Positions 1 to 64,000 of a stretch of 64,000 bases of DNA are shown in pieces. The stretch's first letter is position 1. Every line of letters begins with the position of its first letter. Source of the stretch: Streptomyces kanamyceticus (lineage in GTDB: Bacteria > Actinomycetota > Actinomycetes > Streptomycetales > Streptomycetaceae); NCBI RefSeq assembly GCF_008704495.1, contig NZ_CP023699.1:7626001-7690000 (forward strand), given 5' to 3'. The translations under genes and the position numbers were made by a program. The notes below the pieces were generated by a model. It was not told the DNA's origin. It saw nothing but the letters and a program-made list of their open reading frames with translations, and made no database searches.

Positions 1-1
1 C

Positions 2-2104
2 GCCGACGCGCTCGGCTTCGCCACCGACATGCCCTGGGCGGGCCTGCCGCAGCGCGCCAAGAAGGCCCTGCTCAACGGCCACAAGACGCAGATCGAGGTC
101 CGCTACCGCAACCGGTACGGCCGCGAGCGGGTCTACACCACCGCCTTCGAAGGCGCCGTCCCCTTCGTCAAGCGGCGGCACAGCGAGGCCGAGAGCGACG
201 CGAGCCGCGAGCGCTTCGAGGGCTACATGCGCGAGGTGCCCTGCCCCACCTGTGAGGGCACGCGCCTCAAGCCGATCGTCCTGGCCGTCACGGTCATGGG
301 CCGCTCCATCGCCGAGGTCTCCGCGATGTCCATCAGCGACTGCGCGGACTTCCTCGCCGAGCTGAAGCTGGGCGCCCGCGACAAGAAGATCGCCGAGCGC
401 GTCCTGAAGGAGGTCAACGAGCGGCTGCGCTTCCTGGTCGACGTCGGCCTGGACTACCTCTCGCTGAACCGCGCGGCGGGCACCCTCTCCGGAGGCGAGG
501 CGCAGCGCATCCGCCTGGCCACCCAGATCGGCTCCGGCCTGGTCGGCGTGCTCTACGTACTGGACGAGCCGTCCATCGGCCTGCACCAGCGCGACAACCA
601 CCGGCTGATCGAGACCCTCGTCCGCCTGCGCGACATGGGCAACACACTCATCGTCGTCGAGCACGACGAGGACACCATCAAGGTCGCCGACTGGGTCGTC
701 GACATCGGCCCCGGCGCGGGCGAGCACGGCGGCAAGGTCGTGCACAGCGGCTCCATGAAGGAGCTCCTCGCCAACGACAAGTCCATCACCGGGCAGTACC
801 TCTCGGGCAAGAAGTCCATCCCGATCCCGGACGTGCGCCGCCCCGCCGACCCCTCCCGGCAGCTCACGGTGCACGGCGCCCGCGAGAACAACCTCCAGGA
901 CATCGACGTCTCCTTCCCGCTGGGTGTCCTCACGGCCGTCACGGGCGTCTCGGGCTCCGGCAAGTCGACCCTGGTCAACGACATCCTCTACACGCACCTG
1001 GCAAGGGAGCTGAACGGCGCCCGTTCCGTTCCCGGACGCCACACGCGCGTGGAGGGCGACGACCTCGTCGACAAGGTCGTGCACGTCGACCAGTCGCCGA
1101 TCGGCCGCACCCCGCGCTCGAACCCCGCGACGTACACCGGAGTCTTCGACCACGTCCGCAAGCTCTTCGCGGAGACCACGGAGGCGAAGGTGCGGGGCTA
1201 CCTCCCCGGGCGCTTCTCCTTCAACGTCAAGGGCGGCCGCTGCGAGAACTGCTCCGGCGACGGCACCATCAAGATCGAGATGAACTTCCTGCCGGACGTG
1301 TACGTCCCGTGCGAGGTCTGCCACGGCGCGCGCTACAACCGCGAGACGCTGGACGTGCACTACAAGGGCAAGTCCATCGCCGAGGTCCTCGACATGCCGA
1401 TCGAGGAGGGACTCGCCTTCTTCGAGGCGGTCCCGGCGATCGCGCGTCACCTGAAGACGCTCAACGACGTCGGCCTCGGATACGTGCGCCTCGGCCAGTC
1501 GGCGCCCACCCTCTCCGGAGGCGAGGCCCAGCGCGTGAAGCTCGCCTCCGAGCTCCAGAAGCGCTCCACGGGCCGGACCGTCTACGTGCTCGACGAGCCG
1601 ACCACCGGTCTGCACTTCGAGGACATCAGCAAGCTCATCACGGTCCTCTCCGGCCTGGTCGACAAGGGCAACACGGTCATCGTCATCGAGCACAACCTCG
1701 ACGTGATCAAGACCGCGGACTGGGTCGTCGACATGGGCCCCGAAGGGGGCAACGGCGGCGGTCTGGTCGTCGCCGAGGGCACGCCCGAGGAGGTCGCCGG
1801 GGTGTCGACCAGCCACACCGGCAAGTTCCTGCGGGACATCATCTCGGCGGACCGGGTCAGCGAAGCGCTGCCCTCGCAGGGGCGCAAGCAGGCCAAGAAG
1901 GCCCCGGCGAAGAAGCTCGCCGCGAAGAAGGCGGTCGCGGCGAGCGCCACGGCCACCAAGAAGACGGCCACGGTCAAGACGGGCACCACCGCCAAGAAGG
2001 CGGCCGCTCCGAAGAAGGCGGCCACCGCCAAGGAGACGGCGGCCAAGAAGACGGTCGCCAAGAAGACCACCGCCAAGAAGACGACGCGGGCCCGCAAGGC
2101 CTGA
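2..2104 (+). CDS. uvrA: Excinuclease ABC subunit A, 5' end outside window
   Basis: This is the damage-recognition ATPase of nucleotide excision repair, which loads UvrB on lesions. The reading frame is open from base 2, so the N-terminal part with the first Walker A lies upstream. Visible are one CxxC zinc module (CPTCEGTRL), the first ABC signature [11 protein letters not shown], the second Walker [11 protein letters not shown], a second zinc module with CENC and CEVC pairs, the second signature [11 protein letters not shown] and the Walker [13 protein letters not shown]. The last roughly 70 residues are an unusual tail of Lys/Ala-rich repeats ([14 protein letters not shown] type) resembling histone H1 tails. 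This tail probably binds DNA non-specifically; that role is inference. A hairpin terminator follows. Confidence 0.97.
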
Positions 2105-2138
2105 CCGGCCCCGGACCACCGGGTCCGCCGACCGGCCG

Positions 2139-2173
2139 AAGCGCACCGCCCCCCACCGGAGGGCGGTGCGCTT
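2139..2173 (+). terminator. Hairpin terminator after uvrA
   Basis: Perfect 13-bp inverted repeat (AAGCGCACCGCCC at 2139-2151 pairs with 2161-2173) around a 9-nt loop, starting 35 bases after the uvrA stop codon. No long T-tract follows, as is usual in Streptomyces. Confidence 0.75.
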
Positions 2174-2264
2174 TCGTCGTACGCGAGAGGGCGTCGGCGT
2201 ACGCCCAGGTGGCGGCCTGAACGGGCCTTGCCCGGTGGCCCGTTCACGTGGTCGGCTTGCCCCC

Positions 2265-3032
2265 ATGCCGGTACGCAGCGAACGTGCAGGCCCCGTCACC
2301 ACCATCGTGCTGTCCCGCCCCGCCGCGCGGAACGCCGTCGACGGGCCCACCGCCCGCGCCCTCGCCGACGCCTTCCGCGCCTTCGAAGCCGACCCGGACG
2401 CCGCCGTCGCCGTCCTGTGGGGCGAGGGCGGCACGTTCTGCGCGGGCGCGGACCTCAAGGCCATCGGCACCCCGGACGGCAACGAGGTCACGGAGGACGG
2501 GGACGGCCCCATGGGCCCCAGCCGGATGGTCCTCTCCAAGCCGGTGATCGCGGCGATCGCGGGCCACGCCGTCGCGGGCGGCCTCGAACTCGCCCTCTGG
2601 TGCGATCTGCGGGTCGCCGAGGAGGACGCCGTGCTCGGGGTGTTCTGCCGCCGCTGGGGCGTGCCCCTCATCGACGGCGGCACGGTGCGGCTGCCCCGGC
2701 TGATCGGCGAGGGCCGCGCCATGGACCTGATCCTCACGGGCCGCCCGGTGGCCGCGGCGGAGGCGCTCGGCATGGGCCTGGTCAACCGGACCGTGCCCAC
2801 CGGCACCTCCCGCGCCGCGGCGGAGGCCCTCGCCGCGGAGATCGCCGCGTTCCCGCAGACCTGCCTGCGGCACGACAGGATGTCGGTCCTCGACCAGGCG
2901 GGGCGCCCCGAACGGGAGGCGATGGCGGGCGAGTTGAGACACGGCCTTCGCTCCCTCGCCGAGGCGGCGGAGGGCGCGGCCCGGTTCGCCGCGGGGGCGG
3001 GGCGGCACGGGGCGTTCACGAAGGACGGCTGA
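2265..3032 (+). CDS. Enoyl-CoA hydratase/isomerase (crotonase) family protein
   Basis: A 255-residue crotonase-fold protein acting on an acyl-CoA thioester. The oxyanion-hole elements CAGADLKAI (about residues 59-67) and HAVAGGLEL (101-109) are present. By alignment to rat crotonase the first catalytic Glu is kept (E108), but the second (the Glu of the QPE motif) falls on C128. Classical hydration is therefore doubtful, and isomerase, hydrolase or another crotonase activity is as likely. The ATG at 2265 is chosen because family homology begins there; the frame is open further upstream. It stands alone between the uvrA terminator and the convergent YceI gene. Confidence 0.85.
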   Translation: MPVRSERAGPVTTIVLSRPAARNAVDGPTARALADAFRAFEADPDAAVAVLWGEGGTFCAGADLKAIGTPDGNEVTEDGDGPMGPSRMVLSKPVIAAIAGHAVAGGLELALWCDLRVAEEDAVLGVFCRRWGVPLIDGGTVRLPRLIGEGRAMDLILTGRPVAAAEALGMGLVNRTVPTGTSRAAAEALAAEIAAFPQTCLRHDRMSVLDQAGRPEREAMAGELRHGLRSLAEAAEGAARFAAGAGRHGAFTKDG

Positions 3033-3041
3033 GAGGGAACG

Positions 3042-3632
3042 TCAGCCTTCCCGCGCGACCGGCTCCAAGAACTGCATGTCCAGCTGGATCTTCACCACTT
3101 CGCCGAGCAGGCCCGGGGCGAAGTCGAGGCCGAACTCGCTGCGGCGGATCTCACCCGACGCCTCGAACCCCGCGTGTTTGCGGTCCTGGCCGGGGAAGCC
3201 CTCGACGCCGCCGAACTCCACGGCCAGCGTCACCGGGCGCGTCACCTCGCCGATGGTCAGTTCGCCCGCCATGCTCCACTCCTCGCCCGTGCCCTCGATC
3301 CGGGTCGAACGGAACGTCATCGTCGGGCGCTTCTCGACGTCGAGCAGGTCGGATGCGCGTACGTGCGCGTCCCTGTCCTTGTTGCCCGTGTCGATCGAGG
3401 CCAGCGCGATGGTGGCGGTCACCGATGAGGTTTCGGCGCTCTCGCCCACCACCAGCTCGGCCCCCACCTCGGCGAAGCGGCCGCGCACCTTGGAGATGCC
3501 GAGGTGGCGGATGGAGAAGTTCACCGCGGAGTGGAAGGCGTCGATCTCCCAGTGGCCCGCGGCCAGCGGCAGCGTGCGGGCCCCGGGCGCCGCAGGGCTC
3601 GCGGGGTTCGTGTCAGTCGCGTCAAGAGTCAT
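3042..3632 (-). CDS. YceI family protein (lipocalin-like, polyisoprenoid-binding fold)
   Basis: A 196-residue protein with the YceI pattern: GHWEIDAFHSAVNFSIRHLG near residue 26, a central MTFRSTRIE strand and the LTIGEVTRPVTL segment. YceI proteins form a lipid-binding beta barrel that holds isoprenoid or fatty-acid ligands and are linked to stress or periplasmic lipid traffic. No signal peptide is visible, so this copy is probably cytoplasmic. Reading continues upstream of the ATG at 3632, but that part is non-homologous. It is transcribed divergently from the MmyB-type regulator 100 bases away, which may control it. Confidence 0.88.
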   Translation of the reverse strand: MTLDATDTNPASPAAPGARTLPLAAGHWEIDAFHSAVNFSIRHLGISKVRGRFAEVGAELVVGESAETSSVTATIALASIDTGNKDRDAHVRASDLLDVEKRPTMTFRSTRIEGTGEEWSMAGELTIGEVTRPVTLAVEFGGVEGFPGQDRKHAGFEASGEIRRSEFGLDFAPGLLGEVVKIQLDMQFLEPVAREG

Positions 3633-3732
3633 GCGCCCACCTTGCGGCGTGGCCAGGGGGCGAGGAAGGCCGGGCCGATGCTGGTAGTGACAGGGCCACG
3701 ATCCGCCCCGCACCGGCTGATACGTTCGAACG

Positions 3733-4590
3733 GTGAGCGACAACGAGCTGGGCGTCTTCCTGCGCGCGCGCAGGGAGGCCGTGACCCCCACCGAGGTCGG
3801 CCTGCCCAGCGGCCCGCGCCGCCGCACCCCGGGCCTTCGCCGCTCCGAGGTCGCGACCCTCGCGGGGATCAGCGTCGAGTACCTCACCCGTCTCGAACAG
3901 GGCAGGGACCGCCACCCGTCCCCCCAGGTGCTCGCCGCGCTCGCCGACACGCTGCGGCTGAGCATCGAGGAGCGCATCCATCTGCGCCGCCTGGAGAAGG
4001 AGATGGGGCCGGGCCACCCCTGCTGCCCGGCCGCGGTGCCGCCCGCCGACTCGGTCAGGCCCACCGTGCGCGCCATCCTGGACAGCCTGGAGCCCGCGCC
4101 CGCCGTGCTGCTCAACCGCCTCGCCGACGTCCTCGCCTGTACGAGCGGATACCGGCGGCTCGTCGAACCCCTCGGCGTACTGGACGACGAGCGCCCCAAC
4201 CTCGCCCGGTTCGTCTTCACCGACGAGCGGGCCCGCGTCGCCTACCCCGAGTGGGACCGCGTCGCCGACGATCTGGTCGGGCACCTCAGGACCGATTCCA
4301 TGCTCGACGACCCGCATGTCGTCGGCTTCACGGACGAGTTGACGATCATCGCGGGCGCCCCGTTCGCCGACCGTGTCGCGGGCGCGCCCGCCCTGCCCCG
4401 GCGTACCGGCGTCGAGCGGCTCAGCCACCCCGACGAGGGCGGGCTCCGGCTCTCGTACGAGACGCTCGCGCTGCCCGACACGGACCCGCAGCGCCTGATC
4501 GTCTACGTCCCCGCCGACGAGGCCACGGCCGCCGCCCTCGACCGCCTCAACGGCCGCAGGCCCGGCGGCCTGCACGCGGTCAACGGCTGA
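3733..4590 (+). CDS. MmyB-type helix-turn-helix transcriptional regulator
   Basis: A 285-residue regulator with an N-terminal XRE-type HTH (about residues 5-80, with RRTPGLRRSEVATLAGISVE and a YLTRLEQG recognition region). An MmyB-like ligand-binding domain follows, with the marker segments LLNRLADVLACTSGYRRL and LARFVFTDERAR. Proteins of this group bind a fatty-acid-like ligand and usually control a divergent neighbour, here probably the YceI gene. The start is GTG. The 3' end overlaps the convergent sugar kinase gene by 11 bases. Confidence 0.88.
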   Translation: MSDNELGVFLRARREAVTPTEVGLPSGPRRRTPGLRRSEVATLAGISVEYLTRLEQGRDRHPSPQVLAALADTLRLSIEERIHLRRLEKEMGPGHPCCPAAVPPADSVRPTVRAILDSLEPAPAVLLNRLADVLACTSGYRRLVEPLGVLDDERPNLARFVFTDERARVAYPEWDRVADDLVGHLRTDSMLDDPHVVGFTDELTIIAGAPFADRVAGAPALPRRTGVERLSHPDEGGLRLSYETLALPDTDPQRLIVYVPADEATAAALDRLNGRRPGGLHAVNG

Positions 4591-5539
4591 GTTCGGCCGC
4601 GTACGGCGGCTCCGCGCCCGCCCGTGAGCAGGTGACCGCCGCCGCGTGCGCGGCGAACCGCAGGACGTCCGACCAGCCGTCTGTGCCCAGCGCGGGCAGC
4701 GCCTCGGGGGAGAGCGCGTCCCGGGCCGCGAGGCCGTGCAGCAGCGCCGCGTTGACGGTGTCGCCGGCGCCGATCGTGTCCACCACGTCGACCGGCTCGC
4801 CCGGCACCCGCAGCTCGACGCCGTCCCGGGTGTGCAGCCACAGGCCGTCGGCGCCGCGCGTGACGACCACGGCGGCGGGCCCCGACGCCAGCCACTCCCG
4901 CGGGGTGCCGCCGAGCCAGTCGGCGTCCTCCTGGGACAGCTTGAGCAGCGAGACCGAGGGCAGCCAGCTCTTGAACCGCGCGCGATAGGCGTCCGCGTCC
5001 GGGATCAGACCGGCACGGACATTGGGGTCGAGCGTCGTGAACACCCCGCGCGCCGCGGCGCCGCGCAGCAGCTCCTCGTACGCGCTCGCGCCCGGTTCCA
5101 GGACGAGCGAGCAGGTGCCGAAGGACATCGCCCGCACCCCGTCGGGGAGTTCGGCGGGGGCGGCGAAGAGCCGGTCGGCCGTTCCCTCGACGTAGAAGGA
5201 GTAGCCCGCCGAGCCGTCCGCGCCGATCGAGGCGACGGCGAGCGTCGTCGGCTCGGGGCCCCGCTGGACGTACGACAGGTCGACCCCTGCCGCCCGCAGC
5301 CCGTCGAGCAGCGCCTCGCCGAACGCGTCCCGCGAGACGCGTGAGCAGAAGGCGACGGGAGAGCCGAGGCGGCCGAGCGCCACGGCGGTGTTGTACGGGC
5401 CGCCGCCGAGCCGCGGGGAGAGCGGGGCCAGGGCGGCGGGGCCCGCGGCGGTGGCCCCGGGAGCGCTCTCGGGAGCGCCCTCGGGGGCCTTCCCCTGCTG
5501 GACGAGGTCGATCAGGGCCTCTCCTGCGACGACTATCAC
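4580..5539 (-). CDS. PfkB family carbohydrate kinase (fructokinase-like)
   Basis: A 319-residue ribokinase-fold sugar kinase that phosphorylates a sugar with ATP. The first PfkB signature is seen as GGGPYNTAVALGRLG and the second as DTIGAGDTVNAALL, where the Asp of GAGD is the catalytic base. Substrate specificity cannot be read from sequence; fructose is the usual guess. The start is GTG at 5539, followed by VVAGEALIDLV, which matches the first strand of the fold. No sugar transporter lies next to it. Confidence 0.9.
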   Translation of the reverse strand: MIVVAGEALIDLVQQGKAPEGAPESAPGATAAGPAALAPLSPRLGGGPYNTAVALGRLGSPVAFCSRVSRDAFGEALLDGLRAAGVDLSYVQRGPEPTTLAVASIGADGSAGYSFYVEGTADRLFAAPAELPDGVRAMSFGTCSLVLEPGASAYEELLRGAAARGVFTTLDPNVRAGLIPDADAYRARFKSWLPSVSLLKLSQEDADWLGGTPREWLASGPAAVVVTRGADGLWLHTRDGVELRVPGEPVDVVDTIGAGDTVNAALLHGLAARDALSPEALPALGTDGWSDVLRFAAHAAAVTCSRAGAEPPYAAELSR

Positions 5540-5712
5540 GGGTGGTTCCTCTCGGGCTCGGCGTCCCGCTCAGGCTAGGCCGTGCGGAGGCTCCGGGACG
5601 GAAGCGGGCAGCACTCGGGCACGCTCGTGCCCGACCCGGTCGGAACGCCTCGCACCGGTATGGTCTGATCCGTCACCGACGCACACGTACGCCCCTGACC
5701 TGTGGAGACACC

Positions 5713-6138
5713 ATGTCCGGCACGCCCCATGCCCGCCGCACCGTGCTGCGGGCCGCCGCTCTCGCCCCGGCCGCAGGGCTCGGTCTGACCGCCTGCTCGT
5801 CCGGCGGTGACGGCGGTTCGCGGTCGGCGCCCACCGCGCCGGTGGACCTCGGCGCGTCCGACGAGGTGAAGGTGGGCGCCTCGAAGCTGTACACCGACGA
5901 GAACGTGGTCGTCAGCCGGATCTCCGAGGGCGAGTACAAGGCGTTCAGCACGATCTGCACGCACGCGCAGTGCCCGATCAACAAGCTGGAGGGGCACAAG
6001 CTCATCTGCCCCTGTCACGGCAGCCAGTTCGACGCCACGAACGGCAAGGTGCTGCACGAACCGGCCGTCAAACCGCTGCACGAGCTTCCGGTGAAGGTCG
6101 AGAAGGGCAAGATCGTCGCGGGGCCCGAGAAGGCCTGA
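5713..6138 (+). CDS. Rieske [2Fe-2S] lipoprotein
   Basis: A 141-residue exported Rieske protein. The N-terminus combines a twin-arginine-like RRTVLR stretch with a lipobox (LTAC at residues 25-28), so it is probably folded in the cytoplasm, exported by Tat and lipid-anchored. Both cluster-binding boxes are present: CTHAQC near residue 82 and CPCHGSQFD near 99. It is a stand-alone ferredoxin-like electron carrier and not the QcrA subunit, which has membrane helices. Its partner is unknown. An HTH regulator gene faces its 3' end. Confidence 0.92.
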   Translation: MSGTPHARRTVLRAAALAPAAGLGLTACSSGGDGGSRSAPTAPVDLGASDEVKVGASKLYTDENVVVSRISEGEYKAFSTICTHAQCPINKLEGHKLICPCHGSQFDATNGKVLHEPAVKPLHELPVKVEKGKIVAGPEKA

Positions 6139-6150
6139 CCGTGCCGCCCG

Positions 6151-7116
6151 CTACTCCCAGTCCCACTCGATCCCCAATATCCCCGCCCGCACCTGCGGCT
6201 CCACCAGATGCACCGAGCGGTGGCTGCCGCTCAGGGTGAGCTGCTGGCGGTTCCCGCGCGGCGCGGCCGCCGAGTGCTGGGTGAAGCGGTGGCACCGCAC
6301 GGGCAGCGCCTGTTCGTCGAAGCGGACCTGCAGCGCGTACTGCCCGCCCGCGTAGGTGAAGCCGCGCTGGTACTCCGTGGCCACGCCCGCCGTGCCGTCC
6401 TCGAAGCCGTAGCCGAACAGATGGGTGTCACCCGCGCGCAGCCGCGCGTCGAAGAGCAGCTCGGCGACGAGCACCCCGGTGCCCCGGTGCCAGCGCACGC
6501 GTCCCGTACGGCAGTTCTCCAGGGCGCGCACGGCGATCCGCTCGGGGGCGCACCCCGGATCGCCGTGGTGAATGGCCACATAGCGGTCGACGCCGTCCTT
6601 GTGGGCGCGCACGATGTGCTGCGACTGTCGGCCGAGCAGCTCGCGCCGCGCGCCGATCCGCAGCCTTTCGTGCTGGCCGATGGTGTGCAGACCGCCGTCG
6701 ACGGGGGAGCCGAGCTCGTCGAGGAGGGCGCGCAGGACGTCGGAGGCCTCGACCAGGGAGCGGTACGAGCGGGCCGCCGGACGCTCCCTGTCGGCGCGCC
6801 CCGACGGCGGCGCGAGCAGCCGGATCAGCGACTCCTCCGGGAGCTGGAGAATCTCCTCCAGGGCGCGTACGGCCCGCAGCGACTCGGCACGCTGGGGGCG
6901 GCGCGCGCCCTGCTGCCAGTAGCTCAGGCTCGTCACGCCGACCGTGACCCCGTGCCTGGCCAGATGGTGCCGGACGCGCTGCAGGGGCAGTCGTCGTACG
7001 GCGATGGCGGTGCGCAGCGCGACGTGGAAGGGTCCCGTGCGCAGGGCCGCCTCCAGGTCCGCGGGCGCTTCGTCTCCTTCGGCCGCGCCGTCGGCGAGCC
7101 GTGTGCCGTGCCGCAA
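6151..7116 (-). CDS. Conserved helix-turn-helix regulator-like protein
   Basis: A 321-residue protein with an N-terminal HTH (about residues 25-95: RRLPLQRVRHHLARHGVTVG, then SLSYWQQGARRP). A C-terminal domain I do not recognise follows; it contains several short beta-like segments and ends in WDWE. The start is read as TTG at 7116 because no ATG or GTG is available in frame and an AAAGGG ribosome-binding site lies just upstream. A perfect palindrome precedes this RBS and may be its own operator. Regulation of the divergent protease operon is possible but not shown. Confidence 0.72.
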   Translation of the reverse strand: MRHGTRLADGAAEGDEAPADLEAALRTGPFHVALRTAIAVRRLPLQRVRHHLARHGVTVGVTSLSYWQQGARRPQRAESLRAVRALEEILQLPEESLIRLLAPPSGRADRERPAARSYRSLVEASDVLRALLDELGSPVDGGLHTIGQHERLRIGARRELLGRQSQHIVRAHKDGVDRYVAIHHGDPGCAPERIAVRALENCRTGRVRWHRGTGVLVAELLFDARLRAGDTHLFGYGFEDGTAGVATEYQRGFTYAGGQYALQVRFDEQALPVRCHRFTQHSAAAPRGNRQQLTLSGSHRSVHLVEPQVRAGILGIEWDWE

Positions 7117-7130
7117 GATGGACCCTTTCT

Positions 7131-7142
7131 GTGAACGTTCAC
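7131..7142. promoter_or_regulatory. Perfect 12-bp palindrome, putative operator
   Basis: GTGAACGTTCAC is a perfect palindrome directly upstream of the RBS of the HTH gene. The half-site GTTCAC recurs at 7203-7208 and 7223-7228 in the same intergenic region. Confidence 0.5.
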
Positions 7143-7340
7143 TTATCCCGTCCCGGCGTTCGTGCCGGTCGGAGCGGGTTGCCAGGTCGGCGCACGAGCC
7201 GTGTTCACATCCGTACGCCGCCGTTCACGTCCCAAGTCATTCCGCATTGAAGCGTGTTGACCTGCACCCGACAACACTCGATGCTCAATCGCAGCGTCCG
7301 GACGCGCTCCTCCAACCCCACCCCGCTCGGGAGGAACGCG

Positions 7341-8000
7341 ATGCGCCACTCACCCACCACGAAGAGCAGTCCCGGCAGACGGAGACGCCTTTCCACCGTC
7401 GCCTTCGTCGCGGCCGCGCTCTTCGCCGCACCCACCGCCGCTGCCGCGGCCGCCCCGCTCGACCCCGCCCCCGCACACCGGGCGACGACCGCCACGGCCG
7501 CGGCCGACCCGTCCGTACTCGCCGCAAAGCGCCTGAACATCACCATGCAGGCCCAGCAGAAGACCAACTGGTGCTGGGCCGCGGCGGGCAACACCATCGC
7601 CACCTTCATGGGCCGCAACTACAGCCAGAACCAATTCTGCAACGCCGCCTTCGGGCGCAACCAGAACACCGAATGCCCCAACAACCAGGCCACGCTCGGC
7701 AACGTGCAGACCGGTCTGCGCTGGGCGGGCATCAACTCGGGCTCGTACGTGACCGGTTGGCTGCGCTACCCCACCGTACAGGCGGAGATCAACGCGGGCC
7801 GCCCGGTCGAGACCCGCATCCAGTGGTCCAACGGCGGCGGGCACATGCACGTCATCTACGGCTACGACGACGCCAACAGTTGGGTCTACTGGGGCGATCC
7901 CTGGCCCTCCAACGACCGCTACAACTGGGCCTCGCACGCCTGGTACACCGACAACAACACCTTCTCCTGGACCCACTCGCTCTACCGGATCGGGGCGTGA
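7341..8000 (+). CDS. Secreted papain-like cysteine protease
   Basis: A 219-residue exported protein with a signal peptide (about residues 1-35: basic RRRR, then an Ala-rich hydrophobic core ending near AAAAA). The mature part has the papain-like triad layout of the AvrRpt2/C39-like group: catalytic Cys in TNWCWAAAGNTI, catalytic His in GHMHVIYGYD, and a downstream Asp/Asn in YWGDPWPS. A GGAGG-type RBS precedes the ATG. The downstream gene starts 5 bases after its stop, so the two are co-translated and probably act together outside the cell. The substrate is unknown. Confidence 0.87.
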   Translation: MRHSPTTKSSPGRRRRLSTVAFVAAALFAAPTAAAAAAPLDPAPAHRATTATAAADPSVLAAKRLNITMQAQQKTNWCWAAAGNTIATFMGRNYSQNQFCNAAFGRNQNTECPNNQATLGNVQTGLRWAGINSGSYVTGWLRYPTVQAEINAGRPVETRIQWSNGGGHMHVIYGYDDANSWVYWGDPWPSNDRYNWASHAWYTDNNTFSWTHSLYRIGA

Positions 8001-8005
8001 GAGCG

Positions 8006-8863
8006 ATGACCCGTCAGCTTCCCCGACACCTCCTGAAGGCGGTACTCGCCGGTAGTGCCGCGACCCTCGCGCTCGGCATCGCGGCCCCCGCCGCAACCGC
8101 CGACTCGGGCCCCGCCGCCCCCTCGGCGGCCTCCCGCGACGCCGCGCACGAGGCGGCCGCCGCGCCCGGGACCCTCGACACGCTCTCCCGCTTCTTCGCG
8201 CGTGAGGGAGCGGTCACCAAGGCCGCTGCGCAGCCGCGCGTCCAGGGTGGGGCCGTGCCCGTGTACTACCTCTCCCCGGACTTCGTCGCGGGCAAGAAGG
8301 GCGCGTCGATCGCCCGCCTGGAGTTCCTCGCCAGCAAGGCGGTCTCCTCGGACGGCCAGGAAGCCTCCCTGTGGACCGTGGAACAGGGCGGCTCCTGGCA
8401 GGTCGTGAACATCGCCACCGGGGACGACGAGACGCACTACGCGCGCGTGGGCGCGGAGAAGGTTCCGGGAGGCACCGTCTTCCACGAGCCGCAGATCAAC
8501 GCCTGGTACGTCCGCGACGGCCGGGACGATGCCCACGCGCGCGTGCTGCCGCTCGACAAGGACGCGGTCCGTGCCGTGGGCGCCGAAGGCACCTCGGTCG
8601 CCGCCTACCGCAAGCGCGTCCAGAAGGCGTACGGCGACAAGCTGCCGGGCTCGGCGTACGAGAAGTCGGGCAAGGCGGGCGGTTACGACACCGCGAAGCC
8701 CGCGCGGAAGCCCGAGCAGATGCCCGCTCAGGAGTCCGCCCAGGAGCCCGTGGAGGGCCCGGTCACGGTTGCCTCCTCGATAGCCGGGGCGGGCGCGCTG
8801 CTCGCCCTCGGCATCTCGGGAACGGCACTCGTGCGACGCCGCGCGGCGCGCCGACAGGGCTGA
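8006..8863 (+). CDS. Secreted membrane-anchored hypothetical protein, partner of the papain-like protease
   Basis: A 285-residue protein of unrecognised family. It has a Sec signal peptide (about residues 1-32), a globular middle (LYLSPDF-like segment near 88, then a beta-rich stretch around WTVEQGGSWQVVNI), a Pro/Glu/Gln-rich linker near 235-252, and a C-terminal hydrophobic helix (VASSIAGAGALLALGISGTA) followed by RRRAARR. This is a typical type-I anchor with a positive cytoplasmic tail; no LPxTG sortase motif is visible. Tight coupling to the protease gene suggests it is a chaperone, inhibitor, anchor or substrate of that enzyme. Confidence 0.75.
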   Translation: MTRQLPRHLLKAVLAGSAATLALGIAAPAATADSGPAAPSAASRDAAHEAAAAPGTLDTLSRFFAREGAVTKAAAQPRVQGGAVPVYYLSPDFVAGKKGASIARLEFLASKAVSSDGQEASLWTVEQGGSWQVVNIATGDDETHYARVGAEKVPGGTVFHEPQINAWYVRDGRDDAHARVLPLDKDAVRAVGAEGTSVAAYRKRVQKAYGDKLPGSAYEKSGKAGGYDTAKPARKPEQMPAQESAQEPVEGPVTVASSIAGAGALLALGISGTALVRRRAARRQG

Positions 8864-8951
8864 CCCGGCACGGGGGAGCGGCGACCGGGACGCCGGTCGC
8901 CGCTCCTTACGCACGCGCCCAAGCGCGCCCACGCGCCCAAGCGCCCACGCC

Positions 8952-9899
8952 TCAGCTCAGCGCGCTGCCCGCGCGCCACTCCTTCCAGCCGACGTTCCAG
9001 TTTCCGTAGCCGTTGCCCGTCGCCACGGTCTCCTCGGAGCCGACCACCCGCACGATGTCCCCGGGGATCACCTCTTCGTAGAAGCGCCGCGCGGTCCCGT
9101 CGGTGGCCAGTCCTATGCAGCCGTGCGTGACGTTGCGCTCGCCCGCGGTGGCGTTCGCGTTCGGGTTCTCGTGCAGGTAGGTCCCCGAGGTCGTCAGGTG
9201 GACCGCGTAGTTGTAGTAGTCCTTGTAAGCCTTTCCGTAGCCCACGGTCCGGGAGTCCATGAGCACCCGCGACTGCTTGTCGAGGACGACCATCGTGCCG
9301 TTCCAGGTGTCCATGCCCGGCGCGCCCGCGGTGACCTTCACCCGGCGCGTCCTGCCGTCCTTCACCACCGTCATCGTGTGGGTCCGCACGTCCACGGTGG
9401 CGACCAGCGAGCGGCCCACACCGAACGTCCTCGTCGTCCCCGCGCCCGCCCGGACGGTGACCTTCGTGCCGGGCTTCCACGGCTCGCGCGGCCGGTAGTC
9501 CACGCGCTGTCCTTCGTGCAGGTTGCGGTCCTCGACCCAGCTCCACGAGCCCGTGACGCCGGGCCGTGCCGTCACCTCAAGGCGTCGCTCGACGGCGGCC
9601 CGCTCGGCGACCGGCACCGGCCTGTCGAAGGTGAGCGATATCGGCATGCCCACCCCGACGGTCTGCCCGTCCGTGACGTTGAGCCGCACGCCCTTGAGCG
9701 CGGCGGGCTCCGGCACGGGCTCAGGCTTCGCCTCCTTCTTCCCCGACGCCCCCCGGCCCGCCGTCGTCGTCGTGGGCCTGGCGTCGGCCGCACGCTCGTC
9801 CGCGCCGTCGCCCGCGGAGCAGCCCGCGAGCACCAGAGAGCAGAGCGCGGCCGCGCCCCACGCGCGCGTGGCGCGTCTCATCGTGATTCCTGTGGTCAT
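8952..9899 (-). CDS. L,D-transpeptidase lipoprotein (YkuD domain)
   Basis: A 315-residue enzyme that makes 3-3 cross-links in peptidoglycan or attaches proteins to it. The N-terminus is a lipoprotein signal ending in LAGC (Cys27). An Ig-like LDT domain follows (about 70-165), then the YkuD catalytic domain (about 166-290) with H234 in YAVHLT and the motif THGCIGL carrying H259 and the nucleophile C261. The C-terminal tail ends in NWNVGWKEW. An internal ATG at 9881 has the better-spaced AGGA RBS and could be the true start. It is divergent from the ECF sigma operon that encodes a dead copy of the same catalytic domain. Confidence 0.92.
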   Translation of the reverse strand: MTTGITMRRATRAWGAAALCSLVLAGCSAGDGADERAADARPTTTTAGRGASGKKEAKPEPVPEPAALKGVRLNVTDGQTVGVGMPISLTFDRPVPVAERAAVERRLEVTARPGVTGSWSWVEDRNLHEGQRVDYRPREPWKPGTKVTVRAGAGTTRTFGVGRSLVATVDVRTHTMTVVKDGRTRRVKVTAGAPGMDTWNGTMVVLDKQSRVLMDSRTVGYGKAYKDYYNYAVHLTTSGTYLHENPNANATAGERNVTHGCIGLATDGTARRFYEEVIPGDIVRVVGSEETVATGNGYGNWNVGWKEWRAGSALS

Positions 9900-9918
9900 C
9901 GTTCCCCCTGGGCTGTGC

Positions 9919-9952
9919 TTCGATGTACGCGACGTTTCGACGTACGCGACCT
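9919..9952. repeat. Tandem 17-bp direct repeat in the LDT/sigma promoter region
   Basis: Two adjacent 17-bp copies (TTCGATGTACGCGACGT at 9919-9935 and TTCGACGTACGCGACCT at 9936-9952) match at 15 of 17 positions. A partial third GTACGC starts at 9953. They lie just upstream of the L,D-transpeptidase gene and are candidate binding sites for a regulator. Confidence 0.55.
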
Positions 9953-10000
9953 GTACGCACGGGGGAGGCGGCGGGTTGCGGACGAGATACGGGAATTTCT

Positions 10001-10012
10001 GATCACGTGATC
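10001..10012. promoter_or_regulatory. Perfect 12-bp palindrome upstream of the sigma factor gene
   Basis: GATCACGTGATC is a perfect palindrome ending 28 bases before the sigma factor start codon, in the same divergent intergenic region as the 17-bp repeats. Its position fits an operator at or just downstream of the promoter. Confidence 0.5.
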
Positions 10013-10040
10013 CGGCCGGGCCGGACGGGGGCGCGGGGGC

Positions 10041-10562
10041 ATGACGGAGGACGAGTTCGACGCGTTCTACGCCGCCGCCTTCCCGCGCCTGGTCGGCCAG
10101 TTGTACGCCCTGACCGGGGACCACGGCGAAGCGCAGGACGTCGTCCAGGAGGCGTTCGTACGCGCCTGGGACCGCCGCGACAGCTTCCTCGCCGACCAGG
10201 CACCCGAGGCCTGGATCCGCACCGTCGCCCTGCGCCTGGCGGTCAGCCGCTGGCGCAGGGCCAGGCGCTGGCTCGACCTGGTGCGCGGGAACCCGCCCGC
10301 CGATCGCGTCCCCGGCCCCGGGCCCGAGCACACCGCCCTCGTCCAGGCGCTGCGCACCCTCCCCGAGGCGCAGCGCACGGCCGTCGTGCTGCACCACCTG
10401 TGCGACCTGAGCGTGGAGCAGGTAGCCTCCGAGACCGGCTCGCCCGTCGGGACGGTCAAGGCCCGCCTCTCGCGCGGCAGGGCGGCGCTCGCCGCGCGAT
10501 TGTCCGTGGAGCGGGACGGCGACGACGGGCGGAGCGCGAAGGAGGACGGCCGTGTCCGATGA
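10041..10562 (+). CDS. ECF (SigE-family) RNA polymerase sigma factor
   Basis: A 173-residue group 4 sigma factor. Region 2 spans about residues 5-60 (FDAFYAAAFPRLVGQLYAL, then EAQDVVQEAFVRAW) and region 4 spans about 103-155 (LRTLPEAQRTAVVLHHL, then the HTH VEQVASETGSPVGTVKARLS). It overlaps the next gene by 11 bases, which ties it to that membrane protein as its likely regulator. The target genes cannot be read directly; the divergent L,D-transpeptidase is the best candidate because of shared domain content. Confidence 0.92.
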   Translation: MTEDEFDAFYAAAFPRLVGQLYALTGDHGEAQDVVQEAFVRAWDRRDSFLADQAPEAWIRTVALRLAVSRWRRARRWLDLVRGNPPADRVPGPGPEHTALVQALRTLPEAQRTAVVLHHLCDLSVEQVASETGSPVGTVKARLSRGRAALAARLSVERDGDDGRSAKEDGRVR

Positions 10563-11166
10563 CCTGAGCGCCGCGCTCCACGACCTCGCGGCCGACCGCC
10601 GCACGCCCCCTCCGGTGCCCGGCGCCGAGATCCGCTGCCGCGCGGTGCTGCGCCGCCGCAGGCGCCGCGCCGCGGTCGCGGGCGGCGCCCTCGTCACGGC
10701 CGCCGTCGCGGTGACCGTCATCGTCGGCCTGCTCCCCGGTTCCGACGACGGCCCGGACAGGACACCGGCACCCGTCGCCACCCAAGGCCACCGCAAGGTC
10801 GTCGCCACCCTCGACCTGGACACGCACCGGATGACGGTCGACGGCAGGACCCTGCCGGTCTCCGCGGGCAGCGCCCAACACCCCACCCCGACCGGCCGGA
10901 TGACGGTCACCGCCGTCCACCGCGAGAAGCGCATGCCCGCGGGGGACACCGGCCTCGGCGGTGAGTACGACCTGAAGCTGCCCTGGGTCGTCGAGCTGCG
11001 CACCCCCGACGGCCGCACCAACTACCTCGTCGCGCTGACCTACGACGAGAAGGCGCCGGGCGTCAGGGACATCACCCGGGGCTGGATCGGCCTGCGCACG
11101 GACGACGCCCGCTGGCTCCACGACCGGCTCGAACCGGGCGACGTGATCACGGTCCGGGCCGGCTGA
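10552..11166 (+). CDS. Membrane protein with catalytically dead L,D-transpeptidase-like domain, putative anti-sigma/sensor
   Basis: A 204-residue single-pass membrane protein: short cytoplasmic N-terminus ending in CRAVLRRRRRR (residues 29-39), a transmembrane helix at about 41-61, and an outer domain at about 80-204. The outer domain aligns with the YkuD domain of the divergent transpeptidase: NYLVALT here against NYAVHLT, and TRGWIGL against THGCIGL. Both His residues and the Cys nucleophile are replaced (A161, R176, W178), so it cannot act as a transpeptidase. The gene starts with GTG behind a GGAGG RBS, inside the sigma factor gene. Membrane topology and coupling suggest it controls the sigma factor; this is inference. 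Confidence 0.8.
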   Translation: MSDDLSAALHDLAADRRTPPPVPGAEIRCRAVLRRRRRRAAVAGGALVTAAVAVTVIVGLLPGSDDGPDRTPAPVATQGHRKVVATLDLDTHRMTVDGRTLPVSAGSAQHPTPTGRMTVTAVHREKRMPAGDTGLGGEYDLKLPWVVELRTPDGRTNYLVALTYDEKAPGVRDITRGWIGLRTDDARWLHDRLEPGDVITVRAG

Positions 11167-11214
11167 AGCGGACGCTGACCCGCGCTGTCAGCCCCCGCCA
11201 GTAGGCTGTCCGAC

Positions 11215-13245
11215 ATGGCCGACCCTTCCAGCTACCGCCCCAAGCCGGGACAGATCCCCGACGCCCCGGGGGTCTACAAATTCCGCGACGAGCACCGCCG
11301 GGTGATCTACGTCGGGAAGGCCAAGAGCCTGCGCCAGCGCCTGGCCAACTACTTCCAGGACCTGGCCAATCTCCACCCGCGCACGCGCTCCATGGTGACG
11401 ACCGCCGCCTCCGTCGAGTGGACCGTGGTGAACACGGAGGTCGAGGCCCTCCAGCTGGAGTACTCCTGGATCAAGGAGTTCGACCCCCGGTTCAACGTCA
11501 AGTACCGCGACGACAAGAGCTATCCGTACCTCGCGGTGACGATGAACGAGGAGTTCCCGCGCGTGCAGGTGATGCGCGGCCAGAAGAAGAAGGGCGTGCG
11601 CTACTTCGGCCCCTACGGCCACGCCTGGGCGATCCGCGACACCGTCGACCTGCTCCTTCGCGCCTTCCCCGTGCGCACGTGCTCCGCGGGCGTGTTCAAG
11701 AACGCCGCCCGCACGGGCCGCCCCTGCCTGCTCGGCTACATCGGCAAGTGCTCGGCGCCCTGCGTGGAGCGCGTCACCCCCGAGGAGCACCGTGAACTCG
11801 CCGAGGACTTCTGCGACTTCATGGCGGGCCGCACGGGGACGTACATCCGCCGCCTGGAGCGCCAGATGGCGGACGCGGCCGAGGAGATGGAGTACGAGCG
11901 GGCGGCGCGCCTGCGCGACGACATAGAGGCGCTCAAGAAGGCGATGGAGAAGAGCGCCGTCGTCCTCGCCGACGCCACCGACGCCGACCTGATCGCCCTC
12001 GCCGAGGACGAGCTGGAGGCCGCCGTCCAGATCTTCCACGTCCGGGGCGGGCGCGTGCGCGGCCAGCGCGGCTGGGTCACCGACAAGGTCGAGGCCGTCA
12101 CCAGCGGCGACCTCGTCGAGCACGCACTCCAGCAGCTCTACGGAGAGGAGAGCGGCGACGCGGTGCCCAAGGAGGTCCTCGTCCCCGCCCTGCCAGAGCC
12201 GCTGGAGCCGGTCCAGGAGTGGCTGACCGAGCGCCGCGGCGCGAACGTCTCGCTGCGCATCCCGCAGCGCGGCGACAAGAAGGCCCTCATGGAGACCGTC
12301 GCGCGCAACGCCCAGCAGTCCCTCGTCCTGCACAAGACCAAGCGCGCCTCCGACCTCACCACGCGCTCGCGCGCCCTGGAGGAGATCGCCGCCGCCCTGG
12401 ACCTCGACGGCGCCCCGCTGCGCATCGAGTGCTACGACATCTCGCACCTCCAGGGCGACGACGTCGTCGCCTCGATGGTCGTCTTCGAGGACGGCCTCGC
12501 CAGGAAGAGCGAGTACCGCCGCTTCCAGATCAAGGGCTTCGAGGGCCAGGACGACGTCCGCTCCATGCACGAGGTGATCACGCGCCGCTTCAGGCGCTAC
12601 CTCGCCGACAAGGAGAAGACGGGGGAGTGGGCGGTGGACGAGGAGACCGGCGAGGTCTCCGCGGACAACGGACTCACCGAGGAGGACGGCCGCCCCAAGC
12701 GCTTCGCGTACCCGCCCCAGCTCGTCGTGGTCGACGGCGGCCAGCCGCAGGTCGCGGCCGCCCAGAAGGCCCTCGACGAGCTCGGCATCGACGACATCGC
12801 GGTCTGCGGCCTGGCCAAGCGCCTGGAGGAGGTCTGGGTCCCCGGCGACGACGACCCGGTGATCCTGCCGCGCACCAGCGAGGGGCTCTACCTCCTGCAG
12901 CGCGTGCGTGACGAAGCCCACCGCTTCGCCATCACCTACCAGCGCGCCAAGCGGGCCAAGCGCTTCAAGGCGGGCCCACTGGACGCCGTGCCGGGACTCG
13001 GCGACGCGCGCAAGCAGACACTCATCAAGCACTTCGGTTCGGTGAAGAAGCTTCGATCCGCGACAATCGACCAGATCTGCGAGGTACCGGGCATAGGCCG
13101 CAAGACGGCCGAGGCCATCGTGGTGGCCCTCGCCCGGGCGGCACCCGCCGCACCCGCCGTGAACACGGCGACCGGAGAGATCATGGAAGAGGAGGAGCCC
13201 GTGACCGCGGGCTCCTCGGAGGAACGACGGGGGCAGGAGACATGA
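11215..13245 (+). CDS. uvrC: Excinuclease ABC subunit C
   Basis: A 676-residue nuclease making the dual incisions of nucleotide excision repair. The GIY-YIG domain at the N-terminus makes the 3' cut (APGVYKF ... [18 protein letters not shown]). A Cys cluster and a UVR motif for UvrB contact follow (about 200-245). The RNase H-like domain makes the 5' cut ([21 protein letters not shown] and [13 protein letters not shown]). The tail has helix-hairpin-helix motifs ([15 protein letters not shown] and [15 protein letters not shown]). Its stop codon overlaps the rapZ start in an ATGA. Confidence 0.97.
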
Positions 13246-14177
13246 GCGAGCACGACGAAGGTGGAGAGCAAGTGAGTACGGGCACGCCCAGCGAGACGCC
13301 CGCGGTACCGGAAGCGGCGATCCCGGAGCTGGTGATCATCTCCGGCATGTCGGGCGCGGGCCGCAGCACGGCGGCCAAGTGTCTGGAGGACCTCGGCTGG
13401 TTCGTGGTCGACAACCTGCCGCCCGCGCTGATCCCCACCATGGTGGAGCTCGGCGCCCGCTCGCAGGGCAACGTCGCCCGCATCGCGGTGGTCGTCGACG
13501 TCCGCGGCAGGCGCTTCTTCGACAACCTCCGCGAGTCCCTCGCCGAGCTGGAGTCGAAGAACGTCACGCGCCGCATCGTCTTCCTGGAGTCCTCCGACGA
13601 GGCCCTGGTCCGCCGCTTCGAGTCGGTGCGCCGCCCGCACCCGCTGCAGGGCGACGGACGCATCGTCGACGGCATCGAGGCCGAGCGCGACCTGCTGCGC
13701 GAGCTGCGCGGCGACGCCGACCTGGTGATCGACACCTCCAGCCTGAACGTGCACGAGCTGCGCGCCAAGATGGACGCCTCCTTCGCGGGCGAGGAGGAGC
13801 CCGAGCTGCGGGCCACCGTCATGTCCTTCGGCTTCAAGTACGGCCTGCCGGTCGACGCCGACCTGGTCGTGGACATGCGCTTCCTGCCGAACCCGCACTG
13901 GGTCCCCGAGCTGCGCCAGTACACCGGCCAGAACGAGGAGGTGGCGGCGTACGTCTTCAACCAGCCGGGCGCCAAGGAGTTCCTCGACCGGTACGCCGAG
14001 CTGCTCCAGCTCATCGCCGCGGGCTACCGCCGCGAGGGCAAGCGGTACGTGACGATCGCGGTCGGCTGCACGGGCGGCAAGCACCGCTCGGTGGCCATGT
14101 CGGAGAAGCTCGCGGCGCGCCTCGCGTCCGAGGGCGTGGAGACCGTCATCGTCCACCGGGACATGGGGCGCGAGTGA
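13242..14177 (+). CDS. rapZ: RapZ/YvcJ family nucleotide-binding protein
   Basis: A 311-residue P-loop protein with Walker [10 protein letters not shown] (about residues 35-43), the [10 protein letters not shown] and [11 protein letters not shown] segments, and the C-terminal [19 protein letters not shown] block diagnostic of the family. In E. coli RapZ is an RNase E adaptor controlling glmZ/glmS; in Gram-positives the role is less clear. The cluster uvrC-rapZ-yvcK-whiA is conserved in actinobacteria, and all four genes here overlap or touch, so they are one operon. Confidence 0.95.
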
Positions 14178-15196
14178 AGCCGACCCGCCGGACCGTCCGC
14201 CTGAGCCGTCTGGGCCGCAAGCGGGGCACCCAGCCGAAGGTGGTCGCGCTCGGCGGGGGCATGGGCCTGTCCGCCTCGCTCGCCGCGCTGCGCCGGATCA
14301 CCGGAGCCGGGGACCTCACCGCCGTCGTCACGGTCGCCGACGACGGCGGCTCCAGCGGCCGCCTGCGCGACGAGCTCGGCGTGCTGCCGCCCGGTGATCT
14401 GCGCAAGGCCCTCGCGGCGCTGTGCGGCGACGACGACTGGGGCCAGACCTGGGCCCGCGTCATCCAGCACCGTTTCCAGTCAAAGGGCGAGCTGCACGAA
14501 CACGCGGTCGGCAATCTGCTGATCGTCGCCCTGTGGGAGCAGCTCGGCGACCACGTCCAGGCGCTCGACCTGGTCGGCCGCCTGCTCGGCGCGCAGGGCA
14601 GGGTGTTGCCCATGTCTGCCGTGCCGCTGGAGCTCCAGGCCCTGGTCAAGGGCCACGACCCGGAGCGGCCCGACGACGTGGACACGGTGCGGGGACAGGC
14701 CACGGTCGCCCTCACACCGGGCGAGGTGCAGTCCGTGCACGTCGTCCCGCACGACCCGCCCGCCGTCCCCGAGGCGGTCGCCGCCGTCCTCGACGCGGAC
14801 TGGGTGGTGCTCGGCCCGGGGTCCTGGTTCTCGTCGGTGATCCCGCACCTGCTTGTGCCGGAACTGCTCGACGCGCTGAACGAGACGAAGGCCCGCAAGG
14901 TCCTCTCGCTCAACCTCGCTCCGCAACCCGGAGAAACCGATGGCTTCTCTCCGCAGCGTCATTTGGAGGTTTTGGCCCGACACGCCCCTAAACTCGCCCT
15001 GGACGTGGTGCTGGCCGACGAGGCCGCCGTGCCCGACCGTGAGTCACTGACCGATGCCGCGAAGCGGTTCGGCGCCACGGTCGAGCTGGCGCCGGTGGCC
15101 CGGCCCGACGGGACTCCGAGGCACGACCCGGAGCTCCTGGCAGCCGCGTACGACCGTATTTTTCGGATGCATGGAAGGATCGGCCCATGGCGATGA
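14174..15196 (+). CDS. yvcK: Gluconeogenesis factor YvcK/CofD-like protein
   Basis: A 340-residue protein of the YvcK (UPF0052/CofD-like) family, which binds UDP-sugars and links central metabolism to cell-wall synthesis and shape. Visible are the N-terminal nucleotide-binding loop [18 protein letters not shown] (about residues 23-40), [12 protein letters not shown] and the [17 protein letters not shown] segment (about 211-228). The start is GTG, overlapping the rapZ stop in a GTGA. The extra ~20 basic N-terminal residues ([15 protein letters not shown]) are usual in Streptomyces versions. Confidence 0.93.
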
Positions 15197-16188
15197 CGGC
15201 AGCGGTGAAGGACGAGATTTCCCGGCTCCCCGTCACCCGGACCTGCTGCAGGAAGGCAGAGGTCTCGGCGATCCTGCGCTTCGCGGGCGGCCTTCACCTG
15301 GTGAGCGGCCGCATCGTGATCGAGGCGGAGCTGGACACCGCGATGGCGGCACGACGCCTCAAGCGGGACATCCTGGAGATCTTCGGGCACAGCTCGGAGC
15401 TGATCGTGATGGCGCCCGGCGGGCTGCGCCGCGGCTCGCGCTACGTCGTGCGCGTGGTCGCGGGCGGCGACCAGCTGGCCCGCCAGACGGGCCTCGTGGA
15501 CGGCCGCGGCCGTCCCATCAGGGGGCTGCCGCCGCAGGTGGTCTCGGGGGCCACCTGCGACGCCGAGGCGGCCTGGCGGGGGGCGTTCCTCGCGCACGGC
15601 TCGCTCACCGAGCCGGGGCGTTCCTCCTCCCTGGAGGTCACCTGCCCGGGCCCGGAGGCGGCGCTCGCGCTCGTCGGCGCGGCCCGCAGGCTGCAGATCG
15701 CGAGCAAGGCGCGCGAGGTGCGCGGCGTGGACCGCGTCGTCGTGCGCGACGGGGACGCCATCGGCGCCCTGCTCACCCGGCTCGGCGCGCACGAGTCGGT
15801 GCTCGCCTGGGAGGAGCGGCGGATGCGGCGCGAGGTGCGTGCCACCGCCAACCGCCTGGCCAACTTCGACGACGCGAACCTGCGCCGCTCGGCCCGCGCG
15901 GCCGTCGCCGCGGGCGCCCGTGTGCAGCGCGCCCTGGAGATCCTCGGTGACGAGGTGCCCGAGCACCTCGCGGCCGCCGGACGCCTGCGCATGGAGCACA
16001 AGCAGGCCTCCCTGGAGGAGCTGGGCGCGCTCGCCGACCCGGTGCTGACCAAGGACGCGGTCGCGGGCCGCATCCGCCGCCTGCTGGCCATGGCCGACAA
16101 GCGGGCCCAGGACCTCGGCATCCCGAGCACGGAGTCGAACCTGGGCGACGAGCTCGCCGACAGCCTCGCCGAGAACATGGCGGTCTGA
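15187..16188 (+). CDS. whiA: Sporulation transcription factor WhiA
   Basis: A 333-residue developmental regulator that works with WhiB to activate sporulation septation genes such as ftsZ and filP. It has the WhiA N-terminal region ([20 protein letters not shown]), the LAGLIDADG endonuclease-like core without nuclease function, and a C-terminal HTH domain ([20 protein letters not shown], then [15 protein letters not shown]). It overlaps the end of yvcK by 10 bases. In Streptomyces whiA is also read from its own promoter inside the upstream gene; this cannot be verified here. Confidence 0.97.
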
Positions 16189-16226
16189 AACACGACGGTC
16201 TGATCCCGCTCGCCACATACGTCTCA

Positions 16227-16262
16227 TAGGCCACCGGTGTCCCCCAGGGCACCGGTGGCCTA
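16227..16262 (+). terminator. Hairpin terminator after whiA
   Basis: Perfect 13-bp inverted repeat (TAGGCCACCGGTG at 16227-16239, partner at 16250-16262) with a 10-nt loop, 39 bases after the whiA stop codon. Confidence 0.75.
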
Positions 16263-16377
16263 CGTATGCCCGGCTTGATCGCCCCTTGTACCCCTTCCCA
16301 CTGTATTGACATGATCATGAAGTGTCACGAGCCTGGCGTCCGCACACCAATGCGCCGGACAACCGCAAGGGGGGCTC

Positions 16378-19335
16378 ATGAGACGAAGAGCGAGCGCGAG
16401 ATCAGTTCTCGCGGCGGGCGCACTGCTCGTCGGCGGCCTGGTCGCCGCACCGCACGCCCAGGCCAGTGGCGCCGCGAAACCGGCCGCCGACGACCCGGCG
16501 GCCGTGAAGGTGTACGAGGCCGAGGTCACCAAGAAGCAGATTCCGATCCTCGTCGAAGCAGGTCAGGACGCCCAGGAACTCGCCGGACAGGCACCCGAGA
16601 GCGGCACCGCCCGCGTCGAGGTCTATCTGACCGAGGGCCAGGCCAAGGCGGTCGAGCGCCAGGGGGTCGAGCTCAGCGAGCAGAAGGTCTCCGCCGCGAC
16701 GGAGAAGCGGCTCAAGGCCGCGGGAGACGGCGTCTTCCGGCCGTACAGCGGCAAGGGCGGGCTCCAGGAGGAGATCGTCAAGACCGGGCAGGCCCACCCC
16801 GACCTCACCAAGGTCGTCTCCATCGGCAAGACGATCCAGGGCAAGGACATCCTCGCGCTCAAGCTCACCAAGGGCGCCAAGAAGTCCAAGGACGGCTCCA
16901 AGCCGTCCACGCTCTACATGTCCAACCAGCACGCGCGCGAGTGGATCACCCCCGAGATGACCCGCCGCCTGATGCACCACTACCTGGACAACTACGGCAA
17001 GGACCAGCGCATCACCAAGCTCGTGAACTCCACCGAGCTGTGGTTCGTGCTCTCCGCCAACCCCGACGGCTACGACTTCACGCACGCCGCGGCGGCCAAC
17101 CGCCAGTGGCGCAAGAACCTGCGCGACGTCGACGGCGACGGCAAGATCGCCCCGGGTGACGGCGTCGACCCCAACCGCAACTTCGCCTACAAGTGGGGCT
17201 ACGACAACGAGGGTTCGTCCCCGGATCCCTCGAACGAGACCTACCGCGGCAGCGGGCCGATGTCCGAGCCCGAGACCCAGGCGCTCGACCGCTTCGAGAA
17301 GCGCATCGGCTTCACGTACGCGATCAACTACCACTCCGCGGCCGAGCTGATCCTCTACGGAGTGGGCTGGCAGGTCGCCACGCCCACCCCGGACGACGTG
17401 CTCTACAAGGCCCTGGCCGGTACGCCGGAGAAGCCCGCGATCCCCGGCTACCACCCGCAGGTCTCCTCCGAGCTCTACACCACCAACGGCGAGGCCGACG
17501 GGCACGCGGGCAACGTCAACGGCATCTCGATGTTCACCCCGGAGATGTCCACCTGCCAGACCGCGTCGAACATCGACCCCAACGACGCCTGGAAGCCCGA
17601 GGACTGCGCGTCCGTCTTCACCTTCCCCGACGACGAGAAGCTGATCCAGCAGGAGTTCGCGAAGAACGTGCCCTTCGCGCTCGCCGTCGCCGAGACGGCA
17701 CTCCACCCCGACCAGCCGGTCTCCGTCACCGGCATCGACTCCCCCGACTTCACCCCTGACGCCTTCACCACGTCGTACGCGCGCGGCAAGGACCAGGAAG
17801 TCGCCGTCACCGCCCGCAAGTCGGTGCGCGACAAGGAGCTCAACTACCGCGTCAACGGCGGCCGTACGCAGGACGAGGGACTCAAGGCCTGGAAGGGCGG
17901 CGAGACCTACGGCGGCGAGGACAACCTCTACTTCGACGAGTACCGCGCGAAGGTCGAGGGCGCGCGCGTGGGCGACAAGGTGGAGGTGTGGTTCACCGGC
18001 CGTACGAAGAAGGGCCGCACCGAGAGCGAGCACTTCACGTACACGGTGGCCGAGCGGCCCAAGGCCGACACGCTCGTCGTCGCCGAGGAGGGCGCTACCG
18101 CCACCCAGACCCAGAAGTACGTCGACGCGCTGAAGGCCAACGGCCGCACGGCCGCCGTCTGGGACGTGGCCAAGCAGGGCGCCCCGCACCCGCTCGGCGT
18201 CCTCGCGCACTTCTCCGCCGTCGTGCACTACACCGGCGACCCGGTCCCCGGCGCCGCCACCCAGCTCGCCCTGCGCGACTACCTCAACGAGGGCGGCAAG
18301 CTCATCGAGTCCGGTGAGCGCACCGGCGGCAACGTCGACCTCGGCGAGGCCCTCACCGACGACTTCGCGCAGTACTACCTCGGCGCGTACGAACGGCTGA
18401 ACGCGCCCGGCGTCACCAGCTTCAGCGGTACCGGTGCGCTCAACGGGGTGAACACCCCGCTCGCGGGCACCGACACCAACCCGCTGGACAAGGCGGGCCG
18501 CTTCACCGTCACCTCCGACAACCTGCCCGCCAAGCAGTTCCCGCAGTTCACGAGCGCGGCGGCGGGCTCCTACCCGGGCCTGACCAACCCGTACGCGCCC
18601 TTCGAGGGGCAGGGCATGGCGTCGGCCACCCACGCGGACCAGGACTGGAAGCGGCTCACCCACACCATCGACCTGACCGGTGTCACGGCCGCCGACCAGC
18701 CCGAGCTGCGGTTCGCGCTGAACTGGAACCTGGAGACCGGCTACGACCACGGCGTCCTGGAGGCGCACACCACGGGCGCCGACGACTGGACGACGCTCCC
18801 GGACAAGAACGGCAACTCCAAGAACACCGTCCCCGCCGAGTGCGAGGCCGGATTCCTCATCAACCTCCACCCGTTCCTGCGCCACTACCTGACGCCCGGC
18901 ACGGCCGGCTGCACGGCCTCCGGCACCACCGGTGCCTGGAACAGCTTCACCGGCTCCTCCGGCGGCTGGAAGCCGGTCGCCTTCGACCTCAGCGCCTACG
19001 CGGGCAAGAAGATCGAGGTCTCCCTCAGCGCCATCACCGACCCGTCCACCGGGGGCCGCGGCCTCTTCGCCGACAACGCGCAACTGGTCGTCGGCGGCAA
19101 CGCGGTCGAGACCGAGGGATTCGAGACCTCGCTCGGCACCTGGGCCGTCGCCCCGGCCCCGGCGGGCAGCCCCAATATCACAGGGGACTGGGCGAGGACC
19201 GGAGAGCTCTACCGGTCCTACGCGGCGGTCACAGCGCGTGACAGCGTGCTGCTCGGCTTCGGGTTCGAGCAGGTACCCGGAGGTGCCGAAAGGGCCGCTC
19301 TTATGGGCGCCTCCCTGGCACATCTGCGCGGCTGA
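16378..19335 (+). CDS. Secreted M14 family zinc metallocarboxypeptidase
   Basis: A 985-residue exported protease with a signal peptide (residues 1-29, cleaved near AQA). A propeptide runs to about 120, followed by the M14 carboxypeptidase domain (about 125-440). Zinc ligands are H185 and E188 (NQHAREW) and H319 (INYHSAAELI); the catalytic Glu is E389 (FTPEMST). NPDGYDF and DPNRNFAYKWG are further family marks. The long C-terminal half resembles the immune inhibitor A-type region and ends in a jelly-roll-like segment (ADNAQLVVGG). It probably releases C-terminal residues from peptides outside the cell. A strong RBS (AAGGGGGG) precedes the ATG, and hairpins bound the gene on both sides, so it is monocistronic. 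Confidence 0.93.
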   Translation: MRRRASARSVLAAGALLVGGLVAAPHAQASGAAKPAADDPAAVKVYEAEVTKKQIPILVEAGQDAQELAGQAPESGTARVEVYLTEGQAKAVERQGVELSEQKVSAATEKRLKAAGDGVFRPYSGKGGLQEEIVKTGQAHPDLTKVVSIGKTIQGKDILALKLTKGAKKSKDGSKPSTLYMSNQHAREWITPEMTRRLMHHYLDNYGKDQRITKLVNSTELWFVLSANPDGYDFTHAAAANRQWRKNLRDVDGDGKIAPGDGVDPNRNFAYKWGYDNEGSSPDPSNETYRGSGPMSEPETQALDRFEKRIGFTYAINYHSAAELILYGVGWQVATPTPDDVLYKALAGTPEKPAIPGYHPQVSSELYTTNGEADGHAGNVNGISMFTPEMSTCQTASNIDPNDAWKPEDCASVFTFPDDEKLIQQEFAKNVPFALAVAETALHPDQPVSVTGIDSPDFTPDAFTTSYARGKDQEVAVTARKSVRDKELNYRVNGGRTQDEGLKAWKGGETYGGEDNLYFDEYRAKVEGARVGDKVEVWFTGRTKKGRTESEHFTYTVAERPKADTLVVAEEGATATQTQKYVDALKANGRTAAVWDVAKQGAPHPLGVLAHFSAVVHYTGDPVPGAATQLALRDYLNEGGKLIESGERTGGNVDLGEALTDDFAQYYLGAYERLNAPGVTSFSGTGALNGVNTPLAGTDTNPLDKAGRFTVTSDNLPAKQFPQFTSAAAGSYPGLTNPYAPFEGQGMASATHADQDWKRLTHTIDLTGVTAADQPELRFALNWNLETGYDHGVLEAHTTGADDWTTLPDKNGNSKNTVPAECEAGFLINLHPFLRHYLTPGTAGCTASGTTGAWNSFTGSSGGWKPVAFDLSAYAGKKIEVSLSAITDPSTGGRGLFADNAQLVVGGNAVETEGFETSLGTWAVAPAPAGSPNITGDWARTGELYRSYAAVTARDSVLLGFGFEQVPGGAERAALMGASLAHLRG

Positions 19336-19347
19336 CGCTGCGTAATC

Positions 19348-19396
19348 GGGACCTAGGTCCCGGTGGCCCGTATTCCTACTGGGGGGTACGGGCCAC
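19348..19396. terminator. Palindrome plus hairpin between carboxypeptidase and gap
   Basis: Two symmetric elements lie next to each other. GGGACCTAGGTCCC (19348-19361) is a perfect 14-bp palindrome. A 10-bp inverted repeat, GTGGCCCGTA at 19363-19372 with partner at 19387-19396, has a 14-nt loop. The second is the likely carboxypeptidase terminator. The first could be part of it or a protein-binding site upstream of gap. Confidence 0.6.
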
Positions 19397-19448
19397 AGTG
19401 CCGCCCAGGGGCCCTCTCGATGTCACCTCGGAGCCCTTGGAGAGGTAG

Positions 19449-20534
<1,086 letters not shown>

Positions 20535-20639
20535 TCACCAGAGCAGGCACCTCGATGTGAGCACAGGGTCCGGGCCGCGCAACGCCGCGCCGTCCGGGCC
20601 CTGTTGCGTGCCGAGCCAGCCCAATTAGGAGTCCAGTAC

Positions 20640-21851
20640 ATGAAGACGATCGACGAACTTCTCGCTGAAGGGGTCGACGGCAAGCGGGTCTTCGTCCGCG
20701 CCGACCTCAACGTGCCGCTCGCCGAGGGCGTCATCACCGACGACGGCCGCATCCGCGCCGTCCTGCCGACCGTCAAGGCGCTCGCCGACGCGGGCGCCAA
20801 GGTGGTCGTGGCCTCGCACCTGGGCCGCCCCAAGGGCGCCCCGGACCCGGCCTTCTCGCTCCTTCCCGCCGCCGAGCGGCTCGCTGAACTCCTGGGCGCG
20901 CCCGTGGCGTTCGCGCAGGACACCGTCGGCCCCGCCGCGCACGAGGCCGTGAACGGCCTGCAGCCCGGCCAGGTGGCCGTCATCGAGAACCTTCGCTTCA
21001 ACGCGGGTGAGACCAGCAAGGACGACACCGAGCGCGGCGAGTTCGCCGACCAGCTCGCCGCCCTCGCCGATGTCTACGTAGGCGACGGTTTCGGCGCCGT
21101 GCACCGCAAGCACGCCTCCGTGTACGACCTCCCGGCCAAGCTGCCGCACTACGCGGGCTACCTGATCGCCACCGAGGTCGGCGTCCTCAAGAAGCTCACC
21201 GAGGACGTCAAGCGCCCCTACACCGTCATCCTCGGCGGCGCCAAGGTCTCCGACAAGCTCGCCGTCATCGACGAGCTGCTCGGCAAGGCCGACCGCATCC
21301 TCATCGGCGGCGGCATGGCGTACACCTTCCTCAAGGCGCAGGGCCACGAGGTCGGCATCTCCCTCCTCCAGGAGGACCAGATCCCGACCGTCACGGAGTA
21401 CATGGAGCGCGCCGCGGCCAGCGGTGTCGAGCTCGTCCTCCCGGTCGACGTCCTGGTCTCCACGGACTTCCCCGACCTGAAGACGAAGGCTCCGGCGGAC
21501 TTCAAGACCGTCGACGCGGACCAGATCCCCGCGGACATGGAGGGCCTGGACATCGGCCCCAAGTCCCGCGAGCTCTTCGCCGAGAAGATCGCCGACGCCG
21601 AGACCGTCTTCTGGAACGGCCCGGTCGGCGTCGCCGAGCACCCCGACTACGCGGGCGGCACCGCGGCCGTCGCGCGGGCGCTGCTCAACTGCGACGGTTT
21701 CACCGTGGTCGGCGGCGGCGACTCCGCCGCGGCCGTCCGCAACCTGGGCTTCGACGAGAATGCCTTCGGCCACATCTCGACCGGCGGCGGCGCCTCCCTC
21801 GAATACCTCGAGGGCAAGACGCTCCCCGGCCTCGCCGCACTGGAGAACTGA
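20640..21851 (+). CDS. pgk: Phosphoglycerate kinase
   Basis: A 403-residue enzyme making ATP and 3-phosphoglycerate. It has the PGK signature KRVFVRADLNVPL, the substrate-binding HLGRPKGAPD, the nucleotide-binding ILGGAKVSDKL and the C-terminal GGGDSAAAV and STGGGASLEYLEG loops. The ATG at 20640 follows TTAGGAG, a well-placed RBS. It ends 6 bases before tpiA. Confidence 0.98.
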   Translation: MKTIDELLAEGVDGKRVFVRADLNVPLAEGVITDDGRIRAVLPTVKALADAGAKVVVASHLGRPKGAPDPAFSLLPAAERLAELLGAPVAFAQDTVGPAAHEAVNGLQPGQVAVIENLRFNAGETSKDDTERGEFADQLAALADVYVGDGFGAVHRKHASVYDLPAKLPHYAGYLIATEVGVLKKLTEDVKRPYTVILGGAKVSDKLAVIDELLGKADRILIGGGMAYTFLKAQGHEVGISLLQEDQIPTVTEYMERAAASGVELVLPVDVLVSTDFPDLKTKAPADFKTVDADQIPADMEGLDIGPKSRELFAEKIADAETVFWNGPVGVAEHPDYAGGTAAVARALLNCDGFTVVGGGDSAAAVRNLGFDENAFGHISTGGGASLEYLEGKTLPGLAALEN

Positions 21852-21857
21852 CACTTC

Positions 21858-22643
21858 ATGACTGACAAGACCACGCGCACCCCGCTGATGGCGGGCAACT
21901 GGAAGATGAACCTCAACCACCTCGAGGCCATCGCCCACGTCCAGAAGCTCGCCTTCGCCCTGGCGGACAAGGACTACGAGGCCTGCGAGGTCGCCGTCCT
22001 GCCGCCCTTCACCGACCTGCGCTCCGTGCAGACCCTGGTGGACGGCGACAAGCTCAAGATCAAGTACGGCGCCCAGGACATCTCGGCGCAGGACTCCGGT
22101 GCCTACACCGGCGAGATCTCGGGCCCGATGCTGACCAAGCTGAAGTGCACCTACGTCGCCGTGGGCCACTCCGAGCGCCGCCAGTACCACCACGAGACCG
22201 ACGAGATCTGCAACGCCAAGGTGAAGGCCGCCTACAAGCACGGCCTGACCCCGATCCTCTGCATCGGCGAGGGCCTGGACATCCGCAAGGCAGGACAGCA
22301 GGTCCAGTACACGCTGAACCAGCTCGACGGCGGCCTCAAGGACCTCCCGGCCGAGCAGGCCGAGTCCATCGTCATCGCCTACGAGCCGGTCTGGGCGATC
22401 GGCACCGGCGAGGTCGCGACCCCCGAGGACGCGCAGGAGGTCTGCGGCGCGATCCGCGGCCGCCTCGCCGAGCTGTACTCGCAGGAGCTCGCCGACAAGG
22501 TGCGCATCCAGTACGGCGGCTCCGTGAAGTCCGGCAACGTCGCGGCGATCATGGCGCAGCCCGACGTGGACGGCGCCCTGGTGGGCGGCGCGGCCCTCGA
22601 CTCGGACGAGTTCGTCAAGATCGTGCGCTTCCGCGACCAGTGA
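21858..22643 (+). CDS. tpiA: Triosephosphate isomerase
   Basis: A 261-residue TIM-barrel enzyme interconverting the triose phosphates. Catalytic residues are seen in GNWKMNLNH (Asn, Lys), VGHSERRQY (His) and [15 protein letters not shown] (Glu and flexible loop 6). YGGSVKSGN binds the phosphate. It is the last gene of the gap-pgk-tpiA cluster, followed by a hairpin. Confidence 0.98.
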
Positions 22644-22675
22644 GTATGCGCTAGCGGCAATACGTCGTACCCTTG

Positions 22676-22717
22676 CGGGGGCCGGGCGGCTTCGAATTTC
22701 CGAGGCTCCGGCCCCCG
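22676..22717 (+). terminator. Hairpin between tpiA and secG
   Basis: A 10-bp inverted repeat (CGGGGGCCGG at 22676-22685, partner at 22708-22717) with a 22-nt loop that itself contains a weaker GGC..TTCGAA fold. It lies between tpiA and secG and probably acts as a partial terminator. Confidence 0.55.
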
Positions 22718-22779
22718 TCGTCGATACAGAGGCGATTCGGAAACAGGCTCGATTCAGATCCGAGGAAGTTGGTCCAGCC

Positions 22780-23016
22780 GTGGTTATGGGGTTCTCGATC
22801 GCCCTGATCGTCTTCAGTGCGCTGATGATGCTCCTTGTACTGATGCACAAGGGCAAGGGCGGCGGTCTCTCCGACATGTTCGGTGGCGGCATGCAGTCGT
22901 CCGTCGGCGGGTCCTCCGTCGCGGAGCGCAATCTCGACCGCATCACCGTCGTGGTCGGTCTGCTGTGGTTCGCGTGCATTGTCGCGCTGGGCCTGCTCAT
23001 GAAGGCGAACAACTAG
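22780..23016 (+). CDS. secG: Preprotein translocase subunit SecG
   Basis: A 78-residue membrane protein of the SecYEG channel. It has two transmembrane helices (about 3-21 and 50-72) around the cytosolic loop MHKGKGGGLSDMFGGG, the hallmark of SecG. The start is GTG behind GAGGAAG. Its position after tpiA is conserved in actinobacteria. Confidence 0.95.
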   Translation: MVMGFSIALIVFSALMMLLVLMHKGKGGGLSDMFGGGMQSSVGGSSVAERNLDRITVVVGLLWFACIVALGLLMKANN

Positions 23017-23076
23017 CGCCAGGCACTGTCCGCTTGTCCGGTGCGGGCTCGCGTGCGCGGCTTATCATGGGGCTTG

Positions 23077-23112
23077 CGTCCGGCGGTGGGGTGTAACTCC
23101 CCACACTGGACG
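23077..23112 (+). terminator. Hairpin after secG
   Basis: A two-step stem-loop: CGTCC (23077-23081) with GGACG (23108-23112), and GTGGGG (23086-23091) with CCCCAC (23099-23104). It lies between secG and the RbpA-family gene and may be a terminator or part of the leader of the downstream gene. Confidence 0.5.
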
Positions 23113-23175
23113 CGCGTTGGGCCTTACGTAAACTGAGGCGCCCGCAGCAGCACCATCACGCAGGGAGTTACGACC

Positions 23176-23511
23176 GTGGCAAGTGGCAACGCGATCCGAG
23201 GAAGTCGGGTCGGGGCGGGGCCGATGGGCGAGGCCGAGCGCGGTGAGTCCGCGCCGCGACTGCGCATCTCCTTCTGGTGCTCCAACGGGCACGAGACGCA
23301 GCCGAGCTTCGCCAGCGACGCGCAGGTTCCCGATACTTGGGACTGTCCCCGCTGCGGCTTTCCGGCCGGTCAGGACCGGGACAACCCGCCGGACCCGCCG
23401 CGCACCGAGCCGTACAAGACGCACCTGGCGTATGTGCGCGAGCGGCGCAGCGACGCGGACGGCGAGGCGATCCTCGCGGAGGCGCTCGCCAAACTGCGGG
23501 GCGAGATCTAG
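23176..23511 (+). CDS. RbpA-family RNA polymerase-binding protein (probably the second paralogue)
   Basis: A 111-residue relative of RbpA, the actinobacterial protein that binds the beta subunit and principal sigma factor and stabilises the open complex. Visible are the basic N-terminal AIRGSRVG, a zinc ribbon made from FWCSNGHE and WDCPRCGF, and the C-terminal sigma-interaction region KTHLAYVRERRSDADGEAILAEALAKL. The sequence differs clearly from what I remember of the main Streptomyces RbpA (which begins SERALRGTRL), so I read it as a paralogue and give no symbol. GTG start; a strong terminator follows. Confidence 0.85.
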   Translation: MASGNAIRGSRVGAGPMGEAERGESAPRLRISFWCSNGHETQPSFASDAQVPDTWDCPRCGFPAGQDRDNPPDPPRTEPYKTHLAYVRERRSDADGEAILAEALAKLRGEI

Positions 23512-23519
23512 TACTTGAG

Positions 23520-23554
23520 AACCGGCCGGACACCGAATAGGTGTCCGGCCGGTT
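23520..23554 (+). terminator. Strong hairpin terminator after the RbpA-family gene
   Basis: Perfect 15-bp inverted repeat (AACCGGCCGGACACC at 23520-23534, partner at 23540-23554), 5-nt loop GAATA, followed by TCTTAT. Confidence 0.88.
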
Positions 23555-23679
23555 TCTTATCTCCGTACGTGTATGGACAGACAGTTTCAGACATCTCATA
23601 CCGCCCTCTGATCGATTAGGTTGGAGAGTGCAGCGGGGCAATTGACGTACGCGGGTACGAGAGAAGGCTGAAGTCCGAG

Positions 23680-25332
23680 ATGAACGCAGATAGCCGCACG
23701 AGGCTCGACCAGACGTCCGAGTGGGCGGCGCTGAACAAGCACCGCGAGCAGCTCGGGGAGGTGCAGCTGCGCGAGCTGTTCGCCGCGGATCCGGCGCGCG
23801 GCACGGCGTACACCCTCCAGGTCGGTGACCTGCACATCGACTACTCCAAGCACCTCGTCACGGGCGAGACGCTGACGCTCCTTCGCGAGCTCGCCGCCGC
23901 GACCGACGTGTTCGGGCTGCGGGACGCCATGTTCCGCGGCGACAAGATCAACACGACCGAGGACCGCGCCGTCCTGCACACGGCACTGCGCGCCCCGCGG
24001 GGCGCCGTCGTCGAGGTCGACGGCGAGAACGTGGTGCCCGCGGTGCACGCCGTCCTCGACAAGATGAGCGCCTTCTCGGAGCGGGTCCGCTCCGGCGAGT
24101 GGACCGGGCACACCGGCAAGCGCATCAAGAACGTCGTCAACATCGGCATCGGCGGCTCCGACCTCGGTCCGGCGATGGCGTACGAGGTGCTCCGCTCCTT
24201 CACCGACCGCGGCCTCACGGTCCGCTTCGTGTCGAACGTGGACGGCGCGGACCTGCACGAGGCCGTGCGGGACCTGGACCCGGCGGAGACGCTGTTCGTC
24301 ATCGCCTCGAAGACCTTCACCACCATCGAGACGATCACGAACGCCACGTCCGCGCGCGACTGGCTGCTCACCGAGCTGAAGGCCGGTCAGGACGCCGTCG
24401 CCAAGCACTTCGTGGCCCTGTCGACCAATGCCGAGAAGGTCTCCGAGTTCGGCATCGACACGGCCAACATGTTCGAGTTCTGGGACTGGGTCGGCGGCCG
24501 TTACTCGTACGACTCGGCGATCGGTCTCTCCCTGATGATCGCCATCGGGCCCGACCGCTTCCGCGAGATGCTCGACGGCTTCCACCTCGTCGACGAGCAC
24601 TTCCGCACCGCGCCCGCCGAGTCCAACGTGCCTTTGCTGATGGGCCTGTTGGGCATCTGGTACGGCAACTTCCACGACGCGCAGTCGCACGCGGTCCTGC
24701 CGTACTCGCACTACCTCTCCAAGTTCACCGCGTACCTCCAGCAGCTGGACATGGAGTCCAACGGCAAGTACGTCGGCAGGGACGGCAAGGAGGTCGACTG
24801 GCAGACGGGCCCGGTCGTCTGGGGCACGCCCGGCACCAACGGCCAGCACGCGTACTACCAGCTCATCCACCAGGGCACGAAGCTGATCCCGGCCGACTTC
24901 ATCGGCTTCGCCGAGCCGGTCGCGGACCTGCTGCCGGGACTCGTCGCCCAGCACGACCTGCTGATGGCCAACTTCTTCGCGCAGACGCAGGCGTTGGCGT
25001 TCGGCAAGACGCCGGACGAGGTGCGCGGCGAGGGTGTGCCGGAGGAGCTCGTCCCGCACAAGACGTTCAAGGGCAACCACCCGACCACGACGATCCTCGC
25101 GAAGTCCCTCACCCCCTCGGTCCTCGGCCAGCTCATCGCGCTCTACGAGCACAAGGTGTTCGTGCAGGGCGCCGTGTGGAACATCGACTCCTTCGACCAG
25201 TGGGGCGTCGAGCTCGGCAAGGTCCTCGCCAAGCGCGTCGAGCCCGCGCTCACCGAGGGCGCCGAGGTGCCCGACCTGGACGGGTCGACCACGGCGCTGG
25301 TCGCCAAGTACCGGGACCTGCGCGGGCGTTGA
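23680..25332 (+). CDS. pgi: Glucose-6-phosphate isomerase
   Basis: A 550-residue enzyme joining glycolysis and the pentose phosphate pathway by interconverting glucose 6-phosphate and fructose 6-phosphate. Marks are [16 protein letters not shown], the signature FVSNVDG, the catalytic-region [12 protein letters not shown], and the [19 protein letters not shown] segment; length is normal. The ATG follows GAGAAGG at a short distance. It heads toward the convergent pgl end of the pentose phosphate operon. Confidence 0.97.
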
Positions 25333-25378
25333 TCCCCAGCTGATCCCCGGTGGGCGTTAATCGGATGCGGGCGCACCG

Positions 25379-25418
25379 CCCGGCGGGTGACACTGCTTCG
25401 GCTCCGTCACCCGCCGGG
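25379..25418 (+). promoter_or_regulatory. Hairpin whose 3' arm reaches the RBS of the downstream gene
   Basis: Perfect 13-bp inverted repeat: CCCGGCGGGTGAC at 25379-25391 pairs with 25406-25418, loop 14 nt. The end of the right arm (GGG at 25416-25418) is the start of the RBS GGGAGGGA of the gene at 25431. It may terminate pgi transcription, limit translation of the next gene, or both. Confidence 0.55.
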
Positions 25419-25430
25419 AGGGACCCCGTC

Positions 25431-25913
25431 ATGGACCAGCTGCTCGCCGCGCTTGCCGACCCGGAGAGACTCCGGCTCTACGCGCGCATAGTCCTCGACG
25501 AACTCCCGCCCCGCGAGGCGGACTCGCCCGCCGCCCGCAAGCATCTGGGGCGCCTGCTCGCCAACGGCCTCGTGGAGCGCCTGCCGGACGGCTCGCTCCA
25601 CGCGGACCCCGCCGTCTTCAGGCGGGCACCCGCAGACGGTCACCCCACCGTGCCGCGCCGCCTCACCGGCTTCTTCGCCCACGGCCGCCTCACGGCCATC
25701 CCCGTCCGCCCCGTGGTCCGCCACGAACTCCTCGTCCACCTCACGGACACCCTCTTCGACACCGACCGCAGCTACAGCGAACGCGAGATCAACGACGCGT
25801 TCCGCACGGTCCACGACGACACGGCGGCGCTGCGGAGGTACTGCGTGACGGACGGGCTCCTTGTGCGGGAGCGGGACGGCGGGAGCTACCGCCGCGTCCT
25901 GGCCGACGCGTAA
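25431..25913 (+). CDS. DUF2087 / ArsR-like winged-helix protein
   Basis: A 160-residue protein with an N-terminal winged helix-like region (LLAALADPERLRLYARIV, then HLGRLLANGLVERLPDGSL). A C-terminal DUF2087-type domain follows (ELLVHLTDTLFDTDRSYSEREINDAFRTVHDDTAALRRYCVTDGL). Such proteins are usually called transcriptional regulators, with unknown targets. The ATG at 25431 is chosen for its RBS (GGAGG, 8 bases away) and because homology starts there. It faces the end of pgl across a bidirectional terminator. Confidence 0.8.
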   Translation: MDQLLAALADPERLRLYARIVLDELPPREADSPAARKHLGRLLANGLVERLPDGSLHADPAVFRRAPADGHPTVPRRLTGFFAHGRLTAIPVRPVVRHELLVHLTDTLFDTDRSYSEREINDAFRTVHDDTAALRRYCVTDGLLVRERDGGSYRRVLADA

Positions 25914-25941
25914 GGGCCCCGCACCGACCGGTGCGGGGCCC
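25914..25941. terminator. Bidirectional terminator between the DUF2087 gene and pgl
   Basis: Perfect 12-bp inverted repeat (GGGCCCCGCACC at 25914-25925, partner at 25930-25941) with a 4-nt loop, directly after one stop codon and 23 bases from the convergent pgl stop. Confidence 0.85.
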
Positions 25942-25964
25942 TCGTCACGTACGGCGGAAGATGC

Positions 25965-26744
25965 TCAGGCCACCGACGGCGGATACAGCTCCGGGGGGAG
26001 CTGTGAGGCCGCCGCGGTGTCCAGGAGCCACAGGGTGCGGGAGCGGCCGTAGGCGCCCGCTGCCGGGGCCTGGATCTCGCCCGCGCCGGACAGCGCGATG
26101 GCCGCGGCCTTCGCCTTGTCCTCGCCCGCCGCGAGCAGCCAGACCTCGCGGGCCGACCTGATCGCGGGGAGCGTGAGCGTGACGCGGGTCGGCGGGGGCT
26201 TCGGCGCGCCGTGCACGCCGACCACCGTGCGCTCCGTCTCGCGCACCGCGGGGAGCTCGGGGAAGAGCGAGGCCACGTGCGTGTCGGGGCCGACGCCGAG
26301 CATCAGGACGTCGAAGGTCGGCACGGGGCCGTGGTCCTCGGGTCCTGCCGCCGCGGCGAGTTCGGCCGCGTAGATCTCCGCAGCCGCGTCCGCCTCGTAC
26401 GGGCCGTCCGACGCGGGCATCGGGTGCACCCGCGCCGGATTGAGCGGCACCGAGTCGAGCAGGGCCTCGCGGGCCTGCGTGTAGTTGCGCTCGGGGTCGC
26501 CGTCCGGCAGGAAGCGCTCGTCGCCCCACCACAGGTCGAGCCGCGACCAGTCGATCGCGTCCCGCGCGGGCGCCGAACTCAGCGCCGCGAGCAGGCCGTT
26601 GCCGTTGCGCCCGCCGGTGAGGACCACCGACGCGTAACCCCTGGCGGACTGCGCGTCGACGATCTTCGTGATGAGGCGGGCCGCCGCGGCCCGCGCCATC
26701 AGCTCCTTGTCGCGGTGGACGACGAGCTGCGGGGCCCCGGTCAC
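25965..26744 (-). CDS. pgl: 6-phosphogluconolactonase
   Basis: A 259-residue enzyme hydrolysing 6-phosphogluconolactone in the oxidative pentose phosphate pathway. Family marks are VVLTGGRNGNGLLAAL (about 40-55), WWGDERFLPDGDPERNY (about 72-88) and LMLGVGPDTHVASLFP (about 147-162). The catalytic His is in GPDTHVASLF; many homologues read DGHxASLF here. The start is GTG overlapping the opcA stop in GTGA. It is the last gene of the tkt-tal-zwf-opcA-pgl operon. Confidence 0.96.
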   Translation of the reverse strand: MTGAPQLVVHRDKELMARAAAARLITKIVDAQSARGYASVVLTGGRNGNGLLAALSSAPARDAIDWSRLDLWWGDERFLPDGDPERNYTQAREALLDSVPLNPARVHPMPASDGPYEADAAAEIYAAELAAAAGPEDHGPVPTFDVLMLGVGPDTHVASLFPELPAVRETERTVVGVHGAPKPPPTRVTLTLPAIRSAREVWLLAAGEDKAKAAAIALSGAGEIQAPAAGAYGRSRTLWLLDTAAASQLPPELYPPSVA

Positions 26745-27769
26745 TTCGCGGCCGCCTTCTTGGCGGCGGCCTTCTTCGCGGGTGCCGCCTTCTTCGGCTC
26801 CTCGGGAGCCTTCTCGTCGGCCGGTGCGGCGGACTGCTCCACGGCCTCGCCCAGGCGGTCCACGCCGAACTTCAGCGCGGAGGCGTAGGTGTCGTCCGGG
26901 TCCAGGCGCCGCAGCTCCTCCGCGATCAGCTCGGACGTCTCGCGGCGCTTGAGCGCCACCGCGCGGTCCGGCTGCCCCTGGATGGAGAGCGTCGCGAGCG
27001 AGCCGTCGGCCCGGTCGAGCACGATGGGACCGCAGTCGGTGTCCATGCGTACGCCGGTCAGGCCAGGACCCGCGGACAGCGAGCGCCGCACGGGGACGTC
27101 GAGCCGGTCCGCGAGCCACATCGCGAGCAGCTCGCAGCTCGGGTTGAACTCCTCGCCCTCCACCTCGACGGCGGTGACCTTGCAGGTGACCTGGTCGAGC
27201 GCGGCCGCGAGCATCGAGCGCCACGGCGTGATCCGGGACCAGGACAGGTCCGTGTCGCCGGGGGTGTACGCGTCGGCGCGGGCGGTCAGCTCGTGGATCG
27301 GCTGCTCGGCCGCGTAGGTGTCCGTGACACGGCGCTGGGCCAGGGCCCCGAGCGGGTCCTTGGCGGGGTCCAGCGGGGCGTTCACCGGCCACCAGACGAC
27401 CACCGGGGCGTCGGGCAGGAGCAGCGGCAGGACGACCGACTGGGCGTGGTTGATGACCTCGCCGTACAGGCGCAGGACCACCGTCTCGCCGGTGCCCGCC
27501 TCGACGCCCACCCGCACCTCGGCGTCGAGCCGCGACGTGGTGCGGTCACGCGGCGAGCGGGCGGCGCGCTTGATGACCACGAGGGTGCGCGAGGGGTGCT
27601 CGCGGGACGCCTCGTTGGCGGCCTTCAGGGAGTCGTAGGCGTTCTCCTCGTCGGTGACGATGACGAGGGTGAGCACCATGCCGACGGCCGGGGTGCCGAT
27701 CGCGCGGCGGCCCTGCACGAGCGCCTTGTTGATCTTGCTGGACGTGGTGTCCGTAAGGTCGATCTTCAT
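26741..27769 (-). CDS. opcA: Glucose-6-phosphate dehydrogenase assembly protein OpcA
   Basis: A 342-residue OpcA, which allosterically activates the G6P dehydrogenase encoded just upstream. It begins KIDLTDTTSSKINKALVQGR and has the conserved VVVWWPVNAPLDPAKDPLG and SCELLAMWLADRLDVPV blocks. The last ~30 residues are a low-complexity Glu/Pro then Lys/Ala tail (KKAAPAKKAAAKKAAAK), similar in composition to the UvrA tail in this window. ATGA overlap with zwf and GTGA overlap with pgl imply coupled translation. Confidence 0.96.
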   Translation of the reverse strand: MKIDLTDTTSSKINKALVQGRRAIGTPAVGMVLTLVIVTDEENAYDSLKAANEASREHPSRTLVVIKRAARSPRDRTTSRLDAEVRVGVEAGTGETVVLRLYGEVINHAQSVVLPLLLPDAPVVVWWPVNAPLDPAKDPLGALAQRRVTDTYAAEQPIHELTARADAYTPGDTDLSWSRITPWRSMLAAALDQVTCKVTAVEVEGEEFNPSCELLAMWLADRLDVPVRRSLSAGPGLTGVRMDTDCGPIVLDRADGSLATLSIQGQPDRAVALKRRETSELIAEELRRLDPDDTYASALKFGVDRLGEAVEQSAAPADEKAPEEPKKAAPAKKAAAKKAAAK

Positions 27770-29289
27770 GGCCGACGCCAGCTCCGTCCGTCTCGTGCGA
27801 GCATTTCGTCCGCCTCGGTCGGGCCCCAGGTGCCTGCCGGGTACTGCGCGGGCTTGCCGTGCTTGTCCCAGTACTGCTCGATCGGGTCGAGGATGTTCCA
27901 GGACAGCTCGACCTCCTCCGTGCGCGGGAAGAGGTTGGCGTCGCCGAGCAGGACGTCGAGGATGAGCCGCTCGTACGCCTCGGGGCTGGACTCGGTGAAG
28001 GACTCGCCGTACGCGAAGTCCATCGACACGTCCCGGATCTCCATGGAGGTGCCGGGCACCTTGGAGCCGAAGCGGACCGTGATGCCCTCGTCGGGCTGGA
28101 CGCGGATGACGATCGCGTTCTGCCCGAGCTCCTCGGTGGCGGTGTGGTCGAAGGGGGAGTGGGGCGCGCGCTGGAAGACCACCGCGATCTCCGTCACCCG
28201 TCGGCCGAGCCGCTTGCCGGTGCGCAGGTAGAACGGGACGCCCGCCCAACGGCGGTTGTCCACCTGCAGCTTGATGGCCGCGTAGGTGTCGGTCTTCGAC
28301 TTGGCGTCGATGCCGTCTTCCTGGAGGTAGCCGACGGCCTTCTCGCCGCCCTGCCAGCCCGCGGCGTACTGCCCGCGCACGGTGTCCTTGCCGAGGTCCT
28401 TCGGCAGCTTCACGGCACCGAGCACCTTCGCCTTCTCGGCGACGAGCGCGTCCGCGTCGAAGGAGGCGGGCTCCTCCATCGCGGTCAGGGCCATCAGCTG
28501 GAGCAGGTGGTTCTGGATGACGTCACGGGCGGCGCCGATGCCGTCGTAGTACCCGGCGCGGCCGCCGATGCCGATGTCCTCGGCCATCGTGATCTGGATG
28601 TGGTCCACGTACGACCGGTTCCAGATCGGCTCGAACATCTGGTTGGCGAAGCGGAGCGCCAGGATGTTCTGGACGGTCTCCTTGCCGAGGTAGTGGTCGA
28701 TCCGGAACACCTGGTCCGGGGCGAACACCTCGTGCACGATCGCGTTCAGGTCCTGGGCGGACGCCAGGTCGTGGCCGAACGGCTTTTCGATGACCGCGCG
28801 GCGCCAGGAGCCCTTGGGGGCGTCCGCGAGCTCGTGCTTCTTGAGCTGCTGGACGACCTGCGGGAAGAACTTCGGGGGCACCGAGAGGTAGAAGGCGAAG
28901 TTGCCGCCCGTGCCCTGTGCCTTGTCGAGGTCCTGGATGGTCGCCTTGAGCTGCTCGAAGGCGTCGTCGTCGTCGAAGTTGCCCTGGACGAAGCGCATGC
29001 CCTGGATGAGCTGCTGCCAGACCTCCTCGCGGAAGGGCGTGCGCGCGTGCTGCTTGACGGCGTCGTGCACCTCCTGCGCGAAGTCCTCGTCCTGCCACTC
29101 GCGACGGGCGAAACCGATGAGGGAGAAGCCCGGCGGAAGCAGACCGCGGTTGGCGAGGTCGTAGACGGCGGGCATCAACTTTTTACGGGACAAATCGCCC
29201 GTGACGCCAAAGATGACCAGGCCCGACGGCCCCGCGATGCGCGGGAGCCGTCGGTCTGCGGCGTCACGCAGCGGATTGCTGCTTGACAA
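27766..29289 (-). CDS. zwf: Glucose-6-phosphate 1-dehydrogenase
   Basis: A 507-residue enzyme of the first pentose phosphate step. The dinucleotide-binding loop is VIFGVTGDLSRKKLMPA (about 25-41); the substrate-binding signature is RIDHYLGKETVQN with the catalytic His region nearby. The start is taken as TTG at 29289, giving SSSNPLRDAADRRLP, because no ATG or GTG fits and an AAGGG lies about 11 bases upstream. It starts only 5 bases after tal ends and overlaps opcA. Confidence 0.96.
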   Translation of the reverse strand: MSSSNPLRDAADRRLPRIAGPSGLVIFGVTGDLSRKKLMPAVYDLANRGLLPPGFSLIGFARREWQDEDFAQEVHDAVKQHARTPFREEVWQQLIQGMRFVQGNFDDDDAFEQLKATIQDLDKAQGTGGNFAFYLSVPPKFFPQVVQQLKKHELADAPKGSWRRAVIEKPFGHDLASAQDLNAIVHEVFAPDQVFRIDHYLGKETVQNILALRFANQMFEPIWNRSYVDHIQITMAEDIGIGGRAGYYDGIGAARDVIQNHLLQLMALTAMEEPASFDADALVAEKAKVLGAVKLPKDLGKDTVRGQYAAGWQGGEKAVGYLQEDGIDAKSKTDTYAAIKLQVDNRRWAGVPFYLRTGKRLGRRVTEIAVVFQRAPHSPFDHTATEELGQNAIVIRVQPDEGITVRFGSKVPGTSMEIRDVSMDFAYGESFTESSPEAYERLILDVLLGDANLFPRTEEVELSWNILDPIEQYWDKHGKPAQYPAGTWGPTEADEMLARDGRSWRRP

Positions 29290-29294
29290 GGTGG

Positions 29295-30413
29295 TCAGCC
29301 CTTCGAAGGGGCGAGGCGCTGGAGCTCGGCCTCGGTGGACTTGAGCAGGTCGTTCCAGGCGGCCTCGAACTTCTCGACGCCTTCGTCCTCAAGGAGCTGT
29401 ACGACGTCGTCGTACGAGATGCCGAGCTTCTCCACGGCGGCGATCTCGGCGCGCGCGGCGTCGTAGGTGCCCGCGATGGTGTCGCCGGTGATCGAGCCGT
29501 GGTCGGCGGTGGCCTCCAGGGTCGCCTCCGGCATGGTGTTCACCGTGTTGGGCGCGACGAGGTCGTCGACGTACAGGGTGTCCTTGTACGCCGGGTCCTT
29601 GACGCCGGTCGAGGCCCACAGCGGACGCTGCTTGTTGGCCTGCGCCTTGTCGAGCGCGGCCCAGCGGTCCGAGGAGAAGACCTCCTCGTACGCCTCGTAC
29701 GCGAGACGGGCGTTGGCGAGCGCGGCCTTGCCCTTGAGGGCCTTGGCCTCGTCCGTGCCGATGCCGTCGAGACGCTTGTCGATCTCGGTGTCCACGCGGG
29801 ACACGAAGAAGGACGCCACGGAGTGGATCTTGGTGAGGTCCAGGCCGCGCTCCTTGGCCTTCTCCAGGCCCGCGAGGAACGCGTCCATGACCTCGCGGTA
29901 GCGCGCGAGGGAGAAGATCAGCGTGACGTTGACGCTGATGCCGAGGCCGATGACCTCGGCGATCGCCGGGAGACCCGCCTTGGTGGCCGGGATCTTGATG
30001 AGCGTGTTGGGCCGGTCCACCAGCCAGGCCAGCTGCTTGGCCTCGGCGACCGTGGCCGCCGTGTTGTGCGCCAGGCGCGGGTCGACCTCGATCGACACGC
30101 GGCCGTCCTGGCCGCCCGTCGCGTCGAAGACCGGGCGCAGGATGTCGGCGGCGTCACGGACGTCCGCCGTCGTGATCATGCGGATGGCCTCTTCGACGGT
30201 GACCTTGCGCGCGGCGAGGTCGGCGAGCTGCTGCTCGTAGCCGTCGCCCGACGAGATCGCCTTCTGGAAGATCGACGGGTTCGTCGTGACGCCCACGACG
30301 TGCTGCTGGTCGATCAGTTCGGCGAGGTTGCCGGACGTGATCCGCTTGCGCGACAGGTCGTCCAGCCAGATCGCGACGCCCTCTTCGGAGAGGCGCTTCA
30401 ATGCGTCTGTCAT
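29295..30413 (-). CDS. tal: Transaldolase
   Basis: A 372-residue transaldolase of the actinobacterial long type, transferring dihydroxyacetone units in the non-oxidative pentose phosphate branch. Marks are [15 protein letters not shown] (about 39-53) and the Schiff-base lysine in [16 protein letters not shown]. It lies 35 bases after tkt and 5 bases before zwf, inside the operon. Confidence 0.96.
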
Positions 30414-30448
30414 GGGAAATACATCTCCTACTTGGTCGTATGTCGGCG

Positions 30449-32554
30449 TCAGCGCTGAGCGGCGTCGATCTCAGTAGTTGAATCCAGTGCAGCCCGGGCG
30501 GCGGCGGCCACCGCGTCGGCGGTGAAGCCGAACTCGCGGAAGAGCACCTTGCCGTCCGCGGAAGCACCGAAGTGCTCCAGCGAGACGATGCGTCCGGCGT
30601 CGCCCACGTACTTGTGCCAGGTCAGGCCGATGCCCGCCTCGACCGCCACGCGCGCCTTGACGGACGGCGGCAGGACGCTGTCGCGGTACCCCTGGTCCTG
30701 CGCGTCGAACCACTCGACGCACGGCATCGAGACGACACGCGTCGGAACGCCCGCGGCCTGCAGCTGCTCGCGCGCCTCGACGGCGAGCTGGACCTCGGAT
30801 CCGGTGCCGATGAGCACGACCTCGGGCGTGCCGCCCTCGGCCTCGAACAGGACGTAACCGCCCTTGGCGGCGTCCTCGTTGCGCTCGTAGGTCGGCACGC
30901 CCTGGCGGGTCAGCGCGAGGCCGTGCGGGGCGCCCTTGCCGAACTCCTTGGTGTAGCGCTTGAGGATCTCGCGCCACGCGATCGCGGTCTCGTTCGCGTC
31001 GGCCGGGCGCACGACGTTCAGGCCCGGGATGGCGCGCAGCGAGGCCAGGTGCTCGACCGGCTGGTGCGTCGGGCCGTCCTCACCGAGACCGATGGAGTCG
31101 TGCGTCCACACGTACGTCACCGGAAGGTGCATCAGCGCCGACAGGCGGACGGCGTTGCGCATGTAGTCGGAGAACACCAGGAAGGTGCCGCCGTAGATGC
31201 GGGTGCCGCCGTGCAGCGCGATGCCGTTCATCTCCGCGGCCATGGAGTGCTCGCGGATGCCGTAGTGGATCGTGCGGCCGTACGGGTTCGCCTCCGGCAG
31301 CGGGTTGTCCGCGGGCAGGAAGGAGCTCGTCTTGTCGATCGTCGTGTTGTTCGAGCCCGCGAGGTCGGCGGAGCCGCCCCACAGCTCGGGCACGACCGCG
31401 CCGAGCGCCTGGAGGACCTTGCCGGAAGCGGCGCGCGTGGCGACGCCCTTGCCGGTCTCGAAGGCCGGGAGCTTCTCTTCCCAGCCCTCGGGCAGCTCGC
31501 CCGCGGCGATGCGGTCGAACTCGGCGGCGCGCTCGGAGTTGGCGGTGCGCCAGGCGGCGAAGCCCTTCTCCCACTCGGCCTTGGCCTCGCGGCCGCGGTC
31601 GAGGGCCTTGCGGGTGTGCGCGATGACCTCGTCGGAGACCTCGAAGGTCTGCTCGGGGTCGAAGCCCAGGACGCGCTTGGTGGCGGCCACCTCCTCGTCG
31701 CCGAGCGCCGAGCCGTGCGCGGCCTCGGTGTTCTGCGCGTTGGGGGCGGGCCAGGCGATGATCGAGCGCATCGCGATGAAGGACGGCTTGTCCGTCACGG
31801 CCTTGGCGGCCTGGATCGCGGCGTAGAGGGCGGCCGGGTCGAGGTCGCCGTCCTCCTTGGGCGCCACGCGCTGCACGTGCCAGCCGTACGCCTCGTACCG
31901 CTTGAGGGTGTCCTCGGAGACGGCCGTCTCCGTGTCGCCCTCGATCGAGATGTGGTTGTCGTCCCACAGCAGGATCAGGTTGCCGAGCTTCTGGTGCCCG
32001 GCCAGCGAGGACGCCTCGCCGGAGATGCCCTCCTGGAGGCAGCCGTCACCGGCGATGGCGTAGATGTGGTGGTCGAACGGGGAGGAGCCGTCGGCCGCCT
32101 CCGGGTCGAAGAGACCGCGCTCGTAGCGGGTCGCCATCGCCATGCCCACGGCGTTGGCGACGCCCTGGCCGAGCGGGCCCGTCGTCGTCTCCACGCCGAC
32201 CGTGTGGCCGTACTCCGGGTGGCCCGGGGTCTTGGAGCCCCAGGTCCGGAACGCCTTCAGATCGTCCAGCTCAAGGCCGAACCCGGCCAGGTAGAGCTGG
32301 ATGTAGAGGGTCAGGGACGAGTGGCCCGCGGAGAGCACGAACCGGTCGCGACCGGTCCACTCGGCGTCCGCCGGGTCGTGCCGCATCACCTTCTGGAAGA
32401 GGGTGTACGCGGCGGGCGCGAGGCTCATGGCCGTACCGGGATGGCCGTTGCCGACCTTCTGTACGGAATCCATGGCCAGGACGCGAGCGGTGTCAACGGC
32501 TCGCTGGTCCAGTTCGGTCCACTCGAGGTCTGTGGTGGTCGGCTTGGTGCTCAC
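30449..32554 (-). CDS. tkt: Transketolase
   Basis: A 701-residue thiamine-diphosphate enzyme transferring two-carbon units. The ThDP/metal motif is [20 protein letters not shown] with [12 protein letters not shown]. The N-terminal [18 protein letters not shown] and the pyrimidine-domain [14 protein letters not shown] block (here [14 protein letters not shown]) are typical. The start is GTG at 32554. It is the first gene of the leftward pentose phosphate operon, so the operon promoter should lie in the 392-base gap toward ctaB. Confidence 0.97.
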
Positions 32555-32946
32555 CCTGAGTCAGGGCTCCTCTCCACATGTCGAATGCCGGCGATGTAGA
32601 TCCCACCGGCCGATGTCGAGCCTACCGCTGGTGGAACGTGCATTTTTTCGAGTCATTCCAGACTGCCGGGACACGCCGGGATCCGCCTCCTGAAAGGAAA
32701 GGGCGGGGATTCACCATGTGAATAAAGGGGTGCTCATGTGACCGCTCAAAGGGTCGGCGACACCGCTCATGTGACCGCCCGGCGCGTCACCCCTACCGCT
32801 CACCCGGTCGCTCAACACGACCCCACCCCCGCGAAGGGCGAGGTATGGGCAACGTCTACAGTGGCGTGGTACGCGCGAGCCTTTACCGGATCTTCATGTC
32901 AGAAGGTGCTGGTCGGCTCGCTGGGATGTCTCTGTCAGGGGTGTGC
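32555..32946. promoter_or_regulatory. Divergent tkt/ctaB promoter region with three CATGTGA repeats
   Basis: A non-coding 392-base stretch between divergent genes. ATGTGA occurs on the + strand at 32716, 32736 and 32769. The first copy is part of a 13-bp symmetric site TTCAC-CAT-GTGAA (32710-32722). The other two sit in identical 14-bp direct repeats GCTCATGTGACCGC (32732-32745 and 32765-32778). These are likely binding sites for a regulator of the pentose phosphate operon or of ctaB. I cannot place -10/-35 boxes with confidence. Confidence 0.5.
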
Positions 32947-33894
32947 GTGACGGCCGTTGAATCCCGTCCAGCGGGGGTTTCCGGGACGGACATTAGCCCG
33001 AGCCATCGGCCGTTCGGGGCCCGTGTCAAGGCGTTCGTGGCGCTGACCAAGCCACGGATCATCGAACTCCTCCTCATCACCACCGTTCCGGTGATGTTCC
33101 TCGCCGAACAGGGCGTGCCTGACCTGTGGCTGGTCTTCGTGACCTGCCTGGGCGGCTACCTCTCGGCAGGTGGCGCCAACGCGCTCAACATGTACATCGA
33201 CCGCGACATCGACGCCCTGATGGACCGTACGTCGCAGCGGCCGCTGGTCACCGGCATGGTGAGCCCGCGCGAATGCCTCGTCTTCGGCATCACCCTGGGC
33301 GTCGTCTCCACCCTCCTGTTCGGCCTCGCGGTCAACTGGCTCTCCGCCTGGCTCTCGCTCGGCGCGCTGCTCTTCTACGTGGTCGTCTACACGATGATCC
33401 TGAAGCGCCGCACGTCGCAGAACATCGTGTGGGGCGGCATCGCGGGCTGTCTGCCGGTCCTCATCGGCTGGTCCTCGGTCACCAACTCCATGTCGTGGGC
33501 GCCGATCATCCTCTTCCTCGTCATGTTCTTCTGGACCCCGCCGCACTACTGGCCGCTGTCCATGAAGGTCAAGGACGACTACGCGCGCGTGGGCGTGCCG
33601 ATGCTGCCCGTCGTCGCCTCGAACAAGGTGGTCGCCCGGCAGATCGTCCTCTACAGCTGGGTGATGGTCGCCGTCTCGCTGCTGCTCCAGCCGCTCGGCT
33701 ACACGGGCTGGTTCTACACGGCGGTCGCGCTGGTCACCGGTGGCTGGTGGCTGTGGGAGGCGCACGGGCTGCAGAACCGGGCCAAGGCGGAGGCGACGGG
33801 GGGCAAGCTGAAGGAGATGCGGCTGTTCCACTGGTCGATCACGTACGTCTCCTTGCTCTTTGTCGCGGTCGCGGTGGATCCCTTCCTGCGCTGA
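32947..33894 (+). CDS. ctaB: Protohaem IX farnesyltransferase (haem O synthase)
   Basis: A 315-residue UbiA-family prenyltransferase that farnesylates haem B for aa3 oxidase. About nine membrane helices are visible, with the Asp-rich substrate motif [20 protein letters not shown] and [21 protein letters not shown] at 32947 is preferred over GTG at 32941 because AGGGG lies 5 bases upstream; homology begins just after. Its partner ctaA lies 2.6 kb downstream on the other strand. Confidence 0.95.
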
Positions 33895-33908
33895 GCCGAC
33901 TACTTCGC

Positions 33909-33955
33909 CGACGGGCGGGGCACGTGGTGTTGAACGCCACGCGCCCCGCCCGTCG
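33909..33955 (+). terminator. Long hairpin terminator after ctaB
   Basis: Perfect 13-bp inverted repeat (CGACGGGCGGGGC at 33909-33921, partner at 33943-33955); the 21-nt loop contains a further GTGG/CCAC pairing. Confidence 0.8.
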
Positions 33956-33988
33956 CCAGTTGGGCTACCCGTCGGTAGCATCCTGCCC

Positions 33989-34336
33989 ATGGCAGACACG
34001 CAGCAGGTGGACGACAGCAAGCAGGCCGCCAAGGACGAGCGCCGCGCGGCCAAGCTCGCCAAGGAGATCGGGACCTTCGCACGCGCGCACGGCGGTGCCG
34101 AGGGGCAGCTCGCGTACATCGGGCAGAAGGGCACCCGCATCGTGCTCGTCGGCGATGACGGCGGCTGGGGCGACCTGGTCGCGCCGACCTACGCCGTCGC
34201 GCAGAGCGCCGTGGAGAAGGCCGGGATCACCGTCCACGAGGACTTCGACGGGGACTTCGCCGCCAAGGTGGAGACCGGGCCGTACGAGTGGACGCGCATG
34301 GCGGGCATTCAGATCGGCGGCCCCAGCAACGGCTGA
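33989..34336 (+). CDS. Conserved hypothetical protein
   Basis: A 115-residue soluble protein, unrecognised family. The first ~35 residues are highly charged and probably helical (DDSKQAAKDERRAAKLAKE). The rest looks like a small alpha/beta domain (LAYIGQKGTRIVLVGDDGGWGDLVAPTYAVAQSAVEKAG). No signal peptide or membrane segment. It sits between the ctaB terminator and the amidohydrolase gene. Confidence 0.8.
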   Translation: MADTQQVDDSKQAAKDERRAAKLAKEIGTFARAHGGAEGQLAYIGQKGTRIVLVGDDGGWGDLVAPTYAVAQSAVEKAGITVHEDFDGDFAAKVETGPYEWTRMAGIQIGGPSNG

Positions 34337-34438
34337 AGCCGTAGCCGAACGTTCTGCCGAGACTGGCCGAAAGCAACACCTGACACCCGGGTCACCCGTT
34401 AGGACCGTAGGAGCAAGGTCCACCCAGCGGGAGCCCGC

Positions 34439-35536
34439 ATGATCGAAACGCCGTCACTGGTGGATCAGTACTGCCATGGCGTTCTCCGTACGGAGCTGGG
34501 CCTCGGCACCTTCGAGGCCCACCTCGGCCGGGGCGAGGGACCACCCGCCCCCGGCACCACCTTCTTCGACACCCAGACCGGCTTCGCGGTGCGCCGCTGG
34601 TGTCCGCCGCTGCTCGGCCTGGAGCAGCACTGCCCGCCCGCCCGCTATCTCGCCCGCCGCCGTGAACTGGGCGTACTGGAATCGGGGCGGCGCCTGCTGC
34701 GCGGCAGCGGCATCACCACCTACCTCGTCGACACGGGGCTGCCCGGAGACCTGACGGGGCCCGGCGAGATGGCGTCCACCGGGGACGCCGAAGCCCGCGA
34801 GATCGTCCGCCTGGAGTTACTCGCCGAGCAGGTCGCCGACACCTCGGGCACCGCCGACTCGTTCCTCGCCAATCTCGCCGAGTCCGTGCACGCGGCCGCC
34901 GGGGAGGCCGTCGCCTTCACCTCGGTGGCGGGCGTGCGGATCCCGCTCGCCCTCGCCGCGGAGCCGCCGGGGCCCGGCGAGGTGCGCGGCGCGGTCGGGC
35001 GCTGGCTCGCGGGGCGGCAGGTCGGCGGCGAACTGACCGACCCGGTGCTGCTGCGGCACCTGCTGTGGATCGCCGTGGCCTCCGGGCGGCCGCTGCAGCT
35101 GCACGCGGGCGCCGGTGACCCCCAGACGTACTTCGGGGACTTCGCGCGGGCCACCGCGGGGCTCGGCACCGATCTGGTGCTGCTGCACGGCTATCCGTAC
35201 CACCGCAGCGCCGCGCACCTGGCGTCCTTCTTCCCGCACGTGTACGCGGATCTGGGGCCCGCTCTCGTGCGCACCGGAGCGCGTGCGGCGGCCGTCCTCG
35301 CGGAGATCCTGGAACTCGCGCCGTTCGGCAAGCTGCTGTTCTCCAGCGGCGCCCACGGGCTGCCCGAACTGCACGTCGTCGGCGCGAGCCTGTTCCGGGA
35401 GGCGCTCGGCCGGGTGCTCGGCACCTGGGTCGCCGAGGGGGCCTGGTCGCTCGGCGACGCGCAGCGCGTCGCCGGACTCATCGCCGCGGGCAACGCCCGC
35501 CGGGTGTACGGACTCTCAGACGGAGGAGAGCTGTGA
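34439..35536 (+). CDS. Amidohydrolase family protein
   Basis: A 365-residue protein with the TIM-barrel amidohydrolase-2 pattern: LVDQYCHGVLR near the start, LQLHAGAGDPQTYFGDF in the middle, LLHGYPYHRSAAHLASFFPHVYADLG, and FSSGAHGLPELHVVGASLFREAL. The N-terminal His pair is weak (only CHG), so it may use fewer metals, as in the FluG-like group. Codon 127 (34817-34819) is TTA, so translation should need the bldA tRNA. The 3' end overlaps ctaA by 21 bases. Confidence 0.82.
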   Translation: MIETPSLVDQYCHGVLRTELGLGTFEAHLGRGEGPPAPGTTFFDTQTGFAVRRWCPPLLGLEQHCPPARYLARRRELGVLESGRRLLRGSGITTYLVDTGLPGDLTGPGEMASTGDAEAREIVRLELLAEQVADTSGTADSFLANLAESVHAAAGEAVAFTSVAGVRIPLALAAEPPGPGEVRGAVGRWLAGRQVGGELTDPVLLRHLLWIAVASGRPLQLHAGAGDPQTYFGDFARATAGLGTDLVLLHGYPYHRSAAHLASFFPHVYADLGPALVRTGARAAAVLAEILELAPFGKLLFSSGAHGLPELHVVGASLFREALGRVLGTWVAEGAWSLGDAQRVAGLIAAGNARRVYGLSDGGEL

Positions 35537-36514
35537 GTCGTCGGCCTGGGCGGGCAGCCCCGCCGTACCGACGGGGCGCTCCCGCAGCGCGAGCAGCACC
35601 CGCACCACACCGATCCACACCAGACACGAGCCGAACATGTGCAGGCCGACCAGGACCTCCGGCAGGTCCGTGAAGTACTGGACGTAGCCGATGGCGCCCT
35701 GCGCGAGCAGGATCAGGAACAGGTCGCGGGTGCGCGAGAGCGGGCCGCGCGGGGCGTCGACCGCCTTGAGGACGAACCACAGGGCGAACGTCAGCGTCAC
35801 CACGATCCACGCGAGCACCGCGTGCAGCTTGCTGACGGTCTCCCAGTCGAAGCCCATCCGCGGCACGTCGCTGGAGTCGCCCGCGTGCGGCCCCGAGCCC
35901 GTCACGACCGTGCCGACCGCGATGAGCAGCACGGAGGCCGCGACCAGGAACCAGACGAGCTGCGCCACGGCCTTGCCGACCAGCGGGCGCGGCTCCGCGT
36001 CGCCCTCGCGGATGCGCTGCCACATCGTGACGGCGACCGCGATCAGGGCGGTGGAGAGCAGGAAGTGTGCCGCGACCGTCCACGGGTTGAGGCCGACGAG
36101 GACCACGATGCCGCCGAGCACGGCGTTGCCCATGACCAGCCAGAACTGGGCCCAGCCGAGCCGGGTCACGCTGCGCCGCATCGGCTTCTGCGAGCGCGCG
36201 GCGATGATCGCCCAGCCGACGGCGGCGCACAGCACGTACGTCAGCATGCGGTTGCCGAACTCGACGACGCCGTGGAAGCCCATCTCGCTGGTCGCGGTCA
36301 GGGAGTCGTCCGTGCACTTGGGCCACGTCGGGCAGCCGAGGCCGGAGCCCGTCAGCCGGACGGCACCGCCCGTCACCACGATGAGCACGGTCATCGCGAG
36401 GGAGATGAAGGCCGCCTGCTGGACGGTCCGCTGAGTGGGGGTCCAGCGCTCGGCGATGAAGGCGAGCGGGTTCCGCACGGCTTGAGCGACGTCGTCTCGG
36501 GTCACGTTTGGCAC
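35516..36514 (-). CDS. ctaA: Haem A synthase (COX15/CtaA family)
   Basis: A 332-residue membrane protein oxidising haem O to haem A for cytochrome aa3 oxidase. It has about eight helices, an Arg/Gly-rich first loop with the paired cysteines CPTWPKC (residues 61-67), and haem-ligand His residues in EMGFHGVVEFGNR, AAHFLLSTALIA, SKLHAVLAW and VGLHMFGS. The start is GTG at 36514, giving PNVTRDDVAQAVRNPL. Convergent with the amidohydrolase gene. Confidence 0.94.
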   Translation of the reverse strand: MPNVTRDDVAQAVRNPLAFIAERWTPTQRTVQQAAFISLAMTVLIVVTGGAVRLTGSGLGCPTWPKCTDDSLTATSEMGFHGVVEFGNRMLTYVLCAAVGWAIIAARSQKPMRRSVTRLGWAQFWLVMGNAVLGGIVVLVGLNPWTVAAHFLLSTALIAVAVTMWQRIREGDAEPRPLVGKAVAQLVWFLVAASVLLIAVGTVVTGSGPHAGDSSDVPRMGFDWETVSKLHAVLAWIVVTLTFALWFVLKAVDAPRGPLSRTRDLFLILLAQGAIGYVQYFTDLPEVLVGLHMFGSCLVWIGVVRVLLALRERPVGTAGLPAQADDSQLSSV

Positions 36515-36548
36515 GCGCCCTATCGTAGGGGGCCGCTTGTGCAAGCTT

Positions 36549-39290
36549 TCACGAGGGGCACGACTTGCCCCAGAGTGACCGGTGGATGCGGGCGGCGCGG
36601 GCCCGCAGCTCCTCGGCCCGCGCCGGGTCCTGGGCGCCGTCCGCGAGGAACTCGTACACCGCGACGAGCGAGGGGTGGCCCTCGCCCAGGCTGGCGACGA
36701 AGATGCGTTCGGCCGTGCGCAGCGCGCGCTCGGCGCCCTCGCGATCGCCCGCGGCGCGCAGTACGGGGCCGAGCCGGGAGAGGGTCTTGGCCCGGTAGTG
36801 GTGGTCGGGTCCGTACGCGGTGACGTAGATCTCCTCGGCCTCGCGCAGGGTGTCGATCGCCCGGTGCAGATGCCCCTGCGCCCACTGCAGCGAGCCCAGT
36901 TTGTTGAGACAGGCCGCGTAGGTGTGGGCCTCCGTCGTACGGCGCTTGCCGAGCAGGGCGAGGACGGGGCAGAGGAGTTCGTGCGCCGTCGCGAGGTGCG
37001 CGTGGGCCTGTGCGCGCAGCCTGCGCTTGCGCAGCGGATTGCGGGTGCTGCGCGACGCCGCCCTGCACTGCTGGCCCTTGCGGCGCAGCACGTCCGCGAG
37101 GAACTTGGCGACCTGAGCGGTCTCGAAGTCCTCCTCGCCGCGCTTGCTGCGGAACACCTCGTGCGCCGCCGAGAGCTCGCGCTCCGCGGTGTCCAGGTCG
37201 CCGCGGTCCTGCGCCACGATCCCGGCGTCGCGGCGGAGCATCGCCCGGAACACCACGTGCTCCTCCAGGCCGGTGGAGCCGCCGCCGCCGACGAGGTCAC
37301 CGGCCCGCTCGTAGCAGTCGAGCGCGTCGACGTGCCGGCCCGCGTTGCGGTGGATCATCCCGGCCTCCTGCTCGGTGACCGCCCAGTCGATGACCTCCCA
37401 GCCCGAGCCCTGCAGCTCGTAGATGCGCAGCGCCGCCTCCAGATAGCCGCTCGCCTCCCGAAAGCGGTTGCGCTCGCGCAGGATGCCGCCGAACTGGCGG
37501 CAGCACTGCGCCCGCACCTGCTGGAAGGCGTCGTCGTCCTTGTGGGCGTCGCACAGCGCGAGCGCCCTGCCGCAGGCCGCCTCCGCCGTGTCGAGGTGGG
37601 CGAGGAGGTAGTGCTGGCGGGCCGTGGCGAGATGGGCCGTCGCCAGGCACTGCTCGGATCCCGTGCCCAGGCCGCGCAGCTCCACCTCCCTGGCGAAGTA
37701 GGCCAGCGCGCTCTTCCACTCGCAGCGGTGGTTCTGGTAGCTGCCCGCCCGGTGCAGGAGGCGCACCAGCGCCTCCGGGTCGCGGGCCGCGCCCAGTTCG
37801 CCGTCGCTGTCGGCGGCCCAGGCGGGCTCGGCGGTGACCGCGTCGACGTGCGGCATGAGACGGTCGCAGGTGGCTCGCGATTCGAGCTGGTCGGGGGCGA
37901 GCGGGAAGGCCGCCTCGATCAGCCGGACCGCGGCCTGCGACCACTCCAGACGCTCGTGTCCGGTCAGCCGGGACCGGATGAATATCTGCACCCGGGGGTG
38001 GATTCCGTACGTCACCGGCTCCGTGCGGCCGTCGCCGTGGCGGGTCATCAGGGAGTGGTCGACCAGCTTGAGCACGAGCCGGGTGAAGGCCAGCTGGTCG
38101 TCCATGACGAGCCGCAGCCGGTCGGGCAGGACCGAGCGGTAGCGGAAGAGCGTGGCGCGCGGCACGTCCTCGGACGCCAGGAAGCTGCACAGCCGCATCA
38201 GATCCTCGGCGGCGGGCTGCTGCGCGCCGATCCGCTCGATCGCCAGCTCGAAGGTCTTGGCGTCGCTGTCGGCGCTCTGCGCGGAGAGGCGCTGCAGGTA
38301 CTCCTCGAAGTCCTCGCCCTCGACGCCGATCTCGGCCTGTTCGATGTACGCCCCCGCCTGTTCGAGGGCGAGCGGCTGCCAGCCGAGCTGCCTGCCGAGC
38401 CAGCGCAGCCGCTCGTCGGCGGTCGAACCGGTCCGCTTGCGCAGGAAGGCCAGGCCGTCGTCCTCGTCGTAGACGGTGAGTTCGACGGGATCGGGGCAGA
38501 GTCCGGTCCAGCCCTCGCGCAGCTGGGTGGTGATCAGGATCTCGCCGACGCCCTCGGGCGGCAGCAGGGGCTGTAACCGCAGTTGCTGGTCGACGGGCCC
38601 TTCGCCGGACTGTTCGGCGCCGTCGAGCTGGACGTTGTCGTAGACGAGCAGCCAGTCCGGATGGTCGCGCAGCCAGCTCCACAGCCGGGTCAGGACCACG
38701 GTCTTGGACTCGTGGTAGGTGATGCCGATCAGGGTGGCGAGTTCGAGCAGGTCGCACAGGAGCCGGTCGGGGCTGGTGGCGTTGAGCCACCGGGTGAGGC
38801 TGTGCTCGGTCAGCGTGCCGTGCGCGTACGCCGTGGCCAGCTGGGACTTTCCGACGCCGCCGGTGCCGTGCACGACGCTGACGCGGCGGCCCTTGGGGCC
38901 TTTCTCGGGCCGCAGGGTCCGTTCCAGGAGGGCCATTTCCTTTTTGCGGCCCACGAAGTACCGCGAGCGGAAGGGGAGGTTGTTGGGCGGCACGGCGCGC
39001 ACGGTGGCGTCCTCGGCCGTTCCGCTTTCCTGCGTGGCGGGACGGGCGACGAGGATGAGGGCGAGGACGGCCAGCACGATGAGCACGACGAAGACCACGA
39101 GGGCCGGGCCGCTCGTCTTCTCCTTGATGATCCCCATCAGGGCGATGGCCAGGGCGGAGACCGCGGTGGTGCCGGTGGCGAGCCGCCTGATGCCGACGGC
39201 GAACCGCCTGCGCGTGCTGACGAGCCGCCTGCGTGTGAGGGCGAACTGCCTGCGGGCGCCGGTGAATGCGCCGGAAATGGATACGGACAT
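36549..39290 (-). CDS. Membrane-anchored STAND (NB-ARC-type) ATPase with TPR repeats
   Basis: A 913-residue protein. A basic N-terminus (about 12-38) is followed by two hydrophobic segments (about 41-54 and 61-82), then the NTPase domain with Walker A GTGGVGKSQLA (about 142-152), Walker B WLLVYDN (213-219), a sensor-like ILITTQLR and a winged-helix-like region to about 480. The C-terminal half (about 520-900) is helical repeats of TPR type (for example LATARQHYLLAHLDTAEAACGRALAL). Such NLR-like ATPases switch on by oligomerising after sensing a ligand; the ligand and output here are unknown. Codon 239 is TTA (38574-38576). ATG at 39290 has a GGGGGAA RBS; a longer frame exists upstream. Confidence 0.85.
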   Translation of the reverse strand: MSVSISGAFTGARRQFALTRRRLVSTRRRFAVGIRRLATGTTAVSALAIALMGIIKEKTSGPALVVFVVLIVLAVLALILVARPATQESGTAEDATVRAVPPNNLPFRSRYFVGRKKEMALLERTLRPEKGPKGRRVSVVHGTGGVGKSQLATAYAHGTLTEHSLTRWLNATSPDRLLCDLLELATLIGITYHESKTVVLTRLWSWLRDHPDWLLVYDNVQLDGAEQSGEGPVDQQLRLQPLLPPEGVGEILITTQLREGWTGLCPDPVELTVYDEDDGLAFLRKRTGSTADERLRWLGRQLGWQPLALEQAGAYIEQAEIGVEGEDFEEYLQRLSAQSADSDAKTFELAIERIGAQQPAAEDLMRLCSFLASEDVPRATLFRYRSVLPDRLRLVMDDQLAFTRLVLKLVDHSLMTRHGDGRTEPVTYGIHPRVQIFIRSRLTGHERLEWSQAAVRLIEAAFPLAPDQLESRATCDRLMPHVDAVTAEPAWAADSDGELGAARDPEALVRLLHRAGSYQNHRCEWKSALAYFAREVELRGLGTGSEQCLATAHLATARQHYLLAHLDTAEAACGRALALCDAHKDDDAFQQVRAQCCRQFGGILRERNRFREASGYLEAALRIYELQGSGWEVIDWAVTEQEAGMIHRNAGRHVDALDCYERAGDLVGGGGSTGLEEHVVFRAMLRRDAGIVAQDRGDLDTAERELSAAHEVFRSKRGEEDFETAQVAKFLADVLRRKGQQCRAASRSTRNPLRKRRLRAQAHAHLATAHELLCPVLALLGKRRTTEAHTYAACLNKLGSLQWAQGHLHRAIDTLREAEEIYVTAYGPDHHYRAKTLSRLGPVLRAAGDREGAERALRTAERIFVASLGEGHPSLVAVYEFLADGAQDPARAEELRARAARIHRSLWGKSCPS

Positions 39291-39430
39291 CAGTTCCCCC
39301 TGTCTGCCTCCCCCGCGCGGCGCGCAGTACAGTCCCATTCTCGGGGTAAAGCCGCACCCGCCGGAATATCACCGCCGTGGAATCTGGGGCTAGCATCTGC
39401 GCTTCGCGGATTCGACGGTACGGAGGCGGC

Positions 39431-40690
39431 ATGGACCTCGGCACAATGGATCAACCCCCGGGGGGCGGGATGGATATCGCGTTGGTCCACTGGTCCTTTC
39501 CGCCCAGCGTGGGCGGGGTGGAATCCCACCTCTGGGACTATTCACGGCTGTTGGCGCGGCGGGGGAACCGCGTCACCGTGCTCACCGGAACGCCGGGCGC
39601 GCAGTGCCCGGGTCAACCGGGGGTGGAGGTGCTCACCCACCCGGCGCTCGACCTGGCCAGGCTCGACCCGGGACCCGACGACGCGCGGCGGCTCACCCGG
39701 TGGTTCTCCGAGGTGCTCCTCCAGCGCGGCATCAGGCTGGTGCACTGCCACAACCTGCACCACTTCAGCGCGGCCCCCGCCCAGGCCCTGGAGGCCCTGC
39801 GGACCCCGCTGCGACTCGCGCTCTGCCATACGTACCACAGCATCTGGGGCGATCCCGGACGCGGCGAATCCGTGCTCACGGCGGACCGCTGGGACCGGCA
39901 CTACGCCGTCTCCGAGTTCCTGCGCACCGCCTGCGCCGACGTGCTCGGCGTGCGCGCGGAGCGCACCTACCTGGGCATCGACACCGCCCCCTACGCGCGC
40001 GTGGCCCCTCTCGACGTCGCGCCGCAGCCGGGGACGGTGCTGCTGCCCGCCCGGCTGATCCCCGACAAGGGAGCGCTGCTCGCGGTCCGCGCGCTCGATC
40101 TGATCGTCCGCTGCGGGATGTGCGTATCCCGGCCCCGGCTGCTGCTTACGGACACCCGTCAGACAGTCGATTTCCACGGTGAGAAGATCGGCTTCAGGGA
40201 ACGCGTCGAAAAAGAGATCGAAAAGCGCGATCTGGAATCGTACGTGGAATTCGTCGAGGCCGGTGTCGATCAAATGCCTGATCTCTACGCGGAGTCCACC
40301 GTCGTCGTCTATCCCTCGCTATTCGACGAGCCGATGGGGCTCGCCCCGCTGGAGGCGATGTGCGCGGCGCGGCCCGTCGTGGTGACCCGGATGGGCGGCC
40401 TCGACGAGGGCGTCGACAACGACGGGGTGATCGGTTATCTGGTGCCCGACAGGGACGAGGAGCAGCTCGCGGCGCGCCTCGCCGAACTCCTCGACGACCG
40501 GGAGACGGGCCGGCTGATGGGCCTGCGCGGACGGGCCCACGTCACCGGGCACTTCGACCTGCGCAAGATCTACCTGAAGCGCATGCAGGACGAGTACCGC
40601 GCACTCCTGGCCGGTCGGGGCGGAGCACCGGCCGGACCGGACGGAGCGTCAGCAGTGCGGGCCGGGACCGGCACCCGCGCCGGTGTCTGA
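39431..40690 (+). CDS. Family 4 glycosyltransferase
   Basis: A 419-residue GT-B enzyme. The N-terminal donor/acceptor fold starts IALVHWSFPPSVGGVESHLWDYSRLL; the C-terminal GT4 donor-binding region has YPSLFDEPMGLAPLEAMCAARPVVVTRMGGLDE with the EX7E-type glutamates. The acceptor is unknown; an exported polysaccharide, lipid or natural product is possible. ATG at 39431 is chosen for its GGAGG RBS; an internal ATG at 39470 is the start of strict homology. The 3' end overlaps the convergent debranching enzyme gene by 42 bases. Confidence 0.88.
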   Translation: MDLGTMDQPPGGGMDIALVHWSFPPSVGGVESHLWDYSRLLARRGNRVTVLTGTPGAQCPGQPGVEVLTHPALDLARLDPGPDDARRLTRWFSEVLLQRGIRLVHCHNLHHFSAAPAQALEALRTPLRLALCHTYHSIWGDPGRGESVLTADRWDRHYAVSEFLRTACADVLGVRAERTYLGIDTAPYARVAPLDVAPQPGTVLLPARLIPDKGALLAVRALDLIVRCGMCVSRPRLLLTDTRQTVDFHGEKIGFRERVEKEIEKRDLESYVEFVEAGVDQMPDLYAESTVVVYPSLFDEPMGLAPLEAMCAARPVVVTRMGGLDEGVDNDGVIGYLVPDRDEEQLAARLAELLDDRETGRLMGLRGRAHVTGHFDLRKIYLKRMQDEYRALLAGRGGAPAGPDGASAVRAGTGTRAGV

Positions 40691-42835
40691 ACCGGCGCCC
40701 CCGCCGGTGTCCACCCGCCAGCCGTCGGGCAGCCCGGTCACCGTCGTACGCCCTGCGTGGTCGATCCGCACCGAGAGGTCCGCGCCCGCAAGGCGCAGCC
40801 CCGACACGGCGAGCGGTCCGAGCAGGCCCGCGGGGAGCGGGCGCAGCCGCAGCTCGCGGCGCGGGGCGTCGGGACGCAGGCCGAGCAGCGCGCCGAGCAC
40901 CGCGACGCCGGACGCCGCCGACCAGCCCTGCGGGCGGCAGGCGGCCGGGTAGGCGAGCGGGGCGGGCGAGGTCTCGGTGCGCGCGTCGCCGCCGTACAGC
41001 TCCGGCATCCGGTACGAGAAGTGGACGGCGGCGTCGAGCAGTCCGTCGGCGAGCAGCGCGGCCTCGGCGGGGCGGCCCGCCGCGCACAGGCCCTGCACGG
41101 CGATCGCCGTGTCGTGGGTCCACACCGAACCGCCGTGGTAGCTTAGCGGGTTGAAGCCGGGCACGGCGGCGGACCGGCTGCGCAGCCCCCAGCCGGAGTT
41201 CAGCTCGGGCGCGGCCAGCCAGGCGGCGACGTCGGCGCAGCCGTCCCGGTCGAGGATGCCGGTGCCGAGCAGCTGGCCCATGTTGGAGGCGGGGCCCGTG
41301 ACCGGAGCGAGGTCGCGGCCCACCGCGATGGCGACGTAGCGGGGCGCGGGCCCCTCCTTGGCGTCGATCCAGAAGGCGTCGGCGAAGCGGCCGCGGAGCG
41401 CCACGGCCCAGGTGCGCAGCCTCCTCGCCCGCGCCGTCGCCCCGCGGGAGTGCAGCAGGTCGGCGAGGCCCGTGGCGGCTTCGTAGGCGTAGCCCTGCAC
41501 CTCGCAGAGGGCCAGCGGGGGCTCGACGCGCCGGCCCGCCGCGTCGCGCACCGCGTCGGCGGAGTCCTTCCAGGACTGGTGCAGGAGCCCGCCGCGGCGC
41601 GGGTAGTAGCGCAGCAGACCGTCCTTGTCCTTGCCGCTGGTGCGGACGATCCAGGCCATCGCGCGCTCCGCGTACGGCAGGAGCCCTTCGACCTCGGCGG
41701 CGGGCAGGCCCCAGCGCCAGGCGTCGACGAGCAGCGAGACGAAGAGCGGGGTGGCGTCGACGGAGCCGTAGTAGTGGGCGGGGAGCAGCAGCCCCTGGCC
41801 GTGCCGGGACTCGGCGGGGCGCAGCTCGTGCAGGATCCGCCCCGGCGCCTCCTCGCGGAAGTCGTCGTGGACCGTGCCCTGGCGGCGAGCGAGGGTCCAC
41901 AGGGTGCCGCGGGCCAGTTCGGTGCCGAGCGGCAGCAGCATGCGGGCCGACCAGAGGGAGTCCCGGCCGAAGAGCGTCAGGTACCAGGGGCAGCCCGCGG
42001 CGATGAACTGGTCGTCGCAGCGGGCGCTCCCGCCACCCGCCCGGTCCGCTAGCCGCAGCGCCCGCAGCTCGGCGAGCCCCTGGCGGACCAGGCCGATCAG
42101 CCGCCGGTCGCCGCGGACCACCGGATCCGACCAGGGCACGCGCGGGGGCGCGGCGACCGGATGGCCCGGCGGGTCGGGCACGGCGCGGCCCGTGACGGCG
42201 AGCCGGAGCAGCCAGCAGCCGCCCGGCGCGAGCTCGACCCGCGGCCAGGTGAACGTGCCGTGCGCCGGGCCCGTCGCGGTCTCGGGCTCCTCGGGGCATT
42301 CGACGGCGCGCACCCGGGCACGGCCCGTGGGGGAGCGCCAGACGAGCGCGGGGCCTCCCGCGCGCGGCGCGGACGGGGCGACGGCGGGGCCGGTGAGGCC
42401 TCGCTTCACGTCGGCGATGTCGGCGAGGTCGGTGGCGGCGGTCAGTTCGACGCGTAATCGGCGGGCGGCGGTGCCGACGTTGCGCAGCAGGACCGTCTCG
42501 CCGTCGCCCGCGGTGCGCACCCGCTCGACGATCAGCGTCGGGTCGGCGGTGCCGTCGCCGGGGCAGCGGTGCACGGAGGTGAAGCGGACCCGGTCGGGGC
42601 CGAGCGGCTGGACGCCGACGGGCTCGGGCGCACGGCCGTCGAGCAGCAGGCACAGGGTGTGCAGGAGCCGCCGGTCGTGGTCGTAGAAGCCGTCGGCCCG
42701 CGCGCCGCGGAGCTGGCCGTCGCGGGGCGACGCGGCGAACGCGGGTGCCGCGACGCAGAGGACCACGTCGTGGAGGAGCGGCTGCAGGGCGCGGGCTGCC
42801 CGCGATGATCCGGGTAATTCCGGGGTGTCGGCCAC
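40649..42835 (-). CDS. Amylo-alpha-1,6-glucosidase (glycogen debranching) family protein
   Basis: A 728-residue protein with an N-terminal glycogen-debranching beta-sandwich domain (about 25-230, GARADGFYDHDRRLLHTLCLLL). A GH15/GH63-like (alpha/alpha)6 domain follows, with the acidic-residue regions FGRDSLWSARMLLP, GSVDATPLFVSLLVDAWRWG, EVQGYAYEAATGLADLL and YHGGSVWTHDTAIA. It probably removes alpha-1,6 branches or related oligosaccharides. GTG start. Two TTA codons, at codon 7 (42815-42817) and codon 127 (42455-42457), mark it as bldA-dependent. Confidence 0.87.
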   Translation of the reverse strand: MADTPELPGSSRAARALQPLLHDVVLCVAAPAFAASPRDGQLRGARADGFYDHDRRLLHTLCLLLDGRAPEPVGVQPLGPDRVRFTSVHRCPGDGTADPTLIVERVRTAGDGETVLLRNVGTAARRLRVELTAATDLADIADVKRGLTGPAVAPSAPRAGGPALVWRSPTGRARVRAVECPEEPETATGPAHGTFTWPRVELAPGGCWLLRLAVTGRAVPDPPGHPVAAPPRVPWSDPVVRGDRRLIGLVRQGLAELRALRLADRAGGGSARCDDQFIAAGCPWYLTLFGRDSLWSARMLLPLGTELARGTLWTLARRQGTVHDDFREEAPGRILHELRPAESRHGQGLLLPAHYYGSVDATPLFVSLLVDAWRWGLPAAEVEGLLPYAERAMAWIVRTSGKDKDGLLRYYPRRGGLLHQSWKDSADAVRDAAGRRVEPPLALCEVQGYAYEAATGLADLLHSRGATARARRLRTWAVALRGRFADAFWIDAKEGPAPRYVAIAVGRDLAPVTGPASNMGQLLGTGILDRDGCADVAAWLAAPELNSGWGLRSRSAAVPGFNPLSYHGGSVWTHDTAIAVQGLCAAGRPAEAALLADGLLDAAVHFSYRMPELYGGDARTETSPAPLAYPAACRPQGWSAASGVAVLGALLGLRPDAPRRELRLRPLPAGLLGPLAVSGLRLAGADLSVRIDHAGRTTVTGLPDGWRVDTGGGAGSDTGAGAGPGPHC

Positions 42836-42887
42836 GGAACGGGAGTGCCCGTTCCGTGCTCACGTCACTCCCTGAGGACGGACCGCG

Positions 42888-43658
42888 TCACTCCCAGCGG
42901 AAGAACCTGGCCGCCGCGCCGAGCCCGGCGACCGCCCAGACCGCGAGGATCCCGAGGTCCCCCCACGGCATGCCCGCACCGTGCTGCAGCACGTCGCGCA
43001 GCCCGTCGGAGAGCGCCGAGATGGGCAGCAGGCCGAGGACCGACTGGGCCGCGTCGGGGAATTTGTCGAGCGGGACGATCACGCCGCCGCCCATGAGCAG
43101 GAGCAGGAAGACGAGGTTCGCCGCCGCCAGCGTCGCCTCGGCCTTGAGGGTGCCCGCCATCAGCAGACCGAGCCCGGAGAAGGCGGCCGTGCCGAGCACC
43201 AGGAGCAGCAGTACGGCGAAGGGGTTGCCGTGCGGCGACCAGCCGAGCGCGAAGGCGATCACCGTGAGCAGGACGATCTGCAGCACCTCGGTGACCAGGA
43301 CGGACAGGGTCTTCGCCGCCATCAGGCCCCAGCGGGGGAGCGGCGAGGCGCCGAGCCGCTTGAGCACGCCGTACCGCCGCTCGAAGCCCGTCGCGATGGC
43401 CTGGCCCGTGAAGGCCGTCGACATCACGGCGAGCGCGAGGATGCCGGGCGCGAGGAAGTCCACGGCCTCGCCGTCGCCCGTGTCGACGATGTCGACCGCG
43501 CTGAACAGCACGAGCAGGAGCGTCGGGATGACGACGGTCAGGAGGAGCTGCTCGCCGTTGCGCAGCAGCATCTTCGTCTCGAGGACAGCCTGCGCGGCGA
43601 TCATGCGGGGCAGCGGGGCGGCGCCCGGCTTCGGCGTGTACGTACCGGCGGCGCTCAT
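42888..43658 (-). CDS. ABC-2 type transporter permease
   Basis: A 256-residue membrane protein with six hydrophobic segments and the ABC-2 permease pattern (ALAVMSTAFTGQAIATGFERRYGVLKRLGASPL; later LLMGGGVIVPLDKFPDAAQ). With the ATPase gene it overlaps by ATGA it forms an exporter. The substrate is unknown; an antibiotic or lipid is typical for the DrrB/DevC-like group. Confidence 0.92.
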   Translation of the reverse strand: MSAAGTYTPKPGAAPLPRMIAAQAVLETKMLLRNGEQLLLTVVIPTLLLVLFSAVDIVDTGDGEAVDFLAPGILALAVMSTAFTGQAIATGFERRYGVLKRLGASPLPRWGLMAAKTLSVLVTEVLQIVLLTVIAFALGWSPHGNPFAVLLLLVLGTAAFSGLGLLMAGTLKAEATLAAANLVFLLLLMGGGVIVPLDKFPDAAQSVLGLLPISALSDGLRDVLQHGAGMPWGDLGILAVWAVAGLGAAARFFRWE

Positions 43659-44578
43659 CCGCGCAGCTCCTTACCCGTGAGCTCCAAGAAGACGTCTTCG
43701 AGGGTGTGGCGTTCGACCGAGATGCGGTCCGGCATGACGCCGTGCTGGGCGCACCACGAGGTGACCGTGGCGAGCAGCTGGGGGTCGACCGTGCCGCTCA
43801 CGCGGTAGGCGCCGGGGGTCAGTTCGGCCGCGGCCGAGTCCGGCGGCAGCGCCTTGAGGAGCGAGCCGACGTCGAGCCCTGGACGGCCGGTGAAGCGCAG
43901 GGTGTTCTCGGCGCCGCCCCGGCACAGCTCGTCGGGGCTGCCCTGGGCGATGACCTTGCCCGCGTCGATGATCGCGACGTCGTCGGAGAGCTCCTCCGCC
44001 TCGTCCATGTGGTGCGTGGTGAGGATGACGGCGACGCCGTCGCGGCGCAGATCGCGCACGAGGTCCCAGGTGGCCCGGCGCGCCTGCGGGTCCAGGCCCG
44101 CGGTCGGCTCGTCGAGGAAGACGAGTTCGGGCCTGCCGACCACGGCCATGGCGAGCGCGAGGCGCTGCTGCTGGCCGCCGGACAGGCGCCGGTAGGTGGT
44201 GCGGCCGCAGCTGTCGAGGCCGAGGCGCTCGATGAGGTCGCCCACGTCCAGCGGGTCGGCGTGGAGTTTGGCGACGTGGCGCAGCATCTCGTCGGCGCGG
44301 GCGCCCGAGTAGACGCCGCCGGACTGGAGCATCACGCCGATCCTGGGCCGCAGCGCGTCGGCCTCGCGGACCGGGTCCAGGCCGAGGACGCGCACGGTGC
44401 CGGAGTCCGGCTTCCGGTAGCCCTCGCAGGTCTCGATCGTGGTGGTCTTGCCCGCGCCGTTGGGGCCGAGGACGGCGGTGATGCCCGCCCCGGCGCTGAG
44501 GTCGAGACCGTCGACCGCGGTCTTGTTTCCGTACCGCTTGACCAGACTCTCGATCTGGACGACGGGCTCGTTTCGCAT
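43655..44578 (-). CDS. ABC transporter ATP-binding protein
   Basis: A 307-residue ATPase: Walker A GPNGAGKTTT (38-47), Q-loop MLQSGG, signature LSGGQQQRL (132-140), Walker B LVFLDEPTAGLDP (152-164), switch His HH (189-190), then a C-terminal extension of the DrrA type. It drives the ABC-2 permease encoded downstream. ATG at 44578 is the first homologous start; the frame is open much further upstream without homology. Confidence 0.95.
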   Translation of the reverse strand: MRNEPVVQIESLVKRYGNKTAVDGLDLSAGAGITAVLGPNGAGKTTTIETCEGYRKPDSGTVRVLGLDPVREADALRPRIGVMLQSGGVYSGARADEMLRHVAKLHADPLDVGDLIERLGLDSCGRTTYRRLSGGQQQRLALAMAVVGRPELVFLDEPTAGLDPQARRATWDLVRDLRRDGVAVILTTHHMDEAEELSDDVAIIDAGKVIAQGSPDELCRGGAENTLRFTGRPGLDVGSLLKALPPDSAAAELTPGAYRVSGTVDPQLLATVTSWCAQHGVMPDRISVERHTLEDVFLELTGKELRG

Positions 44579-44689
44579 GGTGAGCCAGTCTAGGGACGGG
44601 TCCGAGGTCCCGGGCGGGCGGGGCGCCGGTCCTCTTCCTGGTGACCTTTTCCGGCCGTACGGGGACGAAGCGGGGCCTAGCGTCGATGC

Positions 44690-45469
44690 GTGACCAGCAT
44701 CGCGGAGAACGTCGAGGAGACATCCGAGCAGGCGGCCCACAAGGCGCGTGACCTCAGGCGCACCCCGCGCTACTTCGTCTCGGCCGTCCTCGCGGGCGCG
44801 TACATCGGGATCGGCGAGGTGCTGCTCCTGGTGGCGGTGTCGCCGTTCGTGGCGGCGGGCTCCCCGGCGGTGAGACTCCTCGAAGGAGCGGTCTTCCCGA
44901 TCGCGCTGACGATCGTGATGTTCGCGGGCGCACAGCTGTTCACCAGCAATGTGATGGTGATGCTGATCGGCGCCCTGACGGGGCGCACGGGCGCGCGGGA
45001 CCTGGTCGGCAGCTGGGCGCTCTCCTTGGCGGGGAACGGCGTCGGGGCGTTCCTCTTCGGCGCGATGGTGCACGCGTCGGGCGTGACGTCCACGCCCTCG
45101 GCGCGCGCGATGCTCGCCGAGATGGTCCGGGGCAAGGAGGCGCTCGACGGCGGCCAGCTCTTCTGGCGGGCCGTGCTCTGCAACTTCCTCGTCTGCCTGG
45201 CGATCTGGATGTTCTACCGGGCCAAGGGCGACGGCGCGAAGATCTTCGTGCTGTGGATCCCGGTCCTGGTCTTCGTCGCGGTCGGCTTCGAGCACTGCGT
45301 GGCGAACATGGCGCTGTTCGCCCTCGCGATCCTGGACGGCGGCGCGGGCTTCGCCGACCTGGGCAGGAACCTGCTGTTCACGGTGCCGGGGAACGTGGTC
45401 GGGGGCGGTCTCCTCGTCGCGGGCTCGTACTGGTTCATGGGGCGACCGGAGCGCGAGGAGGACCTCTAG
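44690..45469 (+). CDS. Formate/nitrite transporter (FNT) family protein
   Basis: A 259-residue membrane channel with six helices and the FNT marks AGAYIGIGEVLLL, GAQLFTSNVMVM and NFLVCLAIWM plus GFEHCVANMALF. FNT proteins form pentameric channels for formate, nitrite or hydrosulfide. No formate or nitrite enzyme is adjacent, so the substrate is open. GTG start. Its end overlaps the convergent acetyltransferase gene by 4 bases. Confidence 0.92.
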   Translation: MTSIAENVEETSEQAAHKARDLRRTPRYFVSAVLAGAYIGIGEVLLLVAVSPFVAAGSPAVRLLEGAVFPIALTIVMFAGAQLFTSNVMVMLIGALTGRTGARDLVGSWALSLAGNGVGAFLFGAMVHASGVTSTPSARAMLAEMVRGKEALDGGQLFWRAVLCNFLVCLAIWMFYRAKGDGAKIFVLWIPVLVFVAVGFEHCVANMALFALAILDGGAGFADLGRNLLFTVPGNVVGGGLLVAGSYWFMGRPEREEDL

Positions 45470-46278
45470 GCGGGAGACGCCGACGACTGGGCGGGGGACA
45501 CCAGCCACCGTTCGGCGTAGGCGACCGCGTCCGCGAGCGGGAACAGCCGCGATGCGGCGGCGCCCACGCTTCCCCGTACGACCTCCGTGTCCCGCTCGAA
45601 GGCCGCGCCGAGCTCCTCGAAGCGGTCGCTGGGGATCGCCGGTTCCCGCACGGTCGTCCACCGGCGGCCCTGGGGCGTCATGGCCGCGAAGGAGTGCTCG
45701 GTCTCGGGTCCTGGGATCCGGTACTGGGCCAGGTGGAACGCGGTGCAGGCGCCGTAGCCCGCGCCGAGCAGCAGCACGCGGGCGCCCGCCTTCTCCAGCC
45801 GGGCCAGCGGGCTGCGCTCGCCGAAGCTGCAGCCGCGGGCGTGCCCCGCGGTGATCGTGGCGGCGGCGGGGCCGAGGGCCGCGAACGAGGCCTGCGGATG
45901 CGCGCTGCGCAGGGCGCCGGGCCAGGTGCGTACGGCCTCGGGGACGACGCCGACGCCGAAGCTGGGCGTGAGCAGCGGGTCGTACGCGGGGAGCGTGGCG
46001 CGGAGCACGGGCAGCCAGCTCTCGGGCACCGGAGGGTTCTGCCACACCGCGGGATCGGAGTTGTCCCCCGAGTGGGTCGGGACCACCAGGGTGCCGTCGG
46101 GCCCGAGGGCGTCGAGGAGCGCCTGGACGAGTGCGATCTGGCCTCCGCTGACCCAGCCGAGCGAGCTGAGCGAGGTGTGCGCGAGGAGGGTCTCGCCGGG
46201 GCGCACACCGAGCTTCGACAGCTCGTCCGCGAGCGACTCGCGCGTGCACAAAGGGCCGGTGGGAGGGGGTGTCGGCAT
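45466..46278 (-). CDS. AAC(3)-family aminoglycoside N-acetyltransferase
   Basis: A 270-residue acetyl-CoA-dependent enzyme of the AAC(3) family: LLAHTSLSSLGWVSGG near residue 32, VVPTHSGDNSDPAVW near 65, the HPQASFAALGP block near 126 and LLLGAGYGACTAFHLAQYR near 170. Members acetylate the 3-amino group of aminoglycosides, but Streptomyces carry many of unknown substrate, so resistance is not assured. A palindrome covers its RBS. Confidence 0.9.
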   Translation of the reverse strand: MPTPPPTGPLCTRESLADELSKLGVRPGETLLAHTSLSSLGWVSGGQIALVQALLDALGPDGTLVVPTHSGDNSDPAVWQNPPVPESWLPVLRATLPAYDPLLTPSFGVGVVPEAVRTWPGALRSAHPQASFAALGPAAATITAGHARGCSFGERSPLARLEKAGARVLLLGAGYGACTAFHLAQYRIPGPETEHSFAAMTPQGRRWTTVREPAIPSDRFEELGAAFERDTEVVRGSVGAAASRLFPLADAVAYAERWLVSPAQSSASPA

Positions 46279-46280
46279 GG

Positions 46281-46297
46281 TCCAGGAGTCTCCTGGA
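46281..46297. promoter_or_regulatory. 17-bp palindrome over the AAC(3) gene RBS
   Basis: TCCAGGAG-T-CTCCTGGA: 8-bp perfect arms around one base, 2 bases upstream of the start codon of the acetyltransferase gene and including its Shine-Dalgarno sequence. Either an operator or an RNA fold that hides the RBS. Confidence 0.5.
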
Positions 46298-46352
46298 AGG
46301 ATCGGGCGGGCGCCACCGATTTGATCGATCAGTGATCGTTTCCGCAGGTCAG

Positions 46353-46368
46353 CTTAGGTATGCCTAAG
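46353..46368. promoter_or_regulatory. CTTAGG-TATG-CCTAAG inverted repeat upstream of sufR
   Basis: Perfect 6-bp arms with a 4-base spacer, 71 bases before the sufR start. The TTAGG...CCTAA arms resemble the iron box bound by actinobacterial DmdR/IdeR regulators but are shorter than the usual 19-bp site, so it may instead be the SufR site. Confidence 0.55.
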
Positions 46369-46439
46369 TGATGCAGCGCACCGACCGGTGATCGGGGCGC
46401 GGGTTGTCAGGTTCTGAGGAATTACGCAACAATGGCGTT

Positions 46440-47162
46440 GTGAAAAACGTTGGCGAGGCTCCGCAGGAGGAACTCGCGACCGGAGAGCGCTCCACGCGCA
46501 ACCGGGTCGCGCGGTCCATCCTGGACCACGGCCCGTCCACCGTCGCCGACCTCGCCAAGCGGCTCGGCCTCACCCAGGCCGCCGTCCGCAGGCACCTCGA
46601 CGCCCTCGCCCATGAGAACGTCGTCGAGCCCCGTGAGCAGCGGGTCTACGGAGCACGGACCAGGGGCAGGCCCGCCAAGGTCTTCGCCCTGACCGACTGC
46701 GGGCGCGACGCCTTCGACCAGTCGTACGACAAGCTGGCCGCGGACGCGCTCCGGTGGATCGCCGAGCACCACGGGGAAGGCGCGGTCGTCGCGTTCGCCA
46801 AGGCGCGGATCGCCGCCCAGGCCGAGACGTACAAGAAGGCGATCGAGGCGGCGCCCCCGGAGCGGCGCACCGAGGCTCTGGCGAAGGCATTGACCACCGA
46901 CGGGTACGCTGCTACGGCGCGTAGCGCACCGGTCGGCGAGCAGCTCTGCCAGCACCACTGCCCGGTCGCGCACGTCGCCGAGCAGTTCCCGCAGCTGTGC
47001 GAGGCGGAGACGGAGATGTTCTCCACGCTCCTGGGCACGCACGTCCAGCGCCTCGCCACGATCGCCCACGGCGACGGCGTCTGCACGACGTTCATCCCCC
47101 GCAGTACCCCGCAGCACCCCCATTCAGCATCAGCAAGCACCGCCGGGAGGAACCCCGCATGA
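46440..47162 (+). CDS. sufR: SufR-type iron-sulfur transcriptional regulator of the suf operon
   Basis: A 240-residue regulator with an N-terminal winged HTH (about 20-85: [24 protein letters not shown]) and a C-terminal Cys set (CQHHC ... LC, around residues 174-195) that should bind an Fe-S cluster. When the cluster is present it represses the suf genes. GTG at 46440 is chosen as the start of homology. It overlaps sufB in an ATGA, so it is the first gene of its own target operon. Confidence 0.92.
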
Positions 47163-48583
47163 CTCTCCCTATCGAGGAGACTGCCCACCCCGAGCTCGAG
47201 GGCCTGGGCACGTACGAATACGGCTGGGCCGACTCCGACGCGGCTGGTGCCTCTGCCAAGCGCGGCATCAGTGAGGACGTCGTCCGGGACATCTCCGCGA
47301 AGAAGTCCGAGCCGGAGTGGATGACCAAGCTCCGCCTCAAGGGCCTGCGCCTGTTCGACAAGAAGCCCATGCCCAACTGGGGCTCGGACCTCTCGGGCAT
47401 CGACTTCGCCAACATCAAGTACTTCGTGCGCTCCACGGAGAAGCAGGCGGCGTCCTGGGAGGACCTGCCCGAGGACATCAAGAACACGTACGACAAGCTC
47501 GGCATCCCCGAGGCGGAGAAGCAGCGCCTCGTCGCCGGTGTCGCCGCCCAGTACGAGTCCGAGGTCGTCTACCACCAGATCCGCGAGGACCTGGAGGAGC
47601 AGGGCGTCATCTTCCTGGACACCGACACGGCGCTGAAGGAGCACCCGGAGCTCTTCAAGGAGTACTTCGGGACCGTCATCCCCGTCGGTGACAACAAGTT
47701 CGCCTCGCTGAACAGCGCCGTGTGGTCCGGCGGCTCGTTCATCTACGTCCCCAAGGGCGTGCACGTCGAGATCCCGCTCCAGGCCTACTTCCGCATCAAC
47801 ACGGAGAACATGGGCCAGTTCGAGCGGACCCTGATCATCGTGGACGAGGACGCCTACGTTCACTACGTAGAGGGCTGCACCGCGCCGATCTACAAGTCGG
47901 ACTCGCTGCACTCCGCGGTCGTCGAGATCATCGTGAAGAAGGGCGGCCGCTGCCGCTACACGACGATCCAGAACTGGTCGAACAACGTCTACAACCTGGT
48001 CACCAAGCGCGCCGTGGCGTACGAGGGCGCGACCATGGAGTGGATCGACGGCAACATCGGTTCCAAGGTCACCATGAAGTACCCGGCCGTCTACCTGATG
48101 GGCGAGCACGCCAAGGGCGAGACGCTCTCCATCGCCTTCGCGGGCGAGGGCCAGCACCAGGACGCCGGTTCCAAGATGGTCCACATGGCGCCGAACACGT
48201 CCTCCAACATCGTCTCCAAGTCGGTGGCGCGCGGCGGCGGTCGTACGTCGTACCGCGGCCTCGTCGAGATCGGTGAGGGCGCCGCCGGATCGAAGTCGAA
48301 CGTGCTCTGCGACGCGCTGCTCGTCGACACGATCTCGCGCTCGGACACCTACCCCTACGTCGACGTCCGCGAGGACGACGTCTCCATGGGCCACGAGGCC
48401 ACCGTCTCCAAGGTCTCCGACGACCAGCTCTTCTACCTGATGAGCCGCGGTCTGACGGAGTTCGAGGCCATGGCGATGATCGTGCGCGGCTTCGTCGAGC
48501 CGATCGCCAAGGAGCTGCCCATGGAGTACGCCCTGGAGCTGAACCGGCTGATCGAGCTGCAGATGGAGGGTTCGGTCGGTTAA
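47159..48583 (+). CDS. sufB: Fe-S cluster assembly protein SufB
   Basis: A 474-residue scaffold subunit of the SufBCD complex. It has the SufB N-terminus ([20 protein letters not shown]) and the beta-helix core with [13 protein letters not shown] and [23 protein letters not shown], ending in [12 protein letters not shown]. The complex receives sulfur from SufS/SufU and builds [Fe-S] clusters. Confidence 0.98.
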
Positions 48584-48606
48584 CACCGGCCGCGTCCCGG
48601 CCGGTG
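48584..48606 (+). repeat. Hairpin between sufB and sufD
   Basis: CACCGGCC (48584-48591) pairs with GGCCGGTG (48599-48606), 7-nt loop, starting at the sufB stop codon. It may tune the sufB to sufD ratio by partial termination or protect the 3' end of a processed message. Confidence 0.45.
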
Positions 48607-48669
48607 CGAACCGGCCGGGCCCCCGCAGCTACTGACTTCTTTACGCAGAGAGAGAGCACGACGACAGCC

Positions 48670-49851
48670 ATGGCTGAGGCTCAGAACATCCCGGTGGGAA
48701 GCACCACCGCAGGATCGATCGCGGTGGCCGCCGAGTCCACCGTCGCGACCCGCATGAGCGCGCCCCCGTCCTTCGACGTGGCGGACTTCCCCGTGCCGCA
48801 CGGCCGCGAGGAGGAGTGGCGGTTCACGCCGCTGGAGCGCCTGCGCGGGCTGCACGACGGCACCGCGGTCGCCGACGGCGGCATCCGCGTCGAGGTGAGC
48901 GCCCCCGAGGGCGTCACCCAGGAGACCGTCGGCCGGGACGACGCGCGCGTGGGCAAGGCGGGCAAGCCCGTCGACCGCGTCGCCGCCCAGGCGTACTCGT
49001 CCTTCGAGAAGGCCTCGGTCGTGTCCGTCCCCAAGGAGACGGTCCTCACCGAGCCGATCCGGATCACCGTGCACGGCGAGGGCGGCACCGCCTTCGCGCA
49101 CCAGGTGATCGAGCTCGGCGCGTTCGCCGAGGCCCTGGTCGTCATCGACCACACCGGTGACGCCGTGCTCGCCGCCAACGTCGACTTCGTCGTCGGCGAC
49201 GGCGCCAAGCTCACCGTCGTCTCCGTCCAGGACTGGGACGACACGGCGGTGCACGTCGCCCAGCACAACGCGCTGATCGGCCGCGACGCCTCCTTCAAGT
49301 CCGTGGTCGTCACCTTCGGCGGTGACCTGGTCCGCCTGCACCCGCGCGTCAACTACGCGGGCACCGGCGGCGAGGCCGAGCTCTTCGGCCTCTACATCAC
49401 CGACGCGGGCCAGCACCAGGAGCACCGCCTCCTGGTCGACCACAACACCCCGCACTGCAAGTCGAACGTCGTCTACAAGGGCGCGCTCCAGGGCGACAAC
49501 GCCCACGCGGTGTGGATCGGCGACGTCCTCATCGAGGCCGCGGCCGAGGGCACGGACACCTACGAGATGAACCGCAACCTGGTTCTGACCGACGGCGCCC
49601 GGGTCGACTCGGTGCCGAACCTCGAGATCGAGACCGGCGAGATCGTCGGCGCGGGCCACGCCTCGGCGACCGGCCGCTTCGACGACGAGCAGCTCTTCTA
49701 CCTGCAGTCCCGCGGCATCCCGGAGGACGAGGCGCGCCGCCTGGTCGTCCGCGGCTTCTTCGCCGAGCTGGTCCAGCAGATCGGCCTGCCCGACGTCGAG
49801 GAGCGCCTCATCGCGAAGATCGAAGAGGAGCTGGAGGCGACGGTCGCATGA
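48670..49851 (+). CDS. sufD: Fe-S cluster assembly protein SufD
   Basis: A 393-residue paralogue of SufB forming the SufBC2D complex. Typical segments are PHGREEEWRFTPLERL near residue 40, HRLLVDHNTPHCKSNVVYKGAL and DDEQLFYLQSRGIPEDEARRLVVRGFF. It ends in an ATGA overlap with the ferredoxin gene. Confidence 0.96.
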   Translation: MAEAQNIPVGSTTAGSIAVAAESTVATRMSAPPSFDVADFPVPHGREEEWRFTPLERLRGLHDGTAVADGGIRVEVSAPEGVTQETVGRDDARVGKAGKPVDRVAAQAYSSFEKASVVSVPKETVLTEPIRITVHGEGGTAFAHQVIELGAFAEALVVIDHTGDAVLAANVDFVVGDGAKLTVVSVQDWDDTAVHVAQHNALIGRDASFKSVVVTFGGDLVRLHPRVNYAGTGGEAELFGLYITDAGQHQEHRLLVDHNTPHCKSNVVYKGALQGDNAHAVWIGDVLIEAAAEGTDTYEMNRNLVLTDGARVDSVPNLEIETGEIVGAGHASATGRFDDEQLFYLQSRGIPEDEARRLVVRGFFAELVQQIGLPDVEERLIAKIEEELEATVA

Positions 49852-50180
49852 CCTTCGACGGCGCCCGATTCATTCGGGCCTGTGGGCTGAGCGAGCTGGA
49901 GGAGGACACCCCGAAGCGGGTGGAACTCGACGGCACGCCGGTCTCGGTCGTCCACACCGAGGGCGAGGTGTTCGCGATCAACGACATCTGCTCGCACGCG
50001 AACGTCTCCCTCTCCGAGGGCGAGGTGGAGGACTGCCAGATCGAATGCTGGCTGCACGGCTCCGCGTTCGACCTCCGCACCGGCAAGCCGTCCGGCCTTC
50101 CCGCGACGCGCCCCGTCCCCGTATACCCCGTAAAGATCGAAGGGGACGACGTGCTCGTCTCCCTCTCCCAGGAGTCCTGA
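49848..50180 (+). CDS. Rieske-type non-haem iron oxygenase ferredoxin in the suf operon
   Basis: A 110-residue Rieske ferredoxin with the cluster boxes ICSHANVSL and CWLHGSAFD. Its place between sufD and sufC is conserved in actinobacteria. It may supply electrons for cluster assembly or be an early client of the machinery; the role is not established by sequence. Confidence 0.93.
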   Translation: MTFDGARFIRACGLSELEEDTPKRVELDGTPVSVVHTEGEVFAINDICSHANVSLSEGEVEDCQIECWLHGSAFDLRTGKPSGLPATRPVPVYPVKIEGDDVLVSLSQES

Positions 50181-50187
50181 GGCACCC

Positions 50188-50952
50188 ATGGCAACGCTTG
50201 AAATCAAGGACCTGCACGTCACCGTCGAGGCCGACAACGCCACGAAGGAGATCCTCAAGGGCGTCGACCTGACCGTGAAGCAGGGCGAGACGCACGCCAT
50301 CATGGGCCCGAACGGCTCCGGCAAGTCGACGCTCGCCTACTCCATCGCGGGTCACCCCAAGTACACGATCACCAAGGGCACCGTCACCCTCGACGGCGAG
50401 GACGTCCTGGAGATGTCCGTCGACGAGCGTGCCCGCGCCGGCATGTTCCTCGCCATGCAGTACCCGGTCGAGGTCCCCGGCGTCTCGGTCTCCAACTTCC
50501 TGCGTACGTCGGCGACGGCGATCCGCGGCGAGGCGCCCAAGCTGCGTACCTGGGTGAAGGAGGTCAAGGGTGCGATGGAGCAGCTCCAGATGGACCCGGC
50601 CTTCGCCGAGCGCAACGTGAACGAGGGCTTCTCCGGAGGTGAGAAGAAGCGCCACGAGATCCTCCAGATGGAGCTCCTCAAGCCGAAGATCGCGATCCTC
50701 GACGAGACGGACTCCGGCCTGGACGTCGACGCCCTGCGCCAGGTCTCGGACGGCGTCAACCGCGTCCGCGAGACCGGTGAGGTCGGCACGCTCCTCATCA
50801 CGCACTACACGCGCATCCTGCGCTACATCAAGCCCGACTTCGTGCACGTCTTCGCCAACGGCCGCATCGCCGAGTCGGGCGGCGCCGAGCTCGCCGACAA
50901 GCTCGAGGCCGAGGGCTACGAGGCCTACACGAAGGGCGGCGCATCCGCGTGA
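50188..50952 (+). CDS. sufC: Fe-S cluster assembly ATPase SufC
   Basis: A 254-residue ABC ATPase of the SufBCD complex: Walker A GPNGSGKST (about 38-46), the SufC-type signature FSGGEKKRHEIL, Walker B IAILDETDSGLDVDAL, and switch His in LLITHYTRIL. ATG start 7 bases after the ferredoxin stop; GTGA overlap with sufS. Confidence 0.98.
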   Translation: MATLEIKDLHVTVEADNATKEILKGVDLTVKQGETHAIMGPNGSGKSTLAYSIAGHPKYTITKGTVTLDGEDVLEMSVDERARAGMFLAMQYPVEVPGVSVSNFLRTSATAIRGEAPKLRTWVKEVKGAMEQLQMDPAFAERNVNEGFSGGEKKRHEILQMELLKPKIAILDETDSGLDVDALRQVSDGVNRVRETGEVGTLLITHYTRILRYIKPDFVHVFANGRIAESGGAELADKLEAEGYEAYTKGGASA

Positions 50953-52205
50953 CACAGCTGCCGGGCCTCCTCGACACCGAGGCGATCCGCAAGGACTTCC
51001 CGATCCTGGATCGCCAGATCCACGACGGCAAGAAGCTCGTGTACCTGGACAACGCGGCGACCTCCCAGACGCCCCGCCAGGTCCTCGACGTACTGAACGA
51101 GTACTACGAGCAGCACAACGCCAACGTTCACCGCGGCGTGCACGTCCTCGCCGAGGAGGCCACGGCGCTGTACGAGGGCGCCCGTGACAAGGTCGCGGAG
51201 TTCATCAACGCGCCCAGCCGCGACGAGGTGATCTTCACCAAGAACGCCTCCGAGTCGCTCAACCTCGTGGCCAACATGCTCGGTTGGGCCGATGAGCCCT
51301 ACCGCGTGGACCACGAGACCGAGATCGTCATCACGGAGATGGAGCACCACTCCAACATCGTTCCGTGGCAGCTGCTCTCGCAGCGCACGGGCGCGAAGCT
51401 GAAGTGGTTCGGCCTCACGGACGACGGCCGCCTGGACCTCTCGAACATCGAAGAGGTCATCACGGAGAAGACGAAGATCGTCTCCTTCGTGCTCGTGTCG
51501 AACATCCTGGGCACCCACAACCCGGTCGAGGCGATCGTCCGCCGCGCCCAGGAGGTCGGCGCCCTCGTCCTGATCGACGCCTCGCAGGCCGCCCCGCACA
51601 TGCCGCTCGACGTGCAGGCGCTGCAGGCCGACTTCGTGGCCTTCACCGGCCACAAGATGTGCGGCCCGACGGGCATCGGCGTGCTGTGGGGACGGCAGGA
51701 ACTCCTGGAGGACCTGCCCCCGTTCCTCGGCGGCGGCGAGATGATCGAGACGGTGTCGATGCACTCCTCGACGTACGCTCCCGCACCGCACAAGTTCGAG
51801 GCGGGCACGCCCCCGGTCTCCCAGGCCGTGGGCCTGGGCGCGGCCGTGGACTACCTGTCCGCGATCGGCATGGACAAGATCGCCGCCCATGAGCACGCGA
51901 TCACCGAGTACGCGGTCAAGCGGCTCCTCGAGGTCCCCGACCTCAAGATCATCGGCCCCTCCACGGCCGAGGACCGCGGCGCCGCGATCTCCTTCACGCT
52001 CGGCGACATCCACCCGCACGACGTGGGCCAGGTCCTGGACGAGGAAGGCATCGCGGTCCGCGTGGGTCACCACTGCGCACGGCCCGTCTGCCTCCGCTAC
52101 GGAATTCCTGCGACCACGCGAGCGTCGTTCTATCTGTACTCCACGCCCGGCGAGATCGACGCTCTCGTCGACGGCCTGGAGCACGTACGGAACTTCTTCG
52201 GCTGA
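50949..52205 (+). CDS. sufS: Cysteine desulfurase SufS
   Basis: A 418-residue PLP enzyme releasing sulfur from cysteine for cluster assembly. The PLP lysine is in FTGHKMCGPTGIG, the sulfur-accepting active Cys in VGHHCARPVCLRYG. GTG start overlapping the sufC stop. Its sulfur acceptor is the SufU encoded next. Confidence 0.97.
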   Translation: MTQLPGLLDTEAIRKDFPILDRQIHDGKKLVYLDNAATSQTPRQVLDVLNEYYEQHNANVHRGVHVLAEEATALYEGARDKVAEFINAPSRDEVIFTKNASESLNLVANMLGWADEPYRVDHETEIVITEMEHHSNIVPWQLLSQRTGAKLKWFGLTDDGRLDLSNIEEVITEKTKIVSFVLVSNILGTHNPVEAIVRRAQEVGALVLIDASQAAPHMPLDVQALQADFVAFTGHKMCGPTGIGVLWGRQELLEDLPPFLGGGEMIETVSMHSSTYAPAPHKFEAGTPPVSQAVGLGAAVDYLSAIGMDKIAAHEHAITEYAVKRLLEVPDLKIIGPSTAEDRGAAISFTLGDIHPHDVGQVLDEEGIAVRVGHHCARPVCLRYGIPATTRASFYLYSTPGEIDALVDGLEHVRNFFG

Positions 52206-52221
52206 GGGGCTGGCTGGGAAC

Positions 52222-52701
52222 GTGAAGCTGGATTCGATGTACCAGGAAGTCATCCTGGACCACTACAAGCACCCGCACGGGCGTGGTCTGCGCGATGGCG
52301 ACGCCGAGGTGCACCACGTCAACCCGACGTGCGGCGACGAGATCACGCTGCGCGTCAGGTACGACGGGTCGACCATCGCCGACGTGTCGTACGAGGGCCA
52401 GGGCTGCTCCATCAGCCAGGCCAGCGCGTCCGTCCTGAACGACCTCCTGGTCGGCAAGGAGCTCGCCCAGGCGCAGAAGATCCAGGGCGTGTTCCTGGAA
52501 CTGATGCAGTCCAAGGGCAAGCTGACGCCGGACGACGCGATGGAGGAGGTCCTGGAGGACGCCGTCGCGTTCGCCGGGGTCTCCAAGTACCCGGCGCGCG
52601 TGAAGTGTGCTCTGCTGAGCTGGATGGCGTGGAAGGACGCGACGGCGCAGGCGCTCGGCACCGACGCCGCCGACGACGTCGCTGAGAGGAAGACCGCATG
52701 A
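52222..52701 (+). CDS. sufU: Zinc-dependent sulfurtransferase SufU
   Basis: A 159-residue IscU-like protein of the Gram-positive SufU type, which takes the persulfide from SufS. The three Cys are in NPTCGDEITL, GQGCSISQASAS and RVKCALLSW, with the extra ~18-residue insertion between the second and third regions usual for SufU. GTG start at 52222 with a GGGAAC RBS. Confidence 0.95.
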   Translation: MKLDSMYQEVILDHYKHPHGRGLRDGDAEVHHVNPTCGDEITLRVRYDGSTIADVSYEGQGCSISQASASVLNDLLVGKELAQAQKIQGVFLELMQSKGKLTPDDAMEEVLEDAVAFAGVSKYPARVKCALLSWMAWKDATAQALGTDAADDVAERKTA

Positions 52702-53036
52702 GCGAGAACGAGACCCTGACCACGAAGCCCGCTTCCGAGGAAGAGGTCCGCGAGGCGCTGTACGACGTCGTCGACCCCGAGCTGGGCATCGACGTCGTCA
52801 ACCTCGGCCTGATCTACGGCGTCCACGTCGACGACGCGAACATCGCCACGATCGACATGACGCTGACGTCGGCGGCCTGCCCGCTGACCGACGTCATCGA
52901 GGACCAGGCGAAGTCCGCCACGGACGGCATCGTCAACGAGCTCCGGATCAACTGGGTCTGGATGCCGCCGTGGGGCCCGGACAAGATCACGGACGATGGG
53001 CGCGAGCAGCTTCGGGCGTTGGGGTTCAACGTCTGA
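52698..53036 (+). CDS. DUF59/MIP18 family metal-sulfur cluster assembly factor (SufT-like)
   Basis: A 112-residue protein with the DUF59 pattern: LYDVVDPELGIDVVNLGLIYGV, MTLTSAACPLTDVIEDQ and INWVWMPPWGPDKITDDGREQL. It helps deliver Fe-S clusters to targets. It is the last suf gene, with an ATGA overlap to sufU and a strong terminator 28 bases after its stop. Confidence 0.94.
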   Translation: MSENETLTTKPASEEEVREALYDVVDPELGIDVVNLGLIYGVHVDDANIATIDMTLTSAACPLTDVIEDQAKSATDGIVNELRINWVWMPPWGPDKITDDGREQLRALGFNV

Positions 53037-53064
53037 GTCGGTCTGAGACCGCACTGCTTCGACG

Positions 53065-53096
53065 AAGCCCCCTGGAGGATTCTCCGGGGGGCTTTT
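53065..53096 (+). terminator. Terminator of the suf operon
   Basis: AAGCCCCC (53065-53072) pairs with GGGGGCTT (53087-53094), with an inner GGAG/CTCC stem and a 4-nt loop, then TT: a classical intrinsic terminator. Confidence 0.9.
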
Positions 53097-53134
53097 GCGT
53101 ACGCCCGTACACATCGATATGTACACTCGTACGC
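53097..53134. promoter_or_regulatory. 38-bp palindromic operator abutting the SMR start codon
   Basis: Two nested inverted repeats share one centre: outer GCGTACG (53097-53103) with CGTACGC (53128-53134), and inner GTACA (53107-53111) with TGTAC (53120-53124) around ATCGAT. The halves match at 15 of 19 positions. It ends directly before the SMR start ATG and should bind the TetR protein encoded downstream. Confidence 0.7.
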
Positions 53135-53455
53135 ATGGGATACGCACTGCTGGCCGGGGCCATCGCGGCGGAGGTGGCCGGGACGACCGCCATGAAGTAC
53201 AGCGAGGGGTTCAGCAGGCTGTGGCCCTCGCTGATCACGGTCGCGGGCTATCTCCTCGCCTTCACGCTGCTCGCGCAGACCCTCAAGACCCTCTCCGTGG
53301 GCACCGCCTACGCGATCTGGGCGGGCATCGGCACCGCCGCCGTCGCCGCGATCGGCATGCTCTTCCTGGGAGAGGCCGCCAATCTCGTCAAGGTCGCGGG
53401 CATCGCGCTCGTGATCGCGGGCGTCGTCGTGCTCAATCTGGGCGGGGCGCACTGA
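53135..53455 (+). CDS. Small multidrug resistance (SMR) efflux protein
   Basis: A 106-residue, four-helix EmrE-like drug/proton antiporter. The membrane-embedded essential Glu is E13 in AGAIAAEVAGTTAMKYSEGF; the WxGxG dimer segment is seen as IWAGIGTA. No Shine-Dalgarno precedes the ATG and the palindromic operator ends at the base before it, so the message is probably leaderless. The TetR gene overlaps its stop (TGATG). Confidence 0.9.
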   Translation: MGYALLAGAIAAEVAGTTAMKYSEGFSRLWPSLITVAGYLLAFTLLAQTLKTLSVGTAYAIWAGIGTAAVAAIGMLFLGEAANLVKVAGIALVIAGVVVLNLGGAH

Positions 53456-54000
53456 TGGGCCGTCGCTACGACCCCGACCGCCGTCAGCGGATCATCGACG
53501 CCGCGATCCGGGTGGTCGGGCGGCAGGGCATCGCCGGGCTCAGCCACCGTTCGGTCGCCGCCGAGGCGGACGTGCCGCTCGGCTCCACGACGTACCACTT
53601 CAAGACGCTCGACGAGCTGATGGTCGCCGCGCTGCGGCAGTCCAACGAGGGCTTCGCCAAGGCGATGACCAGCAGCGGCGCCTTCGAGGACCCCGGTGCC
53701 GATGTCGCGGACGAGCTCGTGCGGCTGCTCGGCGAATGGTTCTCGGGGGAGCGCGCCGGGGTCGAGCTGGAGTACGAGCTCTATCTCGCGGCCCTGCGCA
53801 GGCCCGCGTTGCGCCCGGTGGCGGCGGAGTGGTGCGAGGAGGTCTCCGCCGTCCTTGAGCGGCGCACCGACCGCTTCACCGCGCGCGCCCTCGTCGCCGT
53901 GATGGACGGGATCTGTCTCCAGGTGCTGCTCACGGGCGGCGACTACGACGCGGCGTACACCCGCGAGGTGCTCAACCGGCTTCTTCCGTCAGGGACTTGA
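53455..54000 (+). CDS. TetR family transcriptional regulator
   Basis: A 181-residue repressor with the N-terminal HTH RIIDAAIRVVGRQGIAGLSHRSVAAEADVPLGSTTYHFKT (read in two parts: helix 1 at 12-24, recognition helix near 40-50) and a ligand-binding C-terminus (GVELEYELYLAALRRPALRPVA). It is translationally coupled to the SMR gene and should autoregulate the pair from the palindrome at 53097-53134. The 3' end overlaps the convergent HxlR gene by 29 bases. Confidence 0.92.
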   Translation: MGRRYDPDRRQRIIDAAIRVVGRQGIAGLSHRSVAAEADVPLGSTTYHFKTLDELMVAALRQSNEGFAKAMTSSGAFEDPGADVADELVRLLGEWFSGERAGVELEYELYLAALRRPALRPVAAEWCEEVSAVLERRTDRFTARALVAVMDGICLQVLLTGGDYDAAYTREVLNRLLPSGT

Positions 54001-54871
54001 CCTTCGCCAGGGCCGCCCCGACGCTCGCCACCACGTCCGTGACCGGGTACTGCACGTCCCGCACCACCCGGTCGCCGTCCACCACCAGCGTCAGCCGCTT
54101 CATCCGGCTCACGCCCGCCGCGCGGAACGTCGGCAGGCGCAGGGCCGCCGTCAGGGCCAGGTCCGCGTCCGACAGGAGCGGGAAGCGCAGGTCCTCCTTC
54201 TCCGCGAACGCCCGCTGCTCGTCCGGGCGTTGGGACGAGACGCCGTGCACGGTCGCACCCGCCGCGGTGAACTCCGCGAGCTGGTCGCGGTAGGAGCAGG
54301 ACTCCAGCGTGCAGCCGCGCGCGCCGGGGATCCCCGCCCAGCCGGGCGGGTAGGCGTCCTGGCGGGCGTACGCGCCGGGGAAGCAGTACAGGACCGTGTA
54401 GGGGGTGTCCCCGGCGACCGGGTCGCACAACTCCCCTTCATGGCCCATGAGTTGGACTGCCGGTACGCGCGTGCCGAGCAGCTCGTGGACCCGCTGGGCC
54501 TCCAGGGACGTCTCCGTCGCGGTCGCCATCGTCTCTCCCTCTCCCAGTACCCAGGTATCGCCCCAGTCCTGGAGGGCGACCAGGACGGGCAGCAGTGCGC
54601 GGCCGCGCGGTGTCAGGCGGTACTCGTGGCGCACCGGGCGGTCCTGGTAGGGGGTGCGGGTCAGTACGCCCGCGGCCACCAGGAGGCGCAGCCGCTCGGT
54701 CAACACCTTGCGGGACACGCCGAGTTCGGCCTGCAGTTCGTCGAAGCGGTGCACCCCGCGCGCCGTGTCGCGCACGATCAGCAGGGTCCACCAGTCGCCC
54801 ACGACGTCCAGGGCCTGCGCGATGGCGCAGTGGTCGTCGTCGAGGCGGGTCCGTTGCGGCATGACGTCCAT
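53972..54871 (-). CDS. HxlR-type regulator fused to a peroxiredoxin (BCP/AhpC-TSA) domain
   Basis: About 299 residues in two parts. The first ~105 are an HxlR winged HTH (HCAIAQALDVVGDWWTLLIV, then ELGVSRKVLTERLRLLV) with the conserved N-terminal Cys. The rest, from about 125, is a redoxin fold with GCTLESCSYRDQ (C187 and C192), the resolving/peroxidatic pair position of bacterioferritin comigratory protein. This looks like a redox sensor whose catalytic peroxiredoxin is built into the regulator. The start is uncertain: TTG at 54892, ATG at 54871 or ATG at 54862. It is divergent from an MFS exporter. Confidence 0.85.
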   Translation of the reverse strand: MDVMPQRTRLDDDHCAIAQALDVVGDWWTLLIVRDTARGVHRFDELQAELGVSRKVLTERLRLLVAAGVLTRTPYQDRPVRHEYRLTPRGRALLPVLVALQDWGDTWVLGEGETMATATETSLEAQRVHELLGTRVPAVQLMGHEGELCDPVAGDTPYTVLYCFPGAYARQDAYPPGWAGIPGARGCTLESCSYRDQLAEFTAAGATVHGVSSQRPDEQRAFAEKEDLRFPLLSDADLALTAALRLPTFRAAGVSRMKRLTLVVDGDRVVRDVQYPVTDVVASVGAALAKVKSLTEEAG

Positions 54872-54884
54872 GCTGACATAGTCC

Positions 54885-54899
54885 GTTCCCAAAAGGAAC
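54885..54899. promoter_or_regulatory. GTTCC-N5-GGAAC operator between HxlR-redoxin and MFS genes
   Basis: Perfect 5-bp arms (54885-54889 and 54895-54899) with spacer CAAAA, centred in the 57-base gap between the divergent genes. A probable binding site of the HxlR protein. Confidence 0.6.
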
Positions 54900-54928
54900 T
54901 AAGTGGTCGTCGATCTACCGGGGGTGGC

Positions 54929-56281
54929 ATGCCGCGCGGGAAACGCGAAGGGCACGAGAAAGAGCAAGGGAAAGGGCAGGGGCAGGGGGAAGCGCAAGGG
55001 CAGCGTCTGCGGGACGTGCCGAGGGTCGTGTGGCTGCTCGCCGCCGGTCAGTTCTTCAACATGGTCGTCGCCTTCACCTTCGTCTACTTCTTCGTCTATC
55101 TGACGGACGAGCGCGACCTGTCCGTCGCCCAGGCCGGTCTCATCAGCGGCATCGGCGGCGCCGGGATGGTCGCGGGCAACTTCACCGGCGGCTGGTTCGG
55201 CGACCGGTACGGCCACCGGCGCGTCCTGCTCGCCGGATCGCTGGTCAGCGGCGTGGGCGTGCTCGCGCTGCCCGTCCTGCCCGCCGCGCTGCTCTACGTC
55301 GTGCCGGCCGTCGGCCAGTACGCGGGGGGCTGTGTGCGCGCCGCCAACGGTGCCCTCGTCGCGGTCTCCGTGCCCGGCGGCGGGCGCCGTCAGGCCTTCG
55401 CCGTGACCCGGTTCGCGGCCAACGCGGGCTTCACCGTCGGGCCCCCGCTGGGCGCGCTGCTCATCGCCCACGCCTCGTACGCCCTCCTCTTCGTCGTCGA
55501 CGGGCTCGGCACGCTCGTCTTCGCCGTGTACGCCTGGCGGGTGCTGCCCGCGCGCGGCGCGGTGCGGGCCAGGGCGGCAGACCCGGGTCCCGGGGTGTTC
55601 GCCGCGCTGCGCGGGCGCCCCACCGTCCTCGTGCTGCTCGGCGCGATCCTGGTCGCCGACCTCGTCTACCGTCAGCAGTACTCGACGCTCCCCGTCGACC
55701 TCGACCGGCACGGCCTGGACACAGGGGTCTACGGCTGGCTCCTCGCGATCAACGGCGGCGTCATCCTGCTCCTCGAACTCCCCGTCACCCTCGCCCTGCG
55801 CGGCCGCGCGCCGCTGCGGATCGTCGGGGCCGGGCTGCTGCTCGTCGGCGCGGGCTACGCCGTGCTCGCCGTCGGCACCGGGCTCGGCACCGCCGTGGCC
55901 ATGATGCTGCTGCTCACCGCGGGCGAGATCCTCTACAAGACACCGGCCACCGCGTACGTCGCCGACCACGCGCCCGCGGGGCTGCAGGGCCGGTTCCAGA
56001 GCCTGTACTCGGGGGTCTCGGTCAGCGGGGTCGTCCTGTCGGCGCCGCTCGGTGGGGCGCTGTACACCGTGGCGCCCGGGCTGCTGTGGCCGCTCTGCGC
56101 GGTGCTCGCGGGGGCGGCGGGGTGCGCGGTGTTCGTGGCGGGGCGGGGGCGCGGCAGGGTGCGGGCCGACGTGGTCGCCGGGGAAGGACCGGACGCCGCT
56201 CGTGCGGGCGGTCCGGCCCCGGACGCCGCGGGCGGCCCGCCTCCTGAGACCGGTTCGCTCGCGCGCCGTACCTCCGGTTAG
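54929..56281 (+). CDS. MFS transporter
   Basis: A 450-residue major facilitator of the drug-efflux type with about twelve helices; the loop 2-3 motif is seen as GGWFGDRYGHRRVLLAGS. The first ~28 residues are a Gly/Gln/Lys-rich cytoplasmic tail (EKEQGKGQGQGEAQGQR), and the C-terminus is a Pro/Gly-rich tail. It is divergent from the HxlR-redoxin regulator, which likely controls it. dapD starts 9 bases after its stop. Confidence 0.9.
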   Translation: MPRGKREGHEKEQGKGQGQGEAQGQRLRDVPRVVWLLAAGQFFNMVVAFTFVYFFVYLTDERDLSVAQAGLISGIGGAGMVAGNFTGGWFGDRYGHRRVLLAGSLVSGVGVLALPVLPAALLYVVPAVGQYAGGCVRAANGALVAVSVPGGGRRQAFAVTRFAANAGFTVGPPLGALLIAHASYALLFVVDGLGTLVFAVYAWRVLPARGAVRARAADPGPGVFAALRGRPTVLVLLGAILVADLVYRQQYSTLPVDLDRHGLDTGVYGWLLAINGGVILLLELPVTLALRGRAPLRIVGAGLLLVGAGYAVLAVGTGLGTAVAMMLLLTAGEILYKTPATAYVADHAPAGLQGRFQSLYSGVSVSGVVLSAPLGGALYTVAPGLLWPLCAVLAGAAGCAVFVAGRGRGRVRADVVAGEGPDAARAGGPAPDAAGGPPPETGSLARRTSG

Positions 56282-56290
56282 GTTTCACCC

Positions 56291-57280
56291 ATGACCGACA
56301 CGAATGCTTCCCGCACCACCGGCGCCGTCGCCGCAGGACTCGCCACCGTCACCACCGACGGCACCGTTCTCGACACCTGGTTCCCCGCTCCCGAGCTCGC
56401 CGCGGAGGCGGGCCCCGCGGGCACCGAGCGGCTGACCGCCGAGCGCGCCGTGGAGCTGCTCGGTGCGGGCGCCGCCAAGGCGATGGGCCCGGACGCCCGC
56501 CGTGGCGTGGAGATCATCGCCGTACGTACGGTCATCGCGTCCCTCGACGACAAGCCGCAGGACGCCCACGACGTGTACCTGCGTCTGCACCTGCTCAGCC
56601 ACCGCCTGGTCAAGCCGCACGGCGTGAACCTGGACGGACAGTTCGGCTTCCTGCCCAACGTCGCCTGGACCTCGCTCGGCCCGGTCGCCGTGGACGACGT
56701 CGAGACGGTCCGGCTCAACGCCCGCGCCGAGGGCCTGCACCTCGCCGTGACCTCCATCGACAAGTTCCCGCGCATGACGGACTACGTCGCGCCGAAGGGC
56801 GTCCGCATCGCCGACGCCGACCGCGTGCGGCTCGGCGCGCACCTCGCCGAGGGCACGACCGTCATGCACGAGGGCTTCGTGAACTTCAACGCGGGCACCC
56901 TCGGCACCTCCATGGTCGAGGGCCGCATCTCCGCCGGTGTCGTCGTCGGCGACGGCTCGGACATCGGCGGCGGCGCCTCCACCATGGGCACCCTGTCCGG
57001 CGGCGGCAACGTCCGCATCGTCATCGGCGAGCGCTGCCTGATCGGCGCCGAGGCGGGCGTCGGCATCGCGCTCGGCGACGAGTGCGTCGTCGAGGCCGGT
57101 CTGTACGTCACCGCGGGCACCCGCGTGACGATGCCCGACGGCCAGATCGTCAAGGCCCGCGAGCTCTCCGGCGCCTCGAACATCCTCTTCCGCCGCAACT
57201 CGGTCACGGGCACCGTCGAGGCCCGCCCGAACAACGCGGTCTGGGGCGGTCTGAACGAGGTTCTGCACAGCCACAACTGA
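56291..57280 (+). CDS. dapD: 2,3,4,5-tetrahydropyridine-2,6-dicarboxylate N-succinyltransferase
   Basis: A 329-residue enzyme of the succinylase branch of lysine and meso-diaminopimelate synthesis. It has an N-terminal helical domain and a left-handed beta-helix of hexapeptide repeats (about 170-290: [37 protein letters not shown]) in the long actinobacterial form. The substrate-binding [12 protein letters not shown] is present. It is the last core-chromosome gene before the integrative element. Confidence 0.96.
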
Positions 57281-57663
57281 TCAATGGTGGCCTGACGTGC
57301 GGCCGCCTACCTGATCAGCGCTCTGAACTGCTGTTGAGCTGTCGGCAGTTGTCGGCGTTGGTCATCGCTGAGCGCCCTTCCGCGGCCCGAGGACGGCCCG
57401 GGAGGGCGTTCGTGCATGAGCACCGCATCAGGAGTTCGATCGGGCATGCCCAAGAGGGCCTCCCGCTGCGGATCGGCGCGGCGCTCAAGGCTGCTGCGTA
57501 CTGCGGCTGTTCATCGTCGTTGGTGTCAATAGGGGATGTCAGCCCGCCCTTGGGCAGGGGCTCGTTCACGTGGTTGGCCTGTGTTGAGAGGCGCTACGCT
57601 CCCTGCCCCGTCGCTCTGCGATATTCGGCAGCACGGAGACTCCGGTTTGGGCATGCTAGTGCC
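57281..57663. other. Non-coding junction between core chromosome and element
   Basis: 383 bases with no convincing gene. Composition falls below that of the neighbouring core genes. The left attachment site should lie here, but without the right end no direct repeat can be matched, and I see no tRNA gene or complete tRNA 3' end. Confidence 0.4.
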
Positions 57664-58218
57664 ATGAGAGCTGCGGCAGAGGAAGCGTCAGACCTCGACG
57701 CCTTGTACTCCGCCCTCGGTCGGGTGGTGGTCGCTAGCGCACGGATGGAATCTCGCCTGCGCTACAACGTGGGCTGGATGGCTGGCGACCACGATGCGGG
57801 GTGGATCGTGTTCGAAGGCCAGTCAGTTGAGTGGCTCGTCTCGAATGGGAAAGCGATCCTTGGTCAGATCACTGAGATGAAGTGGTGGCCCAGTGATCAC
57901 TCCGACCGCATTGCCCGTGCATTCAATGACATTCAGGATGCGGCTCGAATGAGGAACCTTCTGGTCCATGGTCAGTGGGCCAAGAGCTGCTCGGGGGACG
58001 AGATCTGCACGGCGCGCCCGCAGACAGCGAAGGCTGATCAGCGAATATTCCACGTCTATCGCAGCCGCCACAGAAAGGGCTTCGAAGAGCGCGAGATTGC
58101 TATCTGCGACCTCGATGACCTAGCTCAGAGGATGCTCGACTTGGCAGTGGAGATCGATGACGCCTACGAGGATGCGATAGACCCGCGTCGGGGACAAGCT
58201 CGCTCGCGGCAAGAGTAA
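57664..58218 (+). CDS. HEPN-like helical hypothetical protein
   Basis: A 184-residue mostly helical protein of no family I can name. It contains ARMRNLLVHGQW with R97-x4-H102, which fits the Rx4-6H active-site motif of HEPN RNases found in toxins and phage-defence proteins. The preceding helices (ALGRVVVASARMESRLRYN) also fit the HEPN helical bundle. Codon use and GC are lower than in the core genes, supporting recent acquisition. No antitoxin gene lies next to it. Confidence 0.6.
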   Translation: MRAAAEEASDLDALYSALGRVVVASARMESRLRYNVGWMAGDHDAGWIVFEGQSVEWLVSNGKAILGQITEMKWWPSDHSDRIARAFNDIQDAARMRNLLVHGQWAKSCSGDEICTARPQTAKADQRIFHVYRSRHRKGFEEREIAICDLDDLAQRMLDLAVEIDDAYEDAIDPRRGQARSRQE

Positions 58219-58983
58219 GCGAATCCTGACTGGCGGCTGCTAGTGAGGTCGGTGGAGCGGCTTTGGGCTGGAGCTGCTTTGGGGCGAGTGATCATGGCCC
58301 CTTAAGCTCATCGTGATTCGGGCGGTCGGTGGACCTGCCCGCAAGGTCCGAATCGGGGCCATGATCTTAGAGGCTCGCCCCAAAGTGGCTGCCTAAAGCC
58401 GTGGAGCCGACCACCCCAGCCACGGGGTGACGGCCCAGGTAGCGGGAGATACCGCCGCGGACTGCCGCCGCGATCCGGCCTTATCGGTAACACAAAGCGT
58501 CGTTGACCTGTGGTGCGGCAATCCCCTGTACCCCCATGGCCCTGTGCTGGGTTTTGGCCCCTTGAGTGCGACGGGTGGTCGGTGCCCCGCAGCCGGTGGC
58601 GCAGACAGGGAGGCGGCGGTGCGGCGGCCGACCGGCGCCGCCCCGTTCTGGGGCCCTCGGTCCTTCGGATTGATCCCCTTGGGGGCGGGCTCGGGCCTGG
58701 TGGGTGGTCTTGAGGGGGTGTTCCTGTGCCTGCGCCTGGTCGTCCTACGGATGCTGTTGATCTCTTCCCTCTTCTAGGCCGGATCGCGGCGGCGGTCCGT
58801 GGTGGGCGCTTCCGTGTGACCGGGGCGAAGCCGCGGGGTGAAGGTAGTTGGCGCCTCAGGCTGATCAGGCAGACGCGAGCGCAGCGAGCCTTGATGAAGT
58901 AGGGAAACTCTGACCGCACCATGATTCGGAGGGTCTGATGCCGGGCTGTTGGACAACCGGCCGACTCGGCTACGGTGCGAATC
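58219..58983. other. 765-base non-coding region with a long inverted repeat
   Basis: No open frame here is convincing. The left third is a large imperfect hairpin (58247-58413, listed separately). The rest holds scattered GC-rich stretches and, next to the HD gene, a perfect 9-bp inverted repeat CATGATTCG (58920-58928) / CGAATCATG (58978-58986) that overlaps the HD start codon. Confidence 0.5.
58247..58413. repeat. Large imperfect inverted repeat, possible MITE or structured RNA
   Basis: Arms of about 55-59 bases. The best-paired parts are CTTTGGGGCGAG with CTCGCCCCAAAG, and ATCATGGCCCC (58291-58301) with GGGGCCATGAT (58355-58365); outer parts match as GGTCGG..CGGCTTT against AAAGCCG..CCGACC. 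The 53-nt loop holds further pairing (GATTCGG / CCGAATC, GGACC / GGTCC). Such a structure could be a miniature transposon remnant or a structured RNA. Confidence 0.65.
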
Positions 58984-59535
58984 ATGCCTATTGCACTGGA
59001 CACGCCTCAGGGTGCGGCCGAACTGGCTGAGTCCCTGCTGCCTCCGCTCGGGAACCGTTGGCTGCACACTCAGGCCGTGGCGGCACGCGCACGCGAGGCA
59101 TCGGCGGCTGTTCCGGAGGTTGAACGGGATCTCCTCGTCGCTTCCGCCTGGCTGCACGACATCGGGTATGCCCCGGAGCTACGCGAAACCGGCTTCCACC
59201 CTCTTGATGGTGCTCGGCACCTTGAGTCCCTCGGCGCTCCTGATCGCCTGGTCCGGCTGGTCGCTCACCACTCCGGCGCCGTCTATGAGGCGGAACAGCG
59301 TGGCCTGTCGACTGAGTTGGGCATCTACGAGCGGGAGGACTCGCCTCTTCTTGACGCACTGATCTACGCCGACATGACGACCGGTCCCGCCGGGCAGTTC
59401 TTCGACTTCGACCGTCGGATTGACGAGATCCTCGTTCGCTACGAGCCGGGCAGTGAAGTGCACACCGCGATCAGCAAGGCTCGGCCGTACCTTGGGGCCG
59501 CTGTCGAGCGCACCTGTGCCCGGCTTGGTGAGTGA
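58984..59535 (+). CDS. HD domain phosphohydrolase
   Basis: A 183-residue metal-dependent phosphohydrolase-like protein: RWLHTQAVAARAREAS supplies the first His, LVASAWLHDIGYAPELRETG the HD pair, LVAHHSG further His residues, and ALIYADMTTGPAGQ the last Asp. The substrate is unknown; HD proteins cleave nucleotides or cyclic nucleotides. ATG at 58984 is taken; GTG at 58975 is possible and neither has a clear RBS. Its stop codon touches that of the convergent Nudix gene. Confidence 0.87.
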   Translation: MPIALDTPQGAAELAESLLPPLGNRWLHTQAVAARAREASAAVPEVERDLLVASAWLHDIGYAPELRETGFHPLDGARHLESLGAPDRLVRLVAHHSGAVYEAEQRGLSTELGIYEREDSPLLDALIYADMTTGPAGQFFDFDRRIDEILVRYEPGSEVHTAISKARPYLGAAVERTCARLGE

Positions 59536-60006
59536 TCAACCGATGTAGGGCTGGGACCGGTTGGCCAAGCCGTGCTCGATCCGCATCCGCATGGATGGGT
59601 GGATGCTCAGCTCGCTCAACCGCTCTGGTGCGATGAAGGCAACTTCCTTGCTTTCGCTGCTCGTGCGGGGCTCCCCGCCGACGATGCGGGCCGTAAAGCA
59701 GATCGAGAACTGTTGGCGCACTTCGCCGTCGTCGTACGCCATGACGTGCCCTGGGTTCGTGTAGAGGCCGACCAATCCCGTCACCTCTACGTCGAAGCCG
59801 GTCTCTTCCTTGGTTTCCCGCACGGCAGCATCGGCGACAGACTCGCCGACTTCGACCCCGCCGCCGGGCAGTGCCCACAGGTCGTTGTCCGTCTTGTGGA
59901 TCAAGAGGACTTCCCCGGCTTCGTTGACGGCGACGGCGACCACCGAGGGGACGATGCTGTTCGCCTTCGGGGCGTTCGGATCATTCACGTAGTCGATGCG
60001 GGCCAT
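59536..60006 (-). CDS. Nudix hydrolase, possible Pif-like transfer immunity factor
   Basis: A 156-residue Nudix protein with a complete Nudix box (GGGVEVGESVADAAV then RETKEETGF). It hydrolyses a nucleoside diphosphate linked to another group. In pSAM2 the Nudix protein Pif blocks redundant transfer between cells that both carry the element. This gene has the matching position, 35 bases after the regulator gene and on the strand opposite the transfer genes, so the same role is possible. ATG at 60006 is chosen as the start of homology. Confidence 0.88.
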   Translation of the reverse strand: MARIDYVNDPNAPKANSIVPSVVAVAVNEAGEVLLIHKTDNDLWALPGGGVEVGESVADAAVRETKEETGFDVEVTGLVGLYTNPGHVMAYDDGEVRQQFSICFTARIVGGEPRTSSESKEVAFIAPERLSELSIHPSMRMRIEHGLANRSQPYIG

Positions 60007-60041
60007 GCCCCCAGCGTCGCACGGCTGGTTGGCAGGCTCAC

Positions 60042-60773
60042 TTACGCGGGCCGTCCCCGCTCCCACGCGTAGTCAAAGCTCCGCATGTAGTGCCGGAACG
60101 TCCGGGCGCCGGGAAGGTACCGGAAGTGCAGTACTGGGTTCTGTCCGGCGGGCGCCCCGAGTACGTGAGGGTTCACCAACACGTCGTCGTCGAAGCGGTA
60201 GATCGAGTTGTACAAGATCGTGTCATGAAGGCGGAGTTCGACACCGGGTGTCGCTGTCGCCGGTTGGAGGTAGCGGCGCGTGATGCGGGCTCGGGCAGCC
60301 AGGTCGTCGCCGATGCCTTCCTCTTCGCCGCGTTGCCTGATCATCGCTGAATCCGGGTCGCCCAACAGGATGCGCACCTGGGCCCCGGCCTTCGCCTTGT
60401 CGGCCAACTCGTCGGGTAGGTCCGGGTGGCTGTCGAAGAGGAACAGGCCCGCGTACACGAGGATTTCCACGTGATGCGAGGCGTTCTCGATCAGGGACGA
60501 CCACAGGGCCGCTGGCACGGCTCCGCGGTGCGGGTAGTACGTGACCAACTCGGAAGCGCTTGCGGTCTCGGCCTGCTTCTCGATTGCTGGCCAGAGGTAG
60601 ACCTCGTCAACTCCGAGGAAACTGGCTGTAGTCCAGCGGTGCTGACGGTGCGGGGTGCGATCTAGCGTGATCCAACGTTCCACGCTCTTGGGGTCCACCT
60701 CGACGTGCTCGGCGACTGACTGAATCGTCTCGCCCTTTGCTGAAATCGCGGCTCGTAAGCGCTCGTTCGCCAT
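60042..60773 (-). CDS. XRE-family regulator with C-terminal DUF5919/PLD-like domain
   Basis: A 243-residue protein with an N-terminal Cro/CI-type HTH (about 1-60: AISAKGETIQSVAEHVEVDPKSVERWITL). A C-terminal domain (about 85-240: HVEILVYAGLFLFDSHPDL, then VRILLGDPDSAMIRQ) recalls the phospholipase D-like fold of DUF5919. It likely represses the divergent transfer operon, a role like KorSA of pSAM2. Codon 6 is TTA (60756-60758), so its synthesis should depend on bldA. ATG at 60773 is chosen because GGAGGGG lies 9 bases upstream. Confidence 0.85.
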   Translation of the reverse strand: MANERLRAAISAKGETIQSVAEHVEVDPKSVERWITLDRTPHRQHRWTTASFLGVDEVYLWPAIEKQAETASASELVTYYPHRGAVPAALWSSLIENASHHVEILVYAGLFLFDSHPDLPDELADKAKAGAQVRILLGDPDSAMIRQRGEEEGIGDDLAARARITRRYLQPATATPGVELRLHDTILYNSIYRFDDDVLVNPHVLGAPAGQNPVLHFRYLPGARTFRHYMRSFDYAWERGRPA

Positions 60774-60808
60774 CTCCCTGGTCCCCTCCATGAGGCACGG
60801 ACGGCTAA

Positions 60809-60867
60809 GGACGTTTTACCCCTTCGGGAGACGTCCCCAAACGTCCCTCTGGACCGAGATGCGTCCA
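60809..60867. promoter_or_regulatory. Cluster of ACGTCC repeats between regulator and transfer operon
   Basis: ACGTCCC occurs at 60831 and 60841, a variant GCGTCCA at 60861, and the inverted GGACGT at 60809-60814. The same-strand copies are spaced 10 and 20 bases, one and two helical turns, which suits cooperative binding of the XRE regulator. Confidence 0.6.
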
Positions 60868-60941
60868 CCCTCTTTGGCGGTCTCCTGATCTCACCGTCGC
60901 ACGACGGCTCTCAACTCCCCGCAAGATCAGGAGAACAGACG

Positions 60942-61295
60942 ATGCGTCAGATTCCCGTCGACACCACCGCCGCCACAGTGATGGTGGCCAAGGCCCCGCA
61001 GCCCAAGGTCAAGGACCGTCGCACCGGTGAGATCGCCACGGATGCGGACGGCGTCACGCAGATGACGGTTGAGGTCATGTTTTCCGCCAACGACGAGGTG
61101 GAGATTCTGAAGGTCACCGTCCCGCAGCCGGGCATCTCGGACGACCTGGTCATGGGGGCGCCGGTTGCTCTGACGGGCCTGGTCGCCTCGGCCTGGGAGA
61201 ACGAGTTCAACGGGCAGAAGCGGCACGGCATCGCCTTCCGCGCGATCGCTGTCACCTCGCTCACCACCGGGTCCGCGAAGCCGAAGGCCGCTTGA
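60942..61295 (+). CDS. Small conserved protein of Streptomyces integrative elements
   Basis: A 117-residue protein. The centre (VKDRRTGEIATDADGVTQMTVEVMF ... VTVPQPG ... PVALTGLVASAWEN) looks like an all-beta, OB-like fold, so single-stranded DNA binding is conceivable. Genes in this position of related elements are sometimes called replication/integration activators, but I cannot confirm that for this one. A GATCAGGAGAAC RBS precedes the ATG. The FtsK-like gene starts 2 bases after its stop. Confidence 0.75.
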   Translation: MRQIPVDTTAATVMVAKAPQPKVKDRRTGEIATDADGVTQMTVEVMFSANDEVEILKVTVPQPGISDDLVMGAPVALTGLVASAWENEFNGQKRHGIAFRAIAVTSLTTGSAKPKAA

Positions 61296-61297
61296 CC

Positions 61298-62620
61298 ATG
61301 ATGTGGCTGACTGTCTTAGCGTTGATCGTCGCTACCGCGGGGCTTCTGCGATGGCGGCGCCCCGCCTGGTACTGGCTGTCCTTCGGGATCGTCATCGCCG
61401 CGCTCCGTATCCGGCTGCGCTACGCGGCCGTGATGGACGCCTGTCACCTGACCGTCCCGGCCTCGCGCTTCCGGCTGGCCATGGCCCGTGCACTCAAGCG
61501 CGAGGTTCCTCGCCAACGAGTACCCCGGCTTCTGTGGCTGCGGCCGACACGGACCGGTCTCCTGCTGCGGATCCGGATGTGGCCCGGGCAGGACGCCTTC
61601 GAGTTCTCCTCGGCTGCCGACCGGCTGCGGCACTCCTTCGCGGTCCATCAGGTCACCTCACGCGAGATCAAGCCCGGCATCATCGAGCTCACCCTGACGG
61701 CCTTCGACGTGCTCAAGGACGTGCGGATGCCCGTCAAGACGGCCCGTGATCTGCTGAAGATCCCGGTTGCGCGAGTGGAAGACGGCTCGGTGCACTACCG
61801 CGACTATCGCGAGACTCCGCACTCGGTGACGGTCGGCGCGACCCAGTCGGGCAAGTCGGTCTTCCAGCGCACGGTGATCAAAGAGCTCTCCGCGCAGCCG
61901 GTGGCGCTGGTCGGCATCGACTGCAAGAAGATCGAACTTAGCCCGTTCGCGCGCCGCTTCTCCGCCCTGGCCGACAGCCCCGACGACGCGGCCGACCTCC
62001 TCGAAGCGCTCGTGGCGCGGATGGAGGACATCTACGACACGGTGCGGTGCGCCCAGCGGATCAGTGCTGACACTCCGGATGCGGAGATCGCCGCGAACAT
62101 CTGGGACCTTCCCGAAGAGCTACGCCCGGTCCCCGTCGTGATCACCATCGACGAGATCGCGGAACTCGCCCTGAGCGCCAAGCGCAATGATCAGCGTCGG
62201 GACCGGATCATCACCGCCCTGATCCGGCTGGCCCAACTCGGCCGCGCCGCGGGGATGTTCCTCGACATCTACGGGCAGCGCTTCGGCTCCGAACTCGGCG
62301 ATGGGATCACCATGCTGCGGGCCCAGTTGACTGGTCGGGTGGTGCACCGCGTCAACGACGAATCGACCGCCAAGATGACCTTCGGGGACATCTCCCCGCA
62401 CGCCGTGTTCGCCGCGACCCAGATCCCCAACGCGCGCCGCGGTACGGCCATCGTTGGCTACTCCAGCGGCGAGTGGACGCGCATCCGCACCCCGCACACC
62501 TCGATGCGCCAAGCCGTCGCCGCCTGCAACCGGCACGCCCATCTGACGCCGGATCTGCCGGAACTGGCCCGCTTCAAGCCCGCGCTGGACCCCGTGCCCG
62601 CAGTAGTTGAAGCGGCCTGA
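61298..62620 (+). CDS. FtsK/SpoIIIE-type DNA translocase (Tra, conjugative transfer)
   Basis: A 440-residue ATPase with two N-terminal hydrophobic segments (about 1-17 and 25-40), then the RecA-like motor: Walker A GATQSGKSV (180-188), Walker B VVITIDEIAEL, and the ARRGTAIVGYSSGEW segment near the end. In Streptomyces one such hexameric protein moves double-stranded DNA between mycelia. Codon 7 is TTA (61316-61318), so its synthesis should need the bldA tRNA. ATG at 61298 (or 61301) is taken; a TTG at 61292 overlaps the previous stop. Confidence 0.92.
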   Translation: MMWLTVLALIVATAGLLRWRRPAWYWLSFGIVIAALRIRLRYAAVMDACHLTVPASRFRLAMARALKREVPRQRVPRLLWLRPTRTGLLLRIRMWPGQDAFEFSSAADRLRHSFAVHQVTSREIKPGIIELTLTAFDVLKDVRMPVKTARDLLKIPVARVEDGSVHYRDYRETPHSVTVGATQSGKSVFQRTVIKELSAQPVALVGIDCKKIELSPFARRFSALADSPDDAADLLEALVARMEDIYDTVRCAQRISADTPDAEIAANIWDLPEELRPVPVVITIDEIAELALSAKRNDQRRDRIITALIRLAQLGRAAGMFLDIYGQRFGSELGDGITMLRAQLTGRVVHRVNDESTAKMTFGDISPHAVFAATQIPNARRGTAIVGYSSGEWTRIRTPHTSMRQAVAACNRHAHLTPDLPELARFKPALDPVPAVVEAA

Positions 62621-62703
62621 CCTCTCCTCCTGCTTCACGTTCGGCGTGACCGCCTCTCGCCAATTCCCTATCCCCGCCATGCCTGAAGATCGGAAGGATG
62701 ATC

Positions 62704-62880
62704 ATGCGTCACCCCTCGTTGGCCAAGATCATGGCTTGCATTGGTGGCTCGATCGCCCGGCGCGCCCGTAGCTTTCGCCGTGCGGCAGCGGGAGCGCGTC
62801 GTGATGCTCTGCTCGCGCGACTGGAAGTCGCCTCTCGGGCAGCTGAAGTCGACCACCGTTCACGTGCCAAGGGCCGGTGA
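62704..62880 (+). CDS. Small basic element protein
   Basis: A 58-residue protein rich in Arg and Ala (ARRARSFRRAAAGARRDALLARL), probably one amphipathic helix. GGAAGG lies 6 bases before the ATG at 62704; ATG at 62698 is an alternative. Its end overlaps the next small gene. Similar small genes follow tra in Streptomyces elements (spd-type), but I recognise no family. Confidence 0.6.
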   Translation: MRHPSLAKIMACIGGSIARRARSFRRAAAGARRDALLARLEVASRAAEVDHRSRAKGR

Positions 62881-63074
62881 GCGCAGTGTGCTCGCACTGT
62901 GAGGACCTCGCCCGCACCGTGGCCATGCTCGGTGACCTAGCCCTGTACGACCACACCCCGGGGGCCGATCAGGAGTTCATCAACGTGATGGGCCCGTCCT
63001 TGGCTGCCTCGCTGCCCGAGCCGCCGCCGGGCTACGACCCCACCCGTGGCCCCAACTACCCCGGTCAGGGGTGA
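62877..63074 (+). CDS. Small element protein
   Basis: A 65-residue protein, GTG start overlapping the previous stop (GTGA). It has CSHCEDLARTVAMLGDLALYD (one CxxC) and a Pro/Gly-rich C-terminus (PEPPPGYDPTRGPNYPG). Unrecognised family. It overlaps the next gene by 4 bases. Confidence 0.6.
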   Translation: MSAVCSHCEDLARTVAMLGDLALYDHTPGADQEFINVMGPSLAASLPEPPPGYDPTRGPNYPGQG

Positions 63075-63256
63075 CGGCCGTGACCGCGAAGAAGACCACC
63101 CCGCATAAGCCGCATCCTCCCGTGTGCCCGGACTGCAAGGGCGCGGGCGAGATCACCGAGACAGTCCGCGTCGGCATCCGCAAGGGCCGTGCAACCGACG
63201 ACCAACAGAGCGCTCTGTGCCCGAAGTGCTGGGGCACCGGAGAAGCCACTGACTGA
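63071..63256 (+). CDS. Small zinc-ribbon (DnaJ CxxCxGxG-type) element protein
   Basis: A 61-residue protein with two zinc half-sites of DnaJ type, CPDCKGAG and CPKCWGTG, separated by ~30 residues that include a basic stretch. GTG start overlapping the upstream gene. It probably binds one zinc ion and a protein or nucleic acid partner. It is part of the tra-spd operon. Confidence 0.7.
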   Translation: MTAVTAKKTTPHKPHPPVCPDCKGAGEITETVRVGIRKGRATDDQQSALCPKCWGTGEATD

Positions 63257-63331
63257 TCACAGCCGGGGCCGGGCGGCCGGACATGATGCCCCGCCCCGTC
63301 CTGGCTCCAACCTCGCGAAGGAGGTATGGAC

Positions 63332-64000
63332 ATGATCCGCTCGATCCGCCCGGACGCCGTTCTGATCCAAGCCGTGATCGCTGGAGCGTTGTCCTTCGCC
63401 CACCTGCACGACCTGGCGGCCGCGGCCGGACAGGACGACTGGAAGGCATGGGCCTACCCCGTATCGGTCGACCTGCTGCTTGTGGCGGCCTGGCGGCGGC
63501 TCCGCAGTGATGGTCCGTCCCGGCTGGCCTGGTCTTGGTTCCTGATTGCTCTGGCTGCCTCGCTGGGCGCGAACGTCGCCACCGCTGGATTCCTCGACCT
63601 GCAGCACCCCCCTGACTGGCTGCGGTTCGGCATCGCCGGATGGCCTGCGCTCGCGTTCCTTGGTGGCACCCTCCTCGCCCATGCACCCGACCGGGGCGCG
63701 GACGACCCGACACCGTCCCTACCGCCGAACAAGATCGCAGTTGAGGACCTCAAACGCGATGGCCCGGTGGCTTCCGACGATTCTCCCGCTCAACTCCCCA
63801 TCCCCGAGCCGCCTCCGTCCCTGGTCGCCGCAGACCCGGCGCCCGCAGCCGTGGTTCCGCCAGCGCTGGTGGCGCACGCTCGCAAGCTCGCCGACGACCA
63901 CCACACCCGAACCGGGGTCCGGATCGACCCCGCCACCCTGTGCACCCGCCTCGGCGTCCCGGCCCCCTTGGCCGACGCCATCGCCGCCCAACTCACCTGA
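63332..64000 (+). CDS. SpdB-like DUF2637 membrane protein (plasmid spread)
   Basis: A 222-residue protein with four hydrophobic segments in the first ~115 residues (AVLIQAVIAGALSFAHLHDLA, VSVDLLLVAAW, FLIALAASLGANVATAGF, GWPALAFLGGTLLAHA). A soluble C-terminus follows, ending in an HTH-like stretch (GVRIDPATLCTRLGVPAPLADAIAAQL). DUF2637/SpdB proteins help spread plasmids between septal compartments after transfer. A perfect AAGGAGGT RBS is 6 bases before the ATG at 63332; ATG at 63326 is too close to it. The stop codon is the last three bases of the window. Confidence 0.87.
   Translation: MIRSIRPDAVLIQAVIAGALSFAHLHDLAAAAGQDDWKAWAYPVSVDLLLVAAWRRLRSDGPSRLAWSWFLIALAASLGANVATAGFLDLQHPPDWLRFGIAGWPALAFLGGTLLAHAPDRGADDPTPSLPPNKIAVEDLKRDGPVASDDSPAQLPIPEPPPSLVAADPAPAAVVPPALVAHARKLADDHHTRTGVRIDPATLCTRLGVPAPLADAIAAQLT

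Follow-up and report, generated by a model that had tools for sequence, protein, structure and literature searches.

Why would the gene of an ECF sigma factor overlap the gene of a membrane protein that carries a catalytically dead L,D-transpeptidase (LDT) domain? This question is raised by a locus of Streptomyces kanamyceticus lying within a stretch of 64,000 nucleotides (contig NZ_CP023699.1, positions 7,626,001 to 7,690,000), hereafter called the window, to whose numbering the coordinates refer unless another locus is named. The original prediction, made from the sequence of the window, was that the outer domain of the membrane protein binds a peptidoglycan stem peptide, or competes with the live LDT encoded nearby, and passes that state to the sigma factor. 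We describe the locus and the state of its dead domain, then the distribution of similar loci (designated by L and a number) in Streptomyces and the genes facing them, and finally discuss how the membrane protein may act.

Organization of the locus

The locus contains three genes. On the reverse strand, positions 8952..9899 encode an LDT lipoprotein of 315 residues with a lipobox-like LAGC motif, a Big_10 domain, and a YkuD domain, in which His243 and Cys261 are both present. Divergent from it, on the forward strand, positions 10041..10562 encode an ECF sigma factor of the SigE family, as indicated by a TIGR02983 score of 175.2 bits (curated cut-off, 141.55) and by Pfam matches to both regions 2 and 4. 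The sigma gene shares 11 bases with the next gene (10552..11166, forward strand, GTG start), the 204-residue product of which is a membrane protein with a dead YkuD domain, referred to below as the partner.

The partner can be divided into three parts, all encoded on the forward strand: an N-terminal module (residues 1-42, 10552..10677) with two predicted helices and an Arg-rich end, presumed to bind the sigma factor; a predicted membrane helix at about residues 43-60 (10678..10731), which is a hydrophobic stretch modeled with low confidence (pLDDT <50); and a YkuD-fold domain (residues 82-204, 10795..11163). The N-terminus is basic, and the sequence and the positive-inside reading agree on a cytoplasmic N-terminus, a single helix, and an outer C-terminal domain. 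This reading agrees with the architecture that had been predicted.

Around the locus, positions 7254-8000, upstream of the LDT gene, encode a papain-like cysteine protease of the Peptidase_C70/C39-like type (Pfam E 3.5e-13), a relative of which is found at the equivalent place in the close relative L055. The uvrC gene is located 3' of the whole locus in L055 also, and 3' of the partner gene in L031; in the other relatives, the surroundings vary.

A YkuD domain devoid of catalytic residues

The partner and the neighboring LDT are 36% identical over 126 residues (BLASTP). This alignment and a profile alignment with mycobacterial Ldt3 give the same assignment of the catalytic columns: His243 of the LDT (TYLHENP) corresponds to Val160 of the partner (codon 11029-11031), His259 to Arg176 (11077-11079), and Cys261 to Trp178 (11083-11085). 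Hence, all catalytic positions are replaced, as originally proposed, Arg176 and Trp178 included, but the first His column is that of Val160 and not of Ala161, since the His of NYAVHLT, located upstream of the catalytic one, had been aligned.

Structure prediction of the outer domain, which had been suggested as a check, yields a confident YkuD fold, that of the L,D-transpeptidases (PF03734), without the catalytic Cys and His. The protein is thereby distinguished from the mycobacterial L,D-transpeptidases (LdtMt1-3, 4xvo), which are enzymes with Cys and His at those places. Among 222 proteins, the window's included, none has the Cys of the [ST]HGC motif and none has a His at the catalytic His column, Trp occupying the Cys column in 166 of them. 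In the 120 listed of 156 relatives (again with the window's), the Cys column reads W 106, V 5, A 5, S 2, and M 2, and the His column V 54, A 27, G 25, L 12, F 1, and I 1. The YkuD fold persists even in a clade where Pfam recognizes only 7 of the 52 aligned members. Many members of the family are labeled L,D-transpeptidases in databases, and those of a related clade are mostly labeled hypothetical. Streptomyces venezuelae and S. avermitilis are among the species with a listed relative.

Distribution and age of the sigma/partner pair

A sigma clade, defined by scores >250 bits, was found in 57 of the 295 Streptomyces genomes searched, and all 57 loci were read, rough GC-frame gene calls being left out of the counts. 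In the 54 loci with downstream sequence, the partner is of the YkuD type in 50 and of the DUF4232 type in 2, and none was recognized in the last 2; where present, the YkuD partner stands directly 3' of the sigma gene in the position listings. The pairing of sigma factor and YkuD partner seen in the window is thus the usual one in this clade. Two clade sigma genes (L105, L107) have neither a recognized partner nor a divergent site of the kind described below.

A homologue with an intact Cys would have pointed to a recent inactivation confined to the window strain. There is none among the 222 proteins, which rules out this possibility, and the loss of the catalytic residues, judged from these sequences, is old. 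A second family of the order was represented by loci from 7 of 14 searched genomes, picked by their YkuD hits (L087-L089, L093-L096); in 7/7, a sigma gene is followed by that of a YkuD protein in which the Cys column is occupied by Asp, Glu, His, or Gly.

Of the 83 YkuD domains placed in an unrooted tree (after thinning from 105), 59 are devoid of Cys, and these form one side of a branch (support 100/99) that is found in all 200 bootstrap trees. A single loss of the catalytic residues is therefore likely, although an unrooted tree does not prove it. Eight sigma-linked live LDTs form their own clade among the live enzymes; a ninth row labeled as a neighbor (L092) is not sigma-linked. Since the dead domains stand on one side of the branch and the neighboring LDTs group with the live enzymes, the dead domain is not a recent duplicate of its neighbor.

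A conserved site facing the divergent gene

Between the LDT and sigma genes of the window, an ECF-type promoter-like site, GCAACC-N15-GCGTAC, is found on the reverse strand (9953..9979; -35-like GCAACC, 9979-9974; -10-like GCGTAC, 9958-9953). It points to the LDT gene, 53 nt from its start codon. The presumed leader of the LDT transcript (9900-9952) contains two near-copies of GTCGCGTACGTCGAA.

This site is not particular to the window. When 42 non-redundant upstream regions were searched blind for spaced word pairs, pairs present in 28 of them were obtained, against 7-11 for the best pair in ten shuffles. What emerges is the site GCAACC-N15/16-GCGTAC, with a nearly invariant core GCAAC-N16/17-GCGTA, on the strand leading away from the sigma gene and toward the divergent gene. 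Among the 56 loci having at least 1.5 kb of upstream sequence, the site and a recognized target are both found within the stretch read in 47, both are missing in 9, and no locus has one without the other (Fisher p 1.3e-10, uncorrected for kinship and with pattern and score limits fixed after first looks at the data; several of the 9 loci are close relatives). With less than 1.5 kb upstream, L065 is outside this count; it shows neither site nor target. Besides, the stretch GTGCTTCGATGT is seen again 5' of the sigma gene in many loci, including some without the divergent site.

The targets are of several kinds. An LDT gene is found in 23 of the 56 loci, that of a peptidoglycan glycosyltransferase (PF00912), which is part of an operon, in 26, both in 5, and either in 44. 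In 20 of the 23, the LDT gene is full length, and the catalytic Cys is kept in 20/20, the window's included; L060, L063, and L064 give a partial match (102-138 bits). In the remaining three target loci, the divergent gene is DUF4232 lipoprotein-like (two loci) or TM2/TRIQ-type proteins alone are found (L068). The gene of one or the other enzyme near 44 of the 56 loci supports the original interpretation. In 21 of the 56, the glycosyltransferase is present with no LDT match, and competition with the live LDT is therefore not supported as a general mechanism.

As the same site occurs in loci with the LDT only, with the glycosyltransferase only, and with DUF4232, the sigma factor is the common factor. 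The conservation and orientation of the site speak for the divergent gene being its target, and the local sigma factor would be the one that uses it. A conserved promoter for the sigma gene itself, on the sense strand, was not found with the one pattern tried (AAC-N-CGT); autoregulation, usual in ECF systems, was therefore not seen with that pattern.

A constant module with exchangeable outer domains

Searches of Pfam and NCBIfam assign the N-terminal module of the partner to no anti-sigma family, and the HxxxCxxC zinc motif, frequent in class I (ZAS-type) anti-sigma factors, is absent from residues 1-42. Co-variation of evolutionary distances was considered as proof that this module binds the sigma factor and is not decisive: the correlation with sigma is r 0.64 for the N-terminus and 0.74 for the outer domain, so that the N-terminus is not singled out.

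A similar module is found in front of other outer domains. In L090 and L091, a clade sigma gene is followed by that of a DUF4232-type partner, and the divergent protein also belongs to DUF4232; the N-terminal module of the L090 partner resembles that of the window type (50% over 74 residues). Within each genome, the two DUF4232 copies are identical at 143/144 and 138/138 positions, but across genomes, the partner of L091 shares 72% with the divergent protein of L090. Inverted repeats of 99-100% surround the sigma gene (458 nt in L090, 5485-5942 and 7078-7535; 494 nt in L091, 5678-6171 and 7377-7870). The identity of the copies falls within these repeats, as expected from recombination between them, and the DUF4232 twins probably show concerted evolution, being kept identical in this way.

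A third case is seen in L044 and L046, where a second sigma gene is followed by that of a membrane protein, the outer domain of which is 50% and 46% identical, respectively, to an adjacent secreted protein; in L044 (2816-4849), the membrane protein has no Pfam match at E 0.001. In L067, the single frame of the divergent gene (7011-8243) joins an ECF-sigma-like part with region 4 to a membrane helix and to an outer domain of the L044/L046 type. It precedes a peptidoglycan glycosyltransferase gene, and Pfam finds region 4 and not region 2. Similar fusions are seen by eye in L056, L062, and L072, the Pfam check concerning L067 alone. Finally, the partners of second-tier sigma factors (about 205 bits; L108-L120) have a similar N-terminal module and membrane helix, and a different, unnamed outer domain (weak profile hits, 19-38 bits). 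Two of these loci, L113 and L120, carry tandem copies of the membrane protein gene.

For three unrelated outer domains, an exported protein encoded next door is thus a paralogue, the pairs being dead YkuD/live LDT, DUF4232/DUF4232 lipoprotein-like protein, and the unnamed domain/its secreted form. A single-sequence search for paralogues within loci retrieved the DUF4232 pairs of L090 and L091, the tandem copies of L113 and L120, a weak match in L070 (32 bits), and, for YkuD/LDT, only the pair of L049 (2e-4), the other YkuD/LDT pairs resting on Pfam, on BLASTP of the window pair, and on profile hits. In the other second- and third-tier sigma loci, this search found no matched neighbor apart from the tandem copies, and pairing is thus not a rule for all relatives. 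For some Streptomyces ECF loci, we nevertheless tentatively suggest a wiring rule, according to which the outer domain of the partner is the twin of an adjacent exported protein, mostly placed under the divergent site of the sigma factor, and sensor and effector are swapped together. The exported twin would take the same ligand, thereby closing a feedback.

A putative membrane anti-sigma factor and the alternatives

The combination of a constant sigma-side module with exchangeable outer domains is the pattern of a sensor-regulator, either a membrane anti-sigma factor or a co-regulator. The partner gene also adjoins that of the sigma factor and is coupled to it, by the overlap in the window and by co-occurrence in 50 of 54 loci. 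The observed architecture and linkage, together with the lost catalytic residues and a conserved site coupled to its target, make it probable in our view, though far from assured, that the partner is a membrane anti-sigma factor having a dead enzyme as sensor, in feedback with cell-wall genes. Residues 1-42 would hold the sigma factor at the membrane, and the outer domain would read the state of the cell wall, through a signal that may be a fragment of the wall, another protein of the envelope, or a change caused by an antibiotic. Upon a change at the outer domain, the sigma factor would be released and could then transcribe from the conserved divergent site, driving the neighboring gene, the live LDT in the window and the glycosyltransferase operon elsewhere. 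By mending or re-crosslinking the wall, the products may bring the signal to an end.

How the outer domain evolves bears on what it could sense. Its ω values, from a simple Nei-Gojobori count, are 0.36-1.17 in ten locus pairs (two of which share L102), vs. 0.04-0.16 for the sigma factor in the same number of pairs and 0.13-0.46 for the live LDT domain in five; a separate five-pair count on the last 150 residues of the partner gave 0.35-0.92, and ratios for the N-terminal module, mostly based on some 24-43 codons, were left aside. High GC lowers synonymous counts, so that only the contrast between these values is meaningful. Conservation was ranked over the 122 positions of the outer domain using the 120 listed of 156 relatives (effective number, 34). 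The loop of the former active site is among the best conserved parts, with T175, G177, I179, G180, and L181 in the top 20 and Trp178 at rank 33, in contrast to the former His columns, which have drifted (Val160, rank 82; Arg176, rank 120). We take this to mean that the fold is preserved and put to another use, its surface changing rapidly.

If the old groove bound an uncrosslinked stem peptide, or if the outer domain competed for it with the live LDT, free LDT substrate would be reported. This possibility agrees with the retained fold and conserved loop and with the presence near the partner of a live LDT, as a full gene in 20 of 56 loci and in part in 3 more. But the Trp that usually replaces Cys probably fills the pocket, the His columns are not maintained, the domain evolves fast whereas this ligand would be invariant, and 21 of the 56 loci have a glycosyltransferase and no LDT match. 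Stem-peptide sensing, as first proposed, is thus weakened to an unlikely variant, although the fold that it requires is there.

Relaxed constraint would also account for the ω values, which approach 1 in several pairs and to that extent count against the sensor reading. The outer domain would then be a relic, acting as a spacer or a folding core, with sensing carried out elsewhere or not at all. Against this stand the persistence of the YkuD fold in the clade that Pfam hardly recognizes, the conservation of the former active-site loop, and the maintenance of the domain behind a sigma gene in the other family of the order (7/7 loci); we hold such a relic to be less likely again than stem-peptide binding.

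Still lower in our ranking comes the use of the divergent site by another sigma factor, for example SigE of the cell-envelope stress response, with the local sigma factor controlling something else. CAACC-like -35 elements do occur in SigE promoters of Streptomyces coelicolor (PMC6767563). However, in the rows available of that source, the SigE -10 element is most often CGTC and never CGTA, whereas all 47 sites described here read CGTA, as required by the search pattern. The presence of the site also tracks the local sigma locus and its target, and among the 11 exact matches to GCAACC-N14..17-GCGTAC in the window genome, the only one that reads TGCGTAC is the window site. That the partner serves the wall directly, for instance by scaffolding the live LDT or glycosyltransferase, without regulating the sigma factor, fits its outer YkuD fold and the wall-enzyme genes near 44 of 56 loci but is improbable, because the constant element is the sigma factor rather than any single wall enzyme, the two genes overlap in the window, and the partners of related sigma factors carry other outer domains.

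Relationships with known systems

The putative anti-sigma factor with a dead-enzyme sensor can be compared with four systems. In Clostridioides difficile, the anti-sigma factor RsiV of sigma-V has a paralogue in the same operon, LbpA, without the sigma-binding part, and a wall-modifying target, PdaV (PMC9044953); the window shares the paired domains, with a paralogue of the outer domain in an adjacent exported protein. The likeness concerns the way of working. RsiV binds lysozyme, and LbpA is membrane-bound and encoded in the operon rather than divergently (PMC9044953). In BlaR1/MecR1, the gene encoding a live enzyme is under the control of a transpeptidase-like domain located outside (PMC8092216), but BlaR1 binds the drug covalently and its protease domain acts on a repressor, whereas the window protein has no catalytic residues and its gene is partnered with that of a sigma factor. 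The sigma-P/RsiP/PbpP system of Bacillus thuringiensis also couples an ECF sigma factor to a transpeptidase-type sensor of wall stress (PMC8092216); there, the sensor is a separate penicillin-binding protein, PbpP, the active-site serine of which must bind the drug, in contrast to a dead YkuD domain within the sigma-linked protein itself. Finally, SigE-CseABC of S. coelicolor is an ECF system with L,D-transpeptidases among its targets; it has two-component control and no anti-sigma factor, besides the -10 difference mentioned above (PMC6767563).

In the literature searched, mainly open access, no description of a sigma factor or ECF system with a dead YkuD (L,D-transpeptidase) partner was found among the matches listed, in line with the original statement that no such pair was known; a term search in the accessible part of PMC8103513 gave no matching passage.

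Implications for cell-wall sensing in Streptomyces

In many Streptomyces, a sigma factor is paired with a membrane protein bearing a dead copy of a cell-wall enzyme, frequently with a functional counterpart encoded next to it, and this arrangement suggests a role of the dead copy in sensing the state of the cell wall. Given the conserved divergent site, a single reporter would suffice for a direct test, and the exchange of twin domains could be used to study how bacteria monitor the state of 3-3 cross-linking or wall synthesis.
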